Below, one piece after another: positions 1 to 64,000 of a stretch of DNA of 64,000 nucleotides. Both the position numbers and the translations under genes were made by a program. The DNA is from Gammaproteobacteria bacterium. Its GTDB lineage: Bacteria > Pseudomonadota > Gammaproteobacteria > GCA-002705445 > GCA-002716945. Each line of letters begins with the position of its first letter. The stretch's first letter is position 1. The stretch lies in assembly GCA_018667355.1 (NCBI GenBank), contig JABIVC010000015.1:1-64000 (forward strand), in the 5' to 3' direction. Under the pieces are notes generated by a model. The model saw nothing but the letters and a program-made list of their open reading frames with translations. It had not been told where the DNA came from and made no database searches.

Positions 1-1
1 A

Positions 2-502
2 GCACTTACTTCTCAAATATGGCTTATCTATGAAAAAGATAATGAATGGCATGCTGAGTCTGTAGGTACTATTGGTGATCCAGCTAAAATTCCACTACCT
101 GTTGATATTTCAATCACAGCTGATGATAAACATCTATGGGTAAATACTTGGAATGATGGTATGACTAGAGTGTTTGATATCTCTAACCCACACAATGCTG
201 TGGAAGTTAAAGCTCATCACATCGGAGACCAAGTAAATATGTTATCTCAAAGTTGGGATGGTAAACGTGTATACTTCACTACTTCACTATTATCAAATTG
301 GGATAAGGGTGATGTTCCTGAAGTTGAAGGTCCACCACAATTTTTCAAAGCATTCGATCAAGCAAATAATGAGTTAACTCATAAATTTACTATCGATTTT
401 GCAAAAGAAAAACTAGGTATGCCTCATCAAATGAGATTTGGTGCATATTCGTTATACTCGAAAACACCAGATAATAAAAATTTGGCAGAACTTAGTCAAT
501 AA
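2..502 (+). CDS. mtoX: Methanethiol oxidase (SBP56 family), C-terminal fragment
   Basis: The reading frame is open from the window edge to a TAA, so only the last 166 residues of the protein are seen. They carry the end of the SBP56/selenium-binding beta-propeller: a DISITADDKHLWVNTWNDG blade, DGKRVYFTTSLLSNWD, and a closing MPHQMRFG that corresponds to the family's usual RPHQVRLQGGD. SBP56 proteins of methylotrophs (MtoX) are periplasmic copper enzymes that oxidise methanethiol to formaldehyde, sulfide and peroxide. The usual C-terminal cysteine-containing tail is replaced by a divergent tail ending NLAELSQ. The next genes encode SCO and MauG-type domains, the known companions of mtoX in Hyphomicrobium, which favours methanethiol oxidase over a generic selenium-binding protein. 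The metal-binding N-terminal part lies outside the window. Confidence 0.8.
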   Translation, partial: ALTSQIWLIYEKDNEWHAESVGTIGDPAKIPLPVDISITADDKHLWVNTWNDGMTRVFDISNPHNAVEVKAHHIGDQVNMLSQSWDGKRVYFTTSLLSNWDKGDVPEVEGPPQFFKAFDQANNELTHKFTIDFAKEKLGMPHQMRFGAYSLYSKTPDNKNLAELSQ

Positions 503-566
503 ATTATTGTCATAGTTATAGACACCCTCATTGGTGGTAAATAACGTAAAATGGCTGTAACTTTTA

Positions 567-600
567 GGTCGCTTACTTAGGTAAGCGGCCTTTTTTTTTT
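567..600 (+). terminator. Rho-independent terminator after methanethiol oxidase
   Basis: A 10-bp stem (567-576 paired with 581-590, one G-T pair) closes on a TTAG loop and is followed at once by ten T residues. It is the strongest intrinsic terminator in the window. It separates the methanethiol oxidase transcript from the SCO-peroxidase gene, although some read-through is possible. Confidence 0.93.
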
Positions 601-601
601 G

Positions 602-647
602 CATAAACAAATACTCTAAAATTTACATAAACAAAATTTATGGTATG
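602..647 (+). promoter_or_regulatory. Direct repeat and -10-like box before the SCO-peroxidase gene
   Basis: CATAAACAAA occurs twice, at 602-611 and 626-635, exactly 24 bp apart. A TATGAT box at 642-647 lies eight bases before the ATG at 656, so transcription from it would begin at or just before the start codon, giving a leaderless or nearly leaderless message. No convincing -35 box is seen. The paired repeat could be an activator site, but this is inference from position only. Confidence 0.35.
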
Positions 648-655
648 ATTTTAGT

Positions 656-2635
656 ATGGAGAAATCACGGATATATTTACTACTTTTAGTAGTGTTTTTT
701 AACAATGGATATGCGCAGGAAGCAAGTTATTCATCTACGGTATTAGCCCCTGGTTATAACCAGCTTTCTTTTGATGCACCTATTCCAGGATCATATACTT
801 TATCAAGCTATAAAGCTGCCTCTAATGGCGATGTAATAGATGTTGATGGACTAACTAAGTCCCTTCATAATATCTACGATGATAAAGTTGTGCTATTGAA
901 CTTTATGTATAGTACTTGCACTGATATTAATGGTTGTCCACTTGCTACAGCAGTATTTCATAAAATCAAAAATATTCTTGATAAGGATCCTGATATCGGT
1001 GAACAACTCAGTATGATTAGCCTCAGTTTTGATCCAGAAAATGACTCACCAGATGTAATGAAACTCTATGGTGATGGCACTGATTCTGGTGCAGTGGATT
1101 GGAAATTTCTAACGACTAATTCAATGGATGATTTAGACCCCATCCTTAATAAATATAGTCAACGTATAATTAAAGAATATGATGACAAAGGAAATTACAT
1201 TGGCTCAATATCACATATACTTAGAGTGTTTTTAATTGATAAAGAAAAAAACATAAGGAACATATATAGTGTTTCTTTTTTACATTCTGATGTTTTAATT
1301 AATGATGTTAAAACTTTATTGCATCCTGAATCTAAAAATGGAACAACAATTGTTGCTTCTACTGAAAATATTGTCCCATCCGGGTCTTCACTTGCAAGAC
1401 CAGGTGATGCTAAAGAAGGTTATGAGAGTGGTGACTATGTTACGGATGCACAAGAACTCAAAAGAATCGGTAAATCAACAGATTTATACAAGATTGCTAA
1501 TTCTAAAATACTAGGGTTACCAAAATTAAAAGTTACTGATGGAACTAACTTGACTAGAGAAAAGATTGCTCTAGGTAGAAAAATGTTTTTTGATAGGAGG
1601 TTATCTCATACTGATACTATCTCATGTGCAATTTGTCATGTACCAGAAATGGGCTTTGCGCACAATGAGCTTGCAACAGCTGTTGGCACAGAAGGCAGAT
1701 CTGTTCCAAGAAATTCTCCTACGATTTTAAACGCTGCATTATTAAATCGTTTATTCCATGACGGTAGGGAACATTCACTAGAAAACCAAGTTTGGGGCCC
1801 TTTACTTGCTCATAACGAAATGGCAAACCCTGCTCCTGGATATCTAATTAATAAGATTAAACATATTCCGGATTATGATAATTTATTTGAAGAAGCATAT
1901 GGAACAGGTCCGTCGATTGATACTATTAGTAAAGCCTTTTCAGCATATGAGTACACTTTATTAAGCGGTAATTCTGCATTTGATCGTTGGTATTACGCTG
2001 GTGAAAGAAATGCTATATCTAACAGTGCTAAAAAAGGATTTAAACTATTTACTGGAAAAGCTGCATGCATTACATGTCATTTAATTGGTGATGACTATGC
2101 TTTATTCACAGATGAAAAACTGCATAATACTGGGATGGGTTTCAAAGCATCTATGCATGTAGAGCCACCGACTAAAAAAGTAACATTAGTGCCAGGCCTG
2201 ACAATTGATATTGACACATCTTCTTATAGAGATAACATTGCTTTTAAAGATGAAATTGCACCAAATGACCTTGGCTTATATACGGTAACCCAAGATCCTA
2301 ATGATAGATGGAAATTTAGAACCGCAATGTTACGTAATGTAGAAATTACAGGCCCATACATGCATAATGGAGCGCTACAAACTTTAAAAGATGTGGTAGA
2401 GTTTTATAATCAAGGTGGCGTCAAGCAGTCTGGGAAAATGAAAAATGAGAACTTAAGTCCTTTAATGTTTCCTTTGAATTTATCTGAAAGCGAGGTTGAT
2501 AATATTGTTGAGTTCCTTAAAACTTTGACAGGGTCTAATGTAAATGAACTTATTTTGGATGCTAAAGCTGCTCCCATTGGCGAGATTTCTTTAGATGACC
2601 CTAACTGGTTTCATGAAAATAAGCCTAAATACTAA
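656..2635 (+). CDS. SCO domain fused to di-haem MauG/cytochrome c peroxidase domain
   Basis: This 659-residue exported protein has a signal peptide (residues 1-20, ending GYA). A SCO/SenC thioredoxin-like domain spans about 50-215, with C88, C94 and H187 as likely copper ligands. The cysteine spacing is CX5C rather than the usual CX3C. After a linker, residues about 285-635 form a di-haem peroxidase of the MauG/CCP family with haem motifs CAICH (324-328) and CITCH (471-475). In PYMHNG, M569 corresponds to the low-spin haem ligand of classical peroxidases. In Hyphomicrobium separate SCO and MauG genes follow mtoX. Here they are one polypeptide, which suggests copper delivery or oxidative maturation of methanethiol oxidase, or peroxide removal. 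It is followed six bases later by tlpA. The domain calls are firm; the role is inferred from context. Confidence 0.88.
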   Translation: MEKSRIYLLLLVVFFNNGYAQEASYSSTVLAPGYNQLSFDAPIPGSYTLSSYKAASNGDVIDVDGLTKSLHNIYDDKVVLLNFMYSTCTDINGCPLATAVFHKIKNILDKDPDIGEQLSMISLSFDPENDSPDVMKLYGDGTDSGAVDWKFLTTNSMDDLDPILNKYSQRIIKEYDDKGNYIGSISHILRVFLIDKEKNIRNIYSVSFLHSDVLINDVKTLLHPESKNGTTIVASTENIVPSGSSLARPGDAKEGYESGDYVTDAQELKRIGKSTDLYKIANSKILGLPKLKVTDGTNLTREKIALGRKMFFDRRLSHTDTISCAICHVPEMGFAHNELATAVGTEGRSVPRNSPTILNAALLNRLFHDGREHSLENQVWGPLLAHNEMANPAPGYLINKIKHIPDYDNLFEEAYGTGPSIDTISKAFSAYEYTLLSGNSAFDRWYYAGERNAISNSAKKGFKLFTGKAACITCHLIGDDYALFTDEKLHNTGMGFKASMHVEPPTKKVTLVPGLTIDIDTSSYRDNIAFKDEIAPNDLGLYTVTQDPNDRWKFRTAMLRNVEITGPYMHNGALQTLKDVVEFYNQGGVKQSGKMKNENLSPLMFPLNLSESEVDNIVEFLKTLTGSNVNELILDAKAAPIGEISLDDPNWFHENKPKY

Positions 2636-2641
2636 AATTAT

Positions 2642-3166
2642 ATGAAAAAAATATTATCACTATTCATTTTATTACCGATACTTTTTGTCTCTTATAATAA
2701 CGTTAAAGCTTCAGGATATCTGATGGATCCTATGCCTAGCCATGATAGAGCACCTGAATTTAGTTTAATGGGCATGGACGAAAAAGTTCATACATTAAAA
2801 AGCTTGGAAGGTAAATTCTTACTAGTAAATTTTTGGGCTACTTGGTGTAATCCTTGTAAAGCTGAAATGCCTACCTTAGAGGCTATCCATAAGAGATTTG
2901 ACAATGATAAATTTACTGTTATCGGGATTCATGTCGGCCCAGGTCCTGAAAACATCCGGAATTATTTAGACATAAGTCCAGTATCATTCCCTATATTTAT
3001 AGATATGGACTTAGAATATGACTGGGGTGTTCCGGGATTGCCAACTACATTTTTGATTAGTCCGAAAGGTGAAATGCTGTATAGAGCTGTAGGCAAAAGA
3101 GACTTCTCTTCTCCTAAAATGGAATTATTTTTTAGCAAAATTATTGATGATCACTTTAAAAAATAA
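2642..3166 (+). CDS. TlpA/ResA-type exported thioredoxin
   Basis: The product has 174 residues with an N-terminal signal or anchor (LFILLPILFVSY). A thioredoxin fold follows, with the active site WCNPC (C69, C72) and the cis-proline at P134 in GLPTT. TlpA/ResA proteins reduce disulfides outside the cytoplasm, typically in apocytochromes c or copper-site cysteines. It lies six bases after the SCO-peroxidase gene and is probably co-transcribed with it. A plausible job is keeping the SCO cysteines or the haem-attachment cysteines reduced. It ends five bases before the convergent fhcC stop, with no terminator visible. Confidence 0.85.
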   Translation: MKKILSLFILLPILFVSYNNVKASGYLMDPMPSHDRAPEFSLMGMDEKVHTLKSLEGKFLLVNFWATWCNPCKAEMPTLEAIHKRFDNDKFTVIGIHVGPGPENIRNYLDISPVSFPIFIDMDLEYDWGVPGLPTTFLISPKGEMLYRAVGKRDFSSPKMELFFSKIIDDHFKK

Positions 3167-3171
3167 TATTT

Positions 3172-3969
3172 TCATCCTTTAAATAAAAATATCTCAGAAA
3201 GGTTATTAGTGTCTTTATGACCACAGTACCTCACTAATGAATTATTGTTTATAAAAAGATTTTTAGAAATTATTTTAGATATTTCTTTAATGAAGAAACT
3301 GGTAAAATTATACTCTGCATTATTAGACTTATTATAGTTTTTGACAAGATTTTTATCTTTTGTGAAAATACTACCCCGTTTAATTTCTTCTGCAAAAAAC
3401 TTTCCAATTTTACCTTTAATCATGACTGTGCCTGATATCATTTGATGACATCCATAATCTCCTATATTTCCTTCAATTATTATATTACCTCTCCTCATTC
3501 TTTCTATCGAGTTATTACCCACATTTCCTTTTATAAATAAAAGACCATCTATCATACCTTCGTTTAAAGAATTACTTTTCCCGCAGGTATAATTGCCAGT
3601 ATCGCCATATATAAATATTGAGCCACCTTTCATTCCAGACGCAGTATAATCTAGAGTATTACCATACACTTCAAGTTTTCCGGAAATCATTTGTTCACCC
3701 AATGAATAGCCAACATCTCCATATACAGTAATATTAATATCTCTTAATTTTTTTCCTATATTATCTAGTAAATGTACAGATGATTTTATAACGATATTAT
3801 TTACATCATCACCTTTAATACTAAATAGATCTTTAATTTTGAACTGCTTGTTCCCATACATAATTATTTTAGATGCCAGGGAAGATGAATTTTTAGATAA
3901 GGTAGATAAACATGACATATCTATCCTATATTTTAATCTTTTTTTAAGCTGTAGCGTTATAGGCTTCAT
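3172..3969 (-). CDS. fhcC: Formyltransferase/hydrolase complex subunit C
   Basis: The 265-residue protein resembles FwdC/FhcC. Its C-terminal two thirds are a beta-helix built from repeats of the GDxGxxxGxxMxxGxIxIxG type (for example YGDVGYSLGEQMISG and GNIGDYGCHQMISG). In methylotrophs FhcC is part of the FhcABCD complex, which moves the formyl group from formyl-H4MPT to methylofuran and hydrolyses it to formate. The ATG overlaps the fhcD stop as ATGA, implying coupled translation. It is the last gene of fhcBADC. The C-terminal tail after about residue 215 is lysine and asparagine rich and poorly conserved. Confidence 0.92.
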   Translation of the reverse strand: MKPITLQLKKRLKYRIDMSCLSTLSKNSSSLASKIIMYGNKQFKIKDLFSIKGDDVNNIVIKSSVHLLDNIGKKLRDINITVYGDVGYSLGEQMISGKLEVYGNTLDYTASGMKGGSIFIYGDTGNYTCGKSNSLNEGMIDGLLFIKGNVGNNSIERMRRGNIIIEGNIGDYGCHQMISGTVMIKGKIGKFFAEEIKRGSIFTKDKNLVKNYNKSNNAEYNFTSFFIKEISKIISKNLFINNNSLVRYCGHKDTNNLSEIFLFKG

Positions 3970-4862
3970 TTCATTATCTTCCTTAAGTGGAAATGATGTT
4001 GTCCTAATTTCCCACCATAATTTCCTGCTGAGATAGATACTATATCTTTTTTTATTTTCAACTTACCAATGCTTTCAATACTATTTTTTATTGCTATATT
4101 TATGTCTTGAAATGTTAAACCATTAATAACTATCTCCATCACACAATTTACATTAGATGGTAAGTTACTATTAATAATACTTTTTAAGGTAGGGCAAAAA
4201 GCATCATTAGTTGACGCTATCAAAGCTTTATATTTTGAGCCTACCTTTGATCCAGATCTTACTACTCCGCCAGGGAAAGGAGTTATTACGTTAGATTGAT
4301 TTTTTATTGCATTTATAGCAGCCTCACAGGCAGATAGGCATGATTTCCTATTATTGCTCAATACCAAGAAATTACCACCACCTATTGCGGGGACGCGTGC
4401 TGTAGACTCTTCACATAAAAATTCTCCATCCATAACAGGTATACGCCAAAACCTCCTATCTAATATTTTTTTCGAGATCTGATAGCCATCTCCAAAATAC
4501 CTTAAGTTTTTACCCAGCGGTATCATATCTTCGCCACTCATCCCTGAAAATATCGCCGTTGTAGGACAAGTTAGAATACATTGACCAACTCTTGTTTCTA
4601 GTTGCTTTTCTAACTGAGTTCTAGACATTGAAAACAATAAGATTGAATACCCAGGCCTATTATCAGGAGTTTCTGAGGTCTTCAATTGTTTTTCTATTCC
4701 TGCTTCTATACCACATGCTATTACTGATGTTGCAAAACCTGTAAAAGAATCACATGCATTCTTTGCCCATCTTAAGTTATCTGCTGTGACAATTATTCGA
4801 CTAGCTTTCATATTGAAAGCTTCTGCAAATGTATTGTCTATTTTAATACCTTTATAATTCAT
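3966..4862 (-). CDS. fhcD: Formylmethanofuran:H4MPT formyltransferase subunit
   Basis: FhcD (Ftr family) transfers the formyl group from formyl-H4MPT to the furan cofactor in the cytoplasm. I start it at the ATG giving MNYKGIKIDNTFAEAF, because Ftr proteins begin this way and because this ATG overlaps the fhcA stop as ATGA. A start 21 bases further upstream is possible but adds an unlike leader. The 298-residue length matches the family. Conserved stretches include CPTTAIFSG and the glycine-rich GGGNFLVLS and FPGGVVRSGSKVGSKYKAL. It overlaps fhcC by four bases. Confidence 0.94.
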   Translation of the reverse strand: MNYKGIKIDNTFAEAFNMKASRIIVTADNLRWAKNACDSFTGFATSVIACGIEAGIEKQLKTSETPDNRPGYSILLFSMSRTQLEKQLETRVGQCILTCPTTAIFSGMSGEDMIPLGKNLRYFGDGYQISKKILDRRFWRIPVMDGEFLCEESTARVPAIGGGNFLVLSNNRKSCLSACEAAINAIKNQSNVITPFPGGVVRSGSKVGSKYKALIASTNDAFCPTLKSIINSNLPSNVNCVMEIVINGLTFQDINIAIKNSIESIGKLKIKKDIVSISAGNYGGKLGQHHFHLRKIMK

Positions 4863-6517
4863 TCTTTCCTTTTTCGTGAACAATTATTAACATAAATAGG
4901 ACTGCCCACTAGCCTATGCATTTCATCATCACTAATTATGTAGTTATCTAGCTTCATTGTATGGTACTTATCAAAAAATTTACTTAAATCTTTCTCGATT
5001 GATTTATCATATTCTGGTTTTACGGTATGAGTCTTGCCCCATATATATTCTTTTATTTGGCCGTTCTCTACAACAATCTTACCATCTTTAATAACAAGAG
5101 ATGGGTGGGCAAACATTTCCTCAATATCTTTTATATTTTTATTATAAACAGTTATATCTGCATCAGAGCCATTTGAGAAATTCCCCTTTTTTTCTAGTCC
5201 TAGAATCTTGGCGGGAGCTGATCTTGTCATGATAGAAATTTCATCCATAGTATATTCTCGTTTAAGAGTATGCAGAATTGTATGTTCAAGGATCCCCTTC
5301 GGTAGTTGATTTAAAATATCATTACGGAAAGTTTTATCCATAAGCAATTTAATTAGATGAGGATAAGATGTAAATGGTGCACCATTAGGGTGATCTGTTG
5401 TTAAAAAGACCTTCCAAGGGTCTTCTGCTAATAAAAATATTTCTAAGCCTATAGCCCATTGAAGAGCATTCACAAAACTTTTATCTTGATACTTAAATGG
5501 AACAACTCCGCATCCCGCATCACATTCTATATCCATACACATCCATTTCTTAGGATGAGCATGTTTATGATTTCTATGCTGGGACATACTGTCTCCGGAC
5601 ATGGTTACAGTTTGCCCAAACATAATCTGTCCTACATCACATGTAAGATTATCTATTTTATTTAAATAATTTGAGATTTCTACGGCTGCAGAAGAAAATC
5701 CTCTATCACCATTATTACCATAACTTTGGAATTGTATATGTGTTAAGTGGATTGGTAATCCATTAGCTGCCTTAATAGTTTCAATTGTTGAAAAAAAATT
5801 ACCTGGAATACCCAAGTTGCTGCAATGAACATGTAATGGATGAGGAACACCCAAGTCGTATAGTGCTTTTGTAAGTTTCTCAACAATCTCTCTGGGTGTA
5901 ATATTAAAGTATTTTGACTTTTCATCCACATTAAGAGCTCTTTGGTTAAACTTGAATGCATTAATACCACCGGGATTTACAACTTTTATACCGATAGATT
6001 GAGTTGCTTTTAAAATAAATGCCACATAGTCATTTATTGTAGATTGACTAGATTTATTTTTAAGTAAGCTTAAAAAATAGTCATCATTTCCTAGTAAAGC
6101 ATACCCACCTTTATCTATAAAGGGAATATCAGACATTTCTGCATGCGCTTGTCTTGCATTAATTGGTAATAGAGCTGGCTCAAAACAGGTTGTATAGCCC
6201 ATCTCTATATATTTTAATCCTGTTTTAAGAGTTGATGGCGCAATGATCGAAGAAGAATCATAATTAGGGTCAATCTCGTTATGAAACTCTTCCAGCATCA
6301 ATCTTGCAATATTTACTTTACCTCCACCAATATGAGTATGCAAATCTATTGCGCCTGGCATTACAATTTTATCTGAGCAATTGATGACTTTATCAATTTT
6401 TGATTTAATATCTTTCTTATTAATTATTTTTCCATCTTCAATAAAAATATCTTTCTTTACATTAAATATTTTATTATGAGGATCGTATACATTTCCAGAT
6501 TTTAGTTGAGTTATCAA
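4859..6517 (-). CDS. fhcA: Formyltransferase/hydrolase complex amidohydrolase subunit A
   Basis: FhcA/FwdA is the amidohydrolase-type subunit that hydrolyses formyl-furan cofactor to formate. The 552-residue protein carries the metal-site motif DLHTHIGGGK (H60, H62), the GIKVVNPGG segment around the expected carboxylated lysine, HVHCSNLG, and TTDHPNGAPF with the catalytic-site aspartate. Translation begins at a TTG. An AGGA Shine-Dalgarno lies seven bases upstream and overlaps the TAG stop of fhcB, so the two are probably coupled. No closer ATG fits the N-terminal beta strand of the family. Confidence 0.94.
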   Translation of the reverse strand: MITQLKSGNVYDPHNKIFNVKKDIFIEDGKIINKKDIKSKIDKVINCSDKIVMPGAIDLHTHIGGGKVNIARLMLEEFHNEIDPNYDSSSIIAPSTLKTGLKYIEMGYTTCFEPALLPINARQAHAEMSDIPFIDKGGYALLGNDDYFLSLLKNKSSQSTINDYVAFILKATQSIGIKVVNPGGINAFKFNQRALNVDEKSKYFNITPREIVEKLTKALYDLGVPHPLHVHCSNLGIPGNFFSTIETIKAANGLPIHLTHIQFQSYGNNGDRGFSSAAVEISNYLNKIDNLTCDVGQIMFGQTVTMSGDSMSQHRNHKHAHPKKWMCMDIECDAGCGVVPFKYQDKSFVNALQWAIGLEIFLLAEDPWKVFLTTDHPNGAPFTSYPHLIKLLMDKTFRNDILNQLPKGILEHTILHTLKREYTMDEISIMTRSAPAKILGLEKKGNFSNGSDADITVYNKNIKDIEEMFAHPSLVIKDGKIVVENGQIKEYIWGKTHTVKPEYDKSIEKDLSKFFDKYHTMKLDNYIISDDEMHRLVGSPIYVNNCSRKRKE

Positions 6518-6526
6518 AATTTTTTC

Positions 6527-7771
6527 CTATGCTAATTTATCTAATATATTTTGTGTGGTCGGCAATTTTATACCCCTAATACTTTTTAGTGCGACAGAAA
6601 CAACATTATCAGTTCTAAACATTATACCTTCATAATCAATCCCTGGTATCCCTACTGGTATAAATATATCTGGCGCCATGGTAAAGGTTGTATTTGGATG
6701 TCCTAAAACTATATTTTTAACATTCTTATTCAATTTTAATTTATCAGGACTAATAGTTGAGATATGAATTACTACATCAACATTATTATTATCTATTAAG
6801 TGCTTACTATCAAAAGCATTTCTATCATGCTTAAATGTTCCTTCAGAATGTTTTATTCTAGATGAGAATCCTGTCGTCCATGTTAGGGCTTGAGATGAAG
6901 TTGCATCTGCAAGTGAACCTGATATTGGCATACATGCAGCCCTAGATAATATATTGCGATCAACAATATATTTAGAAATTGATGAGATTATCTTTTTTGG
7001 ATTTTTTGCTTTTATAAAATCAGAAGCTAACCATATAGCAACAAGATATTTTGATTTATTAATAATATTTTTAATATTAGAGAGTTTACTTTTTTTTAGT
7101 CCTTTAACAGCCTCTGAACTATCAAGTGAAGTTGCATTTAAAAAATCATTTGTTAAATCTAAATCAAGCTTAACATTGGTTACATTACACTTCTTCTTAA
7201 TTTCTTTTATAATATTCTCAGAAAAATCCCCGATTAGTATTAATTCTTTTTTCTTTTTCATATATAAACTATTTTTTGCCCCCAGAACTTTTTCCAGCAA
7301 TCTAGGGCTTTTATCAAATATTTGATTACCAAAAACCATGACTACATCTGCACGATTTTTAGCTTCAGTTAACGAAGTAGCCATATATCCAGTCCTTTGA
7401 ACAACTCCTATATTTTGATATAAAAACTTAGAGTTTATATGATCTATAATATAGTTTTTTTGAGATGCGAAATTTAGCATTGACCTTACGCCTGATAAAT
7501 CTACACCATGGTTAATAATTAAGGTTTCATTGTGTCCTTTTATAATGTTTCTAATATCCTCTAGTGCACTAGATAGTGAGACTACTTTTGCGCCTTTCTT
7601 AGGAAGTAACATGCTTTTATTATTTAAATTATATGTATCAATTTTTTTAGCACACACATTATTACTTTCATTAACTTTATACTGATTATTGTCTGTGGTT
7701 ACACTTACATCATCACAATGTAAAGAGCAGAAAGGACATACTAAATTCTTATTATCATTTTGGCTAGCCAT
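6527..7771 (-). CDS. fhcB: Formyltransferase/hydrolase complex subunit B
   Basis: The 414-residue protein is related to FwdB, the molybdopterin subunit of formylmethanofuran dehydrogenase. It keeps an N-terminal iron-sulfur-like CPFCSLHC motif with a further Cys in NVCAKK. In the segment where archaeal FwdB carries the metal-ligand cysteine or selenocysteine, it reads VVQRTGYMATSLTEAKNRAD with no cysteine. This agrees with bacterial FhcB being a structural subunit without Mo/W redox activity. It is the first gene of fhcBADC. The leader is very short and I see no Shine-Dalgarno. Confidence 0.92.
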   Translation of the reverse strand: MASQNDNKNLVCPFCSLHCDDVSVTTDNNQYKVNESNNVCAKKIDTYNLNNKSMLLPKKGAKVVSLSSALEDIRNIIKGHNETLIINHGVDLSGVRSMLNFASQKNYIIDHINSKFLYQNIGVVQRTGYMATSLTEAKNRADVVMVFGNQIFDKSPRLLEKVLGAKNSLYMKKKKELILIGDFSENIIKEIKKKCNVTNVKLDLDLTNDFLNATSLDSSEAVKGLKKSKLSNIKNIINKSKYLVAIWLASDFIKAKNPKKIISSISKYIVDRNILSRAACMPISGSLADATSSQALTWTTGFSSRIKHSEGTFKHDRNAFDSKHLIDNNNVDVVIHISTISPDKLKLNKNVKNIVLGHPNTTFTMAPDIFIPVGIPGIDYEGIMFRTDNVVSVALKSIRGIKLPTTQNILDKLA

Positions 7772-7786
7772 ATGGCTATATTCTAC

Positions 7787-7792
7787 ATTATA
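7787..7792 (-). promoter_or_regulatory. Probable -10 box for fhcBADC
   Basis: Read on the minus strand this is a consensus TATAAT. The hexamer 17 bases upstream is TTTTAT, a weak -35. Transcription would start near 7780, giving a leader of about nine bases before the fhcB ATG. Confidence 0.45.
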
Positions 7793-7829
7793 ACCATGTC
7801 ACTTTGTACATAAAAGGTATAAAATATGG

Positions 7830-7852
7830 ACGTAAATATATTGTATATACGT
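7830..7852. repeat. Imperfect inverted repeat before mptG
   Basis: Arms 7830-7840 and 7842-7852 match at nine of eleven positions, and a further position could form a U-G pair in RNA. The repeat ends one base before the mptG ATG and fills the right part of the 82-bp divergent gap between fhcB and mptG. It could be an operator for both operons or a hairpin masking the mptG start. Confidence 0.4.
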
Positions 7853-7853
7853 T

Positions 7854-8807
7854 ATGAATAAGAATAGAAAAGAATTTGAAATAAGTAGTCCATCTAGACT
7901 CCATCTTGGTTTTTATGGTTTTGATGATAATTATGGCTATAAGTATGGAAGTATGGGGCTCGCAATTAATGCATACAAAACAACCTTATGTATAAAAAAA
8001 TCAAAATCCTTTTGCAGTAATATACCAAAAAAATTCACTACCCCGGTACTAAAATATTTAAAAAAAAATAAACTCAGCACGAATTTTGAAATTAATTTGT
8101 TGGCGAAACCTCCCAGTCATATAGGTTTAGGATCTGGCTCACAATTATCGCTATGCATGGGCAAGTCTATATTTGCATACCTTGATATCGATGCAAGTAT
8201 CAATGATATTGCTAATATCTTTGATAGGGGAGAGAGATCAGGGACCGGCATAAGCTTATTCAGTAAAGGAGGATTTGTGGTTGACGCTTGTAAGAAGTTC
8301 AATGAATTGCCAATGGCAATGTTCAATTCTAAATTTCCTAGCAAGTGGAAAATTATTCTTATAAATGATAACTCACTCAAAGGAGCTTCCGGCAAGAAAG
8401 AGGTGAAATTTTTCAATCAGAATATCAAGTTATCTAAGCAATATAAATCGGAGTTATCACATATTGTTTTAAGAGGAATATTGCCCTCAGTAATCTACAA
8501 GGATTTCGATAATTTTTCAAAAAATATCTCTGAATTTCAGAAAATTACATCATTATTTTATAAAGATAAACAGAAGGGTGTTTTTTTGAGCCAAGATATC
8601 TCTGAGATAATGAAATATATTAGAAATTATGATAACTTAGGTATGGGTCAAAGCTCTTGGGGGCCGATGTCTTATATATTTGTTGAATCTAGTTTACATG
8701 CTAAAGAACTTATAAGTATTATCCAAAATAAATTTAATGTGTATAATAACCTAACATTTAAGATTACAAGCCCATGGAATTCGGGTTATAAAATTAGCTA
8801 TAAATAA
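7854..8807 (+). CDS. mptG: Beta-ribofuranosylaminobenzene 5'-phosphate synthase
   Basis: This enzyme joins p-aminobenzoate to phosphoribosyl pyrophosphate, releasing CO2, the committed step of H4MPT synthesis. The 317-residue protein is a GHMP-kinase-fold member: N-terminal SPSRLHLGFYGF, the glycine-rich PPSHIGLGSGSQLSLCMG (about residues 83-100), RSGTGISLFSKGGF, and a C-terminal GMGQSSWGPMSY. All are hallmarks of the beta-RFAP synthase family. It heads the plus-strand mptG-mtdB-mch-fae run, directly opposite fhcB. pabB at 16809 would supply its pABA substrate. Confidence 0.9.
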   Translation: MNKNRKEFEISSPSRLHLGFYGFDDNYGYKYGSMGLAINAYKTTLCIKKSKSFCSNIPKKFTTPVLKYLKKNKLSTNFEINLLAKPPSHIGLGSGSQLSLCMGKSIFAYLDIDASINDIANIFDRGERSGTGISLFSKGGFVVDACKKFNELPMAMFNSKFPSKWKIILINDNSLKGASGKKEVKFFNQNIKLSKQYKSELSHIVLRGILPSVIYKDFDNFSKNISEFQKITSLFYKDKQKGVFLSQDISEIMKYIRNYDNLGMGQSSWGPMSYIFVESSLHAKELISIIQNKFNVYNNLTFKITSPWNSGYKISYK

Positions 8808-8828
8808 ACAAGCAATGGAGACTTAATC

Positions 8829-9719
8829 ATGGAAAAACCTTTTTTATTACATATGATAACACCTGAGAAGAATATCAGTCCATTTGACGCAAATATGGCT
8901 TTTGACGCTGGCTGGAACTCGATAATCCCATATACAAATATAGAAATGAATGAAATACAAGGAATCGTTCAGGATACAATTTTTTCAAGGTCTCCATCAG
9001 CTTTAAAAAGAACAGGTATCTTCATCGGTGGAAGAGATCCTCATACTGCGATGGATATGATAGAGGAAGCTAAAAAACATATGGTACCACCTTTTGAGGT
9101 ACCTGTTTTTGCAGACCCTAGTGGTGCGTTTACAACAGCTGCAGGAATGGTAGCGATAACCGAAAAGGCTCTTAAAGATAAGTTTTCTGAGAATTTTACA
9201 GATAAAAAGGTAGTAATCTTGGGTGGAACTGGGCCAGTTGGTGTAGCTTCTGCTGTTATAAGTGCAAAAGCTGGAAATACTGTGTTACTAGTAGGAAGAA
9301 GTCTAGAGAAAGCTGAAAGTATAGCTAAAATATGTAATGAAAAATATGGCTCAAAGTCGGTCTCTGGAGCAGTTGATGCAGAAAAAGCATCTTTCTTGGC
9401 AGACGCTGATGTTGTTTTTAATACTGGAGCTGCTGGCATTCAATTAATGAATGATGAGCTAATAAAGAATGCAGTAAATTTAAAGATATGCGCAGATGTT
9501 AATGCTGTGCCACCTGCTGGTATCTCTGGCATAGACGCAATGGACAATGTTGTTGCAATGAAAAATTCTAAGTCTGGTTGTTTTGGGATAGGAGCACTAG
9601 CTATTGGAAATATCAAATATAAATCCCAACATGATTGTTTGAAACTTATGTATAATTGTGACAAACCAGTATATTTACATTTTGAGCATGCGTTTGAATT
9701 TGCACAAAAAAATGTCTAA
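8829..9719 (+). CDS. mtdB: Methylene-H4MPT dehydrogenase
   Basis: MtdB oxidises methylene-H4MPT to methenyl-H4MPT with NAD(P)+ in the cytoplasm. The 296 residues include the N-terminal MITPEKNISPFDANMAFDAGW, FADPSGAFTTAAGM, and the nucleotide-binding VVILGGTGPVGVASA (about residues 128-142) followed by VGRSLEKA. A good GGAG Shine-Dalgarno lies eight bases upstream. The TAA stop shares an A with the ATG of the next gene (TAATG). MtdB is preferred over the NADP-specific paralogue MtdA because of the H4MPT gene context. Confidence 0.94.
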   Translation: MEKPFLLHMITPEKNISPFDANMAFDAGWNSIIPYTNIEMNEIQGIVQDTIFSRSPSALKRTGIFIGGRDPHTAMDMIEEAKKHMVPPFEVPVFADPSGAFTTAAGMVAITEKALKDKFSENFTDKKVVILGGTGPVGVASAVISAKAGNTVLLVGRSLEKAESIAKICNEKYGSKSVSGAVDAEKASFLADADVVFNTGAAGIQLMNDELIKNAVNLKICADVNAVPPAGISGIDAMDNVVAMKNSKSGCFGIGALAIGNIKYKSQHDCLKLMYNCDKPVYLHFEHAFEFAQKNV

Positions 9720-10783
9720 TGATCGATACTGTTGTTGTAATAAACTCAGATACATCATATTTAGAAAGCAAGCTCGCATCACTAGGCATCAAAGTTTTTG
9801 CCTTTGATTATTATAATCATAATAATTTAGATAAAATCCAGAGCCTTATCTATCTTGAGTCATTCATTAATAAAATTTCTGTTCATAATAAGAACATTGG
9901 TTTAATTTATGGTTCTGGCCTAGAAGATAAGCCAGAAATATATGATTACCTGAAGACTAAGTTGCAAATTTTAGGCAATAATCCAAATATTCTAACCAAG
10001 TGTAATAACTTGAGACTACTACAAGACATATTATCTAAATGTAATCTTAAACTTCCGGAGCATACAGATAACCCCGATAATATATCTAAGAAATATTTAT
10101 CTAAGCCATATAATAGCTCTGGTGGGTATAATATTTCATTTAACGAAAGCTCTAGAAAAGGTTATTATTTTCAAGAGTATTTGCCAGGGGAAACATATTC
10201 GGTATCTTTCTTTAATTATAAGGATAATTTTACCTTCCTTGGGTTTAATAAATTATTGCAACTTGTAAATTATCAGCCTCATCCTTTCATACATGCTGGA
10301 GCAATAACAACAGCCAAATTTGAAAATTCTTATAATATAATTTCTTCCTTTAAGAAGCTAGCAAGGTATCTTTCGATGAATGGCTATAATAGTATTGATT
10401 TTAAAGTAATAGATAATGAAGTTTTTATACTGGATATTAATCCAAGAATTACTTCTACATTTAAGATTTATAATGATTGTTACAATAATGCCTTGCTGAA
10501 TCATATGATAGACCCTGGTCTTGGAAAAGTAGAGGAGAAGGATAGTAATAATATATATGCTTTTGTACATATGTTCGTTAAAAATAAATATGTATTTAAA
10601 AATATTTTTATTAATGATTCATCATTTTTAAATCTTCCTGAGGAAGGTCAGTATGTCGATAAGAATCAGCCTTTGTTGTCAATATATATAAACTCATTTT
10701 CTGAATCTGATTTATTGATACAATTAAAAGAAAAAATTTCCATGACAAGGAATCTTTATAACTGCTATGATATAGATATCTAA
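9719..10783 (+). CDS. ATP-grasp protein of the H4MPT cluster (COG2232-like)
   Basis: This 354-residue ATP-grasp protein has an N-terminal Rossmann-like half. The ATP-binding part is recognisable by YLSKPYNSSGGYNI, the YYFQEYLPGETYSVSF beta strands and a C-terminal metal-binding FILDINPRITSTF. ATP-grasp enzymes ligate a carboxylate to an amine or thiol. Similar genes accompany H4MPT genes in methylotrophs (probably the one called orf17), and their substrate is not established to my knowledge. It is translationally coupled to mtdB (TAATG) and three bases from mch. A role in cofactor glutamylation or assembly is inferred. Confidence 0.78.
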   Translation: MIDTVVVINSDTSYLESKLASLGIKVFAFDYYNHNNLDKIQSLIYLESFINKISVHNKNIGLIYGSGLEDKPEIYDYLKTKLQILGNNPNILTKCNNLRLLQDILSKCNLKLPEHTDNPDNISKKYLSKPYNSSGGYNISFNESSRKGYYFQEYLPGETYSVSFFNYKDNFTFLGFNKLLQLVNYQPHPFIHAGAITTAKFENSYNIISSFKKLARYLSMNGYNSIDFKVIDNEVFILDINPRITSTFKIYNDCYNNALLNHMIDPGLGKVEEKDSNNIYAFVHMFVKNKYVFKNIFINDSSFLNLPEEGQYVDKNQPLLSIYINSFSESDLLIQLKEKISMTRNLYNCYDIDI

Positions 10784-10786
10784 ATT

Positions 10787-11755
10787 ATGACTGATAAAAT
10801 AAGTATAAATAAAGTTGTTAAGCCATTAGTTGAAAAGCTGATTGAAACTGCGGATCAATTAAATATTGGCGTGCATACTTCAGAAGGTGGAGCTAAGATT
10901 GTCGATGCTGGTATTAATTATCCTGGTTGCTTAGAGTCTGGACGGTTAATCACAGAGATATGCATGGGTGGATTAGGCAGGGTATCATTATCTATGACAA
11001 CTAATACACCAAATTGGCCGCTATCTATTCATGTTCATAGCACTAATCCAGTAATAAGTTGTTTAGGGAGCCAATATGCTGGTTGGAACCTCTCTTTCGT
11101 TAAAGAAGAAGATAACTTTAATGCTCTTGGATCAGGTCCATGCAGAGCACTTGCTTTGAAGGAAGACTTATTCAAAGACTTAGATTATTCAGATAAATTT
11201 TACTCAACAGTAGTTGTAATGGAAGTTGACAGGAATCCTCCCCAAGAAATTATAGATAAGATAGTAAATGATTGCAGTATTAGCGAGAAGAATCTCACTA
11301 TCATATTAACACCAACTAGATCGTTATCTGGTTCTGTTCAAGTTGTTGGCAGAGTCTTAGAAGTTGGCATGCATAAATTACATGAAATAGGATTCCCCTT
11401 AGATAAAGTCGTTGATGGTTTCGGGTCTGCACCTATCCCACCGCCAGCTCCTGATTTTTTAATTGGGATGGGGAGAACAAATGATGCAATATTATATGGT
11501 GGAATGGTCCATCTTTTTGTAGACGTGGATGACGACGAGGCATATGAGCTTGCCAAAAGATTACCTAGTTCAACATCATCCGATTATGGAAAACCTTTTG
11601 CCGATGTCTTTAAGGAATATAAATATGACTTTTATAAGATTGATAAACTTCTTTTTAGCCCAGCAAAAGTTATTGTTACAACAATGAAAACAGGAAAAAC
11701 TTTTACAGAAGGAACTATAGATCTAGAACTAGTTGATAAATCATTTAATAAATGA
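10787..11755 (+). CDS. mch: Methenyl-H4MPT cyclohydrolase
   Basis: Mch hydrolyses methenyl-H4MPT to 5-formyl-H4MPT, the step between MtdB and the Fhc complex. The 322-residue protein has the family's conserved EGGAKIVDAGINYPG, SLGSQYAGW-like CLGSQYAGWNLS, GSGPCRALA, and the C-terminal GFGSAPIPPPAPDFLIGMGRTNDAILYGG. Length and motif order are standard. Its TGA overlaps the next ATG (ATGA). Confidence 0.96.
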   Translation: MTDKISINKVVKPLVEKLIETADQLNIGVHTSEGGAKIVDAGINYPGCLESGRLITEICMGGLGRVSLSMTTNTPNWPLSIHVHSTNPVISCLGSQYAGWNLSFVKEEDNFNALGSGPCRALALKEDLFKDLDYSDKFYSTVVVMEVDRNPPQEIIDKIVNDCSISEKNLTIILTPTRSLSGSVQVVGRVLEVGMHKLHEIGFPLDKVVDGFGSAPIPPPAPDFLIGMGRTNDAILYGGMVHLFVDVDDDEAYELAKRLPSSTSSDYGKPFADVFKEYKYDFYKIDKLLFSPAKVIVTTMKTGKTFTEGTIDLELVDKSFNK

Positions 11756-12663
11756 GAAAAGTTTTAATCCTAACTGATCAAAAAGGCTGGCATTATAGGC
11801 AATTGCAAAAATCTTTTGAAAGTAAAAATATTTTAGTTGACTCATCTAATTTGGATGACCTATCAATAGCAATACATAACAATCAAAATTATATTATAAA
11901 AAATAATGGTGAATCATTATCTGATATTACGGATGTTTTTGTCCGCCATATACCCGGTGGGTCACTAGAAGAAATAATAGTAAACCTTAATATTCTCAAA
12001 GTTTTTGAATCCCATAATATTAATATAATGAATACGGCAGAAAATATTGAAATGACAGTTGATAAATCACTTACATCTATCAGACTAAGACAAGGTGGTA
12101 TCTTGACACCTGATACTTGGATAATTAGAGGGAAAAAGAATTGTAAAAAAATTATTCCAGACCTCCTTAAAAAACATCCTTTGATTTTTAAACCATTATT
12201 TGGTTCGCAGGGTGACAATATAGTGAAGATTACAGAGACCTCTGATTTTGATAAAATTATAAATGAAAGTAATATATTTTATATACAAGAATTTCTTGAA
12301 ACAAAACCCTCTCATGATTATCGGGTATTAATAGTCAGAAATAAAAATAAATATTTTTTGCATACAATGATGCGTTATAGTGATTCTTATATAAATAATA
12401 TATCAAAAGGTGCAAGATGTGTCCCTATGAAAACCGATGAAGGAATCATCAAGACAGCAGTGGATGCAGCATCATTGATTAATATACCTTTTTGTGGTGT
12501 CGATATTATCAGGCATGATAACAGGAACTACGTGATTGAGTTAAACAGTATTCCAGCATGGAAAGGTATGCAGTCCATCACAAAAGATAACATTTCAGAT
12601 GAAATCGCAGAAATATTTATTCAAAACATAACAGATGCATCTTATGTGTCTATTCAAAAATAA
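11752..12663 (+). CDS. RimK-like ATP-grasp ligase of the H4MPT cluster (orf5 type)
   Basis: The 303-residue protein belongs to the RimK/MptN branch of ATP-grasp ligases: VFVRHIPGGSLEEI, then AENIEMTVDKSLTSIRL, LIFKPLFGSQGDNIVKI as the ATP-binding segment, YIQEFLE, and CGVDIIRHDNRNYVIELNSIPAW with the metal-binding E-x-N. The matching gene next to mch in Methylobacterium is orf5, needed for H4MPT-dependent growth. MptN adds a glutamate to the pterin cofactor side chain, so a cofactor-glutamate ligase is the likeliest activity. It overlaps mch by four bases. Confidence 0.8.
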   Translation: MRKVLILTDQKGWHYRQLQKSFESKNILVDSSNLDDLSIAIHNNQNYIIKNNGESLSDITDVFVRHIPGGSLEEIIVNLNILKVFESHNINIMNTAENIEMTVDKSLTSIRLRQGGILTPDTWIIRGKKNCKKIIPDLLKKHPLIFKPLFGSQGDNIVKITETSDFDKIINESNIFYIQEFLETKPSHDYRVLIVRNKNKYFLHTMMRYSDSYINNISKGARCVPMKTDEGIIKTAVDAASLINIPFCGVDIIRHDNRNYVIELNSIPAWKGMQSITKDNISDEIAEIFIQNITDASYVSIQK

Positions 12664-12668
12664 TCCTA

Positions 12669-13547
12669 ATGACTGATAACCCAAAATATCTTCATTTAGA
12701 TAGAGATTTTAAAGAATCTATACTCAGAGACTCATATTTATATGCATGTCATAAAGACATCGAGGTAATCAAACCTGGAAATGTTAATATAAATTCCCCT
12801 CATAAGGATACCTCGGCTAGTGACTATCTTATAAGTTCAATCAATAGTGGATCCGAGCTATTTCATACTAGCTATAGCCTTGGTGAAAGAATTCTTAACT
12901 CAATTCTTGCTACGAGAAATGAAACTTCAGTGAATACAAATCTAGGGATAATCATGTTATGTGCACCGATTATTCATGCGCTTATCAATTACAGGGATTT
13001 GAGCCTCAAGGAGGCTATTAAAAAGACTATTAGTGATGCTGATGCTGATGATACTTCAAAGATATGTGAAGCTATTAATATAACCAGTCCAGGAGGATTA
13101 GGTAATAGTTCAAGGTATGACACTAAGTCCAAGCCCAAAATCAAATTAAGAGAAATAATGACTTATTCAGCTAGCTATGATCGGATTTCATACCAATATC
13201 ATAAGAACTTCGAAGATATTATTGATTTTATCCTTCCTAATCTTGAAAAAAATATAATTAAATATGATTCTGATGATATTTCAATTTCTATGACATTTCT
13301 TCAAATCTTGGGTAAAATCCCAGATTCGCATATTTCACGTAAATTTGGTGAAGAAATAGCAAAAAAGACTAGTAATCGTGTCAATGATTTGTTAAAAATA
13401 CAAGACAAGGAATGTAGTCATGATTTTCTGGTTAAACAGCTAAATGATCTTGATTGCGAATACAAGAAAAAAGGAATTAATCCGGGGACTACCGCAGATT
13501 TATTAGTCGCAAGTTTGATGATTTATAGGATTTTCAAAAGTGTATAA
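12669..13547 (+). CDS. CitG-like protein of the H4MPT cluster (orf7 type)
   Basis: This 292-residue protein belongs to the triphosphoribosyl-dephospho-CoA synthase (CitG/MdcB) family. It carries KPGNVNINSPHKDTSASDYL near the start, TNLGIIMLCAPI in the middle, and the C-terminal NPGTTADLLVASLMI. True CitG makes the prosthetic group of citrate lyase, but no citrate-lyase genes are near. The orf7 homologue sits between orf5 and fae in Methylobacterium. The substrate here is unknown; a phosphoribosyl transfer in cofactor synthesis is a reasonable inference. The stop is within the -10-like box ahead of fae. Confidence 0.8.
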   Translation: MTDNPKYLHLDRDFKESILRDSYLYACHKDIEVIKPGNVNINSPHKDTSASDYLISSINSGSELFHTSYSLGERILNSILATRNETSVNTNLGIIMLCAPIIHALINYRDLSLKEAIKKTISDADADDTSKICEAINITSPGGLGNSSRYDTKSKPKIKLREIMTYSASYDRISYQYHKNFEDIIDFILPNLEKNIIKYDSDDISISMTFLQILGKIPDSHISRKFGEEIAKKTSNRVNDLLKIQDKECSHDFLVKQLNDLDCEYKKKGINPGTTADLLVASLMIYRIFKSV

Positions 13548-13580
13548 TCTAAGTATGAACCATTTAATATAAACAAGGAG
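13543..13580 (+). promoter_or_regulatory. -10-like box and strong ribosome site of fae
   Basis: TATAAT at 13543-13548 overlaps the stop codon of the CitG-like gene. AAGGAG at 13575-13580 lies six bases before the fae ATG, among the best Shine-Dalgarno sites in the window. No good -35 is visible. A private promoter would suit the high expression usual for Fae. Confidence 0.5.
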
Positions 13581-13586
13581 ATAAAA

Positions 13587-14105
13587 ATGGCAGTAATTGA
13601 TAAAGTATTGGTCGGTGAAGGACTAGTTGTAACTGAAGGCGGTGACAATGAAATAGCTCATATCGACTTAATTATGGGACCACGTGGTTCTGCTGTAGAA
13701 GATGCATTTTGTAATACACTTTGTAATAACAAAGATGGTTTTACTTCGCTATTAGCTGTATGTGCACCTAATCTACCAACTAAACCAGCTACAGTAATGT
13801 TTAACAAAGTTACTATTAAAGGGGCTAAACAAGCAGTTCAAATGTTTGGACCAGCTCAAAGAGCAGTAGCTATGGCTGTTACAGATTCTGTAAAAGATGG
13901 AACAATTCCAGCAGCTGAAGCAAATGATATTTTCGTTTGTGTTGGTGTTTTCATCCATTGGGATGCTAACGATGATACTAGAATTTATGACTACAACTAT
14001 GAAGCTACAATGATGGCTATCAAAGGTGCGGTTTCTGGTAAACCAACAGCCGAAGATGTTGTTGCAGCAGCAGCAGATTCTGCTCACCCATACTCACCTA
14101 AGTAG
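13587..14105 (+). CDS. fae: Formaldehyde-activating enzyme
   Basis: Fae catalyses condensation of formaldehyde with H4MPT to methylene-H4MPT. The 172-residue length is standard. The conserved core is present: [20 protein letters not shown] with the catalytic histidine H25, [41 protein letters not shown] and [11 protein letters not shown]. The coding sequence has a more regular codon choice than its neighbours, consistent with strong expression. It is flanked by its own Shine-Dalgarno and by a terminator. This is the entry point for any formaldehyde made by methanethiol oxidase. Confidence 0.98.
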
Positions 14106-14121
14106 TACTTAGAAAGTAAGA

Positions 14122-14820
14122 TTAACCAGCTCTATTATTAGGGCTGGTTTTTTCTTTCTGAATCATATTTTTTGTAATTTTATTTTGATGAATCATTGTA
14201 GATATCAAAACACCACTCGCTCCAAAGTATTTTGCTCTCTTAATATCAAACATAGATTTAATTCCACCAGCTATGTAATAAGTATGATTATTTTTTCGTA
14301 TAAATCTTTTTGCAAGCTTATAGTTAATATTATTTTTAGAACCCACTTGAAGTAAGTCCATGAGTATAATTTTTGATGACCCTAATCTATGATGTCTAAA
14401 TATTGGTTTTTTACCTAAATATTTTCCCATGAAGTCGAATGAGCATATACAATTATTAAACTTATTTGAAGTTAACTCATAACCCTTAGATTTTTCACTA
14501 CAAAATACAGGATAGTAATTTTTATATTTCTTTTTTAATTTTATATCTTTCAGACCAGAATCAATCCAAAAATTAATCCTTGGGTATGATGAGAGTAAAT
14601 TATCATATAATTCAAAATTGATAGTATTACGGACAATGGCATCTAAGTCAGCGATATATAGTATCTTGGGAGAGTACTTTCTTGCAATTTGATCAATTAT
14701 ATCTCTTGGATCTGTACTATTGTATAATGCATAATTGATAGACTTATAATTATCTCTATCACCTTTAATCGCTCTAACTACTTGGTTATTTAAGATGTCT
14801 ATTACAGGAATTATGTCCAT
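14122..14820 (-). CDS. HisA/HisF-like TIM-barrel protein of the H4MPT cluster
   Basis: The 232-residue protein has the HisA signature at its N terminus (IIPVIDILNNQVVRAIKGDR). It ends the barrel with YYIAGGIKS and FGASGVLISTMIH, a phosphate-binding pattern. HisA itself isomerises a histidine intermediate, but this gene sits among methanofuran genes with no his genes nearby. It is probably the COG1411-type companion found in methylotrophs and methanogens; its reaction is not established to my knowledge. It starts only three bases from the start of the divergent mfnD-like gene. Its last five codons form part of the fae terminator. Confidence 0.75.
   Translation of the reverse strand: MDIIPVIDILNNQVVRAIKGDRDNYKSINYALYNSTDPRDIIDQIARKYSPKILYIADLDAIVRNTINFELYDNLLSSYPRINFWIDSGLKDIKLKKKYKNYYPVFCSEKSKGYELTSNKFNNCICSFDFMGKYLGKKPIFRHHRLGSSKIILMDLLQVGSKNNINYKLAKRFIRKNNHTYYIAGGIKSMFDIKRAKYFGASGVLISTMIHQNKITKNMIQKEKTSPNNRAG
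14124..14154 (+). terminator. Rho-independent terminator of fae
   Basis: A seven-bp outer stem (14124-14130 with 14143-14149) is extended by three inner pairs including one wobble, and is followed by a T-run. The left arm overlaps the stop codon of the convergent HisA-like gene, so the hairpin is also the 3' coding end of that gene. Confidence 0.85.
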
Positions 14821-14823
14821 AGT

Positions 14824-15774
14824 ATGAAAAAGATATTAATATATGAATATATTACAGGAGGAGGGCTTCTAAATGAAGATTTAACTTCTAGTCTTATGAA
14901 TGAAGCAGATATGATTACCACCTCAATTTATGATATGTGTCATAAATCTAAGTATTTTGAATATAATAATTTCAGAGATTATCGTCTTTCAGGTTCTTTT
15001 GAGAAAGAAGCTATAATTATAAAAAATAAAGATAAAATTTATGATTTAAAATTCTTGAGAGGATTTGATTATGTTTTACCTATTCTGCCAGAATTAAATA
15101 TGAGCTTATACCTTTACGTAAAATACTTAGAAAAACATAAAATCAATGCAATCATATCAGATTCTTCAACAATAGAGCTATGCTCAGATAAGTTACAATT
15201 TTATAAGTTTTGCGAGAAGAAATCACTTCTTTCAATTGAGACATATAAAAACTATTGCGGTAGTTTATCAGGGAGATTAATACTGATTAAAGATAGATAT
15301 GGAGCAGGATGTTCATTTATAAAGATTATTACTAATATAAAGAGTTTAAATACAATAAACAACAAAATGGTATTACAGCCTTATATTGAAGGAGATGATT
15401 ATAGTATCTCAGTCTATTTCACTAAACATAATTTCTATATTCTGACTATCAATAAACAAATAATAAAATTTAAAAATAAAATAGCTAGACTAAGTTGTAT
15501 TATTGTAAATGTCCAACATCATTTACATTTGAAAATAATAAGTCTTATGTCAAGGATTAAAGATGTCCTTCCTGGGTTATATGGTTTTGTGGGAATTGAT
15601 ATTATAATAAAAGGCAATGATATATTTATTGTTGAGATTAACCCAAGATTAACAACATCTTTCATTGGCATATATGACACAATAGGTATAAATATTATTG
15701 ACTTAATAGCATCTAGAAAACCATTAAAAAATATTATAAGTGGTAAGAAAATATATATAAAAAATTATGAGTAA
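14824..15774 (+). CDS. mfnD: MfnD-like ATP-grasp ligase (tyramine/tyrosine-glutamate ligase)
   Basis: The 316-residue protein begins ILIYEYITGGGLLNED, typical of the COG1821 ATP-grasp family that includes archaeal MfnD. MfnD ligates glutamate to tyramine in methanofuran synthesis. Methylobacterium methylofuran contains tyrosine, so the substrate may be tyrosine here. IISDSSTIELCSDKLQFY, a lysine-containing LILIKDRYGAGCSF and IFIVEINPRLTTSF complete the ATP-grasp pattern. It overlaps the mfnF-like gene by eight bases. The start is fixed by the conserved N terminus. Confidence 0.78.
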   Translation: MKKILIYEYITGGGLLNEDLTSSLMNEADMITTSIYDMCHKSKYFEYNNFRDYRLSGSFEKEAIIIKNKDKIYDLKFLRGFDYVLPILPELNMSLYLYVKYLEKHKINAIISDSSTIELCSDKLQFYKFCEKKSLLSIETYKNYCGSLSGRLILIKDRYGAGCSFIKIITNIKSLNTINNKMVLQPYIEGDDYSISVYFTKHNFYILTINKQIIKFKNKIARLSCIIVNVQHHLHLKIISLMSRIKDVLPGLYGFVGIDIIIKGNDIFIVEINPRLTTSFIGIYDTIGINIIDLIASRKPLKNIISGKKIYIKNYE

Positions 15775-16816
15775 AGAGAATTTATATATTGGCTGGGATA
15801 TTGGTGCTGCGCATACAAAAATCACTATACTATTGAATAATAAAGACACTGTGAAATGCAGTATAATCTCTTGTGAGCTTTGGAAATCTTTATCGAGATT
15901 AAAAGATATTATTGAAGGTGTCAATGATATGTATAAAAAAAAATTTCAAATAATAAATCTGATTAGCATGTCTGCTGAGATGTGTGATGTATTTTCTTCT
16001 AGAAAAGAAGGTGTTAAATCAGTACTTTCTTTGTTCGAAAGAAAAGGTTTTATTAACCATATATATTCTAAAGATATAGGGATATCAAAATTTAATGGTT
16101 TTAAACAATATGCCTCGCTAGCATCAACAAATTGGATGGCTATACCTGACTACTTAAAAGGTATGGAGAAAAATGTAATAGCCATTGATATTGGATCAAC
16201 TACGACTGATATAGTGCTTATTAAGAATCATAAATGTATTAATAAAAGACATGATGATTTTTCAGGATTACATACCAATGAGTTGCTATATACAGGCGCC
16301 CTAAGAACACCCATATATTCAGTAATCAGTTCAATCATACTAAATAAGAGAATCTATAATGTTATCCCTGAAAACTTTTCCACAATGTCTGATATCTATC
16401 GTTTACTCTCAATTATCAGAAATAAATCTGACTATACTTCAACAGCTGATGGAAGGTCTAAATCTAAAAAAGACACTTTGCAACGGATTTCAAGAATATT
16501 TGGTTTCGACTTCACTAAAGTAAATAATGATATTATCATTAAATTATCTAGAAAAATCATGGCAGCGCATTTGGATCAAATAAGTTATACTATAAAAGGT
16601 CATATTAAAAACCATTTTTCTGGCACAAGGGATTTAAGGGTTGTTGGTATGGGTGTGGGCGCGATTCTTATCGACATCTTAAGTAAAAAGAATAACTGGA
16701 AATATTTATCCTTGAACCAATATATTAATGTTAAGTATGATAAGCGACATTATGAGCCATCTGATTTAGCTCCATCCTTTTTACTATCTTTATTATTAAA
16801 AAAATACTATGAATAA
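15767..16816 (+). CDS. mfnF: MfnF-like H4MPT-linked C1 pathway protein
   Basis: The 349-residue protein has two actin/hydantoinase-like phosphate motifs: YIGWDIGAAHTK at the N terminus and VIAIDIGSTTTDIVLI in the middle. These match the H4MPT-linked C1-transfer family (TIGR03123/COG1548). Archaeal MfnF of this family couples the furan and gamma-glutamyl-tyramine halves of methanofuran. ELLYTGALRTPIYS and a C-terminal RVVGMGVGAILI also fit. It overlaps mfnD-like upstream and pabB downstream by eight bases each. Assignment to the family is firm; the exact substrate is inferred. Confidence 0.82.
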   Translation: MSKENLYIGWDIGAAHTKITILLNNKDTVKCSIISCELWKSLSRLKDIIEGVNDMYKKKFQIINLISMSAEMCDVFSSRKEGVKSVLSLFERKGFINHIYSKDIGISKFNGFKQYASLASTNWMAIPDYLKGMEKNVIAIDIGSTTTDIVLIKNHKCINKRHDDFSGLHTNELLYTGALRTPIYSVISSIILNKRIYNVIPENFSTMSDIYRLLSIIRNKSDYTSTADGRSKSKKDTLQRISRIFGFDFTKVNNDIIIKLSRKIMAAHLDQISYTIKGHIKNHFSGTRDLRVVGMGVGAILIDILSKKNNWKYLSLNQYINVKYDKRHYEPSDLAPSFLLSLLLKKYYE

Positions 16817-18164
16817 ACAACATAAAATTAGTTATGACTATTATGGGGATACTCGAGATATATTTGCAATCATAAAAGATTTAGAATGGTCGGTTTTCTT
16901 ATGCAGTAATCATGATAAGTTCCAAGATGAAAGATATGACATACTGAGTGCTAATCCAATCGAAAAGATAATTTCACATGGCCAGATAACTTATGTAGAG
17001 GATAAAGACGGTATTAATGAGTTCAAAAGTGACCCTATAGATATCGTAAGAGCTACTATGAAAAAATATCCTTCTGAGGTTAGCGATTTACCATTTACTG
17101 GAGGTGCAATCGGTTATTTATCGTATGATTTAGGAAATTATTATGAAGGTATAGGGATAAAGGATAGTAACATTGATGTTCCATTAATGGCTTTTGGTAT
17201 TTATGATTGGGCAGTTATCATTGATCATCATAAAAAAAATACTACTTTAGTTTATAGAAATAAAGATTCTTCTATTGATAAAATAAAATCATGTCTTGAA
17301 AAAAAGATGTTTGATAAAAATAAGGAGAATAGTTTTTCGATTAACTCTGTTTGTAAATCAAATATTACTCATGAAGAATATAAGGAGAAATTTAGTAAAA
17401 TTCAATCTTATATAAAAGGTGGGGATTGTTATCAAATTAATTTTTCACAAAGGTTTTCTATGGAGTATAGTGGCGACACCTGGGATATCTATAATAAGAT
17501 AACTCCTTCATACTCGTCCCCTTATTCAGCATATATAAATATGCCATTTATTAAAATCATGAGCTTCTCTCCAGAAAGATTTCTCTCATATGATGGTAAT
17601 ATTGTGGAAACAAAGCCAATAAAAGGAACTAGACCTGTATCTGATGATAAAAATATTAATAAACAGCTAATGAAAGAACTATCTGAATCATATAAAGAGC
17701 GAGCAGAGAACTTAATGATTGTTGATTTATTGAGAAATGATTTAGGGAAAAATTGTGAATATGGTTCAGTAAAAGTCAAAGAGTTATTTAGTATCGAAAC
17801 TTTTGCAAATGTTCATCACCTTGTTAGCACCATCCAGGGCAAGATTGCTTCAGATAATGATATCTATAAGCTTATTAGAGATTGTTTCCCAGGAGGTTCT
17901 ATAACAGGCGCACCAAAAATTAGGGCAATGCAGATTATTAATGAGCTTGAGTTAGATAATAGGAATGTATATTGTGGGTCTATAGGTTACATTAGTTTTA
18001 GTGGTACTACTGATTTAAATATTGCTATCAGAACTGTGATGGCTACAAAAGATAAATTATATTTTTGGGGAGGTGGCGGAATAGTCTATGACTCTGAAGT
18101 TGAGTCTGAATATAAAGAAACATTTGATAAGATTAAACCACTTTTAAATTTACTTAAAAGTTAA
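16809..18164 (+). CDS. pabB: Aminodeoxychorismate synthase component I
   Basis: PabB converts chorismate and ammonia to 4-amino-4-deoxychorismate, the precursor of p-aminobenzoate. The 451-residue protein has the chorismate-binding core with PIKGTRP (catalytic lysine), DLLRNDLGKNCEYGSVKV, VHHLVSTI and PGGSITGAPKIRAMQIINELE. The GGSITGAPK form favours PabB over anthranilate synthase TrpE. Its place inside the H4MPT cluster fits a role feeding MptG as well as folate. No pabA or pabC is nearby. Its 3' end overlaps the convergent mfnB stop by 11 bases. Confidence 0.93.
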   Translation: MNKQHKISYDYYGDTRDIFAIIKDLEWSVFLCSNHDKFQDERYDILSANPIEKIISHGQITYVEDKDGINEFKSDPIDIVRATMKKYPSEVSDLPFTGGAIGYLSYDLGNYYEGIGIKDSNIDVPLMAFGIYDWAVIIDHHKKNTTLVYRNKDSSIDKIKSCLEKKMFDKNKENSFSINSVCKSNITHEEYKEKFSKIQSYIKGGDCYQINFSQRFSMEYSGDTWDIYNKITPSYSSPYSAYINMPFIKIMSFSPERFLSYDGNIVETKPIKGTRPVSDDKNINKQLMKELSESYKERAENLMIVDLLRNDLGKNCEYGSVKVKELFSIETFANVHHLVSTIQGKIASDNDIYKLIRDCFPGGSITGAPKIRAMQIINELELDNRNVYCGSIGYISFSGTTDLNIAIRTVMATKDKLYFWGGGGIVYDSEVESEYKETFDKIKPLLNLLKS

Positions 18165-18837
18165 ATCTAATTCTTCTTGAAACTTCTTCTGCTAATTTTA
18201 TATCAAATTCAAATCTAGCTTTTGATGAACTACACAATTGACCTCTGAATCCTAGAAAATCAGGCTTCAATTTCTTGAGGACTGGAATATGTTTAAGTTT
18301 TAAAGATCCCGATAAACCGCTAATTAGATTATGGGTTTTTATTATCTTTAGAAAACTCGTTATTTCTTGATGAGTCAATAAATCTGGCAGAGAATTACTA
18401 CTCTTATAGCATGTATCAATCATTATACCTTGATAACCAATATCTATCAGTTTCTCTACATTACTAAGGTCAAAATCTTGGTCAGCAAACATCACGCAAA
18501 TCGGTTTAGTTTTTTTAAAATCAATGTTTTCCAATAAAATTTTATGTTCTGATAGATATTTTTTATCAAACAATCCTATTTTCAAAAAATTTATCTCTTT
18601 TTCTATCACCATTTTTAAATTTTTTATATTTTTTTCATTATTTGGATTAATATCATTCCCCATTGTTACACTAAGGATGTTCTCAGGGAATAAGCTTCTT
18701 ATTTTGCTAATTATATCAATGCCTACAAAGCCTAATGCTCCATCATTAATATTCTTTAAATCCAAAATATCAATATCAACTGTTGCAGCCATAGTTGCTT
18801 CATTGACATCTTTTACGCTAGCAAGAAAACTCGTCAT
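18154..18837 (-). CDS. mfnB: (5-formylfuran-3-yl)methyl phosphate synthase
   Basis: MfnB makes the furan precursor of methanofuran from two glyceraldehyde 3-phosphates. The 227-residue TIM-barrel protein has FLASVKDVNEA at the start and DILDLKNINDGALGFVG with K28 at the position of the Schiff-base lysine. Other landmarks are GIMIDTCYKSSNSLPDLL and a C-terminal GLSGSLKLKHIPVLK with a second conserved lysine, then DFLGFRGQLC. It is the last gene of the mobA-dmrB-DHPS-like-DUF447-mfnB operon, one base after the DUF447 stop. Confidence 0.88.
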   Translation of the reverse strand: MTSFLASVKDVNEATMAATVDIDILDLKNINDGALGFVGIDIISKIRSLFPENILSVTMGNDINPNNEKNIKNLKMVIEKEINFLKIGLFDKKYLSEHKILLENIDFKKTKPICVMFADQDFDLSNVEKLIDIGYQGIMIDTCYKSSNSLPDLLTHQEITSFLKIIKTHNLISGLSGSLKLKHIPVLKKLKPDFLGFRGQLCSSSKARFEFDIKLAEEVSRRIRFNF

Positions 18838-18838
18838 A

Positions 18839-19408
18839 CTAGTTTATATTTACTTTCTGAAATTCTTGTATCTTGTCTTCAATCCATTTCCAAGCTTCAG
18901 ATTCTCTTTTCCCTGCAGTTTTATCAATTCCTATCTTTAGATATTCAATTTCTAGTAAAATCTTTTCTATAGGGAGCATTTTAAGCCTACTAACTAAGAC
19001 AGATGCCTCTATCACTGAAAACTGAGCTCTATTAAAACCCATGAACGGTTTATTAAATTCTTTCTTGCTTACATCACATACTATATTAGGTCTTCTTTCA
19101 TCATCTTTAAAATTTTTGGCTATTACATTATAGTGTGTATTTGCAAGAACTAGTCTTGGTACTATTGTTTTATCTTTGCTATCTTCTAATTCCCAATCTT
19201 TTTTATATTTTGTGACAATTCCAGCAAATACCCTAACATCATCTATAAAGTTTATAGTTGCAATCCTATTTTCAGTGATATTTTCTAAAGTTTTGGATGG
19301 ACGGAATGGTGAAATAATAACCTGATTATCAATTATCTTTATTCCCATAGGTGCAATATGCACTTGACTATCTTTAGATATTGTTGTGACTATTACTTCA
19401 TGTATCAT
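18839..19408 (-). CDS. DUF447-family protein (flavin-reductase-like fold)
   Basis: The 189-residue protein starts HEVIVTTISKDSQVHIAPMGI and continues with ISPFRPSKTLENI, the pattern of the DUF447 family. This family is related to split-barrel FMN-binding proteins and is found in methanogens and H4MPT-using methylotrophs. The function is unknown to me. ATGA overlap with the DHPS-like gene and a one-base gap to mfnB show tight operon membership, so a step in pterin or furan cofactor synthesis is inferred. Confidence 0.8.
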   Translation of the reverse strand: MIHEVIVTTISKDSQVHIAPMGIKIIDNQVIISPFRPSKTLENITENRIATINFIDDVRVFAGIVTKYKKDWELEDSKDKTIVPRLVLANTHYNVIAKNFKDDERRPNIVCDVSKKEFNKPFMGFNRAQFSVIEASVLVSRLKMLPIEKILLEIEYLKIGIDKTAGKRESEAWKWIEDKIQEFQKVNIN

Positions 19409-20796
19409 TTCTTCTTCTTATAGGTTGGACCTTGTTCCTTAAATCTAAGTTTATCATCAATTTTTTCATCTACTAAACATCCCCACTTTAATTCTTCATC
19501 TTGTTCATATGATTTTCCTAGTTGATGGGCAATTTGCGCTCTAGCCAATTCTACTCCTAAATAAAAAGCATGACCAGTATCATCACCAACATCTATTTTA
19601 TTAAAAAAATCAAAAGGGTCAACTGCAGTCTGGAGTCCGTTTTTATTAAATAAATTAACCCCTTCATTCGTATTCATTATTCTATAACTAGCATCTTTAA
19701 CTTGCCGAAATAATTCTTTAACTTCTTCTCCATCATATCTTATAGGATTTTCTTCATGTATTGTAAGTAATCCTGGATTAATATGTTTTGGGGTTGTATT
19801 TCCAACGCTTGCCGCTAGAATAATTCTCCTTGCCAAGTCACTTTCTTTAATTACTGTTCTGCAATGATTGCTAACTTCTGTGGTTAAGATATGATTAATT
19901 TTGAGCTCAGATATTATTCCCATTAAGACCATTGTCATCCCGGTAGTATCTGCATGAGTAAGTTCCGTAACATTACCGGTACCCATCATTATATGTATAT
20001 CTGGATATTTTTTTCTTAGCTCGCTATATCTAATTATTGATTTTGTAAAACCATAGTTTATAGGATCAAGGATAGGGTCAGCAATAAAAACTCTTTTGTT
20101 TAAAATACATTTATCAATACAATCATACAAGCTCTGCATGTCCCCATCTTTAGGTATAAGTATTGGATATGAATCAACTTCATCAAGAATATAAAAATTA
20201 TCTGATTTTATGCTCAAAAGATAATCTGCCCCAGATTTACCCCCAAGAATTAATTCTTTATCTGAATGGGAATCTATACTCACATAAAAATCTTGTTGCT
20301 TTAATTCTTGGATAGTCTCACTTAAATGAGGGAATAATTTATTAGGTAGGCAGCCAATGTCAATTATATCCGCACCATTATCCCTATAGTAACTGGCTAA
20401 ATTGATAATCTGTTCAATATCCATATTAGGTGCATCAGTTATTTCTGCGAATATATGCACCTCATATTTAGAGAGGTCATGTTTTAAAGGATTGCCTCCA
20501 AACATGACAGGAAGGTCTTTAAGTTCTTCTGGGCCACGCTCAATCTCAATCTTAAGTTTTTTAGCTAATTCATCTACATCACCTCTAACTTTGCCTGGCA
20601 AGATAATTTTGCTGAAGGAGTCCACGCTTCCAATTCGCCTATATATCATGTCTGTTGTAAGTAAAGCTGCAACATTAATATTAAGATTTCTTATTTCATA
20701 AGTGAACTCTTTATTTTCTATGCAATCTAAAATCTTTTTTAAGTTTTTTTCTGCAAGTTTGCCAGTGATAAATAAAATATTATTTTTTATATCCAT
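19405..20796 (-). CDS. Dihydropteroate-synthase-like protein (TIGR00284/DUF6513 type)
   Basis: The 463-residue protein has an N-terminal domain of about 130 residues with ITGKLAEKNLKKIL. A pterin-binding TIM barrel follows: IFAEITDAPNMDIEQI, GADIIDIGCLPNK, VSIDSH, FIADPILDPINYG and MMGTGNVTELTHADTTG. It resembles the archaeal dihydropteroate-synthase-like family rather than folate FolP. In the H4MPT pathway a DHPS-type enzyme must join the pterin pyrophosphate to beta-RFA-phosphate, and this is the obvious candidate in the window. The assignment of that reaction is inference. It overlaps dmrB by ten bases. Confidence 0.8.
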   Translation of the reverse strand: MDIKNNILFITGKLAEKNLKKILDCIENKEFTYEIRNLNINVAALLTTDMIYRRIGSVDSFSKIILPGKVRGDVDELAKKLKIEIERGPEELKDLPVMFGGNPLKHDLSKYEVHIFAEITDAPNMDIEQIINLASYYRDNGADIIDIGCLPNKLFPHLSETIQELKQQDFYVSIDSHSDKELILGGKSGADYLLSIKSDNFYILDEVDSYPILIPKDGDMQSLYDCIDKCILNKRVFIADPILDPINYGFTKSIIRYSELRKKYPDIHIMMGTGNVTELTHADTTGMTMVLMGIISELKINHILTTEVSNHCRTVIKESDLARRIILAASVGNTTPKHINPGLLTIHEENPIRYDGEEVKELFRQVKDASYRIMNTNEGVNLFNKNGLQTAVDPFDFFNKIDVGDDTGHAFYLGVELARAQIAHQLGKSYEQDEELKWGCLVDEKIDDKLRFKEQGPTYKKKK

Positions 20797-21317
20797 TTTT
20801 TTAAAGCTTGATTTAGTTTTACAATATTATCTACAACATCAATATTCTTAAATGTCCTCAATTTTTCATAGTTTTCTAATTCTATATCACGAGGATACAA
20901 TGTTACAGATTTCTTTGGTGCCTGAGTAATGACTGTTGGTTCAGTATCACAAGCAAATACAATAGAAGGTATTTTACATTTACCAGCTTGTGCAAACATA
21001 TTTGTTACCAAGGTATCTGATAAGCCATAACACATTTGTGCGATAGTATTAGATGTTGCGGGCGAAACAACAACTAGTTTATAAACATCTTCATAAAGCA
21101 GGCTAACTGGAGCGGAACTCGCCGTAGTATCTTTGAAAACTTTAATACCTTTTGATTTAAAATCTTCAAGATTGTAGTCATACCACTTAAGAACTTCCTC
21201 ACCTGCCTTGCTAAGAAATAGGTCTATATTTTTTAAAGTAAATATAATTTCTATTGATTCTTTTAGATAGTGACCAGAGCCAGTAATACACCATGCTATT
21301 CTTTTCTTATCAGTCAT
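20787..21317 (-). CDS. dmrB: Dihydromethanopterin reductase-type flavoprotein
   Basis: The 176-residue protein is a flavoprotein of the AfpA/DmrB group: RIAWCITGSGHYLKES at the start, the flavin-binding VVVSPATSNTIAQMCYGLSDTLVTN, and PSIVFACDTEP. DmrB reduces dihydromethanopterin to H4MPT in Methanosarcina and Burkholderia, the last step of cofactor synthesis. It lies one base after mobA and overlaps the DHPS-like gene. The family is clear; the exact electron donor is not visible. Confidence 0.82.
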   Translation of the reverse strand: MTDKKRIAWCITGSGHYLKESIEIIFTLKNIDLFLSKAGEEVLKWYDYNLEDFKSKGIKVFKDTTASSAPVSLLYEDVYKLVVVSPATSNTIAQMCYGLSDTLVTNMFAQAGKCKIPSIVFACDTEPTVITQAPKKSVTLYPRDIELENYEKLRTFKNIDVVDNIVKLNQALKKWI

Positions 21318-21318
21318 A

Positions 21319-21921
21319 TTATTTTATACTTTCATTTATTAGTTTTTTATATTCTATCAAGTCTTCTCGACTGTTTATATTGATAAATATATTTTTATCG
21401 TCTGAAAAATCTACTAATTCTAAATCACACTGGTTATACCACTTATCTATTTTTCTCTGACCAGTATCAATGAATAATTTTAAATTACTCACCAAATCTT
21501 TTTTTATTAATGAGTAAACGGGTTGTAATCTATTCCCGTCATGAGCTGCTCTAACATCAAAGTCGCCAATAACTTTAGTCATTCTTTTAAAATATGTCTC
21601 ATTGAGTAATGGACCATCACATGGCAAAGTTATCATATATTTTGTTTTTGTATTAACAAGAGAGGTGTATATGCCTACCAATGGCCCCTGATAATTATCT
21701 AACTTATCTTCCCAAACCATTAAACCCATCTTACTATATATGTCCATGTTTCTATTAGCATTAACATAGACTTCATCCGAGTATTTTTTAGAAATATCAT
21801 ACAAATGCTTGATAACATATCTCTTATTTATCTGCATTAAACCCTTATCTTGACCACCCATTCTCTCAGATTTCCCACCTGCCAGTATTACTATCGTTAT
21901 ATCTTCTCTATTTATAATCAT
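21319..21921 (-). CDS. mobA: MobA-type molybdenum cofactor guanylyltransferase
   Basis: MobA attaches GMP to molybdopterin to give the bis-MGD precursor used by enzymes such as formate dehydrogenase. The 200-residue protein has the nucleotidyltransferase motif VILAGGKSERMGGQDKGLM at residues 11-29, GPLVGIYTSL and LPCDGPLL. It is the first gene of the minus-strand operon leading to dmrB and mfnB. No other molybdenum-cofactor gene is near. A different nucleotidyl transfer in H4MPT or furan synthesis is possible but not supported by the sequence. Confidence 0.86.
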   Translation of the reverse strand: MIINREDITIVILAGGKSERMGGQDKGLMQINKRYVIKHLYDISKKYSDEVYVNANRNMDIYSKMGLMVWEDKLDNYQGPLVGIYTSLVNTKTKYMITLPCDGPLLNETYFKRMTKVIGDFDVRAAHDGNRLQPVYSLIKKDLVSNLKLFIDTGQRKIDKWYNQCDLELVDFSDDKNIFININSREDLIEYKKLINESIK

Positions 21922-21977
21922 TTTATCAAAAGGTTATCATTAGATATTAATTAGCTTATATAATAGAATAACTCAGC

Positions 21978-22949
21978 ATGGATAATAAGCGTATATATTT
22001 AGCACCAATGGTTGGCAGAACAGATGAACATTATAGGGCATTTGTAAGAATATTATCAAAAAACATCTATTTATATACAGAAATGATCACATGCGACTCT
22101 TTTCTCCATACTAATAGAAAAGATTATAAAGTCAAAGAAGAGGAAAAAAATCTAACAATACAGTTAGCAGGATCAGATTCTAAAAAATATGGTCAGTGCG
22201 CAAGTATTATCGAAGATAATGGCTATGATGAAATTAACTTGAATATTGGGTGTCCAAGCTCCAAAGTAGTAAAGGGAGAATTCGGAGCATGTTTAATGAA
22301 TTACCCTGATAAAGTTGCTGATTGTGTATATGAAATAAAGAAATCATGTAGTTTACCTATATCCATTAAAACTAGGTTAGGCTTAGGTTATGAGGAGAAC
22401 CTTGATTTATTATTTAGTTTAATTAATAAAACAAAACTCTCTGGGTGCAATAAATATATAATTCATGCAAGGAATGCAATATTGAATGGTTTAAGTCCAA
22501 AGAAAAATAGGAAGATACCAGCTTTAAGGTATTCTGATGTCACTACTATAAAGAATTCTTTTCCTGACCTTGAGATTTATTTAAATGGTGGAGTTGATGA
22601 TATTTTAGAAATTAGAAGAAATATAGATAAGTTTGATGGCTTAATGATTGGGAGAAAAATATATGATAACCCAATGTTCTTAAATGAAATTGAAGGGGAA
22701 ATATTTGACAATAAAAAAGTCTTGTCTCGAAAGAGTATTTTAGTAAAGTATTTAGAATATGCTATGAGTCCTCAAAATAAAGGTACAAGTAATTATCTCT
22801 TGCTTAGACATTTGTTTAGTTTATATTATAATACTGGTTCATCTAAGAAATGGAAAAAATACTTACATGATATTATCCAAGCTGATAGAGAGATAGAACT
22901 TATAACTAATTTTGAAGAATTAACACATGGCGAAGAAATTAAAGCTTAA
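21978..22949 (+). CDS. dusA: tRNA-dihydrouridine(20/20a) synthase
   Basis: DusA reduces uridines 20 and 20a in the tRNA D-loop using FMN. The 323 residues show YLAPMVGRTDEHYRAFVR, TEMITCDSFLH, LNIGCPSSKVVKGEFGACLM with the catalytic cysteine, KTRLGLGYEE, HARNAILNGLSPKKNRKIPALRY (the DusA-specific stretch) and NGGVDDILE. It is divergent from mobA across 56 bp that contain a TATAAT-like box near 21960. The HARxAxLxGLSPKxNR motif separates it from DusB and DusC. Confidence 0.94.
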   Translation: MDNKRIYLAPMVGRTDEHYRAFVRILSKNIYLYTEMITCDSFLHTNRKDYKVKEEEKNLTIQLAGSDSKKYGQCASIIEDNGYDEINLNIGCPSSKVVKGEFGACLMNYPDKVADCVYEIKKSCSLPISIKTRLGLGYEENLDLLFSLINKTKLSGCNKYIIHARNAILNGLSPKKNRKIPALRYSDVTTIKNSFPDLEIYLNGGVDDILEIRRNIDKFDGLMIGRKIYDNPMFLNEIEGEIFDNKKVLSRKSILVKYLEYAMSPQNKGTSNYLLLRHLFSLYYNTGSSKKWKKYLHDIIQADREIELITNFEELTHGEEIKA

Positions 22950-23745
22950 CGCTAAAACTGCTAATAAATATGACCTATATGAGCAATCTGTACAGAATGT
23001 TGAATTTGAAGTTGAATTCATCTCAAAAATTTTCAAAAAATATAATAAACTTGAATGCTTAACTCTTAGAGAAGATTTTTGTGCTTCCGCAAAAATATCT
23101 TCTGCTTGGGTCGAAAATAATGTTAAAGCAGCTGCTTATGCAGTTGATTTAGACGATGACATACTAAAATTTGCAAAAGAAGAGTGTATTAAGTCTCTAA
23201 AAAAAGATCAGCTCAGTAGAATTAAGCTTATAAAGGGTAATTCGTTAACAAAGAAAACAGAAAAAGTTGACTGTGTTTCTGCTTTTAATTTTAGTTATTG
23301 GGTATTTCAAGAAAGAAAAGAGCTTATTAAGTATTTTAAAAATGCATATAAGAACCTTAATTCAAAAGGATTACTCATGCTGGATGCTTTTGGTGGTTAT
23401 GAAGCTCACCAGGAATTAGAAGAGAGAACTAAGTATAGGGATTTTACTTATTGCTGGGATCAGCATAGTTTCAATCCAATAACAAACGAAATAATATGTT
23501 ATATACATTTTGAGTTCCATGACGGCTCGTCTATAAAAAAAGCCTTCGAGTACCACTGGAGACTTTGGTCTTTACCTGAAATCAAGGAATGTTTAATAGA
23601 GGCCGGATTTAAGTCTATTGATATCTATATGCAGGATTGGGATGATGAAAAGAATGAAGAAACGGAAGAATTTTATAAAATGACTAAATGTGATGCAGAT
23701 CCAGGCTGGGTCGCTTATATTGTAGCATCTAAACAGCAGCGATAA
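22927..23745 (+). CDS. Class I SAM-dependent methyltransferase
   Basis: The 272-residue protein has TLREDFCASAKISSAWV as the SAM-binding motif I region, AVDLDDDILKFA, and VDCVSAFNFSYWVFQERKELIKYF as motif IV. The LREDFC signature marks a family of uncharacterised methyltransferases. The substrate is unknown. The start overlaps dusA by 23 bases, so the two are probably co-translated. The C terminus (WDDEKNEETEEFYKM, then WVAYIVASKQ) is typical of the same family. Confidence 0.8.
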   Translation: MAKKLKLNAKTANKYDLYEQSVQNVEFEVEFISKIFKKYNKLECLTLREDFCASAKISSAWVENNVKAAAYAVDLDDDILKFAKEECIKSLKKDQLSRIKLIKGNSLTKKTEKVDCVSAFNFSYWVFQERKELIKYFKNAYKNLNSKGLLMLDAFGGYEAHQELEERTKYRDFTYCWDQHSFNPITNEIICYIHFEFHDGSSIKKAFEYHWRLWSLPEIKECLIEAGFKSIDIYMQDWDDEKNEETEEFYKMTKCDADPGWVAYIVASKQQR

Positions 23746-23771
23746 ATATTCCTATATATATCAAAGTCTTC

Positions 23772-23777
23772 TATAAT
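23772..23777 (+). promoter_or_regulatory. -10 box of the RNase P RNA gene
   Basis: A consensus TATAAT stands eight bases before the first base of the P1 stem, the right distance for transcription to start at 23785-23786. The -35 region is not well matched. Confidence 0.6.
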
Positions 23778-23785
23778 TACTATCG

Positions 23786-24118
23786 AGAGTCAACTATATG
23801 ATCGCTGTGAAAACAGAGGAAAGTCCGGGCTCCATAGGCAATAGTGCCAGGTAACACCTGGGAGACGTGAGTTTACGGAAAGTGCTGCAGAAAATAACCG
23901 CTAATATCTAATATTAGTAAGGGTGAAAAGGTGAGGTAAGAGCTCACCACATACGAGGTAACAAGTATGGTTGAGGCAAACCCCACTAGGAGCAAAGCAA
24001 ATTTATAGCATTTTGTCAGCCTAAGGCACGCTATATGGTATGCCGCTAGAGGTTTTTGGTGACAAAAATCCCAGATTAATGATCATACATGACAGAACCC
24101 GGCTTATCGGTTGACTCT
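23786..24118 (+). ncRNA. rnpB: RNase P RNA, bacterial type A
   Basis: The catalytic RNA that cuts 5' leaders from tRNA precursors. The P1 helix pairs 23786-23794 with 24110-24118 perfectly. Just inside it is the conserved GAGGAAAGTCCGGGCTCC segment. Further on come GGGTGAAAAGGTGAGGTAAGAGC, the GAGGTAACAAG and GGTTGAGGCAAACCCC segments, and ACAGAACCCGGCTTATCGG near the 3' end. The 333-base length is slightly short for gammaproteobacteria but complete. It stands alone between the methyltransferase gene and mraZ. Confidence 0.97.
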
Positions 24119-24154
24119 TAGAGCATTTCCTAATCGAGAAATCATAAAAATAAT

Positions 24155-24200
24155 ATAAACTATTGTTTAATATAAGTATTTGATTAATATAGTTTATTTT
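24155..24200 (+). terminator. Possible AT-rich terminator after rnpB
   Basis: ATAAACTAT at 24155-24163 is repeated inverted at 24189-24197 and followed by a short T-run. The stem has one G-C pair and a loop of 25 bases, so it is weak. The rest of 24119-24233 holds no gene or other signal that I recognise. Confidence 0.35.
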
Positions 24201-24233
24201 TGCCATTTTATATGTATTTATGAAGTTAAGGCC

Positions 24234-24262
24234 TTGCATGCATCAATAAAAAGTCATATAGT
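24234..24262 (+). promoter_or_regulatory. Sigma-70 promoter of the dcw cluster (Pmra)
   Basis: TTGCAT at 24234-24239 and TATAGT at 24257-24262 are separated by exactly 17 bp, a near-consensus promoter. Transcription would start near 24269, about 39 bases before the mraZ ATG and directly at the MraZ repeats. Confidence 0.75.
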
Positions 24263-24306
24263 GTTGATATATGGTAATTTATGTAAAATAGTGGGGAATT
24301 ATGGTA
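24262..24306 (+). promoter_or_regulatory. MraZ-type operator: 10-bp-phased TG repeats
   Basis: Pentamers beginning with TG recur every 10 bp: TGTTG 24262, TGGTA 24272, TGTAA 24282, TGGGG 24292 and TGGTA 24302. MraZ is known to bind TGGGN-type direct repeats of this period ahead of its own gene. Only the 24292 copy is a full TGGGN. GGGGA at 24293-24297 may also act as the mraZ ribosome site, so operator and ribosome site overlap. Confidence 0.6.
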
Positions 24307-24307
24307 A

Positions 24308-24760
24308 ATGTTTAAAGGCATTCACAACATAAACTTGGATACAAAAGGTAGACTGACTATACCAACAAAGTATAGAAACACTATTAGTGATCAATCTAAC
24401 GGTAATATGGTTGTAACGATTGACTCAGAAGAGAAGTGTTTACTCCTATACCCTGCCAATATTTTCAGTAAGATTGAAAAGAATATCAATGATTTACCAA
24501 GTTTTTCCAAAAACCATAGAAGAATACAGCGTCTAATAATAGGTCATGCTGAAGATATGGAGCTAGATTCAAGTGGAAGAATATTACTTTCTAAACCTCT
24601 TAGACTGGTTGCCGAAATGTCCAAAAAAATTACCCTCATAGGTCAAGGTGAAAAATTTGAAATATGGAGTGATGATATTTGGAACAATAGAGTTAATAAA
24701 TGGAGATCTGAAGAAACAGATGAGTCAGAAGAATCTGTTTTATCAGATATTAGAATTTGA
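24308..24760 (+). CDS. mraZ: Transcriptional regulator MraZ
   Basis: MraZ represses the division and cell-wall cluster by binding repeats upstream of itself. The 150-residue protein contains two AbrB-like swapped hairpin domains: FKGIHNINLDTKGRLTIPTKYR at the N terminus and HAEDMELDSSGRILLSKPLR around residues 78-97. The upstream ATG at 24301 meets a stop after four codons, so 24308 is the start. Its TGA shares an A with the ATG of the J-domain gene. Confidence 0.96.
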   Translation: MFKGIHNINLDTKGRLTIPTKYRNTISDQSNGNMVVTIDSEEKCLLLYPANIFSKIEKNINDLPSFSKNHRRIQRLIIGHAEDMELDSSGRILLSKPLRLVAEMSKKITLIGQGEKFEIWSDDIWNNRVNKWRSEETDESEESVLSDIRI

Positions 24761-24957
24761 TGAAATTAGATAGATATTATAGAGCATTAGGTGTAACTGG
24801 AGATGAAGATGCTAAAGTTATCAAGCAAGCGTTTATGAGGGTTGCCCAAAAATACCATCCTGATAAGAATCCGAACGACATTAGTTCAACAGAGAAGTTT
24901 ATAGATGCAAGAAATGCATATGAAAATATTATGAAATATAGAAAGGATATATCGTAA
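24760..24957 (+). CDS. Stand-alone J-domain protein inside the dcw cluster
   Basis: The 65-residue protein is nothing but a J-domain: DRYYRALGVTGDED in helix I, IKQAFMRVAQKYHPDKNP with the HPD motif at residues 33-35, and STEKFIDARNAYENI in helix III. J-domains stimulate the ATPase of a DnaK partner. There is no G/F region, zinc finger or membrane segment. It overlaps mraZ (TGATG) and rsmH (TAATG) by one base each, so it is translated as part of the operon. A TTG just upstream would add one residue. I know of no standard dcw gene of this kind; its client is unknown. Confidence 0.85.
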   Translation: MKLDRYYRALGVTGDEDAKVIKQAFMRVAQKYHPDKNPNDISSTEKFIDARNAYENIMKYRKDIS

Positions 24958-25901
24958 TGAATTTATCTAAACATATACCTGTAATGCTTGAAAAGTCTAT
25001 TGACGCGATGAAGATTACGCCAAGTGGTACATATGTCGATGCAACATTTGGTTTTGGAGGACATTCAAAGAAAATTCTAGATTATTTAGATGATGACGGG
25101 CGATTATATGCAGTTGACAAAGATACTGATGCAATCAATATGGCCAGAGATGATGTCGCTAAAGACAAAAGATTTACCCTTAAACATGGATGTTTTTCTG
25201 AATTAGAGAATTTTTCTAGAGACTGGGGTATACATGGTTCCATAAATGGAATTTTATTTGATTTAGGAGTCTCTTCATACCATCTCGATGAACCTGAAAG
25301 AGGTTTCAGTTTTAATAAGTGTGGTCCTATCGATATGAGGTTTAATCAGTCTTCTGGGATATCTGCTTGTGAATGGTTAGAAACTGTCGATGAGCAAACA
25401 CTAGCTCATGTAATTTGGAAATATGGGGACGAAAGATACTCAAGGCGTATTGCGAGAGCAATAGTTCATCAAAGAGATAGAGAAAAAATTTCAAATACCG
25501 ATCAATTAGCAAAAATTGTAGATAGGGCCATGCCTAGAAATGAAAAGAATAAACACAATGCCACGAGAACATTTCAGGCTATAAGAATATTTATTAATAA
25601 AGAACTAGAAGTTTTGAAAGATGTATTGAGTAACAGTTATAATATTCTTGCGCCAAAAGGTCGGCTAGTCCTTTTAACATATCATTCACTAGAAGATAGA
25701 GTGATAAAAGATTTCCTTGCTGTAACTGATGAAAATATCTCGACTCCAAGAAATTTACCTATAAAAAGTGAATTTTTGAAAAAGATGTTTAATATTGTTT
25801 CAAAATCTATTAAACCTAGCAAGGATGAGATTGATATAAACCCAAGGTCTAGATCTGCTAAATTAAATATACTGGAAAAAGCTAATGAGGATTATGTTTA
25901 A
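24957..25901 (+). CDS. rsmH: 16S rRNA m4C1402 methyltransferase
   Basis: RsmH (MraW) N4-methylates C1402 of 16S rRNA. The 314-residue protein has HIPVMLEKSIDAM, YVDATFGFGGHSKKIL as the SAM site, AVDKDTDAI, GILFDLGVSSYHLDEPERGFSF, DMRFNQ, and the C-terminal LVLLTYHSLEDRVIK. These are all standard. The start is coupled to the J-domain gene and the 3' end overlaps ftsL by 17 bases. Confidence 0.97.
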   Translation: MNLSKHIPVMLEKSIDAMKITPSGTYVDATFGFGGHSKKILDYLDDDGRLYAVDKDTDAINMARDDVAKDKRFTLKHGCFSELENFSRDWGIHGSINGILFDLGVSSYHLDEPERGFSFNKCGPIDMRFNQSSGISACEWLETVDEQTLAHVIWKYGDERYSRRIARAIVHQRDREKISNTDQLAKIVDRAMPRNEKNKHNATRTFQAIRIFINKELEVLKDVLSNSYNILAPKGRLVLLTYHSLEDRVIKDFLAVTDENISTPRNLPIKSEFLKKMFNIVSKSIKPSKDEIDINPRSRSAKLNILEKANEDYV

Positions 25902-26154
25902 TCTAACAATATTACTTATTATTACACTATCAGCTTTTACAGTGGTTTATTTGAAGCATAAAAATAGAACCATGAATATTAGTATTGAAAATACAGAGCA
26001 AAGTTTACAATTTCAATTAAACGAGCATAAAAGGTTATTGGATATTAAAGCAAAATTAATTAATAAAAAATTGGTTAATACTGATATTGAAAAAAGTCTT
26101 GGAATGGAAATTCCATCAAAAAAGAAAATAATTTATTTAGATTTGGTTGAGTAA
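25885..26154 (+). CDS. ftsL: Cell division protein FtsL
   Basis: The 89-residue protein has a membrane segment at about residues 5-22 (NLTILLIITLSAFTVVYL). A short coiled-coil-like periplasmic part follows, with QLNEHKRLLDIKAKLI. FtsL works with FtsB and FtsQ to activate septal synthesis. Sequence similarity is weak, as usual for FtsL; topology, size and position between rsmH and division genes support the call. An alternative ATG lies nine bases downstream. Confidence 0.85.
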   Translation: MRIMFNLTILLIITLSAFTVVYLKHKNRTMNISIENTEQSLQFQLNEHKRLLDIKAKLINKKLVNTDIEKSLGMEIPSKKKIIYLDLVE

Positions 26155-26168
26155 ACCGGAGGTGTAGT

Positions 26169-27323
26169 ATGTTTGAGTTAGTAAATGAGTATAATCAGAA
26201 TGCTGTGATTAAAGTGATTGGTGTTGGAGGTGGCGGTGGTAACGCTGTTATGTCAATGCTTGAATCTAAGATTCATGGTGCAGAATTTATTTTAGCAAAT
26301 ACAGATTCTCAAGCTTTGAGAGATGTAAAAGGTGCTACGATGATACAAATTGGATCAGAGGTTACCAAAGGTTTGGGAGCAGGCGCTGATCCGGAAAAAG
26401 GAAGACAGGCAGCCTTGGAGGCAAAAGAAGAACTAGCTTCTGCTATCGAAGGAGCTGACATGTTATTTATTGCTGCAGGAATGGGTGGTGGTACTGGAAC
26501 TGGTGCTGCATCAGTCATTGCTCAAATCGCAAGAGACGCTGGAATCCTTACAGTAGCTGTTGTAACAAAACCTTATGAGTTCGAAGGAGCTAAGAGGATG
26601 TTGCATGCTGAACAAGGAATAGAGGCGTTGAGTGAATGGGTTGACTCATTGATTGTAATACCTAATGAAAAACTATCAGAAGTATTTGGCGGTGATAATT
26701 CAATATTTTCATCTTTTGAGAATGCAAATGATGTTTTAAGAGGTGCTGTTAAAGGCATAGCTGAAATTATAACAATCAGAGGATTCATTAATGTTGATTT
26801 TGCCGATGTTAAAACTGTTATGTCAGGCCGTGGGAAAGCAATGATGGGGTCAGGCTGTGCAACAGGGGATAATCGTGCGGAAGAGGCTGTACAAGCTGCA
26901 TTGAATAGTCCGCTGCTAGATAATATTGACTTACATGGAGCAAGTGGCGTATTGGTTAATATAACAGCCGGTGCTAACCTCACTTCTAATGAGTTTGGTG
27001 TAATAGGAGAACGCATTAAGGAGATTGCAAATGAAAATGCAACTGTTATCGTTGGTTGTATAAAAGAAGAAGATAGCTTGGGAGAATTAAGAGTAACTTT
27101 GATAGCAACTGGTTTCGAAGAAACTGCTGAAATAAAAGTTGAAGATAATTCATCTCATAGTCAAATAAACGCACTATCTAATGATGGAATTGTATCAACA
27201 ACAAGTGATACATCTTCATCACCTTCAAGTTATAACAGTGTTGTAACTAGCAATACAGTTATTGAGAAAGGTGAAATGGATAATGTTGACATACCTGCTT
27301 TTTTAAGGCAACAAGCTGACTAA
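26169..27323 (+). CDS. ftsZ: Cell division protein FtsZ, relocated in the dcw cluster
   Basis: FtsZ is the tubulin-like GTPase that forms the division ring. The 384-residue protein has VGGGGGNAVMSM, ANTDSQAL, the tubulin signature GMGGGTGTGAA (about residues 103-113), and FINVDFADVKTVM. A Ser/Thr-rich linker leads to the C-terminal DIPAFLRQQAD peptide that binds FtsA and ZipA. A GGAGGT Shine-Dalgarno lies five bases upstream, the strongest in the cluster. FtsZ normally follows ftsA; here it sits between ftsL and ftsI, and no second copy is in the window. Confidence 0.98.
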   Translation: MFELVNEYNQNAVIKVIGVGGGGGNAVMSMLESKIHGAEFILANTDSQALRDVKGATMIQIGSEVTKGLGAGADPEKGRQAALEAKEELASAIEGADMLFIAAGMGGGTGTGAASVIAQIARDAGILTVAVVTKPYEFEGAKRMLHAEQGIEALSEWVDSLIVIPNEKLSEVFGGDNSIFSSFENANDVLRGAVKGIAEIITIRGFINVDFADVKTVMSGRGKAMMGSGCATGDNRAEEAVQAALNSPLLDNIDLHGASGVLVNITAGANLTSNEFGVIGERIKEIANENATVIVGCIKEEDSLGELRVTLIATGFEETAEIKVEDNSSHSQINALSNDGIVSTTSDTSSSPSSYNSVVTSNTVIEKGEMDNVDIPAFLRQQAD

Positions 27324-29037
27324 TAAAAATAACAGCTTAAAAAAATATATATGGAGACAATATTTTATAATATTTATTGTCTCTATAGTTCTTATCTTAA
27401 TCACTGCAAGAATAATTTTATTGCAAGGATTCAACACAGATTGTTTTATTTTTAATCAATCAAATTGTAAAGTAAATCTTAGTAATTTAGCAGATAAGCG
27501 TCAAATTGATCATCGAGTTATTAAAACTTATAGAGGAATGATTTATGATAGAAATGGCGAGATTCTAGCGATGAGTTTACCTAAAAAAACATTATGTATT
27601 AATATTTTTCAGACAAGGAAGATGTTAAAAAATGAGAATATAAATTATAGTAAACTTCTAAAGTTAATTGGGATGCCCAAGAAAAAATTTCAAAATCTAT
27701 TAGAAAAAAATTCAACTAAAAAAGAATATTACTTAAAAAGAAAAATTGATGATGAACTTGCATCTAAAATATCAAGCCTAGATTTACCATATATATACTT
27801 TATAGATGAATACCATAGAGCTTATTTGGGAGGCTCATATTTCTCAAATATTATAGGATTTACAGATATTGATGATAATGGACAAGCAGGAATTGAGTAT
27901 TCGAAAAATAAAGAATTGAGTTCTACACCTGGAATCAAAAAAGTTAGGAAGGATAACTTTGGTCGTTCTGTTGAATTAATTGAATTAGTTAAAAAACCAA
28001 TATCTGGTAAAAATATTTATTTATCATTGGATAAAAGAGTTCAGTTCATTGGATATGATGTTTTGAGAAATCATGTCAGAAAAAGTAATGCAGATAGCGC
28101 ATCGCTAGTAGTAGTAAAAAATACTACTGGAGAAATTATTGCCATGGTTAATTATCCATCATTTAATCCTAAAAATAGGCGAGAACTGACAGGACAGAAT
28201 ATCAGGAATAAAGTAGCAACAAACTCATTTGAGCCTGGTTCTAGTATGAAACCATTTGCAATATATACCGCATTAGATTCAAAATCTATTGATTATAATT
28301 TTAGCATAAATACTTCTCAAGAAGAGATTCGATTCAAGAAGAAGTACCTCAAAGATTATAAAGACTTGGGAGTCTTGAACCTAGAAGGTATTATTCAAAA
28401 ATCAAGTAATATTGGTGCTGCAGCAATATCTAGAAAAACTAAAAAGATAGATATTTATAATACTTTAAAAAATTTAGATTTTGGTAATACCTTATATATT
28501 GATTGGCCAGGCATTCAAGATGGTAATTTATATCATTATAATAGATGGTCTGATGATGATCATGCATCAATTAGCTTTGGTTACGGAATATCAGTAACAT
28601 TATTACATTTAGCAAATGCTTATGTAACATTAGCTAATTATGGAAAAAAAGTTCAATTAACATATGAAAGGAGCGATGAAAGTGAAGTTTATTACGATAA
28701 AGTATTAAATGATAAAATTTCTAAAGATATTATAAATATGATGAGATCTGTAGTAGAGCAAGAAGGGACTGGTAAAAAAGCAAAATTAGAAAAATACTCT
28801 GTCGCTGGCAAAACTGGTACATCAAGAATACTTGATAATGGTAAGTATAGCACCCATAAACATAATGCAATTTTTGTAGGTATCGTACCTGCTTCTAAAC
28901 CAGAGTATGTAGCTGCAGTTATAGTCCGTAATCCTAAAAAAGGTAATGCTTCAGGAGGAAGACATGCAGCACCAATATTTAATGAACTAATGAGTCGTTC
29001 CTTAAATTTATTAAGAGTCTATCCTGATATTAAATAA
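27316..29037 (+). CDS. ftsI: Peptidoglycan transpeptidase FtsI (PBP3), probable CTG start
   Basis: FtsI cross-links septal peptidoglycan. Catalytic motifs are SSMK, SSN and KTG (GSSMKPF, KSSNIGA, AGKTGTS), with the pedestal domain before them. The first ATG, GTG or TTG in the frame is the TTG at 27421, but it would remove the membrane anchor. The open frame upstream encodes a basic tail (NKNNSLKKYIWRQ) and the hydrophobic FIIFIVSIVLILI segment every FtsI needs. I start at CTG 27316, which has AAGG seven bases before it and overlaps the ftsZ stop. This gives 573 residues, close to the usual 580. The gene is certain; the start codon is inferred. Confidence 0.9.
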   Translation: MTNKNNSLKKYIWRQYFIIFIVSIVLILITARIILLQGFNTDCFIFNQSNCKVNLSNLADKRQIDHRVIKTYRGMIYDRNGEILAMSLPKKTLCINIFQTRKMLKNENINYSKLLKLIGMPKKKFQNLLEKNSTKKEYYLKRKIDDELASKISSLDLPYIYFIDEYHRAYLGGSYFSNIIGFTDIDDNGQAGIEYSKNKELSSTPGIKKVRKDNFGRSVELIELVKKPISGKNIYLSLDKRVQFIGYDVLRNHVRKSNADSASLVVVKNTTGEIIAMVNYPSFNPKNRRELTGQNIRNKVATNSFEPGSSMKPFAIYTALDSKSIDYNFSINTSQEEIRFKKKYLKDYKDLGVLNLEGIIQKSSNIGAAAISRKTKKIDIYNTLKNLDFGNTLYIDWPGIQDGNLYHYNRWSDDDHASISFGYGISVTLLHLANAYVTLANYGKKVQLTYERSDESEVYYDKVLNDKISKDIINMMRSVVEQEGTGKKAKLEKYSVAGKTGTSRILDNGKYSTHKHNAIFVGIVPASKPEYVAAVIVRNPKKGNASGGRHAAPIFNELMSRSLNLLRVYPDIK

Positions 29038-29040
29038 AAT

Positions 29041-30447
29041 ATGAATAGTGATATAAAAGATATAATTAATTTCACAAAGAAGATTAAACCTAAAATCTTA
29101 AATTTTAGAACAATATTTTCTTTCAGTAGCAAAGATAACTGTAAGGGTAAGATTATGATTCTCATTGTTACATCAAATAAAAATATATATGAATATATAA
29201 ATGAGTCATTAAAAAAAGGAGCTGACGGTATAATTGTAAGTATTCCTATAAACAAGGAACTCTTAGCAAGAAATGTTCCAGTTTTTTATACAAATTATTT
29301 GAATACTAATTTTAATAAATTTCTTGATTATATATACAATAAGCCACTTAAAAATAAAAATATAATTGGAATAACTGGTACTGATGGGAAAACATCTACC
29401 TGCCATCTCCTTGCTAATAGTTTGAGTAAACTTGGGAAAAAGGTTGGCATAATATCTACTGAAGGTAATGGAATATACCCTAGATTAAAACCTAGCAGTT
29501 ATACAACCCCAAGGAGTGATATCCTCTATAAATTGTTTGATAAATTTAGGAAAAATAATGTAGAAGTAATATTTATAGAATGTTCTTCCCAGGGCTTACA
29601 TCAAGGCAGACTAGATAATATTATTTTTAATGATGCGATTATAACAAACTTAAATAGAGATCATATTGAATATCATCAGACATTTAAAAAATATGCTGAA
29701 TCAAAGTTAAAGCTACTAAAGATGACAAAGGGAAATATTTTTATAAATCAAAATTGTAAGAATAGTATATCTGTGTTCAGTAGTATAAAAAAGTCAAAAA
29801 CAATATTTTATGGTACCAAGAAGGATCTCATCAACGCGCATAGATTAATAGATAGACCTGACACATCAGGCGATATGATATCTCAGTATAATAGTTCATT
29901 ACTATATAAATTCTTGCATACTAAAGGTTATTCTTTAAAAAACATCAAAACTATAATAAATGCAAGAACAAAAAAAATTAAAGGTAGAATGAATTATATT
30001 AATGATAAAAATAACAATGCAGTATATATAGTAGATTATGCTCATACCGAATATGCTATGACATTACTATTAAGATATGCAAAAATAAAAACATCTAAAT
30101 CATTTTTGATAACTGTATTTGGTTGTGGTGGTAACAGAGATAGAGGTAAAAGATCTAAAATGGGTATAGTTGCAAAGAAATATTCTGATAAAATCATCTT
30201 AACAGATGATAACCCTAGAGGTGAAAAATCAGCTGATATACTTAAGGATATCCATGAAAAAATAAAAGATAAGTCTAATATATTAATTATACCTAATAGA
30301 AAGAGGGCAATTAAAACAGCATACTCTATGTCTACAAAAGAATGTGTCATTGTCTTAGCAGGGAAAGGTAATGAAGATCATATTACTTATCATAATAAAA
30401 GATTAAATCATAATGATATAGATTATCTGAAGACTTTAATAAGATGA
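29041..30447 (+). CDS. murE: UDP-MurNAc-tripeptide synthetase (meso-DAP-adding)
   Basis: MurE adds meso-diaminopimelate to UDP-MurNAc-Ala-Glu. The 468-residue protein has the ATP loop GITGTDGKTST, SYTTPRSD, TNLNRDHIEYH, GRMNYI and FGCGGNRDRGKR. TDDNPRGE carries the DNPR motif specific for meso-DAP. The segment between the ATP domain and GRM is about 20-30 residues shorter than in Escherichia coli, with QYNSSLLYKF replacing the usual FNVSNLLLAL stretch. It overlaps murF by four bases. Confidence 0.95.
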   Translation: MNSDIKDIINFTKKIKPKILNFRTIFSFSSKDNCKGKIMILIVTSNKNIYEYINESLKKGADGIIVSIPINKELLARNVPVFYTNYLNTNFNKFLDYIYNKPLKNKNIIGITGTDGKTSTCHLLANSLSKLGKKVGIISTEGNGIYPRLKPSSYTTPRSDILYKLFDKFRKNNVEVIFIECSSQGLHQGRLDNIIFNDAIITNLNRDHIEYHQTFKKYAESKLKLLKMTKGNIFINQNCKNSISVFSSIKKSKTIFYGTKKDLINAHRLIDRPDTSGDMISQYNSSLLYKFLHTKGYSLKNIKTIINARTKKIKGRMNYINDKNNNAVYIVDYAHTEYAMTLLLRYAKIKTSKSFLITVFGCGGNRDRGKRSKMGIVAKKYSDKIILTDDNPRGEKSADILKDIHEKIKDKSNILIIPNRKRAIKTAYSMSTKECVIVLAGKGNEDHITYHNKRLNHNDIDYLKTLIR

Positions 30448-31784
30448 ACATATCTATTCAAGAATTAGAAGTTATTCTGAAATCTAAGGCGATTAATATT
30501 GATAGCATGACTCCAATTAGTGGTTTCTCTATTGACACTAGAACGATTAGAAAAAATGAAGTTTTTTTTGCATTGAGGGGTGATAATTATGATGGCCATT
30601 CATTTGCTAATGATGCAATAAAAAATGGGGCATCGCTTATAATCTCTGAAAAAAAACTAAATACTCTTCCTTATATCAGCGTGGGAGACACCATGACTGC
30701 TTTAAAAAATATTGCTAAATTCTATATCAAAAAGATTAATCCTATTACAATAGGTATTACAGGTACGAATGGAAAAACAACTGTCACTAACATGACAACG
30801 GCAATACTTGCAACATGCATGAAGACATCTAGTACATATAAAAATTTCAATAATCAAATAGGCCTACCTCTATCGATATTGAGTGCAGATGAAGACGATA
30901 AAGCTCTTGTATTAGAGATGGGAGCTAGCAAGGTTGGAGATATTTCTGAATTAGTTAAAATAGCAAACCCTAGTATTGTTGCTTTACTAAATGTTTCCCC
31001 AGCACATATAGACAGTTTTAAAAATTTAGAGAATATAGTTAAGACTAAAGAAGAAATATTATCATATAAGGGATACTTAAAAACTGTAGTTCTAGATTCT
31101 GATGAAGATAATTTTAAACGGTGGGTACTGAAATCTAAAAAAAATAATATTATAACAGTATCCATTAATCACCCTGCTGACTACTGTATTACTAATATAA
31201 ATGATAATAAGATATGTATCAAAACACCTTATGATAGTATAGAGAATTTACAAATTAGTGATAGTGAATCACATACTCTTAAAAATATTCTCTTTTCAAT
31301 TGCACTATCGTATATGGCTGGAGCGAGAGCATCGAATGTTATTGTTGGATTGGATAATATTAGAGATATAGACGGTAGGTTCTCCATCAAAAATGGGTTA
31401 AATGGATCGAAAATTATTGATAGTACTTATAATGCAAATCCACAATCGTTTATATCTGCAATTAATTCACTAAAAAGGTTGGGAAATAATTCATGGCTGA
31501 TTATGGGAGAAATGGGTGAATTAGGAGAGGATTCTGAACTATATCATAAACAGGTTGTTAGATATGCGTATGATATGGGTATTAAAAAACTATTTGTTAT
31601 AGGCAGGCACTCCGATGCTATGCTAAATGAATTTGGTGATAATTCTTATAGCTTTAAATCAATTGATAAGCTGGTTAATTTTATCAAGCCACAGCTTAGT
31701 GATAATGTTAATATCTTAGTCAAAGCATCTCGTTTCATGAGATTTGAGGTTATTGTGGAAGCATTACTTAAAGGAGAGCACTAA
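30444..31784 (+). CDS. murF: UDP-MurNAc-pentapeptide synthetase
   Basis: MurF adds D-Ala-D-Ala to the tripeptide. The 446 residues contain FSIDTRTIRKNEVFFALRGDNYDGH, the ATP loop GITGTNGKTTVTNM, LEMGASKVGDI, NVSPAHIDSF, DSTYNANPQSF and MGEMGELGEDSELYH. All are classic MurF positions. The ATG overlaps the murE stop (ATGA). Confidence 0.97.
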   Translation: MNISIQELEVILKSKAINIDSMTPISGFSIDTRTIRKNEVFFALRGDNYDGHSFANDAIKNGASLIISEKKLNTLPYISVGDTMTALKNIAKFYIKKINPITIGITGTNGKTTVTNMTTAILATCMKTSSTYKNFNNQIGLPLSILSADEDDKALVLEMGASKVGDISELVKIANPSIVALLNVSPAHIDSFKNLENIVKTKEEILSYKGYLKTVVLDSDEDNFKRWVLKSKKNNIITVSINHPADYCITNINDNKICIKTPYDSIENLQISDSESHTLKNILFSIALSYMAGARASNVIVGLDNIRDIDGRFSIKNGLNGSKIIDSTYNANPQSFISAINSLKRLGNNSWLIMGEMGELGEDSELYHKQVVRYAYDMGIKKLFVIGRHSDAMLNEFGDNSYSFKSIDKLVNFIKPQLSDNVNILVKASRFMRFEVIVEALLKGEH

Positions 31785-31793
31785 TACTTATTT

Positions 31794-32879
31794 ATGTTTT
31801 ATTATTTATTTGATTATTTGACTGAATTTAATTCTGGTTTTGGTGTTTTTCGTTACCTCACATTGAGAATAATATTATCTGCGTTAACAGCTTTAGTGAT
31901 GTCATTGATACTTGGACCTCTCATAATAAATCATCTTAATAGTAAAGAGTTATACCAAAGCATAAGACCTGACGGCCCTAAGTCACATATACTGAGTAAG
32001 TCTAAAACACCATCTATGGGCGGTATCATAATAATATTATCTGTAATCTTAAGTTCTCTCCTATGGTCAGATATTTTTAATAAGAATATATGGATATTAT
32101 CATTTGTATTGGTTTCATTTGGGATGATTGGGTTTTATGATGATTATCAGAAATTTATTCATTCATCAAGTGCTGGCATCAGTGGCAAGAAGAAGCTGTT
32201 ACTCCAAATAATTATTTCTGGTTTAGTTGCGTACTATATATTCAGTACATCTGCTAATACAATTGAATTAGAATTAATGCTACCTTTTTTAAAGAACTTT
32301 GCTTTATATCTAGGCGTGTTTTTTATACCATGGTCTATTATAGTTATTATTGGGTCAAGTAATGCTGTAAACTTGACAGATGGGCTAGATGGGCTCGCTA
32401 TATTGCCTTGTATATTAATTGCAGCAGCATTCGTATTATTCGCATATGTTGAAGGTAATTTTAATATCTCTAATTATCTGCTCATACCTTATCTACCTGG
32501 TGTATCTGAAATTGCAATATTTTCAAGTGCAATAGTTGGAGCAGGGCTTGGTTTTCTTTGGTACAATTCATATCCTGCAGAAATCTTTATGGGTGATGTT
32601 GGATCTTTATCATTAGGCGCCGTACTAGCAACAATTGCAATATTATTAAGATTAGAGATTATATATGCAATTATGGGTGGAGTCTTTGTTCTCGAGGCTT
32701 TATCTGTGATGATTCAAGTGACATCGTATAAGTTATTTAAAAAAAGGGTTTTTAAAATGTCTCCTATACATCATCATTTTGAACTCAAAGGTTGGCCTGA
32801 ACCAAAAATTATTGTCCGATTTTGGATCGTAACTTTTATCCTAGTTCTTATAGCACTAGCATCACTAAAAATTAGATAA
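31794..32879 (+). CDS. mraY: Phospho-MurNAc-pentapeptide transferase
   Basis: MraY moves phospho-MurNAc-pentapeptide to undecaprenyl phosphate, giving lipid I. The 361-residue, roughly ten-pass membrane protein has KTPSMGGIIII, GFYDDYQKF (catalytic DD pair), NAVNLTDGLDGLA, GFLWYNSYPAEIFMGDVGSLSLG and MSPIHHHFELKGWPE. It lies nine bases after murF and one base before murD. Confidence 0.97.
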   Translation: MFYYLFDYLTEFNSGFGVFRYLTLRIILSALTALVMSLILGPLIINHLNSKELYQSIRPDGPKSHILSKSKTPSMGGIIIILSVILSSLLWSDIFNKNIWILSFVLVSFGMIGFYDDYQKFIHSSSAGISGKKKLLLQIIISGLVAYYIFSTSANTIELELMLPFLKNFALYLGVFFIPWSIIVIIGSSNAVNLTDGLDGLAILPCILIAAAFVLFAYVEGNFNISNYLLIPYLPGVSEIAIFSSAIVGAGLGFLWYNSYPAEIFMGDVGSLSLGAVLATIAILLRLEIIYAIMGGVFVLEALSVMIQVTSYKLFKKRVFKMSPIHHHFELKGWPEPKIIVRFWIVTFILVLIALASLKIR

Positions 32880-32880
32880 G

Positions 32881-34188
32881 ATGTTAAAGAAAAAACTAAT
32901 ACTAGGAATAGGTATTACAGGTATGTCATGTATAGAATTTTTTAATGAAAAAAATATACCTTATAAGATATTTGATACAAGAAATAAAAATCACTTTGAT
33001 AATTATAATTTTAAAAATATAAATAATAAGAATCTATTCTTTGAAAAATATGATGATAATATATTACGTGATGTCGATGAAGTAATAATTAGCCCTGGTC
33101 TTGATAAGAAACATAAAATATTCTCCGAGATAAATCGTTTAGAAATCAAAATTATAACTGATATAGATATTTTTAAGAGATATTATAAAGGTAAAATAAT
33201 ATCTGTTACCGGGACTAATGGTAAAACAACAGTAGTATCAATGCTGGAGCATGCATTATTAGAAATTGGTTATAAACCTATCGCATGCGGAAATAATGGA
33301 GTACCCCCATTATCTATAATAAATGAATCATATGACTATATAATACTCGAGTTATCCAGTTATCAACTTGAGTATATGTCAGACTTACAGTCATACATTA
33401 GTATTATTACCAATATTGATTATGATCATATGGAACGTCATAATAGTATAGCTAATTATGTAATGATAAAGTCAAGAATATATAACGATAGCCGTTTTAA
33501 ATTGGCTGCAGATTCAACTATATATTTATTAGATAACATCCATGATCTCAAGAGTTATGGGTTATCTAGTAGTGGTGAAGTTATTATTAGAAATAATACT
33601 GTTAAGAGTATCACCTATGATGGTTTCAATATATTTTACAAAAAAATGAAACTTAAAAATAAAGGTAAGCATAATCTTAACAATATATTATGTGTAATAT
33701 CAGTATTAGATATAATAAAGGTGGATATTGATAGTGCATTTAGGTCTTTAGATAATTATAGCTATTTGCCTCATAGAATAGAACTAATAGATACTCCTGA
33801 TAAAATAAATTGGTATAATGATTCTAAGTCTACAAATTGTGCCTCAACTAAAGCTGCCTTGGAATATCTAAATGAAAATATTATATTGATACTCGGCGGG
33901 TCAAGGAAAGATATGCAATATGGCTCATTAAGCTCATTGATAAATAATAAAGTTAAACTTCTCGTATTCATAGGTGAAAATAAGGAATATATAAAAGCAC
34001 AATTAAAAACTAATATAAAAATGATTGATGCTGAAAGTATTGAGTCAGCGGTTAAGATATCTCAATCTCACTCTAAAGAAAATGATAATATTTTACTATC
34101 ACCAGCCAGTCCAAGCTTTGATATGTTTGAAAATTATGAAAAAAGGGGGGCTGCATTCGTCTCTGCAGTTCAAGATGTTGTTAAGTGA
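32881..34188 (+). CDS. murD: UDP-MurNAc-L-alanine:D-glutamate ligase
   Basis: MurD adds D-glutamate. The 435-residue protein has an N-terminal GIGITGMSCIEFF, SPGLDK, the ATP loop SVTGTNGKTTVVSML, ELSSYQLEYM, TNIDYDHMERH, LPHRIEL, WYNDSKSTNCAST, ILGGSRKDM and LSPASPSFDMFENYEKRG. It is slightly lysine and asparagine rich like its neighbours. Its end overlaps ftsW. Confidence 0.96.
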   Translation: MLKKKLILGIGITGMSCIEFFNEKNIPYKIFDTRNKNHFDNYNFKNINNKNLFFEKYDDNILRDVDEVIISPGLDKKHKIFSEINRLEIKIITDIDIFKRYYKGKIISVTGTNGKTTVVSMLEHALLEIGYKPIACGNNGVPPLSIINESYDYIILELSSYQLEYMSDLQSYISIITNIDYDHMERHNSIANYVMIKSRIYNDSRFKLAADSTIYLLDNIHDLKSYGLSSSGEVIIRNNTVKSITYDGFNIFYKKMKLKNKGKHNLNNILCVISVLDIIKVDIDSAFRSLDNYSYLPHRIELIDTPDKINWYNDSKSTNCASTKAALEYLNENIILILGGSRKDMQYGSLSSLINNKVKLLVFIGENKEYIKAQLKTNIKMIDAESIESAVKISQSHSKENDNILLSPASPSFDMFENYEKRGAAFVSAVQDVVK

Positions 34189-35332
34189 TTTCATTAAAAA
34201 AAACATATTAATTAGCGAGAGCCAAGGTATAGATCATACCATGATTATTTGTTTTGTTGCCTTGCTTTCTATAGGCTTAATTATGATAACTTCAGCCACG
34301 CTTGATTATGCATTAGAAGTAAAATCAAATGCATATTATTTTATTAGTAAACATTTAATATACTTGTTAATGGGGATAATACTCTCAATAATAATATCTA
34401 AAATAAAAATAAGTCTTTATTATGATTATGGTAAATATTTTCTACTATTATCTTTTATTATTTCATTAATAATCTTCATTCCTGGTTTAGGTAAAGAAAT
34501 AAATGGTGCGAAAAGGTGGCTTGATTTGGGTTTTATCACTATACAAGTTTCTGAAATTTCTAGATTATTCATAATGTTTTGGATTGCTGGGTTTATTGTC
34601 AAGCATGATGTAAACAAAAGTTTCAATAAGTGTTTCCTCATGGTTGTTTTATTATCATTAATTATTCTCTCTCAAAGAGATTTTGGTAGCACCGCTCTTT
34701 TAGTTTTTACATTCTTCTCCTTGATGCTAGTAGCAGGGCTCCGTTTAAAATTACTTTTACCATACTTATCAGTAGTGGTACTTACTGCAATTCCATTAAT
34801 ACTATATCAACCATATAGACTAAAAAGAGTTGTGTCTTTTATGAACCCCTGGGACGACCAATCAGGTAGTGGTTATCAACTTATCGCCTCTCTTTTGGCA
34901 TTCGGTAAAGGTGGAGTTTTTGGCCTAGGTCTGGGGTCTAGTGTACAGAAGCTAAGATATTTACCTGAATCTTATAATGACTTTATTTTTGCTTTAATAG
35001 CTGAAGAACTCGGACTATTTTTCTGTTTAATCGTGCTTATACTATTTAGCATCATATTTTTTAGAATAGTGAAACTTGCTAACAGATCTAGTGATAATAA
35101 TCTTAAATTTGCTGCTAATTTAAGTTTCACATTGGGGTTTTTTATTACTTATCAAGCTTTAATACATATTATGGTAAATACAGGTCTAGCACCAACAAAG
35201 GGAATGGGATTGCCATTAATCAGTTATGGGGGGACGAATCTTTTAATGATGTTTATTTTTATTGGCCTATTGATTAGAATACAAATTGAAAACCGTCAAA
35301 AAATTAGTCATGCTGTTAAAAGAGGGTATTAA
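34175..35332 (+). CDS. ftsW: Septal peptidoglycan polymerase FtsW
   Basis: FtsW is a SEDS-family glycosyltransferase partnered with FtsI. I start at the ATG giving MLLSDFIKKN, which overlaps the murD stop by 14 bases. The frame is open further upstream, but that part is only the murD shadow. The 385-residue protein has about ten membrane segments, ITSATLDYA, GAKRWLDLGFITIQVSE, QRDFGSTALL, GSGYQLIASLLAFGKGGVFG and the C-terminal GLAPTKGMGLPLISYGG signature. Confidence 0.95.
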   Translation: MLLSDFIKKNILISESQGIDHTMIICFVALLSIGLIMITSATLDYALEVKSNAYYFISKHLIYLLMGIILSIIISKIKISLYYDYGKYFLLLSFIISLIIFIPGLGKEINGAKRWLDLGFITIQVSEISRLFIMFWIAGFIVKHDVNKSFNKCFLMVVLLSLIILSQRDFGSTALLVFTFFSLMLVAGLRLKLLLPYLSVVVLTAIPLILYQPYRLKRVVSFMNPWDDQSGSGYQLIASLLAFGKGGVFGLGLGSSVQKLRYLPESYNDFIFALIAEELGLFFCLIVLILFSIIFFRIVKLANRSSDNNLKFAANLSFTLGFFITYQALIHIMVNTGLAPTKGMGLPLISYGGTNLLMMFIFIGLLIRIQIENRQKISHAVKRGY

Positions 35333-35338
35333 TATCAT

Positions 35339-36412
35339 ATGAAAACAATTGCTATTCTTGCTAGTGGAACTGGCGGCCATGTATATCCAGCTTTTACTAT
35401 AGCTCAAGAATATATTGACTTAGGCTATAAAGTAGTATGGATAGGCACTAAAAATGGGTTAGAAAATAAAGTAATAGATAACACATCAATTACTATCGAG
35501 CATCTAAGCTCACAAGGAATACGTGGTAAGTCAACATCCCGTAAAATTATAGGCTTATTTAATTTTATTAAATCCCTATATGAATCTTTTATATTAATTA
35601 AAAAATATAGACCTTCATTGACAATAGGATTTGGCGGGTATGTTAGTGTCAGTCCCTCATTAGCATCTTTTTTACTATCAGTGCCGGTGATAGTTCATGA
35701 ACAAAATGCTATTGCTGGTACTGCCAATAGGATTAACTATTTTTTTGCCAAGCGTATATATGAGACTTTTCCATTAAGCTTTAAAAAAAACCATAACAAA
35801 ATTATACATACAGGTAATCTTGTAAGAGCATCGTTTAATGAAGTTACTAAGCCAGAAGAAAAATATATTGAAAATAAGGCTTGTATAAATATTTTAGTAA
35901 TGGGTGGTAGTCAAGGCGCAACATTTTTAAACAATACAATGCCTTTTGCTTTTTCTCACTTCCATATTGATAATATATCTATTAAACATATTAGTGGACC
36001 TAGTCATGCCGATTCAGTCATTGATAAATATAAAAAATATTCAATAGATGCAGAGGTCATGTCATATTCAGATTCCATGGAAGAACTATATGATTGGGCA
36101 GACCTTGTGATATGCAGAGCTGGTTCTACAACTATTTCTGAACTGGCAAAAATTGGTAGGGCAGTATTATTAGTCCCATTTCCTTATGCAACAGATAACC
36201 ATCAATTCTTTAATGCCAGCTATTTAGCAAAAAATTCAGCTGCTATCATCCTTGAGGAAAATGTTGAGTTTATAGAGAATTTTGTAAATAGCATGAATAT
36301 TCTATTAAATGATCAGAAGCGATTGTATATGTTGTCGAGAAACATACAAGACATATTTCCATTAGACAGCACAAGTATAATAATAAAAGATTCATTAAAA
36401 TTAACTAAGTAA
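35339..36412 (+). CDS. murG: Undecaprenyl-PP-MurNAc-pentapeptide GlcNAc transferase
   Basis: MurG converts lipid I to lipid II on the inner membrane face. The 357 residues have ASGTGGHVYPAFTIAQE, GIRGKS, IGFGGYVSVSPSLAS, HEQNAIAGTANR, VMGGSQGATFLN, VICRAGSTTISELAKIGRAVLLVPFPYATDNHQ. Length and order are standard. It starts six bases after ftsW. Confidence 0.97.
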   Translation: MKTIAILASGTGGHVYPAFTIAQEYIDLGYKVVWIGTKNGLENKVIDNTSITIEHLSSQGIRGKSTSRKIIGLFNFIKSLYESFILIKKYRPSLTIGFGGYVSVSPSLASFLLSVPVIVHEQNAIAGTANRINYFFAKRIYETFPLSFKKNHNKIIHTGNLVRASFNEVTKPEEKYIENKACINILVMGGSQGATFLNNTMPFAFSHFHIDNISIKHISGPSHADSVIDKYKKYSIDAEVMSYSDSMEELYDWADLVICRAGSTTISELAKIGRAVLLVPFPYATDNHQFFNASYLAKNSAAIILEENVEFIENFVNSMNILLNDQKRLYMLSRNIQDIFPLDSTSIIIKDSLKLTK

Positions 36413-36415
36413 GCG

Positions 36416-37285
36416 ATGATAGTACAAAAAAATATATCTTTAAAAAAATATACGACTATACATATAGGAGGACAATCAGGAAATATATATTTTCCTGAAT
36501 CCATAGAAGACGTGTCTTCATTGAAAAGTACATTAATAGATTCAAGAACAATTATAATTGGGAAAGGTTCTAATATTGCGTTTTCTGACGCTGGGTATAA
36601 ACATGATTTAATTTCCCTGAATAAATTTAAAAAAAGCAGCATATCTGTCATTAATAAAAATACCATCTCTGTTTCTTCTGGTATATCTTGTGCTAGATTA
36701 GCAAAACTATGTTACAGAAAATCTATACCTGGGTTTGAGTTTCTTCATGGAATCCCCGGAACTATTGGTGGAGCATTGGCTATGAATGCGGGCTCATTTA
36801 ATCAATCTATTTGGGATTGTGTGAAATCCGTTACTATTATTAATAAAAAAGGTAATATAGAGATTATTAGTAGTAAAAATATTAAATCTTCCTATAGATT
36901 TGTAGATAAAAAGAATGTCTTATTATTTTTAGAAGTTCTCTTAAATATTGATAAGAAAAAAAATTTTGATAAAAAACTACTTCTTAAATATACTAAACAC
37001 AGGAATAATACTCAACCAATAGGACAATGGTCTTCTGGATGTATTTTTAAAAATCCTTCGAAAAAGATTTCAGCAAGCTCATTAATTGATTCACTTAATA
37101 TTAGTGAGAGGAAAATTGGTGGCATCTATATATCAATGAAGCACTGTAATTATTTTATTAATGATGGTAGTGGTACCTGTAGTGATTTAATTGCATTAAT
37201 AAATCATGTTTCTAAATTAGTTAAAAAAAAATATAACATAGTTCTCCATAAAGAGATTTGTATATATAGAGGCTCACATGAGTAA
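36416..37285 (+). CDS. murB: UDP-N-acetylenolpyruvoylglucosamine reductase
   Basis: MurB reduces the enolpyruvyl intermediate to UDP-MurNAc using FAD and NADPH. The 289-residue, short-type protein has KYTTIHIGGQ, IIGKGSNIAF, GFEFLHGIPGTIGGALAMNAG, SSYRFVDK, GQWSSGCIFKNP and NYFINDGSGTCSDLIAL. It directly follows murG. The murC gene that normally stands between murG and murB is absent. It overlaps ddl by eight bases. Confidence 0.96.
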   Translation: MIVQKNISLKKYTTIHIGGQSGNIYFPESIEDVSSLKSTLIDSRTIIIGKGSNIAFSDAGYKHDLISLNKFKKSSISVINKNTISVSSGISCARLAKLCYRKSIPGFEFLHGIPGTIGGALAMNAGSFNQSIWDCVKSVTIINKKGNIEIISSKNIKSSYRFVDKKNVLLFLEVLLNIDKKKNFDKKLLLKYTKHRNNTQPIGQWSSGCIFKNPSKKISASSLIDSLNISERKIGGIYISMKHCNYFINDGSGTCSDLIALINHVSKLVKKKYNIVLHKEICIYRGSHE

Positions 37286-38213
37286 TTTAAATGATAAAAA
37301 TGTTGGGATATTATGTGGTGGTTGGTCAGACGAGAGAGAAGTATCTTTAGATAGTGGCAAAACAGCTTATAAATCTCTTAAGGGTAACAATATAAATGCC
37401 TTCCTTTTTGATTATAAAAAAGATGATATTGATATTCTCAAAGATTTTATCAAATACAAAAGAATTGATATTGTCTTAAATTTAATTCATGGTATTGGTG
37501 GTGAAGATGGGCATGTGCAGGACTATTTAGATAGATTAGGCGTAAAGTATATAGGTTCCAATGCTAAATCATCAAGCATATCTTTCAATAAAGTCCTTAC
37601 AAAAGAAGTTTGGATAAGAAATAATTTAGACACTCCTCGATATTTACCGTTATCTAATGATATAACATTGAGTGATATTGAAAAAATATCGAATGATAAA
37701 TTTATATTAAAACCAGTAGAGTCTGGATCTAGCGTAGGTATTAAAATATTTAATATTGATGATTTTAGACTACATAAATCTTCTGAGATTTTAGATAAAC
37801 TTTTATTAAAAAATATAGATTCTAAAAATTATTTCATAGAGGAATTTATTAATGCTGCAGAGTACACTGCTCCAATTATTAATGGCCATGTCTTTCCGAT
37901 TATCAAAATAGAAACAAAAAGAGAGTTTTATAACTATAAGGCAAAATATATAGACAAAGATACGATATTTTCTTTTCCTGATTTACCTAATAAAATACTC
38001 CATAAGATAAATCTAACCTGTATGAAAGCATTTAATAGCCTAGGTTGTTCTGATTGGGGTCGCGTTGATTTCTTTATGAATGACAAATATTCTATTAATC
38101 TAATTGAAATAAACTCTATACCAGGCATGACAAGTCACAGCTTAGTTCCTAAGTCTGCTAAAAAAAATGGTATATCTTATTACGAACTACTTTTATTGCT
38201 TTTAAAAAACTAA
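37278..38213 (+). CDS. ddl: D-alanine-D-alanine ligase
   Basis: Ddl makes the D-Ala-D-Ala dipeptide used by MurF. The 311-residue ATP-grasp protein has LCGGWSDEREVSLDSG, LNLIHGIGGEDGHVQDYLD, YIGSNAKSSSISFNKVLTKE, ILKPVESGSSVGIKIF, GCSDWGRVDFF and IEINSIPGMTSHSLVPKSA. All catalytic positions look intact. There is no extra Mur-ligase domain at either end. Confidence 0.96.
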   Translation: MSNLNDKNVGILCGGWSDEREVSLDSGKTAYKSLKGNNINAFLFDYKKDDIDILKDFIKYKRIDIVLNLIHGIGGEDGHVQDYLDRLGVKYIGSNAKSSSISFNKVLTKEVWIRNNLDTPRYLPLSNDITLSDIEKISNDKFILKPVESGSSVGIKIFNIDDFRLHKSSEILDKLLLKNIDSKNYFIEEFINAAEYTAPIINGHVFPIIKIETKREFYNYKAKYIDKDTIFSFPDLPNKILHKINLTCMKAFNSLGCSDWGRVDFFMNDKYSINLIEINSIPGMTSHSLVPKSAKKNGISYYELLLLLLKN

Positions 38214-38214
38214 T

Positions 38215-38877
38215 ATGAAAAACATATTTTCAATAAGTTTATTTTTGATAATTTCAATTGGTATATATAATTATTCAATATTTTTTGGCACTAATCCTAT
38301 AAAACATGTCTATAAAGAAGGTACATTCACATATAGTAATGAAACTAATGTTGATAACATTTTGAAATCCTATATTTCTCATGAGCTATATGAAATCAAT
38401 CTTCGAGAGATAAAAAATTTAATAGAAGAGGATATTTGGATAAAAAATGCTCAGATTATACTTGATCCCCCAGACATAATCATAGCTAAGATATCTGAAT
38501 TTAAACCATTATATTTATGGAATAACTCTTTTTATGTAGATGATAAGGGTGTTTCTATATCGCCAACAGAATTTCCTATAAAAAATATTCTAAAAATAAC
38601 TAGTAACAATGATACTCAGGAAGCTATGTATAATTTATATCTTAGTGTTCAAAGATTATTCTCTGTAATTAATATAGACGTTATCGAATTATCAAAAAAT
38701 AATGATATGATGGTTATACTGACTCCTCAATATAGGTTCTCTGTACGTCATAATAATTTTGATTTAAAGCTAAATGAATTTATATCAGTATATGACCAAT
38801 TCATTCTAACTCAGGACCCTATAAAAATAAGAAAGAATATTGATTTAAGATACCCTACAGGTTTTGCTGTACAGTAA
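38215..38877 (+). CDS. ftsQ: Cell division protein FtsQ
   Basis: FtsQ is a bitopic membrane protein that recruits FtsL and FtsB. The 220-residue product has a short cytoplasmic tail, a membrane segment at about residues 5-20 (FSISLFLIISIGIY), and a POTRA-like part containing IKNAQIILDPPDIIIAKISEFKPLYLW and YVDDKGVSIS. Similarity is low, as is normal for FtsQ. It lies between ddl and ftsA, its usual place. Confidence 0.9.
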   Translation: MKNIFSISLFLIISIGIYNYSIFFGTNPIKHVYKEGTFTYSNETNVDNILKSYISHELYEINLREIKNLIEEDIWIKNAQIILDPPDIIIAKISEFKPLYLWNNSFYVDDKGVSISPTEFPIKNILKITSNNDTQEAMYNLYLSVQRLFSVINIDVIELSKNNDMMVILTPQYRFSVRHNNFDLKLNEFISVYDQFILTQDPIKIRKNIDLRYPTGFAVQ

Positions 38878-38895
38878 ATAATGATATCATAAGGC

Positions 38896-40146
38896 ATGTC
38901 TACTAATACAATCAAAGATGAATTCATTGTTGCACTCGATATTGGCACTACCAAAGTTTTATGTTTAGTCGCTGACTATGATGAAGATGGAGAATTAAGA
39001 TTAGTCGGTGTTGGTCAAGAATCATGCAGTGGTCTAAATAAAGGCGTGATATCAGAAATCGATGCTACTGTTAAGAGCATTCGAAAAGCTAAAGATCAAG
39101 CCAGGACCATGACTAATTGTAAATTTACTAAAGTTATTACCGGGATTGCTGGGAATCATATTCAGAGTTATAATGGAAATGCAGCAATCAATGTTTTAAA
39201 TGAAGAGGTTACTCAAGAAGATAAAGATAAGGTTATTGCAAGCGCAAGTGATATTAGTATTCCTCCTGACCAAGAAATTCTTCACAGAATTCCACAGTAT
39301 TTTACTATAGATGGTCAAATGGGCATCAAAGAGCCGATTGGGATGGCTGGGAAAAGGCTAGAGGCAAATGTTCATGTTATTACTTGCTCAACTACTGCAA
39401 AGAAGAATTTAACAAAATGTATAGAAAATAGCTTTTTAGAGGTTGATGAATTTGTATTACAACCAGTAGCCTCTAGTTATTCTGTCTTAACAGATGAGGA
39501 AAAGTCATTAGGGGTATGTCTTGTTGACATAGGTGGAGGTACTACAGATATAGCAATATTCACAGATGGTGATATCAAACATACAGCAGTAATACCCCAA
39601 GCTGGACAATTAGTAACAAATGATATTCGTATAGGGTTACGTACTTCATTAGAGGCAGCTGAAGATATAAAAAAGAAGTATGGTAGTTTAATTAATGAGC
39701 CAAATGATGCTCAAATCAATATATCAGTCCCTTCGATTTCTGATAAGCCAGATTCAGAGATCAGCAAGCCAAGTCTTACACATATAGTTACATGTAGAAT
39801 TGATGAAATATTCCATCAAATTGAGAAAGAAATTAATGATAGTGGATGGGCATCAAAAATTAGAGCAGGCATTGTTTTCACTGGTGGTGGCTGCAAGTTG
39901 AATGGATTAGACACATATGCTGAAAATAAATTACTGATGCCAACCAGGATTGGTAGTCCTAAAGATATAATTGGTATACAGAATTTAAGCGGGCAAACAA
40001 GATATTCAACTGCTGTTGGTTTATTATTATATAAAGATGAGAAACTCAGTGATATGCCTCATAGACAAAAATCTGATAATCCAGTCATAAAATATATTGA
40101 TACAATCTGGAAGAAATTTTCCATTTACTTTCAAAGAGAACTTTAA
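38896..40146 (+). CDS. ftsA: Cell division protein FtsA
   Basis: FtsA is the actin-like anchor tying FtsZ to the membrane. The 416 residues carry VALDIGTTKVLCLVAD, the 1C-domain TKVITGIAGNHIQSYN, VLVDIGGGTTDIAIF-like CLVDIGGGTTDIAIF, and IVFTGGGCKLNGL. The C-terminal KFSIYFQREL corresponds to the amphipathic membrane-binding helix. Downstream, where ftsZ is expected, there is only a 99-base gap with no ftsZ remnant before lpxC. Confidence 0.96.
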   Translation: MSTNTIKDEFIVALDIGTTKVLCLVADYDEDGELRLVGVGQESCSGLNKGVISEIDATVKSIRKAKDQARTMTNCKFTKVITGIAGNHIQSYNGNAAINVLNEEVTQEDKDKVIASASDISIPPDQEILHRIPQYFTIDGQMGIKEPIGMAGKRLEANVHVITCSTTAKKNLTKCIENSFLEVDEFVLQPVASSYSVLTDEEKSLGVCLVDIGGGTTDIAIFTDGDIKHTAVIPQAGQLVTNDIRIGLRTSLEAAEDIKKKYGSLINEPNDAQINISVPSISDKPDSEISKPSLTHIVTCRIDEIFHQIEKEINDSGWASKIRAGIVFTGGGCKLNGLDTYAENKLLMPTRIGSPKDIIGIQNLSGQTRYSTAVGLLLYKDEKLSDMPHRQKSDNPVIKYIDTIWKKFSIYFQREL

Positions 40147-40245
40147 GTTTAAAAATTTGTCTTACACTAGATAAGAATCAGTTAAATTATAAAAAAACCT
40201 CCCAAAGGCTTGATATTACTGAACATTCATTTAAAATTAGTGCAT

Positions 40246-41157
40246 ATGCTTAAACAAAGAACATTATCTAGTAAAATAAAGGCTTCAGGCGTTGGTCTCC
40301 ATACTGGTAAGAAAATATCTTTATCATTAAACCCAGCTCCTGTAAATTCTGGGATTGTGTTTTTAAGGACAGATATCAAGTCAGATCCGATAAATGCATC
40401 TTTAGAAAATGTCCATGATACAAGATTATCTACAACTTTATCAAATAATTCTGCAAAGATTTCAACCGTAGAGCATTTGCTTTCTGCATTAGCAGGACTT
40501 GGTATCGATAATGCGCTTATAAAGCTTGATGGACCAGAAGTACCAATAATGGATGGTAGTGCGAGACCATTTGTGTTTATGATTCAATCAGCCGGTATTC
40601 AAGAGCAGGGTGATACTAAGAAGTTTATAAAGATAAAGAAAGCGATTGAGGTTAGACAAGATGAAAAATGGGCAAAAATTGAACCATTCGAAGGTTTTAA
40701 GGTAGCTTTTACGATAGATTTTAATCATCCTGCTTTTAGTGAAAGCTCACAGTCATCTGAAATAGACTTTTCATCGGTATCTTATTTAAGCCAAGTTAGT
40801 CGCGCGAGAACATTCGGTTTTTCTAAAGATATTGAATTACTGCGCAAAAATAATTTAGCATTAGGTGGCAGTGTTAATAATGCTATAGTGATTGATGATT
40901 ATAAAGTCGTAAATGAAGAAGGTGTCCGTTTCCAGGATGAGTTTGTTAAGCATAAAATATTAGACGCAATAGGTGATTTATATTTATTAGGACATGGCTT
41001 AATAGGATCTTTTTCTGCTTATAAGTCTGGTCACCATTTGAATAATCTTCTACTGAGAGAATTGGTTAATAATCAAGATGCATGGGAAGAAGTTACTATA
41101 GAGGATAATGAGAAATCTCCAATCTTTTATAGCACGCCAGAGCCACATATTGTTTAG
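40246..41157 (+). CDS. lpxC: UDP-3-O-acyl-GlcNAc deacetylase
   Basis: LpxC is the zinc enzyme committing to lipid A synthesis. The 303-residue protein starts at the ATG giving [21 protein letters not shown], matching the family; a longer start 36 bases upstream is unlikely. Zinc ligands lie in [13 protein letters not shown] and in [32 protein letters not shown] is also conserved. Its presence shows an outer membrane with lipopolysaccharide. The stop is two bases from the convergent dciA stop. Confidence 0.97.
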
Positions 41158-41159
41158 TT

Positions 41160-41429
41160 TTAATCACTAATAGTTACTCTAATATCATTAATTTCACAGA
41201 ATGAATTATCTCTCAATAAATCAATATATTGCTGTTTTTCAAATCTCATTAATGTTGCTATAGAGCTATTCTTGCATGCTATTATTAGTACATCTTCCTT
41301 AACCGAACTAACCTCTATATTATCGAGAACATTCTTTGGAAAAACATCATAAATATAGCAAGTTAAGTCTTTGATTAAATCATTCTTATTGATAAGATGC
41401 ACAGGTATGAATGACGATATTTTTTTCAT
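41160..41429 (-). CDS. DciA-like (DUF721) protein
   Basis: The 89-residue protein fits the DUF721/DciA family in size of domain and in the position between lpxC and secA. DciA loads the replicative helicase in bacteria lacking DnaC. The visible pattern is a helix, then VLIIACKNSSIATLMRFEKQQYIDLLR, the typical KH-like core. It lacks the C-terminal extension found in longer gammaproteobacterial DciA. Assignment rests on weak sequence pattern plus synteny. Confidence 0.65.
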   Translation of the reverse strand: MKKISSFIPVHLINKNDLIKDLTCYIYDVFPKNVLDNIEVSSVKEDVLIIACKNSSIATLMRFEKQQYIDLLRDNSFCEINDIRVTISD

Positions 41430-41488
41430 AATCTATTATACAGATTGTACGATAATAAACTCATTACATGCAAATTTATATAAGTATT

Positions 41489-44065
41489 ATGATATCAACT
41501 CTAATTAAAAAAATATTTGGTAGCAGAAATGGTCGTATTCTTAAAGAATATGGACCTCTTGTCAAAAAGATTAATGAATTAGAGAATAAATATCAAAAAT
41601 TTACTCAATCAGATTTCAAGGCCGAAACTACCTTATTAAGACAAAAGTATAAGGAAAGTGAAAATCTTGATCATATTTTACCAGAAGCATTTGCTCTAAC
41701 GAGGGAAGCATCTATTAGAACACTAGGCTTGAGACATTTTAATGAACAGCTCATGGGTGGCATAGCTTTACATAATGGCAAAATAGCGGAAATGAAGACA
41801 GGAGAAGGCAAAACATTAGTCTCAACATTACCTGCGTACCTTAATTCATTATCAGGACAACCAGTATTTATTATTACAGTAAATGACTATTTAGCTCTGA
41901 GGGATTCAGAATGGATGGGAAATATTTTTAATTATCTTGGACTATCTGTAGGAACAATAACAAGTAGTTTGATGCCAGAAGAGAGAAAAAAAGCATATGA
42001 GTGCGATATTATTTATGGAACTAATAATGAATTTGGTTTTGATTACTTGAGAGATAATATGACTTATGAGATGAGTCAAAAAGTACAAAGTAAATTAAGT
42101 TATGCAATTATTGACGAAGTTGACTCGGTTCTTATAGATGAAGCAAGAACACCCTTAGTTATATCTGGTTCTGCGAAGGAATCTAGTAACTTATATATGA
42201 AGATTAACAAAGTTACACAATCAATCATAAGTAGTAATAAAGATGATAATCTTTTTATGATAGATGAGAAACAAAAATCTGTTTCCTTAACAGAAGATGG
42301 ACATGGATTAATAGAGGACACTTTTGTAAAAAATAATTTACTAGCGGAAACAGAAACTTTATATGATCCAAAAAATATACAACTATTGCATTTAGTTGAT
42401 GCAAGCTTAAAAGCTAATCTAATGTATCACAAAGATATTGACTATGTTGTTGAAAATAATGAAATAGTTATTATAGATGAATTTTCTGGAAGAAAAATGC
42501 CAGGAAGAAGATGGTCTGAAGGTCTTCATCAATCGGTAGAGGCAAAAGAATCTGTAAAAATACAAAACGAAAATTTAACATATGCCTCTATTACTTTTCA
42601 AAACTATTTTAGACTATTTGATAAATTATCTGGGATGACTGGTACAGCTGATACAGAATCAATAGAGTTCCAGCAAATATATAATCTAGAAGTTATTGTG
42701 ATACCACCTCATAGAAAAATGATTAGAAAAGATCATGTAGATTTAGTATTTCTTACTTTCAAAGAAAAGTATGATGCAATTATCAAAGATATCGTTTCTA
42801 TCCATAGAACTAAGCAGCCAATTTTAGTTGGAACAACTTCAATTGAGGCATCAGAATATATTTCAAAACTTTTAAAATCAAAGAAGATTAAACATAATGT
42901 CCTTAATGCTAAACAACATCAAAAAGAAGCTGAGATAATATCTCAAGCAGGTAAGTTATCTTCCGTAACTATTGCAACAAACATGGCTGGCCGTGGAACA
43001 GATATTGTTCTTGGAGGTAAAGATTTAAATTATGAAGGAACTACCCCTGCGTTAGACAATCCAGAGGATGTTAAAAAAATAGGTGGATTATATATTATCG
43101 GAACTGAAAGGCATGAATCTAGACGAGTAGATAATCAGTTGAGAGGTAGATCTGGTAGACAAGGAGACCCTGGAGAATCTAGATTTTATTTATCACTAGA
43201 AGATAATCTAATGAGAATTTTTGCCTCTGACAAAGTAACAGAAATTATGAAAAAATTAGGTATGCAAGATGGAGAAGCTATAGAACACAAATGGGTATCT
43301 AAGTCAATTGAGAATGCCCAGAAAAGAGTTGAAGCACATAACTTTGATATAAGAAAGACATTGCTGGAGTATGATGATATTGCTAATGAGCAAAGAAAAG
43401 TAATTTATAATCAGCGTAATGATATTTTATCTTCAGATGACTTAAAACTAATTTACAATAATATTCTTAATTTTACATGTGATGATTTATTAAATAGTTA
43501 TATTCCTATAGATATGCCTCCAGCTCAATGGAACTTTGATGAAATCAATGAATCTTTCAAAAATGATTTTTCAGTTGATATTGACAGCTCAAATGTGATT
43601 AAAGATGGTGACCATCAAGCAAGAGAAACTTTTAAGAAGTACATTCACAGCATATTGAATAAAAAAATTCAGTCTAATCTTGATATTTTACCTACAGAAG
43701 ACAAAAATGAGCTTATTAGAAATATATTTTTAAGTGTTATAGATGAAGATTGGAGAAATCATCTAAATGCTATGGATTACTTGCGCCAAGGAATCGGTCT
43801 AAGGAGCTATGCTCAAAAAAATCCTAAAAATGAATATAAAAGAGAATCCTTTGAAATGTTTGAAGAAATGTTATCTGTTAATAACCTTGAAACTATTAAA
43901 ATCTTAGCTAAAATAAAGATTAGTAATCCAAATGTCTCAGACAAGCTATCAAAAGATAATGCTTCTAGATCTAATATAGATAATACTAATTCTAATATCT
44001 CTAGGAATGCTTTATGCCCATGTGGTTCTGGTAAAAAATATAAAAGGTGTTGTGGTAAGTTATGA
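41489..44065 (+). CDS. secA: Protein translocase ATPase SecA
   Basis: SecA drives proteins through SecYEG. I start at the ATG giving MISTLIKKIFGSRNGRILK; a further seven codons upstream are open. The 858-residue protein has RHFNEQLMGGIALHNGKIAEMKTGEGKTLV (Walker A), DEVDSVLIDEARTPLVISG, TIATNMAGRGTDIVLGG and QLRGRSGRQGDPGESRFYLSLED. The C-terminal zinc motif is CPCGSGKKYKRCC. It is complete and standard. Confidence 0.97.
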   Translation: MISTLIKKIFGSRNGRILKEYGPLVKKINELENKYQKFTQSDFKAETTLLRQKYKESENLDHILPEAFALTREASIRTLGLRHFNEQLMGGIALHNGKIAEMKTGEGKTLVSTLPAYLNSLSGQPVFIITVNDYLALRDSEWMGNIFNYLGLSVGTITSSLMPEERKKAYECDIIYGTNNEFGFDYLRDNMTYEMSQKVQSKLSYAIIDEVDSVLIDEARTPLVISGSAKESSNLYMKINKVTQSIISSNKDDNLFMIDEKQKSVSLTEDGHGLIEDTFVKNNLLAETETLYDPKNIQLLHLVDASLKANLMYHKDIDYVVENNEIVIIDEFSGRKMPGRRWSEGLHQSVEAKESVKIQNENLTYASITFQNYFRLFDKLSGMTGTADTESIEFQQIYNLEVIVIPPHRKMIRKDHVDLVFLTFKEKYDAIIKDIVSIHRTKQPILVGTTSIEASEYISKLLKSKKIKHNVLNAKQHQKEAEIISQAGKLSSVTIATNMAGRGTDIVLGGKDLNYEGTTPALDNPEDVKKIGGLYIIGTERHESRRVDNQLRGRSGRQGDPGESRFYLSLEDNLMRIFASDKVTEIMKKLGMQDGEAIEHKWVSKSIENAQKRVEAHNFDIRKTLLEYDDIANEQRKVIYNQRNDILSSDDLKLIYNNILNFTCDDLLNSYIPIDMPPAQWNFDEINESFKNDFSVDIDSSNVIKDGDHQARETFKKYIHSILNKKIQSNLDILPTEDKNELIRNIFLSVIDEDWRNHLNAMDYLRQGIGLRSYAQKNPKNEYKRESFEMFEEMLSVNNLETIKILAKIKISNPNVSDKLSKDNASRSNIDNTNSNISRNALCPCGSGKKYKRCCGKL

Positions 44066-45237
44066 TGGAAAAAGTTTTAATTGAAGTATTAAATATTGGT
44101 ATAAAAGATAAAAGAAAAGACGCTGTTTGTTTTAAATTACCTTGTCTCTCAAAAATAGCAGTTGTTTCTACGAAGAATAAATATGCCGCTGCACCTGTTA
44201 TTTTATCAAAATCTCATATATCAAAAAGTACTCCAAAATATATTTTAGTTAATTCTGGAAATGCAAATGCTTGCACTGGTAAAATAGGTATGAATAATGC
44301 CGTCAAATGTACGAAAATATTATCTAAAAAATTTAAATGTAAGAAAGAAAATATACTTTTATCTTCAACAGGGATAATTGGTAGACAATTGCCCATTGAC
44401 AAAGTTATAAAGTCTTTAGATACCCATAACTTTAAATTTAAATCAACTTGGAAACAGGCTGCTACAGCAATTATGACAACTGATAAATTTAGTAAATATA
44501 TCAGCAGGTCATTTTTATTGCATAATACTAAGATAACGATAAACGCTATATGTAAGGGTGCGGGTATGATAGAACCTAATATGGCAACAATGTTATCTTT
44601 TATATCTATTAATATAGATTTAAAAAAGTCAGCATTAACAAAAATTCTTAAAAAATCAGTAAATTCTTCATTTAATATGATTTCTGTAGATGGTGATATG
44701 TCAACTAATGACACTGTTATGTTAATTACCACTGGAGAAAATAAAGATATTGATTTTAGTAATGATAAAAAAATGTTTAATGTACTAGAAAGCGAATTAA
44801 TTAAAGTATGTTGTGATTTATCAACAATGATAATAGATGATGGTGAGGGTTCAACAAAAATAATTAAGTTGAATATTCATAAGGCATATAATTTAAATCA
44901 AGCGAAGAAAATTTCTTATAGCCTTGCTAATTCTAACTTAATTAAAACTGCAATGTATGGAGCCGACCCTAATTGGGGAAGAATTATAGCTAGACTAGGA
45001 TCTATTAATAATATTAATTTTACTGATAAAAAAGTTATCCTAAAAATCAATAACATTATGGTCTATAAAAATGGCATACAGTATGATAAATGTGATTTGA
45101 AAAAACTAAATAAATCTATGATGAAAAAAAATATAGTAATTGATCTTTTTATTAACTCTGGGAATGCCAGTCATTCAGTCTTAACATCAGATTTATCTCA
45201 TGAGTATATACATATTAATTCTGCCTATACTACTTAA
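44062..45237 (+). CDS. argJ: Bifunctional ornithine acetyltransferase/N-acetylglutamate synthase
   Basis: ArgJ recycles the acetyl group in arginine synthesis. The 391-residue precursor has NSGNANACTGKIG, LLSSTGIIGRQLP, and the self-cleavage site in KGAGMIEPNMATMLSF with the threonine nucleophile after ALA/MA. GADPNWGRIIARLG near the C terminus is conserved. It overlaps secA by four bases; an ATG three bases later is an alternative start. Confidence 0.95.
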   Translation: MMEKVLIEVLNIGIKDKRKDAVCFKLPCLSKIAVVSTKNKYAAAPVILSKSHISKSTPKYILVNSGNANACTGKIGMNNAVKCTKILSKKFKCKKENILLSSTGIIGRQLPIDKVIKSLDTHNFKFKSTWKQAATAIMTTDKFSKYISRSFLLHNTKITINAICKGAGMIEPNMATMLSFISINIDLKKSALTKILKKSVNSSFNMISVDGDMSTNDTVMLITTGENKDIDFSNDKKMFNVLESELIKVCCDLSTMIIDDGEGSTKIIKLNIHKAYNLNQAKKISYSLANSNLIKTAMYGADPNWGRIIARLGSINNINFTDKKVILKINNIMVYKNGIQYDKCDLKKLNKSMMKKNIVIDLFINSGNASHSVLTSDLSHEYIHINSAYTT

Positions 45238-45240
45238 TCA

Positions 45241-46164
45241 ATGAGTATAGATATTGAATGTTCAGTAGCAATTATTAGAAATAATAATGGATACTTATTC
45301 TCTCAGCGTTTAAAAAAACCATTCCTAAACTATTTTGAGTTTCCCGGTGGCAAAGTAGAAAATAATGAGACCCCAGAGGAATGCCTAATCCGTGAATGCT
45401 ATGAAGAATTAGACATCAAAATTAAAAAGACTAAATATTATGGTCATATAATTCATTTATATGGAGAACTCTCTGTGAGATTGCATATATTTGATATTAT
45501 CGATTTTAATGGCAATATAAAATCTAACGAAAAACAAAATCTCAAGTATATTGATTATTTTAGATCCTCCGTGCTCTTTCTTGAATCGACATCTAGAGTC
45601 TTAAATAGGATTACTCTAAAAGAGTTATTATTTATAACACCACAAAAATATACCAGCTTTCTAAAAAATGTTAGCTATTTTAAGAATAATAACTCTTTCA
45701 TTAGACTACGGTCATTTGATTATACTTATTCCCAATATATTCTGGCTGCAAAAAGTATATCTAATCTATGTAACATAACTAAAACCCCGTTAGTTATTGA
45801 TAAAAAATATTCTGAAAAATTAAAAGACTTAGATTATAACGGTATTCATTATACATCTGAGGATTTAAATAACATTAGGATGCATCAATATATTAGAAAA
45901 AAAGGACTAACATATTCTGCATCATGTCATAATTTAGATGATATTTTGATCGCTAATCAATATAATTTTGATTTTATATTATTGTCTCCAGTTATTACAT
46001 CTAAATATAATTATAAAACACATGGGTGGGAAAACTTTATGAGACTTGTTATCAATGCAAATATGCCAGTTTTCGCATTAGGTGGTATAAAAAAAAATGA
46101 TTTAAAAATATGTAAATCTAATGGTGGTTTTGGGATTTCAGGTATAGATGATTTCTGGTTATGA
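45241..46164 (+). CDS. Nudix hydrolase-thiamine phosphate synthase-like fusion
   Basis: The 307-residue protein joins a MutT-type Nudix domain (residues about 1-130) to a ThiE-like TIM barrel (about 140-305). The Nudix box GGKVENNETPEECLIRECYEELDI is complete. The ThiE-like part has SASCHNLDDILIANQYNFDFILLSPV and PVFALGGIKKNDL. Such MutT-ThiE fusions are a known gammaproteobacterial arrangement next to zapD and coaE. MutT-type activity removes oxidised dGTP; the function of the barrel is uncertain. Confidence 0.88.
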   Translation: MSIDIECSVAIIRNNNGYLFSQRLKKPFLNYFEFPGGKVENNETPEECLIRECYEELDIKIKKTKYYGHIIHLYGELSVRLHIFDIIDFNGNIKSNEKQNLKYIDYFRSSVLFLESTSRVLNRITLKELLFITPQKYTSFLKNVSYFKNNNSFIRLRSFDYTYSQYILAAKSISNLCNITKTPLVIDKKYSEKLKDLDYNGIHYTSEDLNNIRMHQYIRKKGLTYSASCHNLDDILIANQYNFDFILLSPVITSKYNYKTHGWENFMRLVINANMPVFALGGIKKNDLKICKSNGGFGISGIDDFWL

Positions 46165-46165
46165 T

Positions 46166-46939
46166 TTATAGGGAGCAGGTAGTTAGAATAAATGTAACAT
46201 CTTCCTGATATGGAACTAAATTATTTTTATCATCTTTAGTCATAAACATAATGGTTAACCTTTGTTTACCTACACTTATTTGTGGGTAGTAGTATAAATC
46301 AGATGTGAGAGTCACTCTTATTAATAGTATATTTCTTTGTGTATTATGCCTCTCTATGAAAAATCCTTTCTCTGCCATCTTATCTTCAAATCTACCAGAT
46401 TTTCTTATCACTTCTAAGATAAAGTCTATGGAGCGTTTAATAAATTGTAATGGTTCTAGCCACAAATCAATTTGTGTTTCCCTAATTAATATATCTCTTG
46501 ATAACCAGAAATCTACAGAGCTTGGTTGTAGTTGAGTAAAACTATTTTTTAGAATTGTTTTAAATAGAATATCATGCTCTAAATAGTCTAAATAATTTGA
46601 TTCTAACCCATGCAGTAATTGCAGAAGCATACTTTGCTTTTCTAAAACAGAGTTTAATTTATTCTCATCCGCCTTTGCCTCAGGTGCCTCTTTAATTTTT
46701 TTAAAATATATATATTGATTCTCTATTTCCCTTATTAATTCAGATTTTATATCACCCCTAGATAAAATCTCATATAGCTCTGTTAATGCGAGTACAGATA
46801 TATAATTTTCAGTCTTATTCTCTTTGCCCTTGAAATAATTAATCTTATTTAATAAAGACTCAAGTTTAATAAATTTCCTAATTTTTTCTTGTACAGGTTC
46901 TTCATATATTGATACCTGGTTATCTGATAAACTATTCAT
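46166..46939 (-). CDS. zapD: Cell division protein ZapD
   Basis: ZapD bundles FtsZ filaments at the division site. The 257-residue protein has the family's YEEPVQEKIRKFIKLESLL at the N terminus, an all-helical first half, and a C-terminal beta domain with ISVGKQRLTIMFM. It overlaps coaE by four bases, the standard gammaproteobacterial pairing. Its stop is one base from the convergent Nudix-ThiE gene. Confidence 0.93.
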   Translation of the reverse strand: MNSLSDNQVSIYEEPVQEKIRKFIKLESLLNKINYFKGKENKTENYISVLALTELYEILSRGDIKSELIREIENQYIYFKKIKEAPEAKADENKLNSVLEKQSMLLQLLHGLESNYLDYLEHDILFKTILKNSFTQLQPSSVDFWLSRDILIRETQIDLWLEPLQFIKRSIDFILEVIRKSGRFEDKMAEKGFFIERHNTQRNILLIRVTLTSDLYYYPQISVGKQRLTIMFMTKDDKNNLVPYQEDVTFILTTCSL

Positions 46940-47511
46940 TTTTTTAATTGGTTATATAATTTATTAAATCTCGCATATAATAATTCTATAGTATCATTGT
47001 TTGATATTACATAGTCAGAGTTATTTTTATAATATAAGTTACTCTTTTGATATCTATTAAATGTCATGAAGTCTTTAATATCTTTATTATTTCTATTCAA
47101 ATACCTTTCTTTTCTTATATTTAACTTTGCCTCTATAGTTATAACTTTAAATTTAGATTTTATATTATTAATAGTTTCAATTAGAGGTAATTCTAGAACA
47201 ATATCTTTTCCAAAATGATCAATCACCATGTTAATTTTTTTGAAAAAAACTGGATGAACTATTTTATTAATTATATCTTTCGCTATAGTTGAGGATAAGA
47301 ATATCTGTTTTAATTTATTCACTGAAATATTATTCCCATTATTCAGATCTGTAAATTGGTTATTTAATTCTTTTTTAATGCTATCATTACTAGCAATGAG
47401 TTCTTTTGCAAACATATCTGAATTAATATAATGATAGCCTTTTCTTTGGAAACACTTACTTAATGTTGATTTGCCAGCACCTATCTTTCCAGAAATAATT
47501 ATTAGTTGCAT
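46936..47511 (-). CDS. coaE: Dephospho-CoA kinase
   Basis: CoaE phosphorylates dephospho-CoA in the last step of CoA synthesis. The 191 residues contain the P-loop ISGKIGAGKSTLSKCF, YHYINSDMFAKELI, KIVHPVFFKKI and VLELPLIE. The lid part RKERYLNRNNKDIKDFMTFNRYQ is lysine and asparagine rich, as is the genome. Gene order coaE-zapD is conserved; the usual yacG is not found. Confidence 0.92.
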   Translation of the reverse strand: MQLIIISGKIGAGKSTLSKCFQRKGYHYINSDMFAKELIASNDSIKKELNNQFTDLNNGNNISVNKLKQIFLSSTIAKDIINKIVHPVFFKKINMVIDHFGKDIVLELPLIETINNIKSKFKVITIEAKLNIRKERYLNRNNKDIKDFMTFNRYQKSNLYYKNNSDYVISNNDTIELLYARFNKLYNQLKK

Positions 47512-47515
47512 TTTT

Positions 47516-47593
47516 TCATCGTAAAATAACTGTTAACAGTATTCCTATAAACATAATTATAGACAATGTCATTAGTAGCGGTATTCTTCTCAT
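47516..47593 (-). CDS. Possible 25-residue single-pass membrane peptide
   Basis: An ATG-to-TGA frame in the 89-base gap between the PP0621-type gene and coaE encodes MRRIPLLMTLSIIMFIGILL followed by TVILR. Positive charges flank a hydrophobic helix, which is what a real membrane peptide looks like. It starts seven bases after the upstream stop and ends four bases before coaE. No clear Shine-Dalgarno is seen. It may be only a chance frame. Confidence 0.4.
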   Translation of the reverse strand: MRRIPLLMTLSIIMFIGILLTVILR

Positions 47594-47600
47594 TTTAATC

Positions 47601-47798
47601 TCACTTATAATTCTTACATTTTTTATAATTTATATTATTATTCTCACAATAGTCTTCACTGGTAACATACACCTTGCAGTGTTTGCAAAACTTGATTTCA
47701 TTAGCTGTATTCTTAACAACTTTCATTTTTTTTCTTAGCAATGATCTAGCTAATACATACACTAAAAAAATTACTAAAACTATTATAATTATACGCAT
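47601..47798 (-). CDS. PP0621-type small membrane zinc-finger protein
   Basis: The 65-residue protein has a membrane helix at residues 2-17 (IIIIVLVIFLVYVLA), a basic stretch, then a cysteine motif CKHCKVYVTSEDYC with a further C near the end. This layout matches the PP0621 family of gammaproteobacteria, of unknown function, often found near coaE and zapD. It reads toward coaE and is probably the first gene of that operon. Confidence 0.72.
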   Translation of the reverse strand: MRIIIIVLVIFLVYVLARSLLRKKMKVVKNTANEIKFCKHCKVYVTSEDYCENNNINYKKCKNYK

Positions 47799-47901
47799 AT
47801 TTTAATTTTGAATGGTATTATTTTACTATTATAGACTATAATATATGATTCTAGTTTAAATATTAACCAATGATTGGCATTAATACTTGAAGGCACTATA
47901 C

Positions 47902-48645
47902 ATGGATAATAAAAAAGTTATATTATATATCGTAAATTGGATTAAGGATTATGTCAGTTCCTCAAATTATGATATCAAGAGTTTAGTGGTAGGTGTTTCA
48001 GGTGGTATTGATTCTGCCTTAACTAGCATTTTGTGTGCAAAGACCGGCATTCAAACAATAGCCATAAAGATACCATTGAAAACTAAAGATTTAACTCTAA
48101 GCAAAGGACATTGTGATTTTCTAATTTCTAATTATGATAATGTGAAAGTTCATCAGGTAGATTTGACTGAAACTTTTGATAAATTTCATGAATCATGCAT
48201 GTCTATTGGCTTCACTAATGATTTAGGCTTTGCGAATAGTAAATCAAGATTAAGAATGATGCTTCTATATCAGGCTGCATCTAGTTACTCAGGAATAGTT
48301 GTCGGAACTGGAAATAAAGTTGAGGATTTTGGTGTTGGTTTTTATACAAAATATGGTGATGGAGGAGTCGACATATCTCCTATTGCAGATTTGACGAAAT
48401 CAGATGTTAGGTCTCTGGCAAAAGACTTAGGAGTTTCTGATGATATACTAAAGTCTCCTCCTACTGATGGTCTTTGGGATGATGACAGAACAGATGAACA
48501 GCAATTAGAACTTTCTTATGAAGATCTTGAAGACGCTATGTCTAATGAGAATAGTATCCATAGAAAAAAATATTTAGATATTAGAAAAAGAAATATTCAT
48601 AAAATGAAAGCCATCCCAGTATGCATCATAAAGGACAAAAACTAA
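47902..48645 (+). CDS. nadE: NH3-dependent NAD synthetase
   Basis: NadE amidates nicotinate adenine dinucleotide to NAD. I start at the ATG with AAGG eight bases upstream; a TTG five codons earlier is possible. The 247-residue protein has the PP-loop GVSGGIDSALTSIL, GTGNKVEDFGVGFYTKYGDGGVDISPIADL and TDGLWDDDRTDEQQL. There is no glutaminase domain. Its stop overlaps the convergent bamD stop. nadA at 57961 belongs to the same pathway. Confidence 0.95.
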   Translation: MDNKKVILYIVNWIKDYVSSSNYDIKSLVVGVSGGIDSALTSILCAKTGIQTIAIKIPLKTKDLTLSKGHCDFLISNYDNVKVHQVDLTETFDKFHESCMSIGFTNDLGFANSKSRLRMMLLYQAASSYSGIVVGTGNKVEDFGVGFYTKYGDGGVDISPIADLTKSDVRSLAKDLGVSDDILKSPPTDGLWDDDRTDEQQLELSYEDLEDAMSNENSIHRKKYLDIRKRNIHKMKAIPVCIIKDKN

Positions 48646-49517
48646 AAGTAATTATATATATTTAGAAAATCAAACCAGCTTGATGATTTATCTTTTTTGA
48701 TTCCTTCTTTTTTCGCAACTTTAACTACTTTCTTAGTTATTATAATCCCGTTCTTATTTGTTATTGTGTATTCAGGATAATTTTCTTTTAAAACTCTAGC
48801 TGAGTCAATTGCCAAGTCATTCATATTTAGATAATTGTAGCTATCTATGAGTATTAGCAAGGCATCTTCTGTACTTGGAGTCCCATTATAATTAGTTAAC
48901 AAATACTTAACTCTTTCTATCGCTGCTATATGAGCATTTCTCTTAACATAATACTTAGCTATATATAACTCATTCCTTGCCATCATGTTTTTAATATACA
49001 ATAGCCTATTTCTAGAATCTTTCGCATATTTACTATCAGGAAATTTATTTATTACTATTGAGAAATCATCAAAAGATTTCTTTAATTTCGATACATCGTA
49101 TTTTGATGGATCTTGGGCAAATAATTTGGTTATAAAGTTGGAATCTTTATCAAAATTAGCTAATGCACGTAAATAGTATGCATATGAAACTTGAGGGTGA
49201 TTTGGATATAGTCTAATGAATCTGTCTGCATTAACAATTGCCTCAGATTTTAAGTTTGATTGATATGAGGCATATGCCAGGTCAAGCATGGATTGTGTAG
49301 AATATATTCCAAATGGATATCGTGCCTCCAATATATCAAAGTATATGATGGCATTCGGGTAATCTTCCGCATCTAGAAAAGCCTTCCCTTCTCCATATAT
49401 CTGAGCTGCAGTCATGCCTATGGTAGGGTCTGGCTCTTTAAACACACCCTCCATATATGAACAGCTAGATAATAATAGACTAAAGATAAGGTTTATAAGA
49501 AGTATTTTTGCTTTCAT
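48642..49517 (-). CDS. bamD: Outer membrane assembly lipoprotein BamD
   Basis: BamD is an essential lipoprotein of the complex that inserts outer membrane beta-barrels. The 291-residue product has a lipoprotein signal with lipobox LLSSC and TPR-like repeats starting AAQIYGEGKAFLDAEDYPNAI, with ARYPFG and RLYPNHPQVSYAYYLRAL. It is divergent from rluD across 35 bp, the classic arrangement. The tail is lysine rich and slightly long. Confidence 0.95.
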   Translation of the reverse strand: MKAKILLINLIFSLLLSSCSYMEGVFKEPDPTIGMTAAQIYGEGKAFLDAEDYPNAIIYFDILEARYPFGIYSTQSMLDLAYASYQSNLKSEAIVNADRFIRLYPNHPQVSYAYYLRALANFDKDSNFITKLFAQDPSKYDVSKLKKSFDDFSIVINKFPDSKYAKDSRNRLLYIKNMMARNELYIAKYYVKRNAHIAAIERVKYLLTNYNGTPSTEDALLILIDSYNYLNMNDLAIDSARVLKENYPEYTITNKNGIIITKKVVKVAKKEGIKKDKSSSWFDFLNIYNYF

Positions 49518-49552
49518 TTTGTTATTATAGATTAGTTACGTGAGAATACACC

Positions 49553-50509
49553 ATGAAAAATGTCACTTTTTACAAGTTTGATATTGAGCCAGAAAATAAC
49601 CAAAGGTTAGATCAGCTAATATCGTCACATTTGCCTGAATACTCAAGATCAACTATTAAGAACTGGATTAATGCAGACAAAATTTTAGTAAATGGCAAAG
49701 CTTGCACTCCCAAAGATAAAATATCGAGTAAATCTGAAATTGAGATTGAGGTTCATCTTAATGAAGATGTCGATATTATTGCAGAAGATATTAATTTAAA
49801 TATATTACATGAGGATGATGATTTAATTATTGTCAATAAAAGTAGTGGAATGGTGACTCATACTGCAGTCGGAAATTATTCAGGAACTTTGCAAAATGCT
49901 CTATTATTTAAATATCCTGAGTTAAGAAATGTACCTAGATCTGGAATTATACATCGCTTAGATAAACAAACATCAGGGTTGCTTATAATAGCAAGACATC
50001 TTCAAGCTCATAATAACTTAATACAACAAATTCAAAATAGATCAATAATAAAAAAATATTTGACCATCGCATCGGGGGTTCTGAAGAGTATAAGTATAAT
50101 AGATGAGAGGATAGGTAGGCATAAAATTAATAGAAAGAAAATGGCAGTAACGAGTTCAGGAAAAGAGTCTATTTCAAAACTTAAAATTTTGAGAAGATAT
50201 GAAAAAGCTTCCTTGGCCGAAGTAGAACTCATTACAGGAAGAACACATCAGATACGTGTACATTTATCTTTTATAGGACATCCAGTGCTAGGTGATAAAT
50301 TATATGGTTTCCGAAAAACATTGTTTTCTAAAAACATAGAGTTAATGAAATACTTAGATTCATATAATGGTCATACGCTTCATGCTATGTCATTAGAATT
50401 TAAACACCCCTCTACCAGAGAAAGATTCTTTATTGAGTGTTTGCCGCCATCAGAGTTCATACAGATTCAATCATTAGTCGAGAAACATAGTTATGCCAAT
50501 TCAAATTAA
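49553..50509 (+). CDS. rluD: 23S rRNA pseudouridine synthase RluD
   Basis: RluD makes pseudouridines 1911, 1915 and 1917 of 23S rRNA. The 318-residue protein has an S4 domain (RLDQLISSHLPEYSRSTIKNWI) and the catalytic RSGIIHRLDKQTSGLLIIA. It also has VTGRTHQIRVHL-like LITGRTHQIRVHLSFIGHPVLGDKLYG. The position opposite bamD and before pgeF identifies it as RluD rather than RluC. It overlaps pgeF by 17 bases. Confidence 0.95.
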   Translation: MKNVTFYKFDIEPENNQRLDQLISSHLPEYSRSTIKNWINADKILVNGKACTPKDKISSKSEIEIEVHLNEDVDIIAEDINLNILHEDDDLIIVNKSSGMVTHTAVGNYSGTLQNALLFKYPELRNVPRSGIIHRLDKQTSGLLIIARHLQAHNNLIQQIQNRSIIKKYLTIASGVLKSISIIDERIGRHKINRKKMAVTSSGKESISKLKILRRYEKASLAEVELITGRTHQIRVHLSFIGHPVLGDKLYGFRKTLFSKNIELMKYLDSYNGHTLHAMSLEFKHPSTRERFFIECLPPSEFIQIQSLVEKHSYANSN

Positions 50510-51218
50510 ACCTGTTATCTGGGAAGTGCCCGGAAATATTAAAGCGTTTTCTACCACTCGTATAGGGGGATATAGTAAAGGTGAATTCAAAGATTCTAAT
50601 TTAAGCTTAGATGTTGGTGATGAACAGACTAATGTTAAAAAAAATAGAAGAGATATTAAAAAATCATTAAACCTTAAGATGGAACCATGCTGGATGAAGC
50701 AAATTCATAGTTCTACAATAAGAAAGGTTAAGGAACCAACATCTGGGCTGGTATGTGATGCATCGTATACAAATGTTGTTGGTTTGCCATGTGTTGTCTT
50801 ATCTGCTGATTGTTTACCTATACTGGTATGTAATAAACATGGAACTAAAGTTGGCGTAATTCATTCTGGCTGGAGAGGTCTACATAATGGAGTAATAACA
50901 AAATTTATAAAAAGGTTTTCTAGTAATCCATCAGAAATTATTTGCTGGATTGGTCCTTCTATTAGTCAGTTGAATTATTTGGTTCGCGAAGATGTTTATA
51001 ATAAACTATCAAAAATATCTACAAAAATATTTAACAGGTTTGATGAAGAACATTGGGGTCTTGATTTAAAAAAAGGAGCTAAAATTTTCTTAAAAGAGGC
51101 TGGCGTTAAAAAAATATATACTGATGAAATGTGTACCTATCAGAGTTCAAATTTATATTATTCATATAGGAGTGAGACCAATACGGGTAGAATTGCATCA
51201 CTAATTTGGATAGAATAA
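50493..51218 (+). CDS. pgeF: Peptidoglycan editing factor/purine nucleoside phosphorylase
   Basis: The 241-residue protein is of the YfiH/LACC1 family: FSTTRIGGYSKG, LKMEPCWMKQIHSS, LSADCLPILVC and GVIHSGWRGLHNGV supply the metal-binding Cys and His residues. YTDEMCTYQSSNLYYSYRSE closes the protein. The family acts on purine nucleosides, and PgeF removes wrong amino acids from muropeptide precursors. It follows rluD as in most gammaproteobacteria. Confidence 0.92.
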   Translation: MPIQIKPVIWEVPGNIKAFSTTRIGGYSKGEFKDSNLSLDVGDEQTNVKKNRRDIKKSLNLKMEPCWMKQIHSSTIRKVKEPTSGLVCDASYTNVVGLPCVVLSADCLPILVCNKHGTKVGVIHSGWRGLHNGVITKFIKRFSSNPSEIICWIGPSISQLNYLVREDVYNKLSKISTKIFNRFDEEHWGLDLKKGAKIFLKEAGVKKIYTDEMCTYQSSNLYYSYRSETNTGRIASLIWIE

Positions 51219-51244
51219 CCTATAATAAATAGATAGGGCAAGCG

Positions 51245-52159
51245 ATGATAAATAAAATAATGAATTCCATTAAATCTATAAGTGTATTTAATGTTTTTGT
51301 TTCCATACTCATTATTGGTCTTCTTTATGGCGGGATGTCCTTATATTTAAAATATACTGGTTTCTCTAAGTTCATGAATAAGACAAGAATCATTGCTGTC
51401 AAGGCTATACCAGTCAAAATTGATATAGCACAGAATACATATCGTGCATTGTCAGTTATTGAGTCACTGGACTCAATTGATGTGACATCTAAAGTTAATG
51501 GTCTTTTGGATAAAGTTCATTACAAGGAAAGTAGTCTTGTAAATGAAGGAGATTTACTTTTTTCAATCATATCCTCGGATTCAATAGGCTTAACTAAAAT
51601 ATATGCTCCATTCACAGGGATAGCAGGTCTCAGTAAAAAAGATATGGGAGATGCAGTTATCAAAGGAGAAATACTTACATCTTTAGATGAATATAGTTTT
51701 ATGAAACTCCCGGTTAATTTACCAGAACGAATACTTGGTTATTTGAATAAGAGTCTAAAATTTGTGGCTTATACAGATAGTGTACCCGGCATCGAATATA
51801 AGGGAACATTGGAATATATAGATACTAGAATAGATACTAAAACAAGAACTATTAGTGCTTATGCTTTATTAGAAAATAAAAAAAATATATTGAAGCCTGG
51901 CTTGTTAATGAAAATGGATGTCTTTTTAGAAGAACGAGAAGATGCAATTTTAATACCTGAGAATTCATTATTAAATATAAACAAGAAACACTTTGTTTAT
52001 ATTGTAGATAATGATGTTGCGAAGTTGAAACCTGTACAGATAGGTATTCGTAATAATGCATTTATAGAAATTATGTCTGGATTGAATTCTTTTGATAAAG
52101 TGATATACATGGGTCATGAAAAATTGAAAGATGGATCTAAGATAAAAGTTATAGAGTAA
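51245..52159 (+). CDS. RND efflux periplasmic adaptor
   Basis: The 304-residue protein has an N-terminal membrane anchor (about residues 13-37). A lipoyl-like domain follows (SIDVTSKVNGLLDKVHYKESSLVNEGDLLF, then IYAPFTGIAGLSKKDMGDAV), with beta-barrel and C-terminal domains after it. It bridges the RND pump and an outer membrane channel. It is shorter than AcrA, with little coiled hairpin. It lies three bases before the pump gene; no outer membrane factor is in the window. Confidence 0.9.
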   Translation: MINKIMNSIKSISVFNVFVSILIIGLLYGGMSLYLKYTGFSKFMNKTRIIAVKAIPVKIDIAQNTYRALSVIESLDSIDVTSKVNGLLDKVHYKESSLVNEGDLLFSIISSDSIGLTKIYAPFTGIAGLSKKDMGDAVIKGEILTSLDEYSFMKLPVNLPERILGYLNKSLKFVAYTDSVPGIEYKGTLEYIDTRIDTKTRTISAYALLENKKNILKPGLLMKMDVFLEEREDAILIPENSLLNINKKHFVYIVDNDVAKLKPVQIGIRNNAFIEIMSGLNSFDKVIYMGHEKLKDGSKIKVIE

Positions 52160-52162
52160 TAA

Positions 52163-55100
52163 ATGCATATATCAGAAACAACAGTTAGAAGACCTGTTCT
52201 AGCAGCAGTAATTAGTATGTTCTTAGTTCTAATAGGACTAGTTGCATATGATAAATTATCTATTAGAGAATACCCAGATATAGATAAACCAGTTGTTACT
52301 GTATCAACAATATATCTTGGAGCTTCAGCAGAGATAGTTGAGAGGGATATTACTCAAATACTCGAAGACTCATTATCAGGAATCTCTGATATTAAAGAAA
52401 TAAAATCTGAGAGCAAAGATGAGGTATCAAGTATAAGAATTGAATTTAACTTATCTCGAGATATGGAGTCAGCTGCAAATGATGTAAGAGAAAAGGTATC
52501 ACGAGCTATTCCAAAATTACCCAAAGATTCTGAACAACCCAGGGTTGCAAAATCTGATACTGATGCAAGAGCAATCTTATGGATTGGCTTTACAAGTAAT
52601 CAACTTGATAGTATTGCTCTAAATGATTATCTGGATAGGAATATTATTGATAGGTTGTCTATATTACCTGGTGTGGCGTCGATTACTGTTGGAGGAGAGA
52701 GGAAATATGCCATAAGAATATGGCTTGATGCTGATAAAATGTCATCAAGACAAATAACTGTAGATGATATTTTATATGCTATAAATAAAGAAAATATTGA
52801 AAAACCTGCAGGCAGACTTGACTCAATTGATCGAGAAATGAGTATTCAAGTAAAATCAAAGTTATCAGATGTAAGTATGTTTAATGACATTGTACTTAAA
52901 AGTTATGATGGTAAAAAGATAAGACTTGGTGACGTTGCTGAGATTATAATTGGAGCAGAGAGTGACAGAGGTTTTTTAAGAGCAAATAATAAAAATGCTA
53001 TTGGCCTTGGTGTTGTTAGACAAACTAAATCGAATGTTCTAAAGGTTGCTTCAGCTGTAAAAAAAGAATTAGATTCAATTAGGCCTACATTACCAAATAA
53101 TATAGATATGTTTATAGGATATGATCAATCAATATTTGTTAATGAATCAATTTATGAAGTTAGATTTGCATTGCTAATTTCTATACTAATGGTAATTGGC
53201 GTTATATATTATTTTTTATCATCATCTGCAGCAACATTTATCCCAGCTATCACAATACCTGTATCCTTAATTTCAACATTTTATGTAATCTATGTATTAG
53301 GCTATTCACTAAATGTACTTACATTCCTAGCTCTTGTTTTAGCAATAGGACTTATTGTTGATGATTCAATTGTGGTCCTTGAGAATATAAAAAGAAGAAT
53401 TGAGAATGGTGAAAATTCATTTAATGCTTCAATTGAAGGTGCAAAACAAATAACGTTTGTTGTGATAGCAACAACACTTGTTCTTGTTGCGGTATTTCTT
53501 CCTTTATCATTTATGGGAGGAAAAACAGGAAAGCTATTTATCGAGTTTGGAGTAGTTTTATCTTTTGCTGTTATATTTTCAAGTATAGTGGCATTAACAT
53601 TAACACCCATGTTATGCTCTAAACTTCTCATTGGAAAAGAGAAGCCCGAACCTGAACCAGATCTTATTATGAAGTTCAGGAATTTTTATAAAAGTTCATT
53701 GATAGAATCTCAAAAGAATCCAAAAAAAGTTTATCTATTTTCTATTATTATGGTTATAGTATCAGCTTTTTTATTCCAAGTAATACAAAAAGAGCTAGCG
53801 CCTACTGAAGATAGAGGAATTTTTATAATCTCAGTAACTGGCCCTGAAGGCTCATCTTTAGACTACACAGATTCTATAGTACGACAAGTTGAAAAAACAT
53901 TAGAACCTTATGTTGAATATGATGAGATTAATACGGTCTTTTCAATTGTTGCTCCAGGATTTTCTGGAAAACCTGGAGAAGTTAACTCTGCATTTATGTT
54001 TACTACTTTAACTGACTGGGGGACTAGAAGACATCAAAAGGATATTGTCCGAGAAATATTTCCGCAACTTCTAGCTATTCCTGGAGCTAGAGTTTTTGCT
54101 ATCAATCCACCAAGTCTTGGTGGCAGTCGTTTTACACCACCAGTTCAGCTAGTAATAAGTGGAAATAATTATGAAGATATCAATAAATGGGGAAATACTC
54201 TTATTATGGAGTCATCTGACCTCAAAATTAGGAATTCCAATATCGACTATAAAATTACTAGCCCGAGGTTAAATTTAAAAATAAATCGTGATAAGGCATA
54301 TGAGCTAGGTGTCTCTGCAGAATCAATTGCCAGAACAATGGAAACTTTGCTGGCTTCAAATCAAGTCACTACATTTTCCAAAGATGGCTTAACTTATAAT
54401 GTGATCTTACAAGCTGATAAGAAATTTAGAGTTAATAAAAACAGCCTTGATAATATATATATTAAATCTATAAATGAATCTTTAATACCTTTATCTAATT
54501 TAGTAACTTATGATGAAACATCAACTAGTCAGAGTCTGAAGAGGATTAATAGAATGCCGTCTACAATATTTTCTGCTTCGCTTGCACCTGGCTATCCTTT
54601 AGGTGATGCTTTGAGAGACTTGATAGCTATATCAAATTCATCATTACCTGCAAATGCTAAAATAACATTTAGTGGCAGCTCAAAAGAATATTTTGAATCT
54701 GGACGTAGTCTTGAAATAACGATACTTTTTGCAATACTGATTGTTTATTTAGTACTTGCTGCTCAATTTGAAAGTTTTAGAAAGCCACTTGCAATAATTT
54801 TAACTGTACCTATAGCATTAACAGCTGGCCTTTATACTTTGTTTCTAACTGGAGCTTCTATTAATGTTTATAGCCAAATAGGATTTTTGATGTTAATTGG
54901 TTTAATAACAAAAAATGGAATACTAGTTGTTGAATTTGCTAATCAGTTAAGGGAAGAGGGCATGAGTACTGATGAAGCAATATTTGAATCATCATTAATT
55001 AGGTTAAGACCTGTTTTAATGACAACTATATCTACTCTTTTGGGTGCTGTTCCTCTTGTTTTAAGTAGTGGTGCTGGCGCTGAAAGTCGTTATGCTATGG

Positions 55101-55189
55101 CCATCGTAGTCTTGGGTGGTATTACACTATCTTCTTTGATTACCTTATATCTAGTACCAGCATTGTATCGGTTACTAGAAAATAGATAA
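52163..55189 (+). CDS. RND multidrug/heavy solute efflux transporter (HAE-1 type)
   Basis: The 1008-residue inner membrane proton antiporter has twelve predicted membrane segments and two large periplasmic loops. Landmarks are TTVRRPVLAAVISMFLVLIGL, REYPDIDKPVVTV, and VLALAIGLIVDDSIVVLENI with the proton-relay DD pair in the fourth helix. GGKTGKLFIEFGVVL and the second-half SQIGFLMLIGLITKNGILVVEFANQLREEG follow. It resembles the MexF/AcrB group; the substrate cannot be told. Confidence 0.94.
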   Translation: MHISETTVRRPVLAAVISMFLVLIGLVAYDKLSIREYPDIDKPVVTVSTIYLGASAEIVERDITQILEDSLSGISDIKEIKSESKDEVSSIRIEFNLSRDMESAANDVREKVSRAIPKLPKDSEQPRVAKSDTDARAILWIGFTSNQLDSIALNDYLDRNIIDRLSILPGVASITVGGERKYAIRIWLDADKMSSRQITVDDILYAINKENIEKPAGRLDSIDREMSIQVKSKLSDVSMFNDIVLKSYDGKKIRLGDVAEIIIGAESDRGFLRANNKNAIGLGVVRQTKSNVLKVASAVKKELDSIRPTLPNNIDMFIGYDQSIFVNESIYEVRFALLISILMVIGVIYYFLSSSAATFIPAITIPVSLISTFYVIYVLGYSLNVLTFLALVLAIGLIVDDSIVVLENIKRRIENGENSFNASIEGAKQITFVVIATTLVLVAVFLPLSFMGGKTGKLFIEFGVVLSFAVIFSSIVALTLTPMLCSKLLIGKEKPEPEPDLIMKFRNFYKSSLIESQKNPKKVYLFSIIMVIVSAFLFQVIQKELAPTEDRGIFIISVTGPEGSSLDYTDSIVRQVEKTLEPYVEYDEINTVFSIVAPGFSGKPGEVNSAFMFTTLTDWGTRRHQKDIVREIFPQLLAIPGARVFAINPPSLGGSRFTPPVQLVISGNNYEDINKWGNTLIMESSDLKIRNSNIDYKITSPRLNLKINRDKAYELGVSAESIARTMETLLASNQVTTFSKDGLTYNVILQADKKFRVNKNSLDNIYIKSINESLIPLSNLVTYDETSTSQSLKRINRMPSTIFSASLAPGYPLGDALRDLIAISNSSLPANAKITFSGSSKEYFESGRSLEITILFAILIVYLVLAAQFESFRKPLAIILTVPIALTAGLYTLFLTGASINVYSQIGFLMLIGLITKNGILVVEFANQLREEGMSTDEAIFESSLIRLRPVLMTTISTLLGAVPLVLSSGAGAESRYAMAIVVLGGITLSSLITLYLVPALYRLLENR

Positions 55190-55194
55190 TAAAG

Positions 55195-55524
55195 TTATTT
55201 CATAGGTATTACTTTTAAGCCGTTTTGTTTTGAAAAATATTCTGATAAATCTTCAATATCTTGATCTGATAAACCTGTTGCAAATCCACTCATAATTGCA
55301 TTCTTTCTTTCTCCTGATTTATATGAGTGAAGAGAATTAATTAGATAGCTTTTATACTGGCCAGCTAATTTTGGATACATTGATATTTGTGAATTTCCAT
55401 CCGAGCCATGACATGCAGCACAAACTTCTGCTTTGGCTCTTCCAGCTTCATAGTCTGCAAAAGTAGACTCTATAGAAATTAGATTTACAGCCAGGATAAC
55501 CACTATGAATTGTATTATTCTCAT
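55195..55524 (-). CDS. Small exported cytochrome c (class I)
   Basis: The 109-residue protein has a signal peptide (to about residue 23), a single haem motif CAACHG with GSDGNS, MYPKLAGQYKSYLINSLHSYKSGER and a distal methionine in AIMSGFATGLSDQDIEDL. This is the cytochrome c553/c4-half type. It overlaps the upstream cytochrome gene by four bases. It probably carries electrons in the periplasm, but which oxidase or dehydrogenase it serves is not visible. Confidence 0.9.
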   Translation of the reverse strand: MRIIQFIVVILAVNLISIESTFADYEAGRAKAEVCAACHGSDGNSQISMYPKLAGQYKSYLINSLHSYKSGERKNAIMSGFATGLSDQDIEDLSEYFSKQNGLKVIPMK

Positions 55525-55835
55525 TTTAATAACTCAAAATATTTTGCGATATCATTTATGTCCTTATCACTTAATGCTATAGCATTTGCATGCATAGTCT
55601 TGTGAACCCTTTCTTCTTTTTGATATGCTTTTAATGCGGACACTATGTAATCTGAATGCTGTCCTGCTAGCTTCGGTACTTTGTAAGTAGGATAAACATT
55701 GTTATAACCTGGAATTGCATGACAACCAGTACAGGTTTCAGATTTCTCTTTCCCTGGATGAATTTCATCGGCTATCCCATAGGATGCAAATAATATCAAA
55801 ATGGGCGCAACAAGTAATTTATTTATTGATTTCAT
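55521..55835 (-). CDS. Small exported cytochrome c (class I)
   Basis: The 104-residue protein has a signal peptide ending near GIA (residue 22), the haem motif CTGCH followed by AIPGYNNVYPTYKVPKLAGQHSDYIVSALKAYQKEER, and a distal methionine in KTMHANAIALSDKDINDIAKYF. It is paralogous to the next gene and forms a two-gene operon with it (ATGA overlap). Together they resemble the two halves of a di-haem cytochrome c4 encoded separately. Confidence 0.9.
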   Translation of the reverse strand: MKSINKLLVAPILILFASYGIADEIHPGKEKSETCTGCHAIPGYNNVYPTYKVPKLAGQHSDYIVSALKAYQKEERVHKTMHANAIALSDKDINDIAKYFELLK

Positions 55836-55852
55836 AGTCTATTTAAGCCAGG

Positions 55853-55901
55853 ATTATACACTATATTTATTCGAGATAAAACTCCATTTTTTTTGTATAA
55901 T
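55853..55901. promoter_or_regulatory. Divergent -10 boxes between cytochromes and fmdB
   Basis: A minus-strand TATAAT at 55853-55858 faces the cytochrome pair and has TTTTAT 17 bases upstream, the same weak -35 as at fhcB. A plus-strand TATAAT at 55896-55901 faces fmdB-aspS. Both are placed to give leaders of about 12 and 23 bases. The -35 elements are poor. Confidence 0.45.
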
Positions 55902-55930
55902 ATTAACTAACATATGCTTTGAATTAAATT

Positions 55931-56167
55931 ATGCCTATATATGAATACAAATGTGCTGAATGTGGCTCAATTTTTGAACATTTTCAAAAAATGACCGATA
56001 AAGACATTGATATATGTCAAACATGCAACAAAGGTGGGGTGAAAAAAATAATTTCTTCATCTGGTTTTAGATTAAAAGGGTCCGGTTGGTATGAAACTGA
56101 TTTTAAAGGGAAAAAAATCAAAGAAGAAAAATCAGCTCCAAAAGCAAACTCAATAGATAAACCATAA
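55931..56167 (+). CDS. FmdB-family zinc ribbon protein
   Basis: The 78-residue protein has IYEYKCAECGSIFEHFQKM and CQTCNKGGVKKIISSSGFRLKGSGWYETDF, the two Cys pairs of the FmdB regulatory-protein family. The family often precedes aspS in proteobacteria, as here (23-base gap). Function is not settled; a role in nucleic-acid or ribosome binding is generally supposed. Confidence 0.9.
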   Translation: MPIYEYKCAECGSIFEHFQKMTDKDIDICQTCNKGGVKKIISSSGFRLKGSGWYETDFKGKKIKEEKSAPKANSIDKP

Positions 56168-56190
56168 CATTTAGCAGGGTCACCATAATA

Positions 56191-57957
56191 ATGAAAAAAT
56201 ATCATTGCCAAGAAATAACTGAAAATCTATTAAACAAAGAGATTAGATTATCAGGGTGGGTAAGTAAGCGTCGGGATCATGGTGGTATAATTTTCGTAGA
56301 CTTACGAGATTATACTGGAATTGTTCAACTTGTTTTTAACCCTGAAGATAAAGAGCTTTTTTTGAAGGCAGAATCTATTAGATCAGAATTTGTCATTGAA
56401 GTGAAAGGAATTGTTAGTGATCGATTAGAGGGTACAATTAATAACGACTTAATAACTGGAAAGATAGAAATTATCGTATCTTCTCTAAGGATACTAAATA
56501 AAGCAGAAACACCACCGTTAAAAATTAATGATGATAATGTTAATGAAGACCAGAGGCTTCAATACCGTTATCTAGACATGAGAAGTGATAAGATGCAAAA
56601 GACCATGCGTTTTAGATCCAAACTTATTCAAGTAATAAGGAATTTTTTTTATTCTAAAGAGTTTGTGGATGTTGAAACTCCAATTTTGACAAAAACAACA
56701 CCAGAGGGTGCAAGAGACTATTTAGTTCCAAGTAGAGTCCACCCAAAAGAATTTTTTGCCCTACCTCAGTCACCACAATTATTCAAACAGACTCTAATGA
56801 TTGGTGGTATGGACAAGTATTTTCAAATTGCAAAATGTTTTAGAGATGAAGATTTAAGATCTGATAGGCAACCAGAATTTACGCAACTTGATGTTGAATT
56901 ATCATTCACAGATGAGGAAGAAATTATCCAACTGATTGAAGAATTATTTGCACTCATATTTAAAGACGTAATGAATCATAGTGATAACTTGAATTTTCAA
57001 CGAATGTCATTCACTGATGCTTTAAAGAATTATGGTTGTGACAAACCAGATTTAAGGAACCCTCTGATTTTAAAAGATATAAAGAAGTTAGTGAAAGAAG
57101 TAGACTTTAAGGTATTTTCTGATCATGTTGATAATACAAACTCAAGAATAGTTGCTTTAAAGGTACCAGGAGGCACTTCATTATCTCGAAAAGATATTGA
57201 TAATCTCACTGAATCAGTTAAACAGTTTGGATCAAAGGGGCTCGCATATTTCAAATGTGAAGATATTTCAGACATAGAAAATGGAATCACTTCGCCTATT
57301 AAAAAATTTTTAAATACTACAGTAATTAAAAGTATCCTAGATGAAGTTACAGCTAGTAATGGAGACTTAATATTCTTCTCTGCAGATTCTATGGATATTG
57401 TTAATAGCTCTATGTCGGCACTTATTAAAGAACTAGGGGCTCGTCTAAATCTTCTATCAGAAGGTTGGAAATTTTTATGGATTCTAGATTATCCTCTTTT
57501 CGAAAAAGATGGAGAAGGCAAGCCTACATCTATTCATCATCCTTTTACCTCGCCAATGGACACTAGTGACCTAAAAGAAAAGAATATTTATGATATACCT
57601 TCCAGGGCATACGATTTGATTTTAAATGGTAATGAAATTGGTGGTGGTTCAATAAGGATACATTCAAAAGAAGTGCAGATGAAAATATTTGAACTATTGA
57701 ATATAAGTGCAGAAGAAATGAATAAAAAGTTTGGGTTTTTCTTAGATGCATTATCCTTTGGTTGCCCACCACATGGAGGGATAGCTTTTGGCGTGGATAG
57801 GCTAGTAATGTTACTATTAGGACTAGACTCTATTAGGGATACAATTGCGTTTCCAAAAACACAATCTAGCTCATGTTTGCTGACTGACGCCCCATCAAGC
57901 GTTGATGAAAAACAGTTATCTGAATTATCTATCAATATTATTAAATCAGTAAAATAA
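56191..57957 (+). CDS. aspS: Aspartyl-tRNA synthetase
   Basis: AspS charges tRNA-Asp. The 588-residue bacterial-type enzyme has an OB-fold (LSGWVSKRRDHGGIIFVDLRD), class II motif 2 (FQIAKCFRDEDLRSDRQPEFTQLD), a GAD insertion domain in the middle, and class II motif 3 (GGIAFGVDRLVMLLLGLDSIRDTIAFPKT). All catalytic regions are intact. It lies three bases before nadA. Confidence 0.97.
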   Translation: MKKYHCQEITENLLNKEIRLSGWVSKRRDHGGIIFVDLRDYTGIVQLVFNPEDKELFLKAESIRSEFVIEVKGIVSDRLEGTINNDLITGKIEIIVSSLRILNKAETPPLKINDDNVNEDQRLQYRYLDMRSDKMQKTMRFRSKLIQVIRNFFYSKEFVDVETPILTKTTPEGARDYLVPSRVHPKEFFALPQSPQLFKQTLMIGGMDKYFQIAKCFRDEDLRSDRQPEFTQLDVELSFTDEEEIIQLIEELFALIFKDVMNHSDNLNFQRMSFTDALKNYGCDKPDLRNPLILKDIKKLVKEVDFKVFSDHVDNTNSRIVALKVPGGTSLSRKDIDNLTESVKQFGSKGLAYFKCEDISDIENGITSPIKKFLNTTVIKSILDEVTASNGDLIFFSADSMDIVNSSMSALIKELGARLNLLSEGWKFLWILDYPLFEKDGEGKPTSIHHPFTSPMDTSDLKEKNIYDIPSRAYDLILNGNEIGGGSIRIHSKEVQMKIFELLNISAEEMNKKFGFFLDALSFGCPPHGGIAFGVDRLVMLLLGLDSIRDTIAFPKTQSSSCLLTDAPSSVDEKQLSELSINIIKSVK

Positions 57958-57960
57958 GAT

Positions 57961-58941
57961 ATGGAATATAACGAATACCTGCTTAAAACTAAATCTTTGT
58001 TAGAAAAAAATAAAGCAAAGATAATTGCGCATTACTATGTTGATGAATTAGTGCAGAAATTAGCAGAGGATACAGGAGGATTTGTCAGTGATAGTCTTGA
58101 AATGGCTAGATATGGTGCTAGACAAGAAGAGTCTACCTTGGTAGTTGCCGGCGTGAAGTTCATGGGAGAGACAGCGAAAATTCTAAGTCCAGATAAAAAT
58201 ATTTATATGTTAGACATGGAAGCAACATGTTCTCTTGACGTAGGATGTGATTATGTAAATTTCAAAAAGTTCTGCGATACTCACCCAGATAGAGAAGTTG
58301 TAGTATATGCAAATACGAGTGCAGATGTTAAATCAATTGCTGATTGGGTGGTAACATCTAGTATGGCTATTTCACTAATTGAACACTTGACCTCTTTAGG
58401 AAAAAAATTAATATGGGCGCCAGATAAATATCTTGGAAACTATATTTTAGAAAAAACCGGTGCAGATATGCTGCTATGGGATGGTTCTTGTATAGTTCAT
58501 GAAGAATATAAAGCGATAGAATTACGAAATATGATCAGGAAATATCCAGATAATGATGTTCTTGTGCATCCTGAATCTCCTCGAAGCATAATACAGTTAG
58601 CTAATGTTGTTGGTTCAACAACTAAATTGATAGAAGCATCAAAAAATAGTACGAAAAAATATATTATTGTTGCTACAGAGAAAGGAATATTTTATCAGAT
58701 GAAAAAATATTCTCCTGAGAAGATATTCTTAGAAGCGCCTACTGAAGGTGAAGGTGCTACTTGTAAGAGTTGTGGCAGATGTCCTTGGATGAATCTAAAT
58801 ACTGCAAATAAAGTCTTGAATGTATTTGAGTCAAAATCTAACGAAATAATTTTAGCTCATGATATAATAGCTAAAGCTAAAATTCCAATAGATAGAATGG
58901 TTAATTTTCGCTCAGATAATATTACACATAAGGCATCTTAA
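57961..58941 (+). CDS. nadA: Quinolinate synthase A
   Basis: NadA condenses iminoaspartate and dihydroxyacetone phosphate to quinolinate using a [4Fe-4S] cluster. The 326 residues have AHYYVDELVQKLAEDTGGFVSDSLEMAR, GVKFMGETAKILSPDK, DMEATCSLDVGC, VTSSMA, and HPESPRSIIQLANVVGST. CKSCGRCPWM supplies a cluster cysteine. nadB and nadC are not in the window. Confidence 0.95.
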   Translation: MEYNEYLLKTKSLLEKNKAKIIAHYYVDELVQKLAEDTGGFVSDSLEMARYGARQEESTLVVAGVKFMGETAKILSPDKNIYMLDMEATCSLDVGCDYVNFKKFCDTHPDREVVVYANTSADVKSIADWVVTSSMAISLIEHLTSLGKKLIWAPDKYLGNYILEKTGADMLLWDGSCIVHEEYKAIELRNMIRKYPDNDVLVHPESPRSIIQLANVVGSTTKLIEASKNSTKKYIIVATEKGIFYQMKKYSPEKIFLEAPTEGEGATCKSCGRCPWMNLNTANKVLNVFESKSNEIILAHDIIAKAKIPIDRMVNFRSDNITHKAS

Positions 58942-58942
58942 T

Positions 58943-59656
58943 ATGGCAGGACATAGTAAATGGGCAAACATTCAGCATAGAAAAAAAGCTCAGGATAATA
59001 AAAGAGGAAAAACATTTACAAAAGTGATTAGAGAAATTACTGTTGCCGCTAAAATGGGTGGCACTGATGTTGGAAGTAACTCAAGGTTAAGATTGGCTTT
59101 ATCCAAAGCTAATGCTGCTAATGTCCCGAAAGATACTGTGAAGAGAGCAATTGATAAAGCTTCTGGCCATAATAATGATAACTTTGAAGAAATCACATAT
59201 GAAGGTTATGGACCTAAAGGTATTGCTGTTGTTATAGAATGTTTGACAGACAATAAGAATAGAACAGTTTCTGATTTGAGACATGCTTTAACCAAACATG
59301 GTGGCAGTCTTGGAACAAATGGATCTGTGTCTCATTTGTTTAGAAAGGTTGCGGTTATGAAGTTACTCAAAGTTACCGAAGATGACTTATTGGAGCATAT
59401 GGATGCTGTAGATATTGAAGATTTTGAAATGGTTGACATGGGTTGTATTATTTTTACTAAACCTAATGAGTTGTTTAATACTAAAAAATATTTTGAATCT
59501 AAATCAATAGAAGTAATTGATGAAGAAATAATTATGGATGCTCTTACAACAATTGAAATAAGCAAGGATGATGAAGAAAAGATTTCTGATTTATCTAGCA
59601 GAATAGAGGAGCTAGATGATGTTCAAAATGTTTATATGAACGCCAGTCTTTCTTAA
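58943..59656 (+). CDS. yebC: YebC-family translation factor/regulator
   Basis: The 237-residue protein begins AGHSKWANIQHRKKAQDNKRGK and has NVPKDTVKRAIDKASG and EEITYEGYGPKGIAVVIECLTDNKNRT, the universal YebC signature. Recent work on the family points to relief of ribosome stalling at proline stretches, besides DNA-binding roles. It begins one base after nadA and precedes ruvC, as is common. Confidence 0.96.
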   Translation: MAGHSKWANIQHRKKAQDNKRGKTFTKVIREITVAAKMGGTDVGSNSRLRLALSKANAANVPKDTVKRAIDKASGHNNDNFEEITYEGYGPKGIAVVIECLTDNKNRTVSDLRHALTKHGGSLGTNGSVSHLFRKVAVMKLLKVTEDDLLEHMDAVDIEDFEMVDMGCIIFTKPNELFNTKKYFESKSIEVIDEEIIMDALTTIEISKDDEEKISDLSSRIEELDDVQNVYMNASLS

Positions 59657-59660
59657 ATTT

Positions 59661-60158
59661 ATGACTATTATATTAGGAATTGATCCTGGAACAAATATTA
59701 CAGGTTTTGGTTTAATTAAACTAGAAGATAATAAGTTTACATACGTACATCACGATATTATTAAAACTGGTCTAAAAAATAAGTACACAACTAAACTTGC
59801 AATGATCAATGAAGCAACACACAACATCATTGATAAATATAATCCATCACATGTTGCAATAGAATCTGTATTTTTTAGCGTAAATGCAGGGACAGCAATA
59901 AAACTTGGGCAAGCAAGAGGAGCGGCTGTTTGTGCTTGTAGTCGATCTGGATTAGAGGTATTTGAATATAGCCCTAGAACAGTAAAAATGGTTGTGACAT
60001 CAAACGGCGCATCTGATAAGGACCAACTTCAAAAAAAAGTTAAAAGTATTTTAAAAATTAGAAGAAAATTAGAGATAGATGCTTCTGACGCCCTAGGTGT
60101 TGCAATATGTCATGCAATTACTTATATCAATAATCCTGATAATGTTAAAAGTATTTAA
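59661..60158 (+). CDS. ruvC: Holliday junction resolvase RuvC
   Basis: RuvC cuts Holliday junctions. The 165-residue protein has the first acidic residue in ILGIDPGTNITGFGLI, AIESVFFSVNAGTAIKLGQARGAAV with the second, and DASDALGVAICHA with the last pair. Length is standard. ruvA and ruvB are not adjacent here; the next gene is queE. Confidence 0.95.
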   Translation: MTIILGIDPGTNITGFGLIKLEDNKFTYVHHDIIKTGLKNKYTTKLAMINEATHNIIDKYNPSHVAIESVFFSVNAGTAIKLGQARGAAVCACSRSGLEVFEYSPRTVKMVVTSNGASDKDQLQKKVKSILKIRRKLEIDASDALGVAICHAITYINNPDNVKSI

Positions 60159-60161
60159 ACT

Positions 60162-60803
60162 ATGTATTCGTTAATTATAAATGAAATATTTTACTCTATA
60201 CAAGGAGAGAGCCTCTCATCTGGCTTGCCAACTGTTTTTATCAGATTAACCGGATGTCCTTTAAGATGTCAGTATTGTGATACAGCTTATGCATTTAATG
60301 AAGGTACTAAAAAAGATTTTAATCAAATAATCAATGAAGTAAAAAGTTTTAATTGTAATAATATAACTATAACAGGGGGTGAGCCACTTTCTCAAAAGAA
60401 TATCATTAAGCTATTAACCCTACTGCATGAATTATCTTTTAATGTATCTATCGAAACAAGTAATGCTATTTCAATTAAAGGACTTGATGTTAGAACAGTA
60501 ATTGTTCTAGATATTAAGACACCAGGATCGAAAGAAGAATCTAAAAACTTAATAGATAATTATAGATATTTGAAGCCTAATGACCAAATTAAATTTGTTA
60601 TATGTAACTTGAGTGATTATGAATGGGCAAAGGCATATATCTATAAGTATGATCTATATAGAATATGTACAGTTTTATTTTCACCTAGTCATGATGAGAT
60701 GAATATAAAAACTCTCGCTGAAAATATCTTAAAAGATAATATTCCGGTTAGGTTGCAAACTCAGTTACATAAAGTTATTTGGAGCAATGAACGTGGAAGG
60801 TAG
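60162..60803 (+). CDS. queE: 7-carboxy-7-deazaguanine synthase
   Basis: QueE is a radical-SAM enzyme of queuosine synthesis. The 213 residues contain IFYSIQGESLSSGLPTVFIRLTGC, the cluster motif CPLRCQYC (CX3CX2C) with DTAYAF, and TITGGEPLSQKN. It overlaps queC by 17 bases. The product preQ0 precursor is passed to QueC. Confidence 0.95.
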   Translation: MYSLIINEIFYSIQGESLSSGLPTVFIRLTGCPLRCQYCDTAYAFNEGTKKDFNQIINEVKSFNCNNITITGGEPLSQKNIIKLLTLLHELSFNVSIETSNAISIKGLDVRTVIVLDIKTPGSKEESKNLIDNYRYLKPNDQIKFVICNLSDYEWAKAYIYKYDLYRICTVLFSPSHDEMNIKTLAENILKDNIPVRLQTQLHKVIWSNERGR

Positions 60804-61473
60804 TAAAAATGCATTAGTACTTTTTTCTGGTGGTTTAGATTCTACTACATCGTTAGCTATTGCAAAATCTGAAGGATATAACATAACAGCCTTGACTATT
60901 AATTATAAACAAAGACATGATTATGAGATTATTGCTAGTAAAAAGATACTTGCCAATTATTCTGATATAAATCATATAATTTTTGATATTGATTTAACAA
61001 AAATTGGAGGATCAGCATTAACAGATACAAACTTAGAAGTCCCAAGAAAAGAATCAGATGGTATTCCAATCACTTATGTACCAGCTAGAAATACGATATT
61101 TTTGTCTATAGCGGCATCTTATGCTGAAAAATTAAAGATTAAAGATATATACATTGGGGTGAACGCAATAGATTATTCAGGCTATCCAGATTGTAGACCT
61201 GATTTTATAGCTTCTTTTGAAAAAATGATTAATCTTGGAACAAAGTCTGGTTCTCAGGGGTCACTATTTAAAATCATCACCCCATTGATAAGCAAGACTA
61301 AATCAGAAATTATTAAAATAGGTACTGAGCTTGGAGTTGATTACTCCATTACAGTCTCTTGTTACTCTCTATCTGATAATGGTAAGGCATGTGGGCACTG
61401 TGATTCTTGTAAATTTAGAAAAAAAGGTTTTTTGGACGCTGGAATTAAAGATCCAACAATATATCAAAAATAA
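60787..61473 (+). CDS. queC: 7-cyano-7-deazaguanine synthase
   Basis: QueC converts carboxy-deazaguanine to preQ0 with ATP and ammonia. The 228-residue protein has the PP-loop LVLFSGGLDSTTSLAIA, YVPARNTIFLSIAASYAE, GVNAIDYSGYPDCRPDF and the zinc cysteines in CYSLSDNGKACGHCDSCKFRKKGF. The ATG lies within queE. Confidence 0.96.
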   Translation: MNVEGSKNALVLFSGGLDSTTSLAIAKSEGYNITALTINYKQRHDYEIIASKKILANYSDINHIIFDIDLTKIGGSALTDTNLEVPRKESDGIPITYVPARNTIFLSIAASYAEKLKIKDIYIGVNAIDYSGYPDCRPDFIASFEKMINLGTKSGSQGSLFKIITPLISKTKSEIIKIGTELGVDYSITVSCYSLSDNGKACGHCDSCKFRKKGFLDAGIKDPTIYQK

Positions 61474-61545
61474 TTAAAAAATATAATGCTAATATTACCA
61501 ATTGCTAATATAATTATAAAAATAAAAATGGATAGATAGAAATAC

Positions 61546-62745
61546 ATGGAAATTTCGGTTTTATTATTGTCATACATATCAATATTAGGGTTTATCCTAG
61601 GATTCGTTGTATGCAAAACTAATTTTTGTACGATGGGAGCTGTTTCTGATTGGGTTAATATTGGAGATTTATCACGTTTTAAGTCTTGGATGTTTGCTGC
61701 AGCAATAGCAATAATCGGTGTTACAGTATTTGAATTCATGTCTTATATAGATCTTGATGATTCAAGAATACCTTACAGAAATTCAGTTTTCCTTTGGCCT
61801 AGATATATTTTGGGTGGGATTATGTTTGGCATTGGAATGACATATGCAAGTGGCTGTGGCAACAAGGTTTTAATCAGAGTGGGAGGCGGTAATTTGAAAT
61901 CAATTGTTGTTTTACTCGTTGCCGGTCTAATGGCTTACATAATGACTAGAACTGATTTTTATGGAATAATTTTTCATAGCTGGATGAACCCTATTAGTCC
62001 AGATTTAGCTAAATTTGGCATAGATGACCAATCCTTACCTACAATTCTATCTTCTATAACTACGTCATCAAATACAGTGTATTACAAGCTCTTAATAGGT
62101 TTATTAACAGGACTAACTTTCCTTTATTATATTTTTAGATCAGGTTCTTTTATTAAAAATATAGATAATATGATTGGGGGTTTTGTTGTAGGAAGCGTTG
62201 TCGTTCTTGCGTGGTATCTTACAGGCTCATCTCTTGGGGCGGAATGGATTGAGACAAATAATTTCCTTGATACTCCATTGCCTGGGGTTGGAGTGCAATC
62301 TTTCACCTTTATAAACCCTATGGGAGAAAATATTATATATTTGAGTAATGCTGCTGATACATACTATCTAACCTTTGGAGTAGCCGCATTACTTTCTGTT
62401 ATTTTGGGTTCTTTTGTCTATTCTGTCATGTCTAAAAATTTTAGAATAGAATGGTTTCAATCAAAAGAAGACCTAAAAAGACACTTAATAGGAGCTATTT
62501 TAATTGGAATAGGTGGAGTATTATCATTGGGCTGCACAATTGGTCAAGGAGTGTCAGGTATTTCTACACTAGCGCTAGGATCATTTGTGACTTTAATATC
62601 AATAATTATTGGTGCAGCTATTGCGATGAAAATAGAGTATTATAATGCAGTCTATGAAGATTGTAGTTTTTTTGATAGTCTAAGGTCTTCATTAGCAGAT
62701 TTGAATTTAATACCAAATAAGTTCAGAGTACTTGAAAAGTTATAA
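61546..62745 (+). CDS. YeeE/YedE-family sulfur compound transporter
   Basis: The 399-residue protein has about ten membrane segments and the family's conserved cysteines: CKTNFCTMGAVSDWVNIGD near the start, MTYASGCGNKVLIRVGGGNLKS, and LSLGCTIGQGVSGISTLALGS. YeeE (TsuA) imports thiosulfate; other members are linked to sulfur oxidation or selenium. It stands 72 bases after queC and one base before tRNA-Lys. Import or export of reduced sulfur would fit an organism using methanethiol, but this is inference. Confidence 0.88.
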   Translation: MEISVLLLSYISILGFILGFVVCKTNFCTMGAVSDWVNIGDLSRFKSWMFAAAIAIIGVTVFEFMSYIDLDDSRIPYRNSVFLWPRYILGGIMFGIGMTYASGCGNKVLIRVGGGNLKSIVVLLVAGLMAYIMTRTDFYGIIFHSWMNPISPDLAKFGIDDQSLPTILSSITTSSNTVYYKLLIGLLTGLTFLYYIFRSGSFIKNIDNMIGGFVVGSVVVLAWYLTGSSLGAEWIETNNFLDTPLPGVGVQSFTFINPMGENIIYLSNAADTYYLTFGVAALLSVILGSFVYSVMSKNFRIEWFQSKEDLKRHLIGAILIGIGGVLSLGCTIGQGVSGISTLALGSFVTLISIIIGAAIAMKIEYYNAVYEDCSFFDSLRSSLADLNLIPNKFRVLEKL

Positions 62746-62746
62746 T

Positions 62747-62819
62747 GGGGCGTTAGCTCAGTTGGTAGAGCAGTGGCCTTTTAAGCCATTTGTCACTGGT
62801 TCGAATCCAGTACGCCCTA
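62747..62819 (+). tRNA. tRNA-Lys (anticodon UUU)
   Basis: The cloverleaf is complete. The acceptor pairs 62747-62753 with 62812-62818 and has a G-T pair at position 1-72. The D arm is GCTC/GAGC. The anticodon stem GTGGC/GCCAT carries loop CTTTTAA (anticodon TTT, 62780-62782), and the T arm is ACTGG-TTCGAAT-CCAGT. CCA is not encoded. It begins one base after the YeeE stop codon and ends 12 bases before the next gene, so it is probably cut out of an operon transcript. Confidence 0.97.
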
Positions 62820-62831
62820 TATAATTATGTT

Positions 62832-63671
62832 ATGAAGAACTTTATAGCTCTATTTTTAATGTTATTTTCAGTCTATGCTCATACAGAGATAGTAAATTTA
62901 GAAGATGTTAGTTCTCACTATTCAACCCAGGCCAAAAAATCTGACTCTATATTTATCCTTCTTCATGGAACAAGAGGTCATAATAATCTAGAGTTAATAT
63001 CATCATTGCGAGATTCATTAGATGAAAATTCTATTGATAGTTTATCTATTAATTTAAGTTATGGAATAAAAAATAGAAACAGTGACTTTCTAGCTTGTGA
63101 AATTGAACATGATCATACTGTTGATGAATCATTAAAGGAAATCGAGTTATGGTATAGATATGCTATAGATGATGGGTATAAAAAAATTTATCTTGTTGGG
63201 CATTCTAGAGGAGGCCAGGATATCATGAATTTTTATGAAAATCTTAATACTAGATACCAAGCTCTAACAGATTCTATTTTTTTACTTGCACCTATCTCAG
63301 ATAATACCTCAGACCATATATTTAATTATAAAAAAAAGGGTATTGATATAAAAGTTATTAATGATAATGATAAATTAAATATAGATTTCCTAGGCTGTAA
63401 TAATGCAAGAGTTCAAGGAGAATCTTTCAAAAGTTATTATTATAACTTAGATGCACTAAGCACTATTGATGCTCTCAAAGTTACTCGTGCGAGGGTTTAT
63501 GTAATAACTGCGTCGGATGATACTATTGCACCACTCACTCATAGTAAAGTTGAAAAAATAGTTGAAGACAAAACTAATATTGAGTTACATCAGGTTGATG
63601 GTGCTGATCACTTTTTTAGGGATTTTTATTTTGATGACCTAATGGATATGATTACAGAAAGGATTAATTAA
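62832..63671 (+). CDS. Exported alpha/beta hydrolase
   Basis: I start at the ATG giving MKNFIALFLMLFSVYAHTE, a clear signal peptide; a longer frame would run back through the tRNA. The 279-residue protein has FILLHGTRGHNN as oxyanion region, the nucleophile elbow YLVGHSRGGQD, an aspartate in VITASDDTIAP and a histidine in VDGADHFFRDF. The triad is complete. Substrate is unknown; a lipase, esterase or DUF3530-like role is possible. Confidence 0.82.
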   Translation: MKNFIALFLMLFSVYAHTEIVNLEDVSSHYSTQAKKSDSIFILLHGTRGHNNLELISSLRDSLDENSIDSLSINLSYGIKNRNSDFLACEIEHDHTVDESLKEIELWYRYAIDDGYKKIYLVGHSRGGQDIMNFYENLNTRYQALTDSIFLLAPISDNTSDHIFNYKKKGIDIKVINDNDKLNIDFLGCNNARVQGESFKSYYYNLDALSTIDALKVTRARVYVITASDDTIAPLTHSKVEKIVEDKTNIELHQVDGADHFFRDFYFDDLMDMITERIN

Positions 63672-63677
63672 AAGTAT

Positions 63678-64000
63678 TTACTGAATCGTAAAAGGTTGTT
63701 CATTAGATGACCCTTTATTAGAATCAATATTCAAACTTCTATTAATTGTAGTTCCTGTCTTAGGCCCCACTGTTACTTCAGAGGATGAATTATCAAAAAC
63801 TTTTCGATTTACTTTAATTGTTGCAAACCTATCTTCTTTATCAAAATTCATCAAAACAAAATCACTTCTTACAATTGCTATTTCAGACCAACCATCATCT
63901 CTCATGCTCACCCTATAAAATTCGACTACTTCATCTGCAGAAATATCATGAAGCAGATATAATACGCCAGTGAATCGCTCACCTTCACCAAATATTATAG
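63678..64000 (-). CDS. Unrecognised protein, C-terminal part (runs off the window)
   Basis: The minus-strand frame is open from the window end to a stop at 63678, giving the last 106 residues. It reads through GVLYLLHDISADEVVEFYR, MRDDGWSEIAIVRSDFVLMN, then a threonine, serine and asparagine-rich tail. The pattern of a small alpha-beta domain with DEVVEFYRxxMxxxGW recurs in uncharacterised exported proteins. I do not recognise the family. Its stop is six bases from the convergent hydrolase stop. Confidence 0.65.
   Translation of the reverse strand, partial: IIFGEGERFTGVLYLLHDISADEVVEFYRVSMRDDGWSEIAIVRSDFVLMNFDKEDRFATIKVNRKVFDNSSSEVTVGPKTGTTINRSLNIDSNKGSSNEQPFTIQ

Follow-up and report, generated by a model that had tools for sequence, protein, structure and literature searches.

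Genes for the methanethiol oxidase MtoX have been described beside sco1 and mauG genes that are either separate or fused, and roles in copper loading and TTQ formation have been suggested for their products (Eyice et al. 2018, PMC5739008). In Methylophaga thiooxydans, the gene order is mtoX, a sco1/mauG fusion, and tlpA, with induction on DMS together with MtoX (Kroeber & Schaefer 2019, PMC6548844). Hyphomicrobium sp. VS and Ruegeria pomeroyi (SPOA0270/0271) have separate sco and mauG-like genes after mtoX and hence make two polypeptides; R. pomeroyi shares the C-X5-C SCO motif and an FHDGR di-haem protein with the locus described below but has no tlpA next to them. Since 2018, it has been an open question whether a protein-derived cofactor is needed by bacterial MtoX.

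The locus analysed here lies in a stretch of 64,000 nucleotides ("the window"; bases 1-64000 of contig 14) from a genome of 1.03 Mb that is 94% complete. It resembles that of M. thiooxydans in encoding fused, exported SCO1 and MauG-type domains directly after mtoX and before tlpA, but it belongs to an uncultured streamlined marine gammaproteobacterial family and the fusion stands beside an H4MPT cluster. The original prediction had presented the fusion as a contrast to known loci, and this part finds no support, as the same SCO1/MauG fusion and order are published for Methylophaga (Eyice et al. 2018, PMC5739008; Kroeber & Schaefer 2019, PMC6548844); the fusion as such is therefore no discovery. 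New here are a survey of its coupling to MtoX, the recognition of a subfamily of its own with private motifs, and the H4MPT neighbourhood. Our literature search found no paper on this lineage as a methanethiol methylotroph and no experiment on the lineage.

Gene neighbourhood of the fusion

The contig starts inside mtoX, so the N-terminal two thirds of the enzyme are missing (Table 1), and the missing 5' part is absent from every other contig of the genome. The remaining fragment scores 219 bits over positions 258-407 of profile NF052453, and as this is one third of the protein, the cut-off of 650 bits is out of reach. The same kind of break is seen in other metagenome contigs of this family that start inside mtoX (L003, L004, L015, L037, and L038), probably because very conserved sequence among co-occurring species breaks assembly. 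The fusion gene had been placed directly between an SBP56/MTO gene and a TlpA gene, and this is borne out by the NCBIfam MtoX match upstream and the TlpA-like gene downstream. The TlpA-like protein is a candidate reductant of the SCO cysteines, a partnership suggested by its place in the locus, while no sqr, pdo, or sulP gene was found beside the fusion among the window genes scanned.

A scan of a genome collection recovered 19 loci, all from uncultured Proteobacteria or Gammaproteobacteria, one of them assigned to the Ectothiorhodospiraceae. The order mtoX, fusion, tlpA, and convergent fhcC-D-A-B is kept in those relatives whose contigs reach far enough, and because the same order recurs in relatives, the arrangement is not a matter of chance. 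The fusion reads as two or more open reading frames in L016-L019; in G012 and L018, which belong to the window's own family, these are two overlapping frames that reflect either a real split or a frameshift, and G012 was scored as split.

Table 1. Features of the mtoX-fusion-tlpA locus and its surroundings (window coordinates)
Feature	Position	Strand	Basis or details
MtoX (methanethiol oxidase, SBP56 superfamily), last 166 aa	2..502	+	NF052453 5.9e-65, PF05694 3e-18
Equivalent of proposed TTQ Trp390 (L002 numbering)	nt 299-301	+	residue map
Equivalent of copper ligand His432 (L002 numbering)	nt 425-427	+	residue map
Intrinsic terminator, 11-bp stem AGGTCGCTTAC/GTAAGCGGCCT and T run	566..600	+	terminator scan
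SCO1/SenC - di-haem MauG-like fusion gene	656..2635	+	659 aa, ATG start, exported (predicted)
Predicted signal sequence, about residues 1-20	656..715	+	MEKSRIYLLLLVVFFNNGYAQEA, judged by eye
SCO1/SenC domain, residues 73-199	872..1252	+	PF02630 3.7e-13
C-X5-C motif C88-TDING-C94-P	nt 917-937	+	motif survey
SCO-domain His187	nt 1214-1216	+	motif survey
Di-haem MauG-like domain, about residues 280-628	1493..2539	+	PF03150 and alignment with MauG, MbnH, CcP
First haem site CAICH 324-328	nt 1625-1639	+	alignment
His368 in FHDGR	nt 1757-1759	+	alignment
Distal Glu388	nt 1817-1819	+	alignment
Second haem site CITCH 471-475	nt 2066-2080	+	alignment
Axial Tyr584	nt 2405-2407	+	alignment
TlpA/ResA-like exported thioredoxin, WCNPC	2642..3166	+	AhpC-TSA 1.1e-19, ResA-like 1.9e-27; position conserved
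H4MPT formaldehyde-oxidation cluster, complete; outside the fusion system	3172..14105		fhcC, fhcD, fhcA, fhcB convergent; RFAP synthase, mtdB, mch, mptN-like ligase, fae

Between mtoX and the fusion gene, ~64 nt past the mtoX stop, lies a strong predicted terminator (z = -3.9 for 545-605). Of 16 family loci, the window included, 14 have a hairpin with a T-rich tail at the corresponding position, with stem sequences that vary. A promoter-like match at 622-649 does not exceed what chance would give. Because this terminator-like hairpin separates the two genes, MtoX and the fusion are probably made in unequal amounts, and we infer an expression ratio that differs between the enzyme and its putative maturase.

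Domain architecture and the SCO motif

The fusion protein had been read as a single exported chain with an SCO domain and a two-haem domain; both are recovered with Pfam, and the residues that had been named are correct. The N-terminus is hydrophobic and ends in GYAQEA, which by eye resembles a Sec signal. PF02630 matches the SCO domain with 50.0 bits (cut-off 22.8), CCP_MauG (PF03150) matches residues 302-449 (9.8e-47), and a Cytochrom_C match covers residues 589-624. C88, C94, H187, CAICH 324, and CITCH 471 are all conserved among the relatives aligned. An AlphaFold2 model built from 11 sequences (pLDDT 38.7, pTM 0.32) is too poor for reading the packing of the domains.

Rather than the usual SCO signature of C-X3-C-P plus a distant His, the fusion has a C-X5-C-P copper motif with His187. 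This spacing is shared by all 32 MTO-linked SCO domains surveyed, by Ruegeria pomeroyi, and by 4 more genomes, usually as CxDxNGCP, whereas the ordinary SCO proteins encoded in these loci carry the C-X3-C form CPDxCP. By its motif, the MTO-linked SCO domain is a private type. We know of no description of a C-X5-C SCO variant from our non-exhaustive literature search.

The di-haem domain

We aligned the haem domain with MauG of Paracoccus denitrificans (locus L153), segments of the cytochrome peroxidase CcP (1nml), and other CCP_MauG proteins. As in CcP, there are two CXXCH sites (324 and 471) within a CCP_MauG domain, but Tyr584 occupies the position of the Met ligand of the high-potential haem that is found in CcP, 1nml included. 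Tyr584 instead aligns with the axial Tyr294 of MauG and is also Tyr in the MbnH alignment, and Glu388 aligns with the distal Glu113 of MauG, so that the His/Tyr ligation and distal Glu typical of MauG are both present. Among 35 MTO-linked haem domains, Tyr584 and Trp445 are each found in 35, Trp380 in 34, Glu388 in 32, and His368 in 28.

The fusion therefore shares two c-haems, the axial Tyr, and the distal Glu with MauG of P. denitrificans, but MauG has no SCO fusion, its partner is methylamine dehydrogenase rather than MtoX, and two of its tryptophans are exchanged. His368 replaces the inter-haem Trp (MauG Trp93), which is kept in MauG, 1nml, and non-MTO homologues, and Ala469 stands at the position of MauG Trp199, with Ala or Gly across the MTO-linked domains. 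Trp199 of MauG lies on the electron-hopping route to its substrate. The match to the di-haem enzyme MbnH (6e1c) spans the whole di-haem domain and includes the conserved axial Tyr. The MauG profile TIGR03791 gives the fusion 202.4 bits against a cut-off of 443.85 and the MbnH profile TIGR04039 gives 210.9 bits against 362.85; as these curated scores are about half of the cut-offs, we regard the domain as having MauG/MbnH-like ligation while being a member of neither family. BthA of Burkholderia (6nx0) is likewise a di-haem CCP_MauG member without the inter-haem Trp and acts as a peroxidase that forms a bis-Fe(IV) state (PMC6405878); its match to the fusion is weak (1.8e-14), it has Ser where the fusion has His, and no SCO domain or link to MtoX is described for it in the text consulted. 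Judged by these alignments and motifs, the SCO and di-haem pair forms a sequence subfamily of its own.

Some loci, among them L112, L113/L139, L121, L122, and L124, have a second, stand-alone di-haem gene in addition to the fusion. In G270, G356, and G385 the fusion lacks Glu388 while a separate homologue beside mtoX retains it, which suggests that a Glu-dependent function is needed at the locus.

Residues specific to the MtoX type

The nearest complete relative of the truncated enzyme is the MtoX of L002, which is 90% identical over the shared part. It has an export signal, the activity Cys C34, and the copper ligands H94, H95, H147, and H432, of which only the last falls within the window. 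The expectation that the upstream gene keeps the metal ligands of methanethiol oxidase is supported by this relative, with HH94-95, H147, and H432 all in place. The two SBP56 types share these histidines, which are present in 17-18 of the 18 proteins of the other type, and Trp390 is likewise common to both. Trp52, Trp106, Trp228, Trp279, Trp336, and Trp375, by contrast, are invariant or nearly so in the MtoX type and rare or absent in other SBP56 proteins. A Cys277/Cys286 pair in L002 is near-invariant in the gammaproteobacterial MtoX set and absent from R. pomeroyi MtoX; from its conservation, it may possibly form a disulfide.

The proposed TTQ pair of MtoX, R. pomeroyi residues 223/386 (PMC10936201), corresponds to Trp228/Trp390, and both are invariant in the 35 MtoX-type proteins. 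Trp228 is found in 35 of 35 MtoX with a partner but in 0 of 18 SBP56 proteins without one, 15 of which have a Trp three residues earlier. Strict conservation of the TTQ tryptophans in every domain of life has been claimed (PMC5739008); in our sequence alignment this claim appears to fail for Trp228, owing to the shifted Trp of the other SBP56 proteins. In the literature found, neither TTQ nor any other modified residue is reported for any MtoX, which counts against an oxidative maturation of the enzyme.

Coupling of the SCO and di-haem pair to MtoX

The same 369 gammaproteobacterial genomes were searched with the fusion profile and with SBP56, and the loci were then typed. MtoX-type SBP56 proteins are ≥54% identical to the family's MtoX, other SBP56 proteins 24-32%. 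The SCO and di-haem pair is present in 34 of 35 genomes with an MtoX-type oxidase and in 0 of 334 others (Fisher p ~3e-47, a statistic that ignores kinship). About 25 of these 34 genomes have the pair fused and 9 have it as two genes, and mtoX and the partner are directly adjacent in 32. The single MtoX-type genome with no partner found is G264, where the locus is cut at a contig end; in G145, MtoX and the fusion both lie at contig ends, and G336 has a second MtoX-type copy with no partner nearby. All ~25 fusions fall in MtoX-type genomes, and only that of G385 is not beside an MtoX gene, as MtoX there neighbours a stand-alone di-haem gene while the fusion is elsewhere in the genome. The possibility that such fusions might be widespread away from any methanethiol oxidase therefore finds no support among the 369 genomes.

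Near SBP56 proteins of the other type, the pair was never seen within the few kb fetched. The pattern extends to a sample of 379 genomes across Pseudomonadota, in which all 4 genomes whose MtoX passes the NCBIfam cut-off encode the C-X5-C SCO and the di-haem protein in separate genes, while 10 loci fetched around weaker SBP56 matches had neither. An intermediate SBP56 protein in G333 (L134, 4878-6755) is 32% identical to MtoX and keeps the HH and PHT motifs; its gene is followed directly by an ordinary C-X3-C SCO with no di-haem gene. The sole converse exception is an FHDGR-type di-haem protein (L183, 4746-5966) in G615, a genome without any SBP56 gene.

On an unrooted tree of MtoX, the fused state is clustered and changes 5 times, of which at least 3 changes are forced by starred branches. 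The original prediction had proposed the fusion as a genomic marker for methanethiol users, but as a marker the fused state is no better than the pair itself, since fused and separate versions both go with MtoX and interchange along its tree. Sharper tags are the C-X5-C motif of the SCO domain and the FHDGR motif of the haem domain. We also considered a chance meeting of an ordinary SCO with an ordinary peroxidase. Di-haem CCP_MauG proteins are indeed common (95 of 369 genomes have a match to the profile with an E-value of at most 1e-40), but we reject such co-location as highly improbable given the 34/35 versus 0/334 distribution, the private C-X5-C and FHDGR subfamilies, and a gene order conserved across families.

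Possible role of the fusion in MtoX maturation

The original prediction of a dedicated maturation or peroxide-handling partner stands as far as the tie to MtoX is concerned and remains the best reading, though at the level of function it is an inferred one. We consider it likely, if far from certain, that the fusion acts in the periplasm as a dedicated maturase of MtoX, which loads copper and oxidises residues of the enzyme. After export, the SCO-like domain, reduced by the neighbouring TlpA, would carry copper and hand it to the His94/His95/His147/His432 site of MtoX. With H2O2 that may come from MtoX itself, the di-haem domain would be raised to a high-valent state of the MauG type and would then oxidise one or more MtoX side chains, with the Trp228/Trp390 pair as the first candidate. 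Fusion would hold both maturation steps together, and less maturase than enzyme would be made owing to the terminator that follows mtoX. The domain make-up, the tight phylogenetic coupling to MtoX, the MauG-type haem ligand and distal Glu, the distinct SCO motif, the MtoX-specific tryptophans, and the conserved terminator-like hairpin are observed, and the transfer of copper, the oxidation of side chains with its target, and the direction of action are proposed.

A comparison of published activities is suggestive only. Native MtoX has a Vmax of ~16 umol/min/mg (PMC5739008). Partner-free MtoX produced in E. coli oxidised 77 uM MT, and the standard assay there used 0.3 mg/mL and 30 min (PMC10936201). 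By our own arithmetic, which assumes the standard assay and compares different species and assays, the partner-free enzyme reaches ~9 nmol/min/mg, ~1000-fold below the native one. This gap fits maturation, but copper shortage in E. coli would give the same. Human SELENBP1 produced in E. coli has copper-dependent oxidase activity and is reported to form H2O2 (PMC10362175), and since both it and partner-free MtoX are active, the chemistry has no strict need of either domain. Three observations on the haem protein also speak against the maturase reading, namely Ala/Gly in place of Trp199, His in place of the inter-haem Trp, and the FHDGR haem protein in G615, which is free of SBP56.

The main rival is that the di-haem domain is a peroxidase clearing periplasmic H2O2 from MtoX, with the SCO domain as the sole maturation part, an explanation that we find rather unlikely yet worth weighing. 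H2O2 formation has been reported for native MtoX (PMC5739008), the window's own genome (G000, 94% complete) has neither catalase (PF00199) nor a KatG-type peroxidase (PF00141), bacterial CcPs rank first by E-value among the solved relatives of the domain, and BthA is a peroxidase without the inter-haem Trp (PMC6405878). On the other hand, the axial position is Tyr as in MauG and MbnH instead of the Met of the aligned CcP, one study saw no H2O2 from recombinant MtoX (PMC10936201), and the haem partner tracks the MtoX subtype and is absent near other SBP56 proteins although SELENBP1 is also reported to form H2O2 (PMC10362175). It seems improbable that the fusion, instead of maturing MtoX, takes part in the reaction itself, whether as an electron-transfer or oxidase partner whose haems or SCO thiols accept electrons or by handling the sulfane sulfur or sulfide product. 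Exported c-type haems are natural electron carriers, but the terminator-like hairpin that separates the genes points to different amounts of the two proteins. MauG-type Tyr/His haem pairs are, to our knowledge, not known as electron carriers, which also counts against such a role. The SCO thiols and TlpA could handle persulfides, and sulfane sulfur is a reported MtoX product (PMC10936201), yet native MtoX, once purified, works as an oxidase on O2 with no partner of this kind (PMC5739008), a result that already goes most of the way towards refuting this role.

Favouring maturation, we offer its most specific version as a less likely possibility: one polypeptide may install both copper and an oxidised tryptophan cofactor in MtoX, through a C-X5-C SCO domain and a His-for-Trp di-haem domain, in a streamlined marine lineage with methanethiol as its main source of formaldehyde.

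Methanethiol as a possible carbon source

No PQQ methanol or alcohol dehydrogenase over cut-off was found in the window's own genome or in 11 family members (G006, G007, and G010-G018), including genomes that are 99% and 100% complete. Because the family members searched have MtoX next to a complete H4MPT pathway and no PQQ methanol dehydrogenase, formaldehyde from MtoX is a plausible main input of the H4MPT pathway, and these ~1 Mb organisms are possibly methanethiol-fed methylotrophs.

Testable handles on the cofactor question are provided by the near-obligate partner pair, by Trp228 following the partner, and by the roughly thousandfold activity gap, itself cross-study arithmetic. More broadly, an uncultured marine family with genomes of ~1 Mb may live largely on methanethiol carbon and could be a sink in the ocean sulfur cycle.
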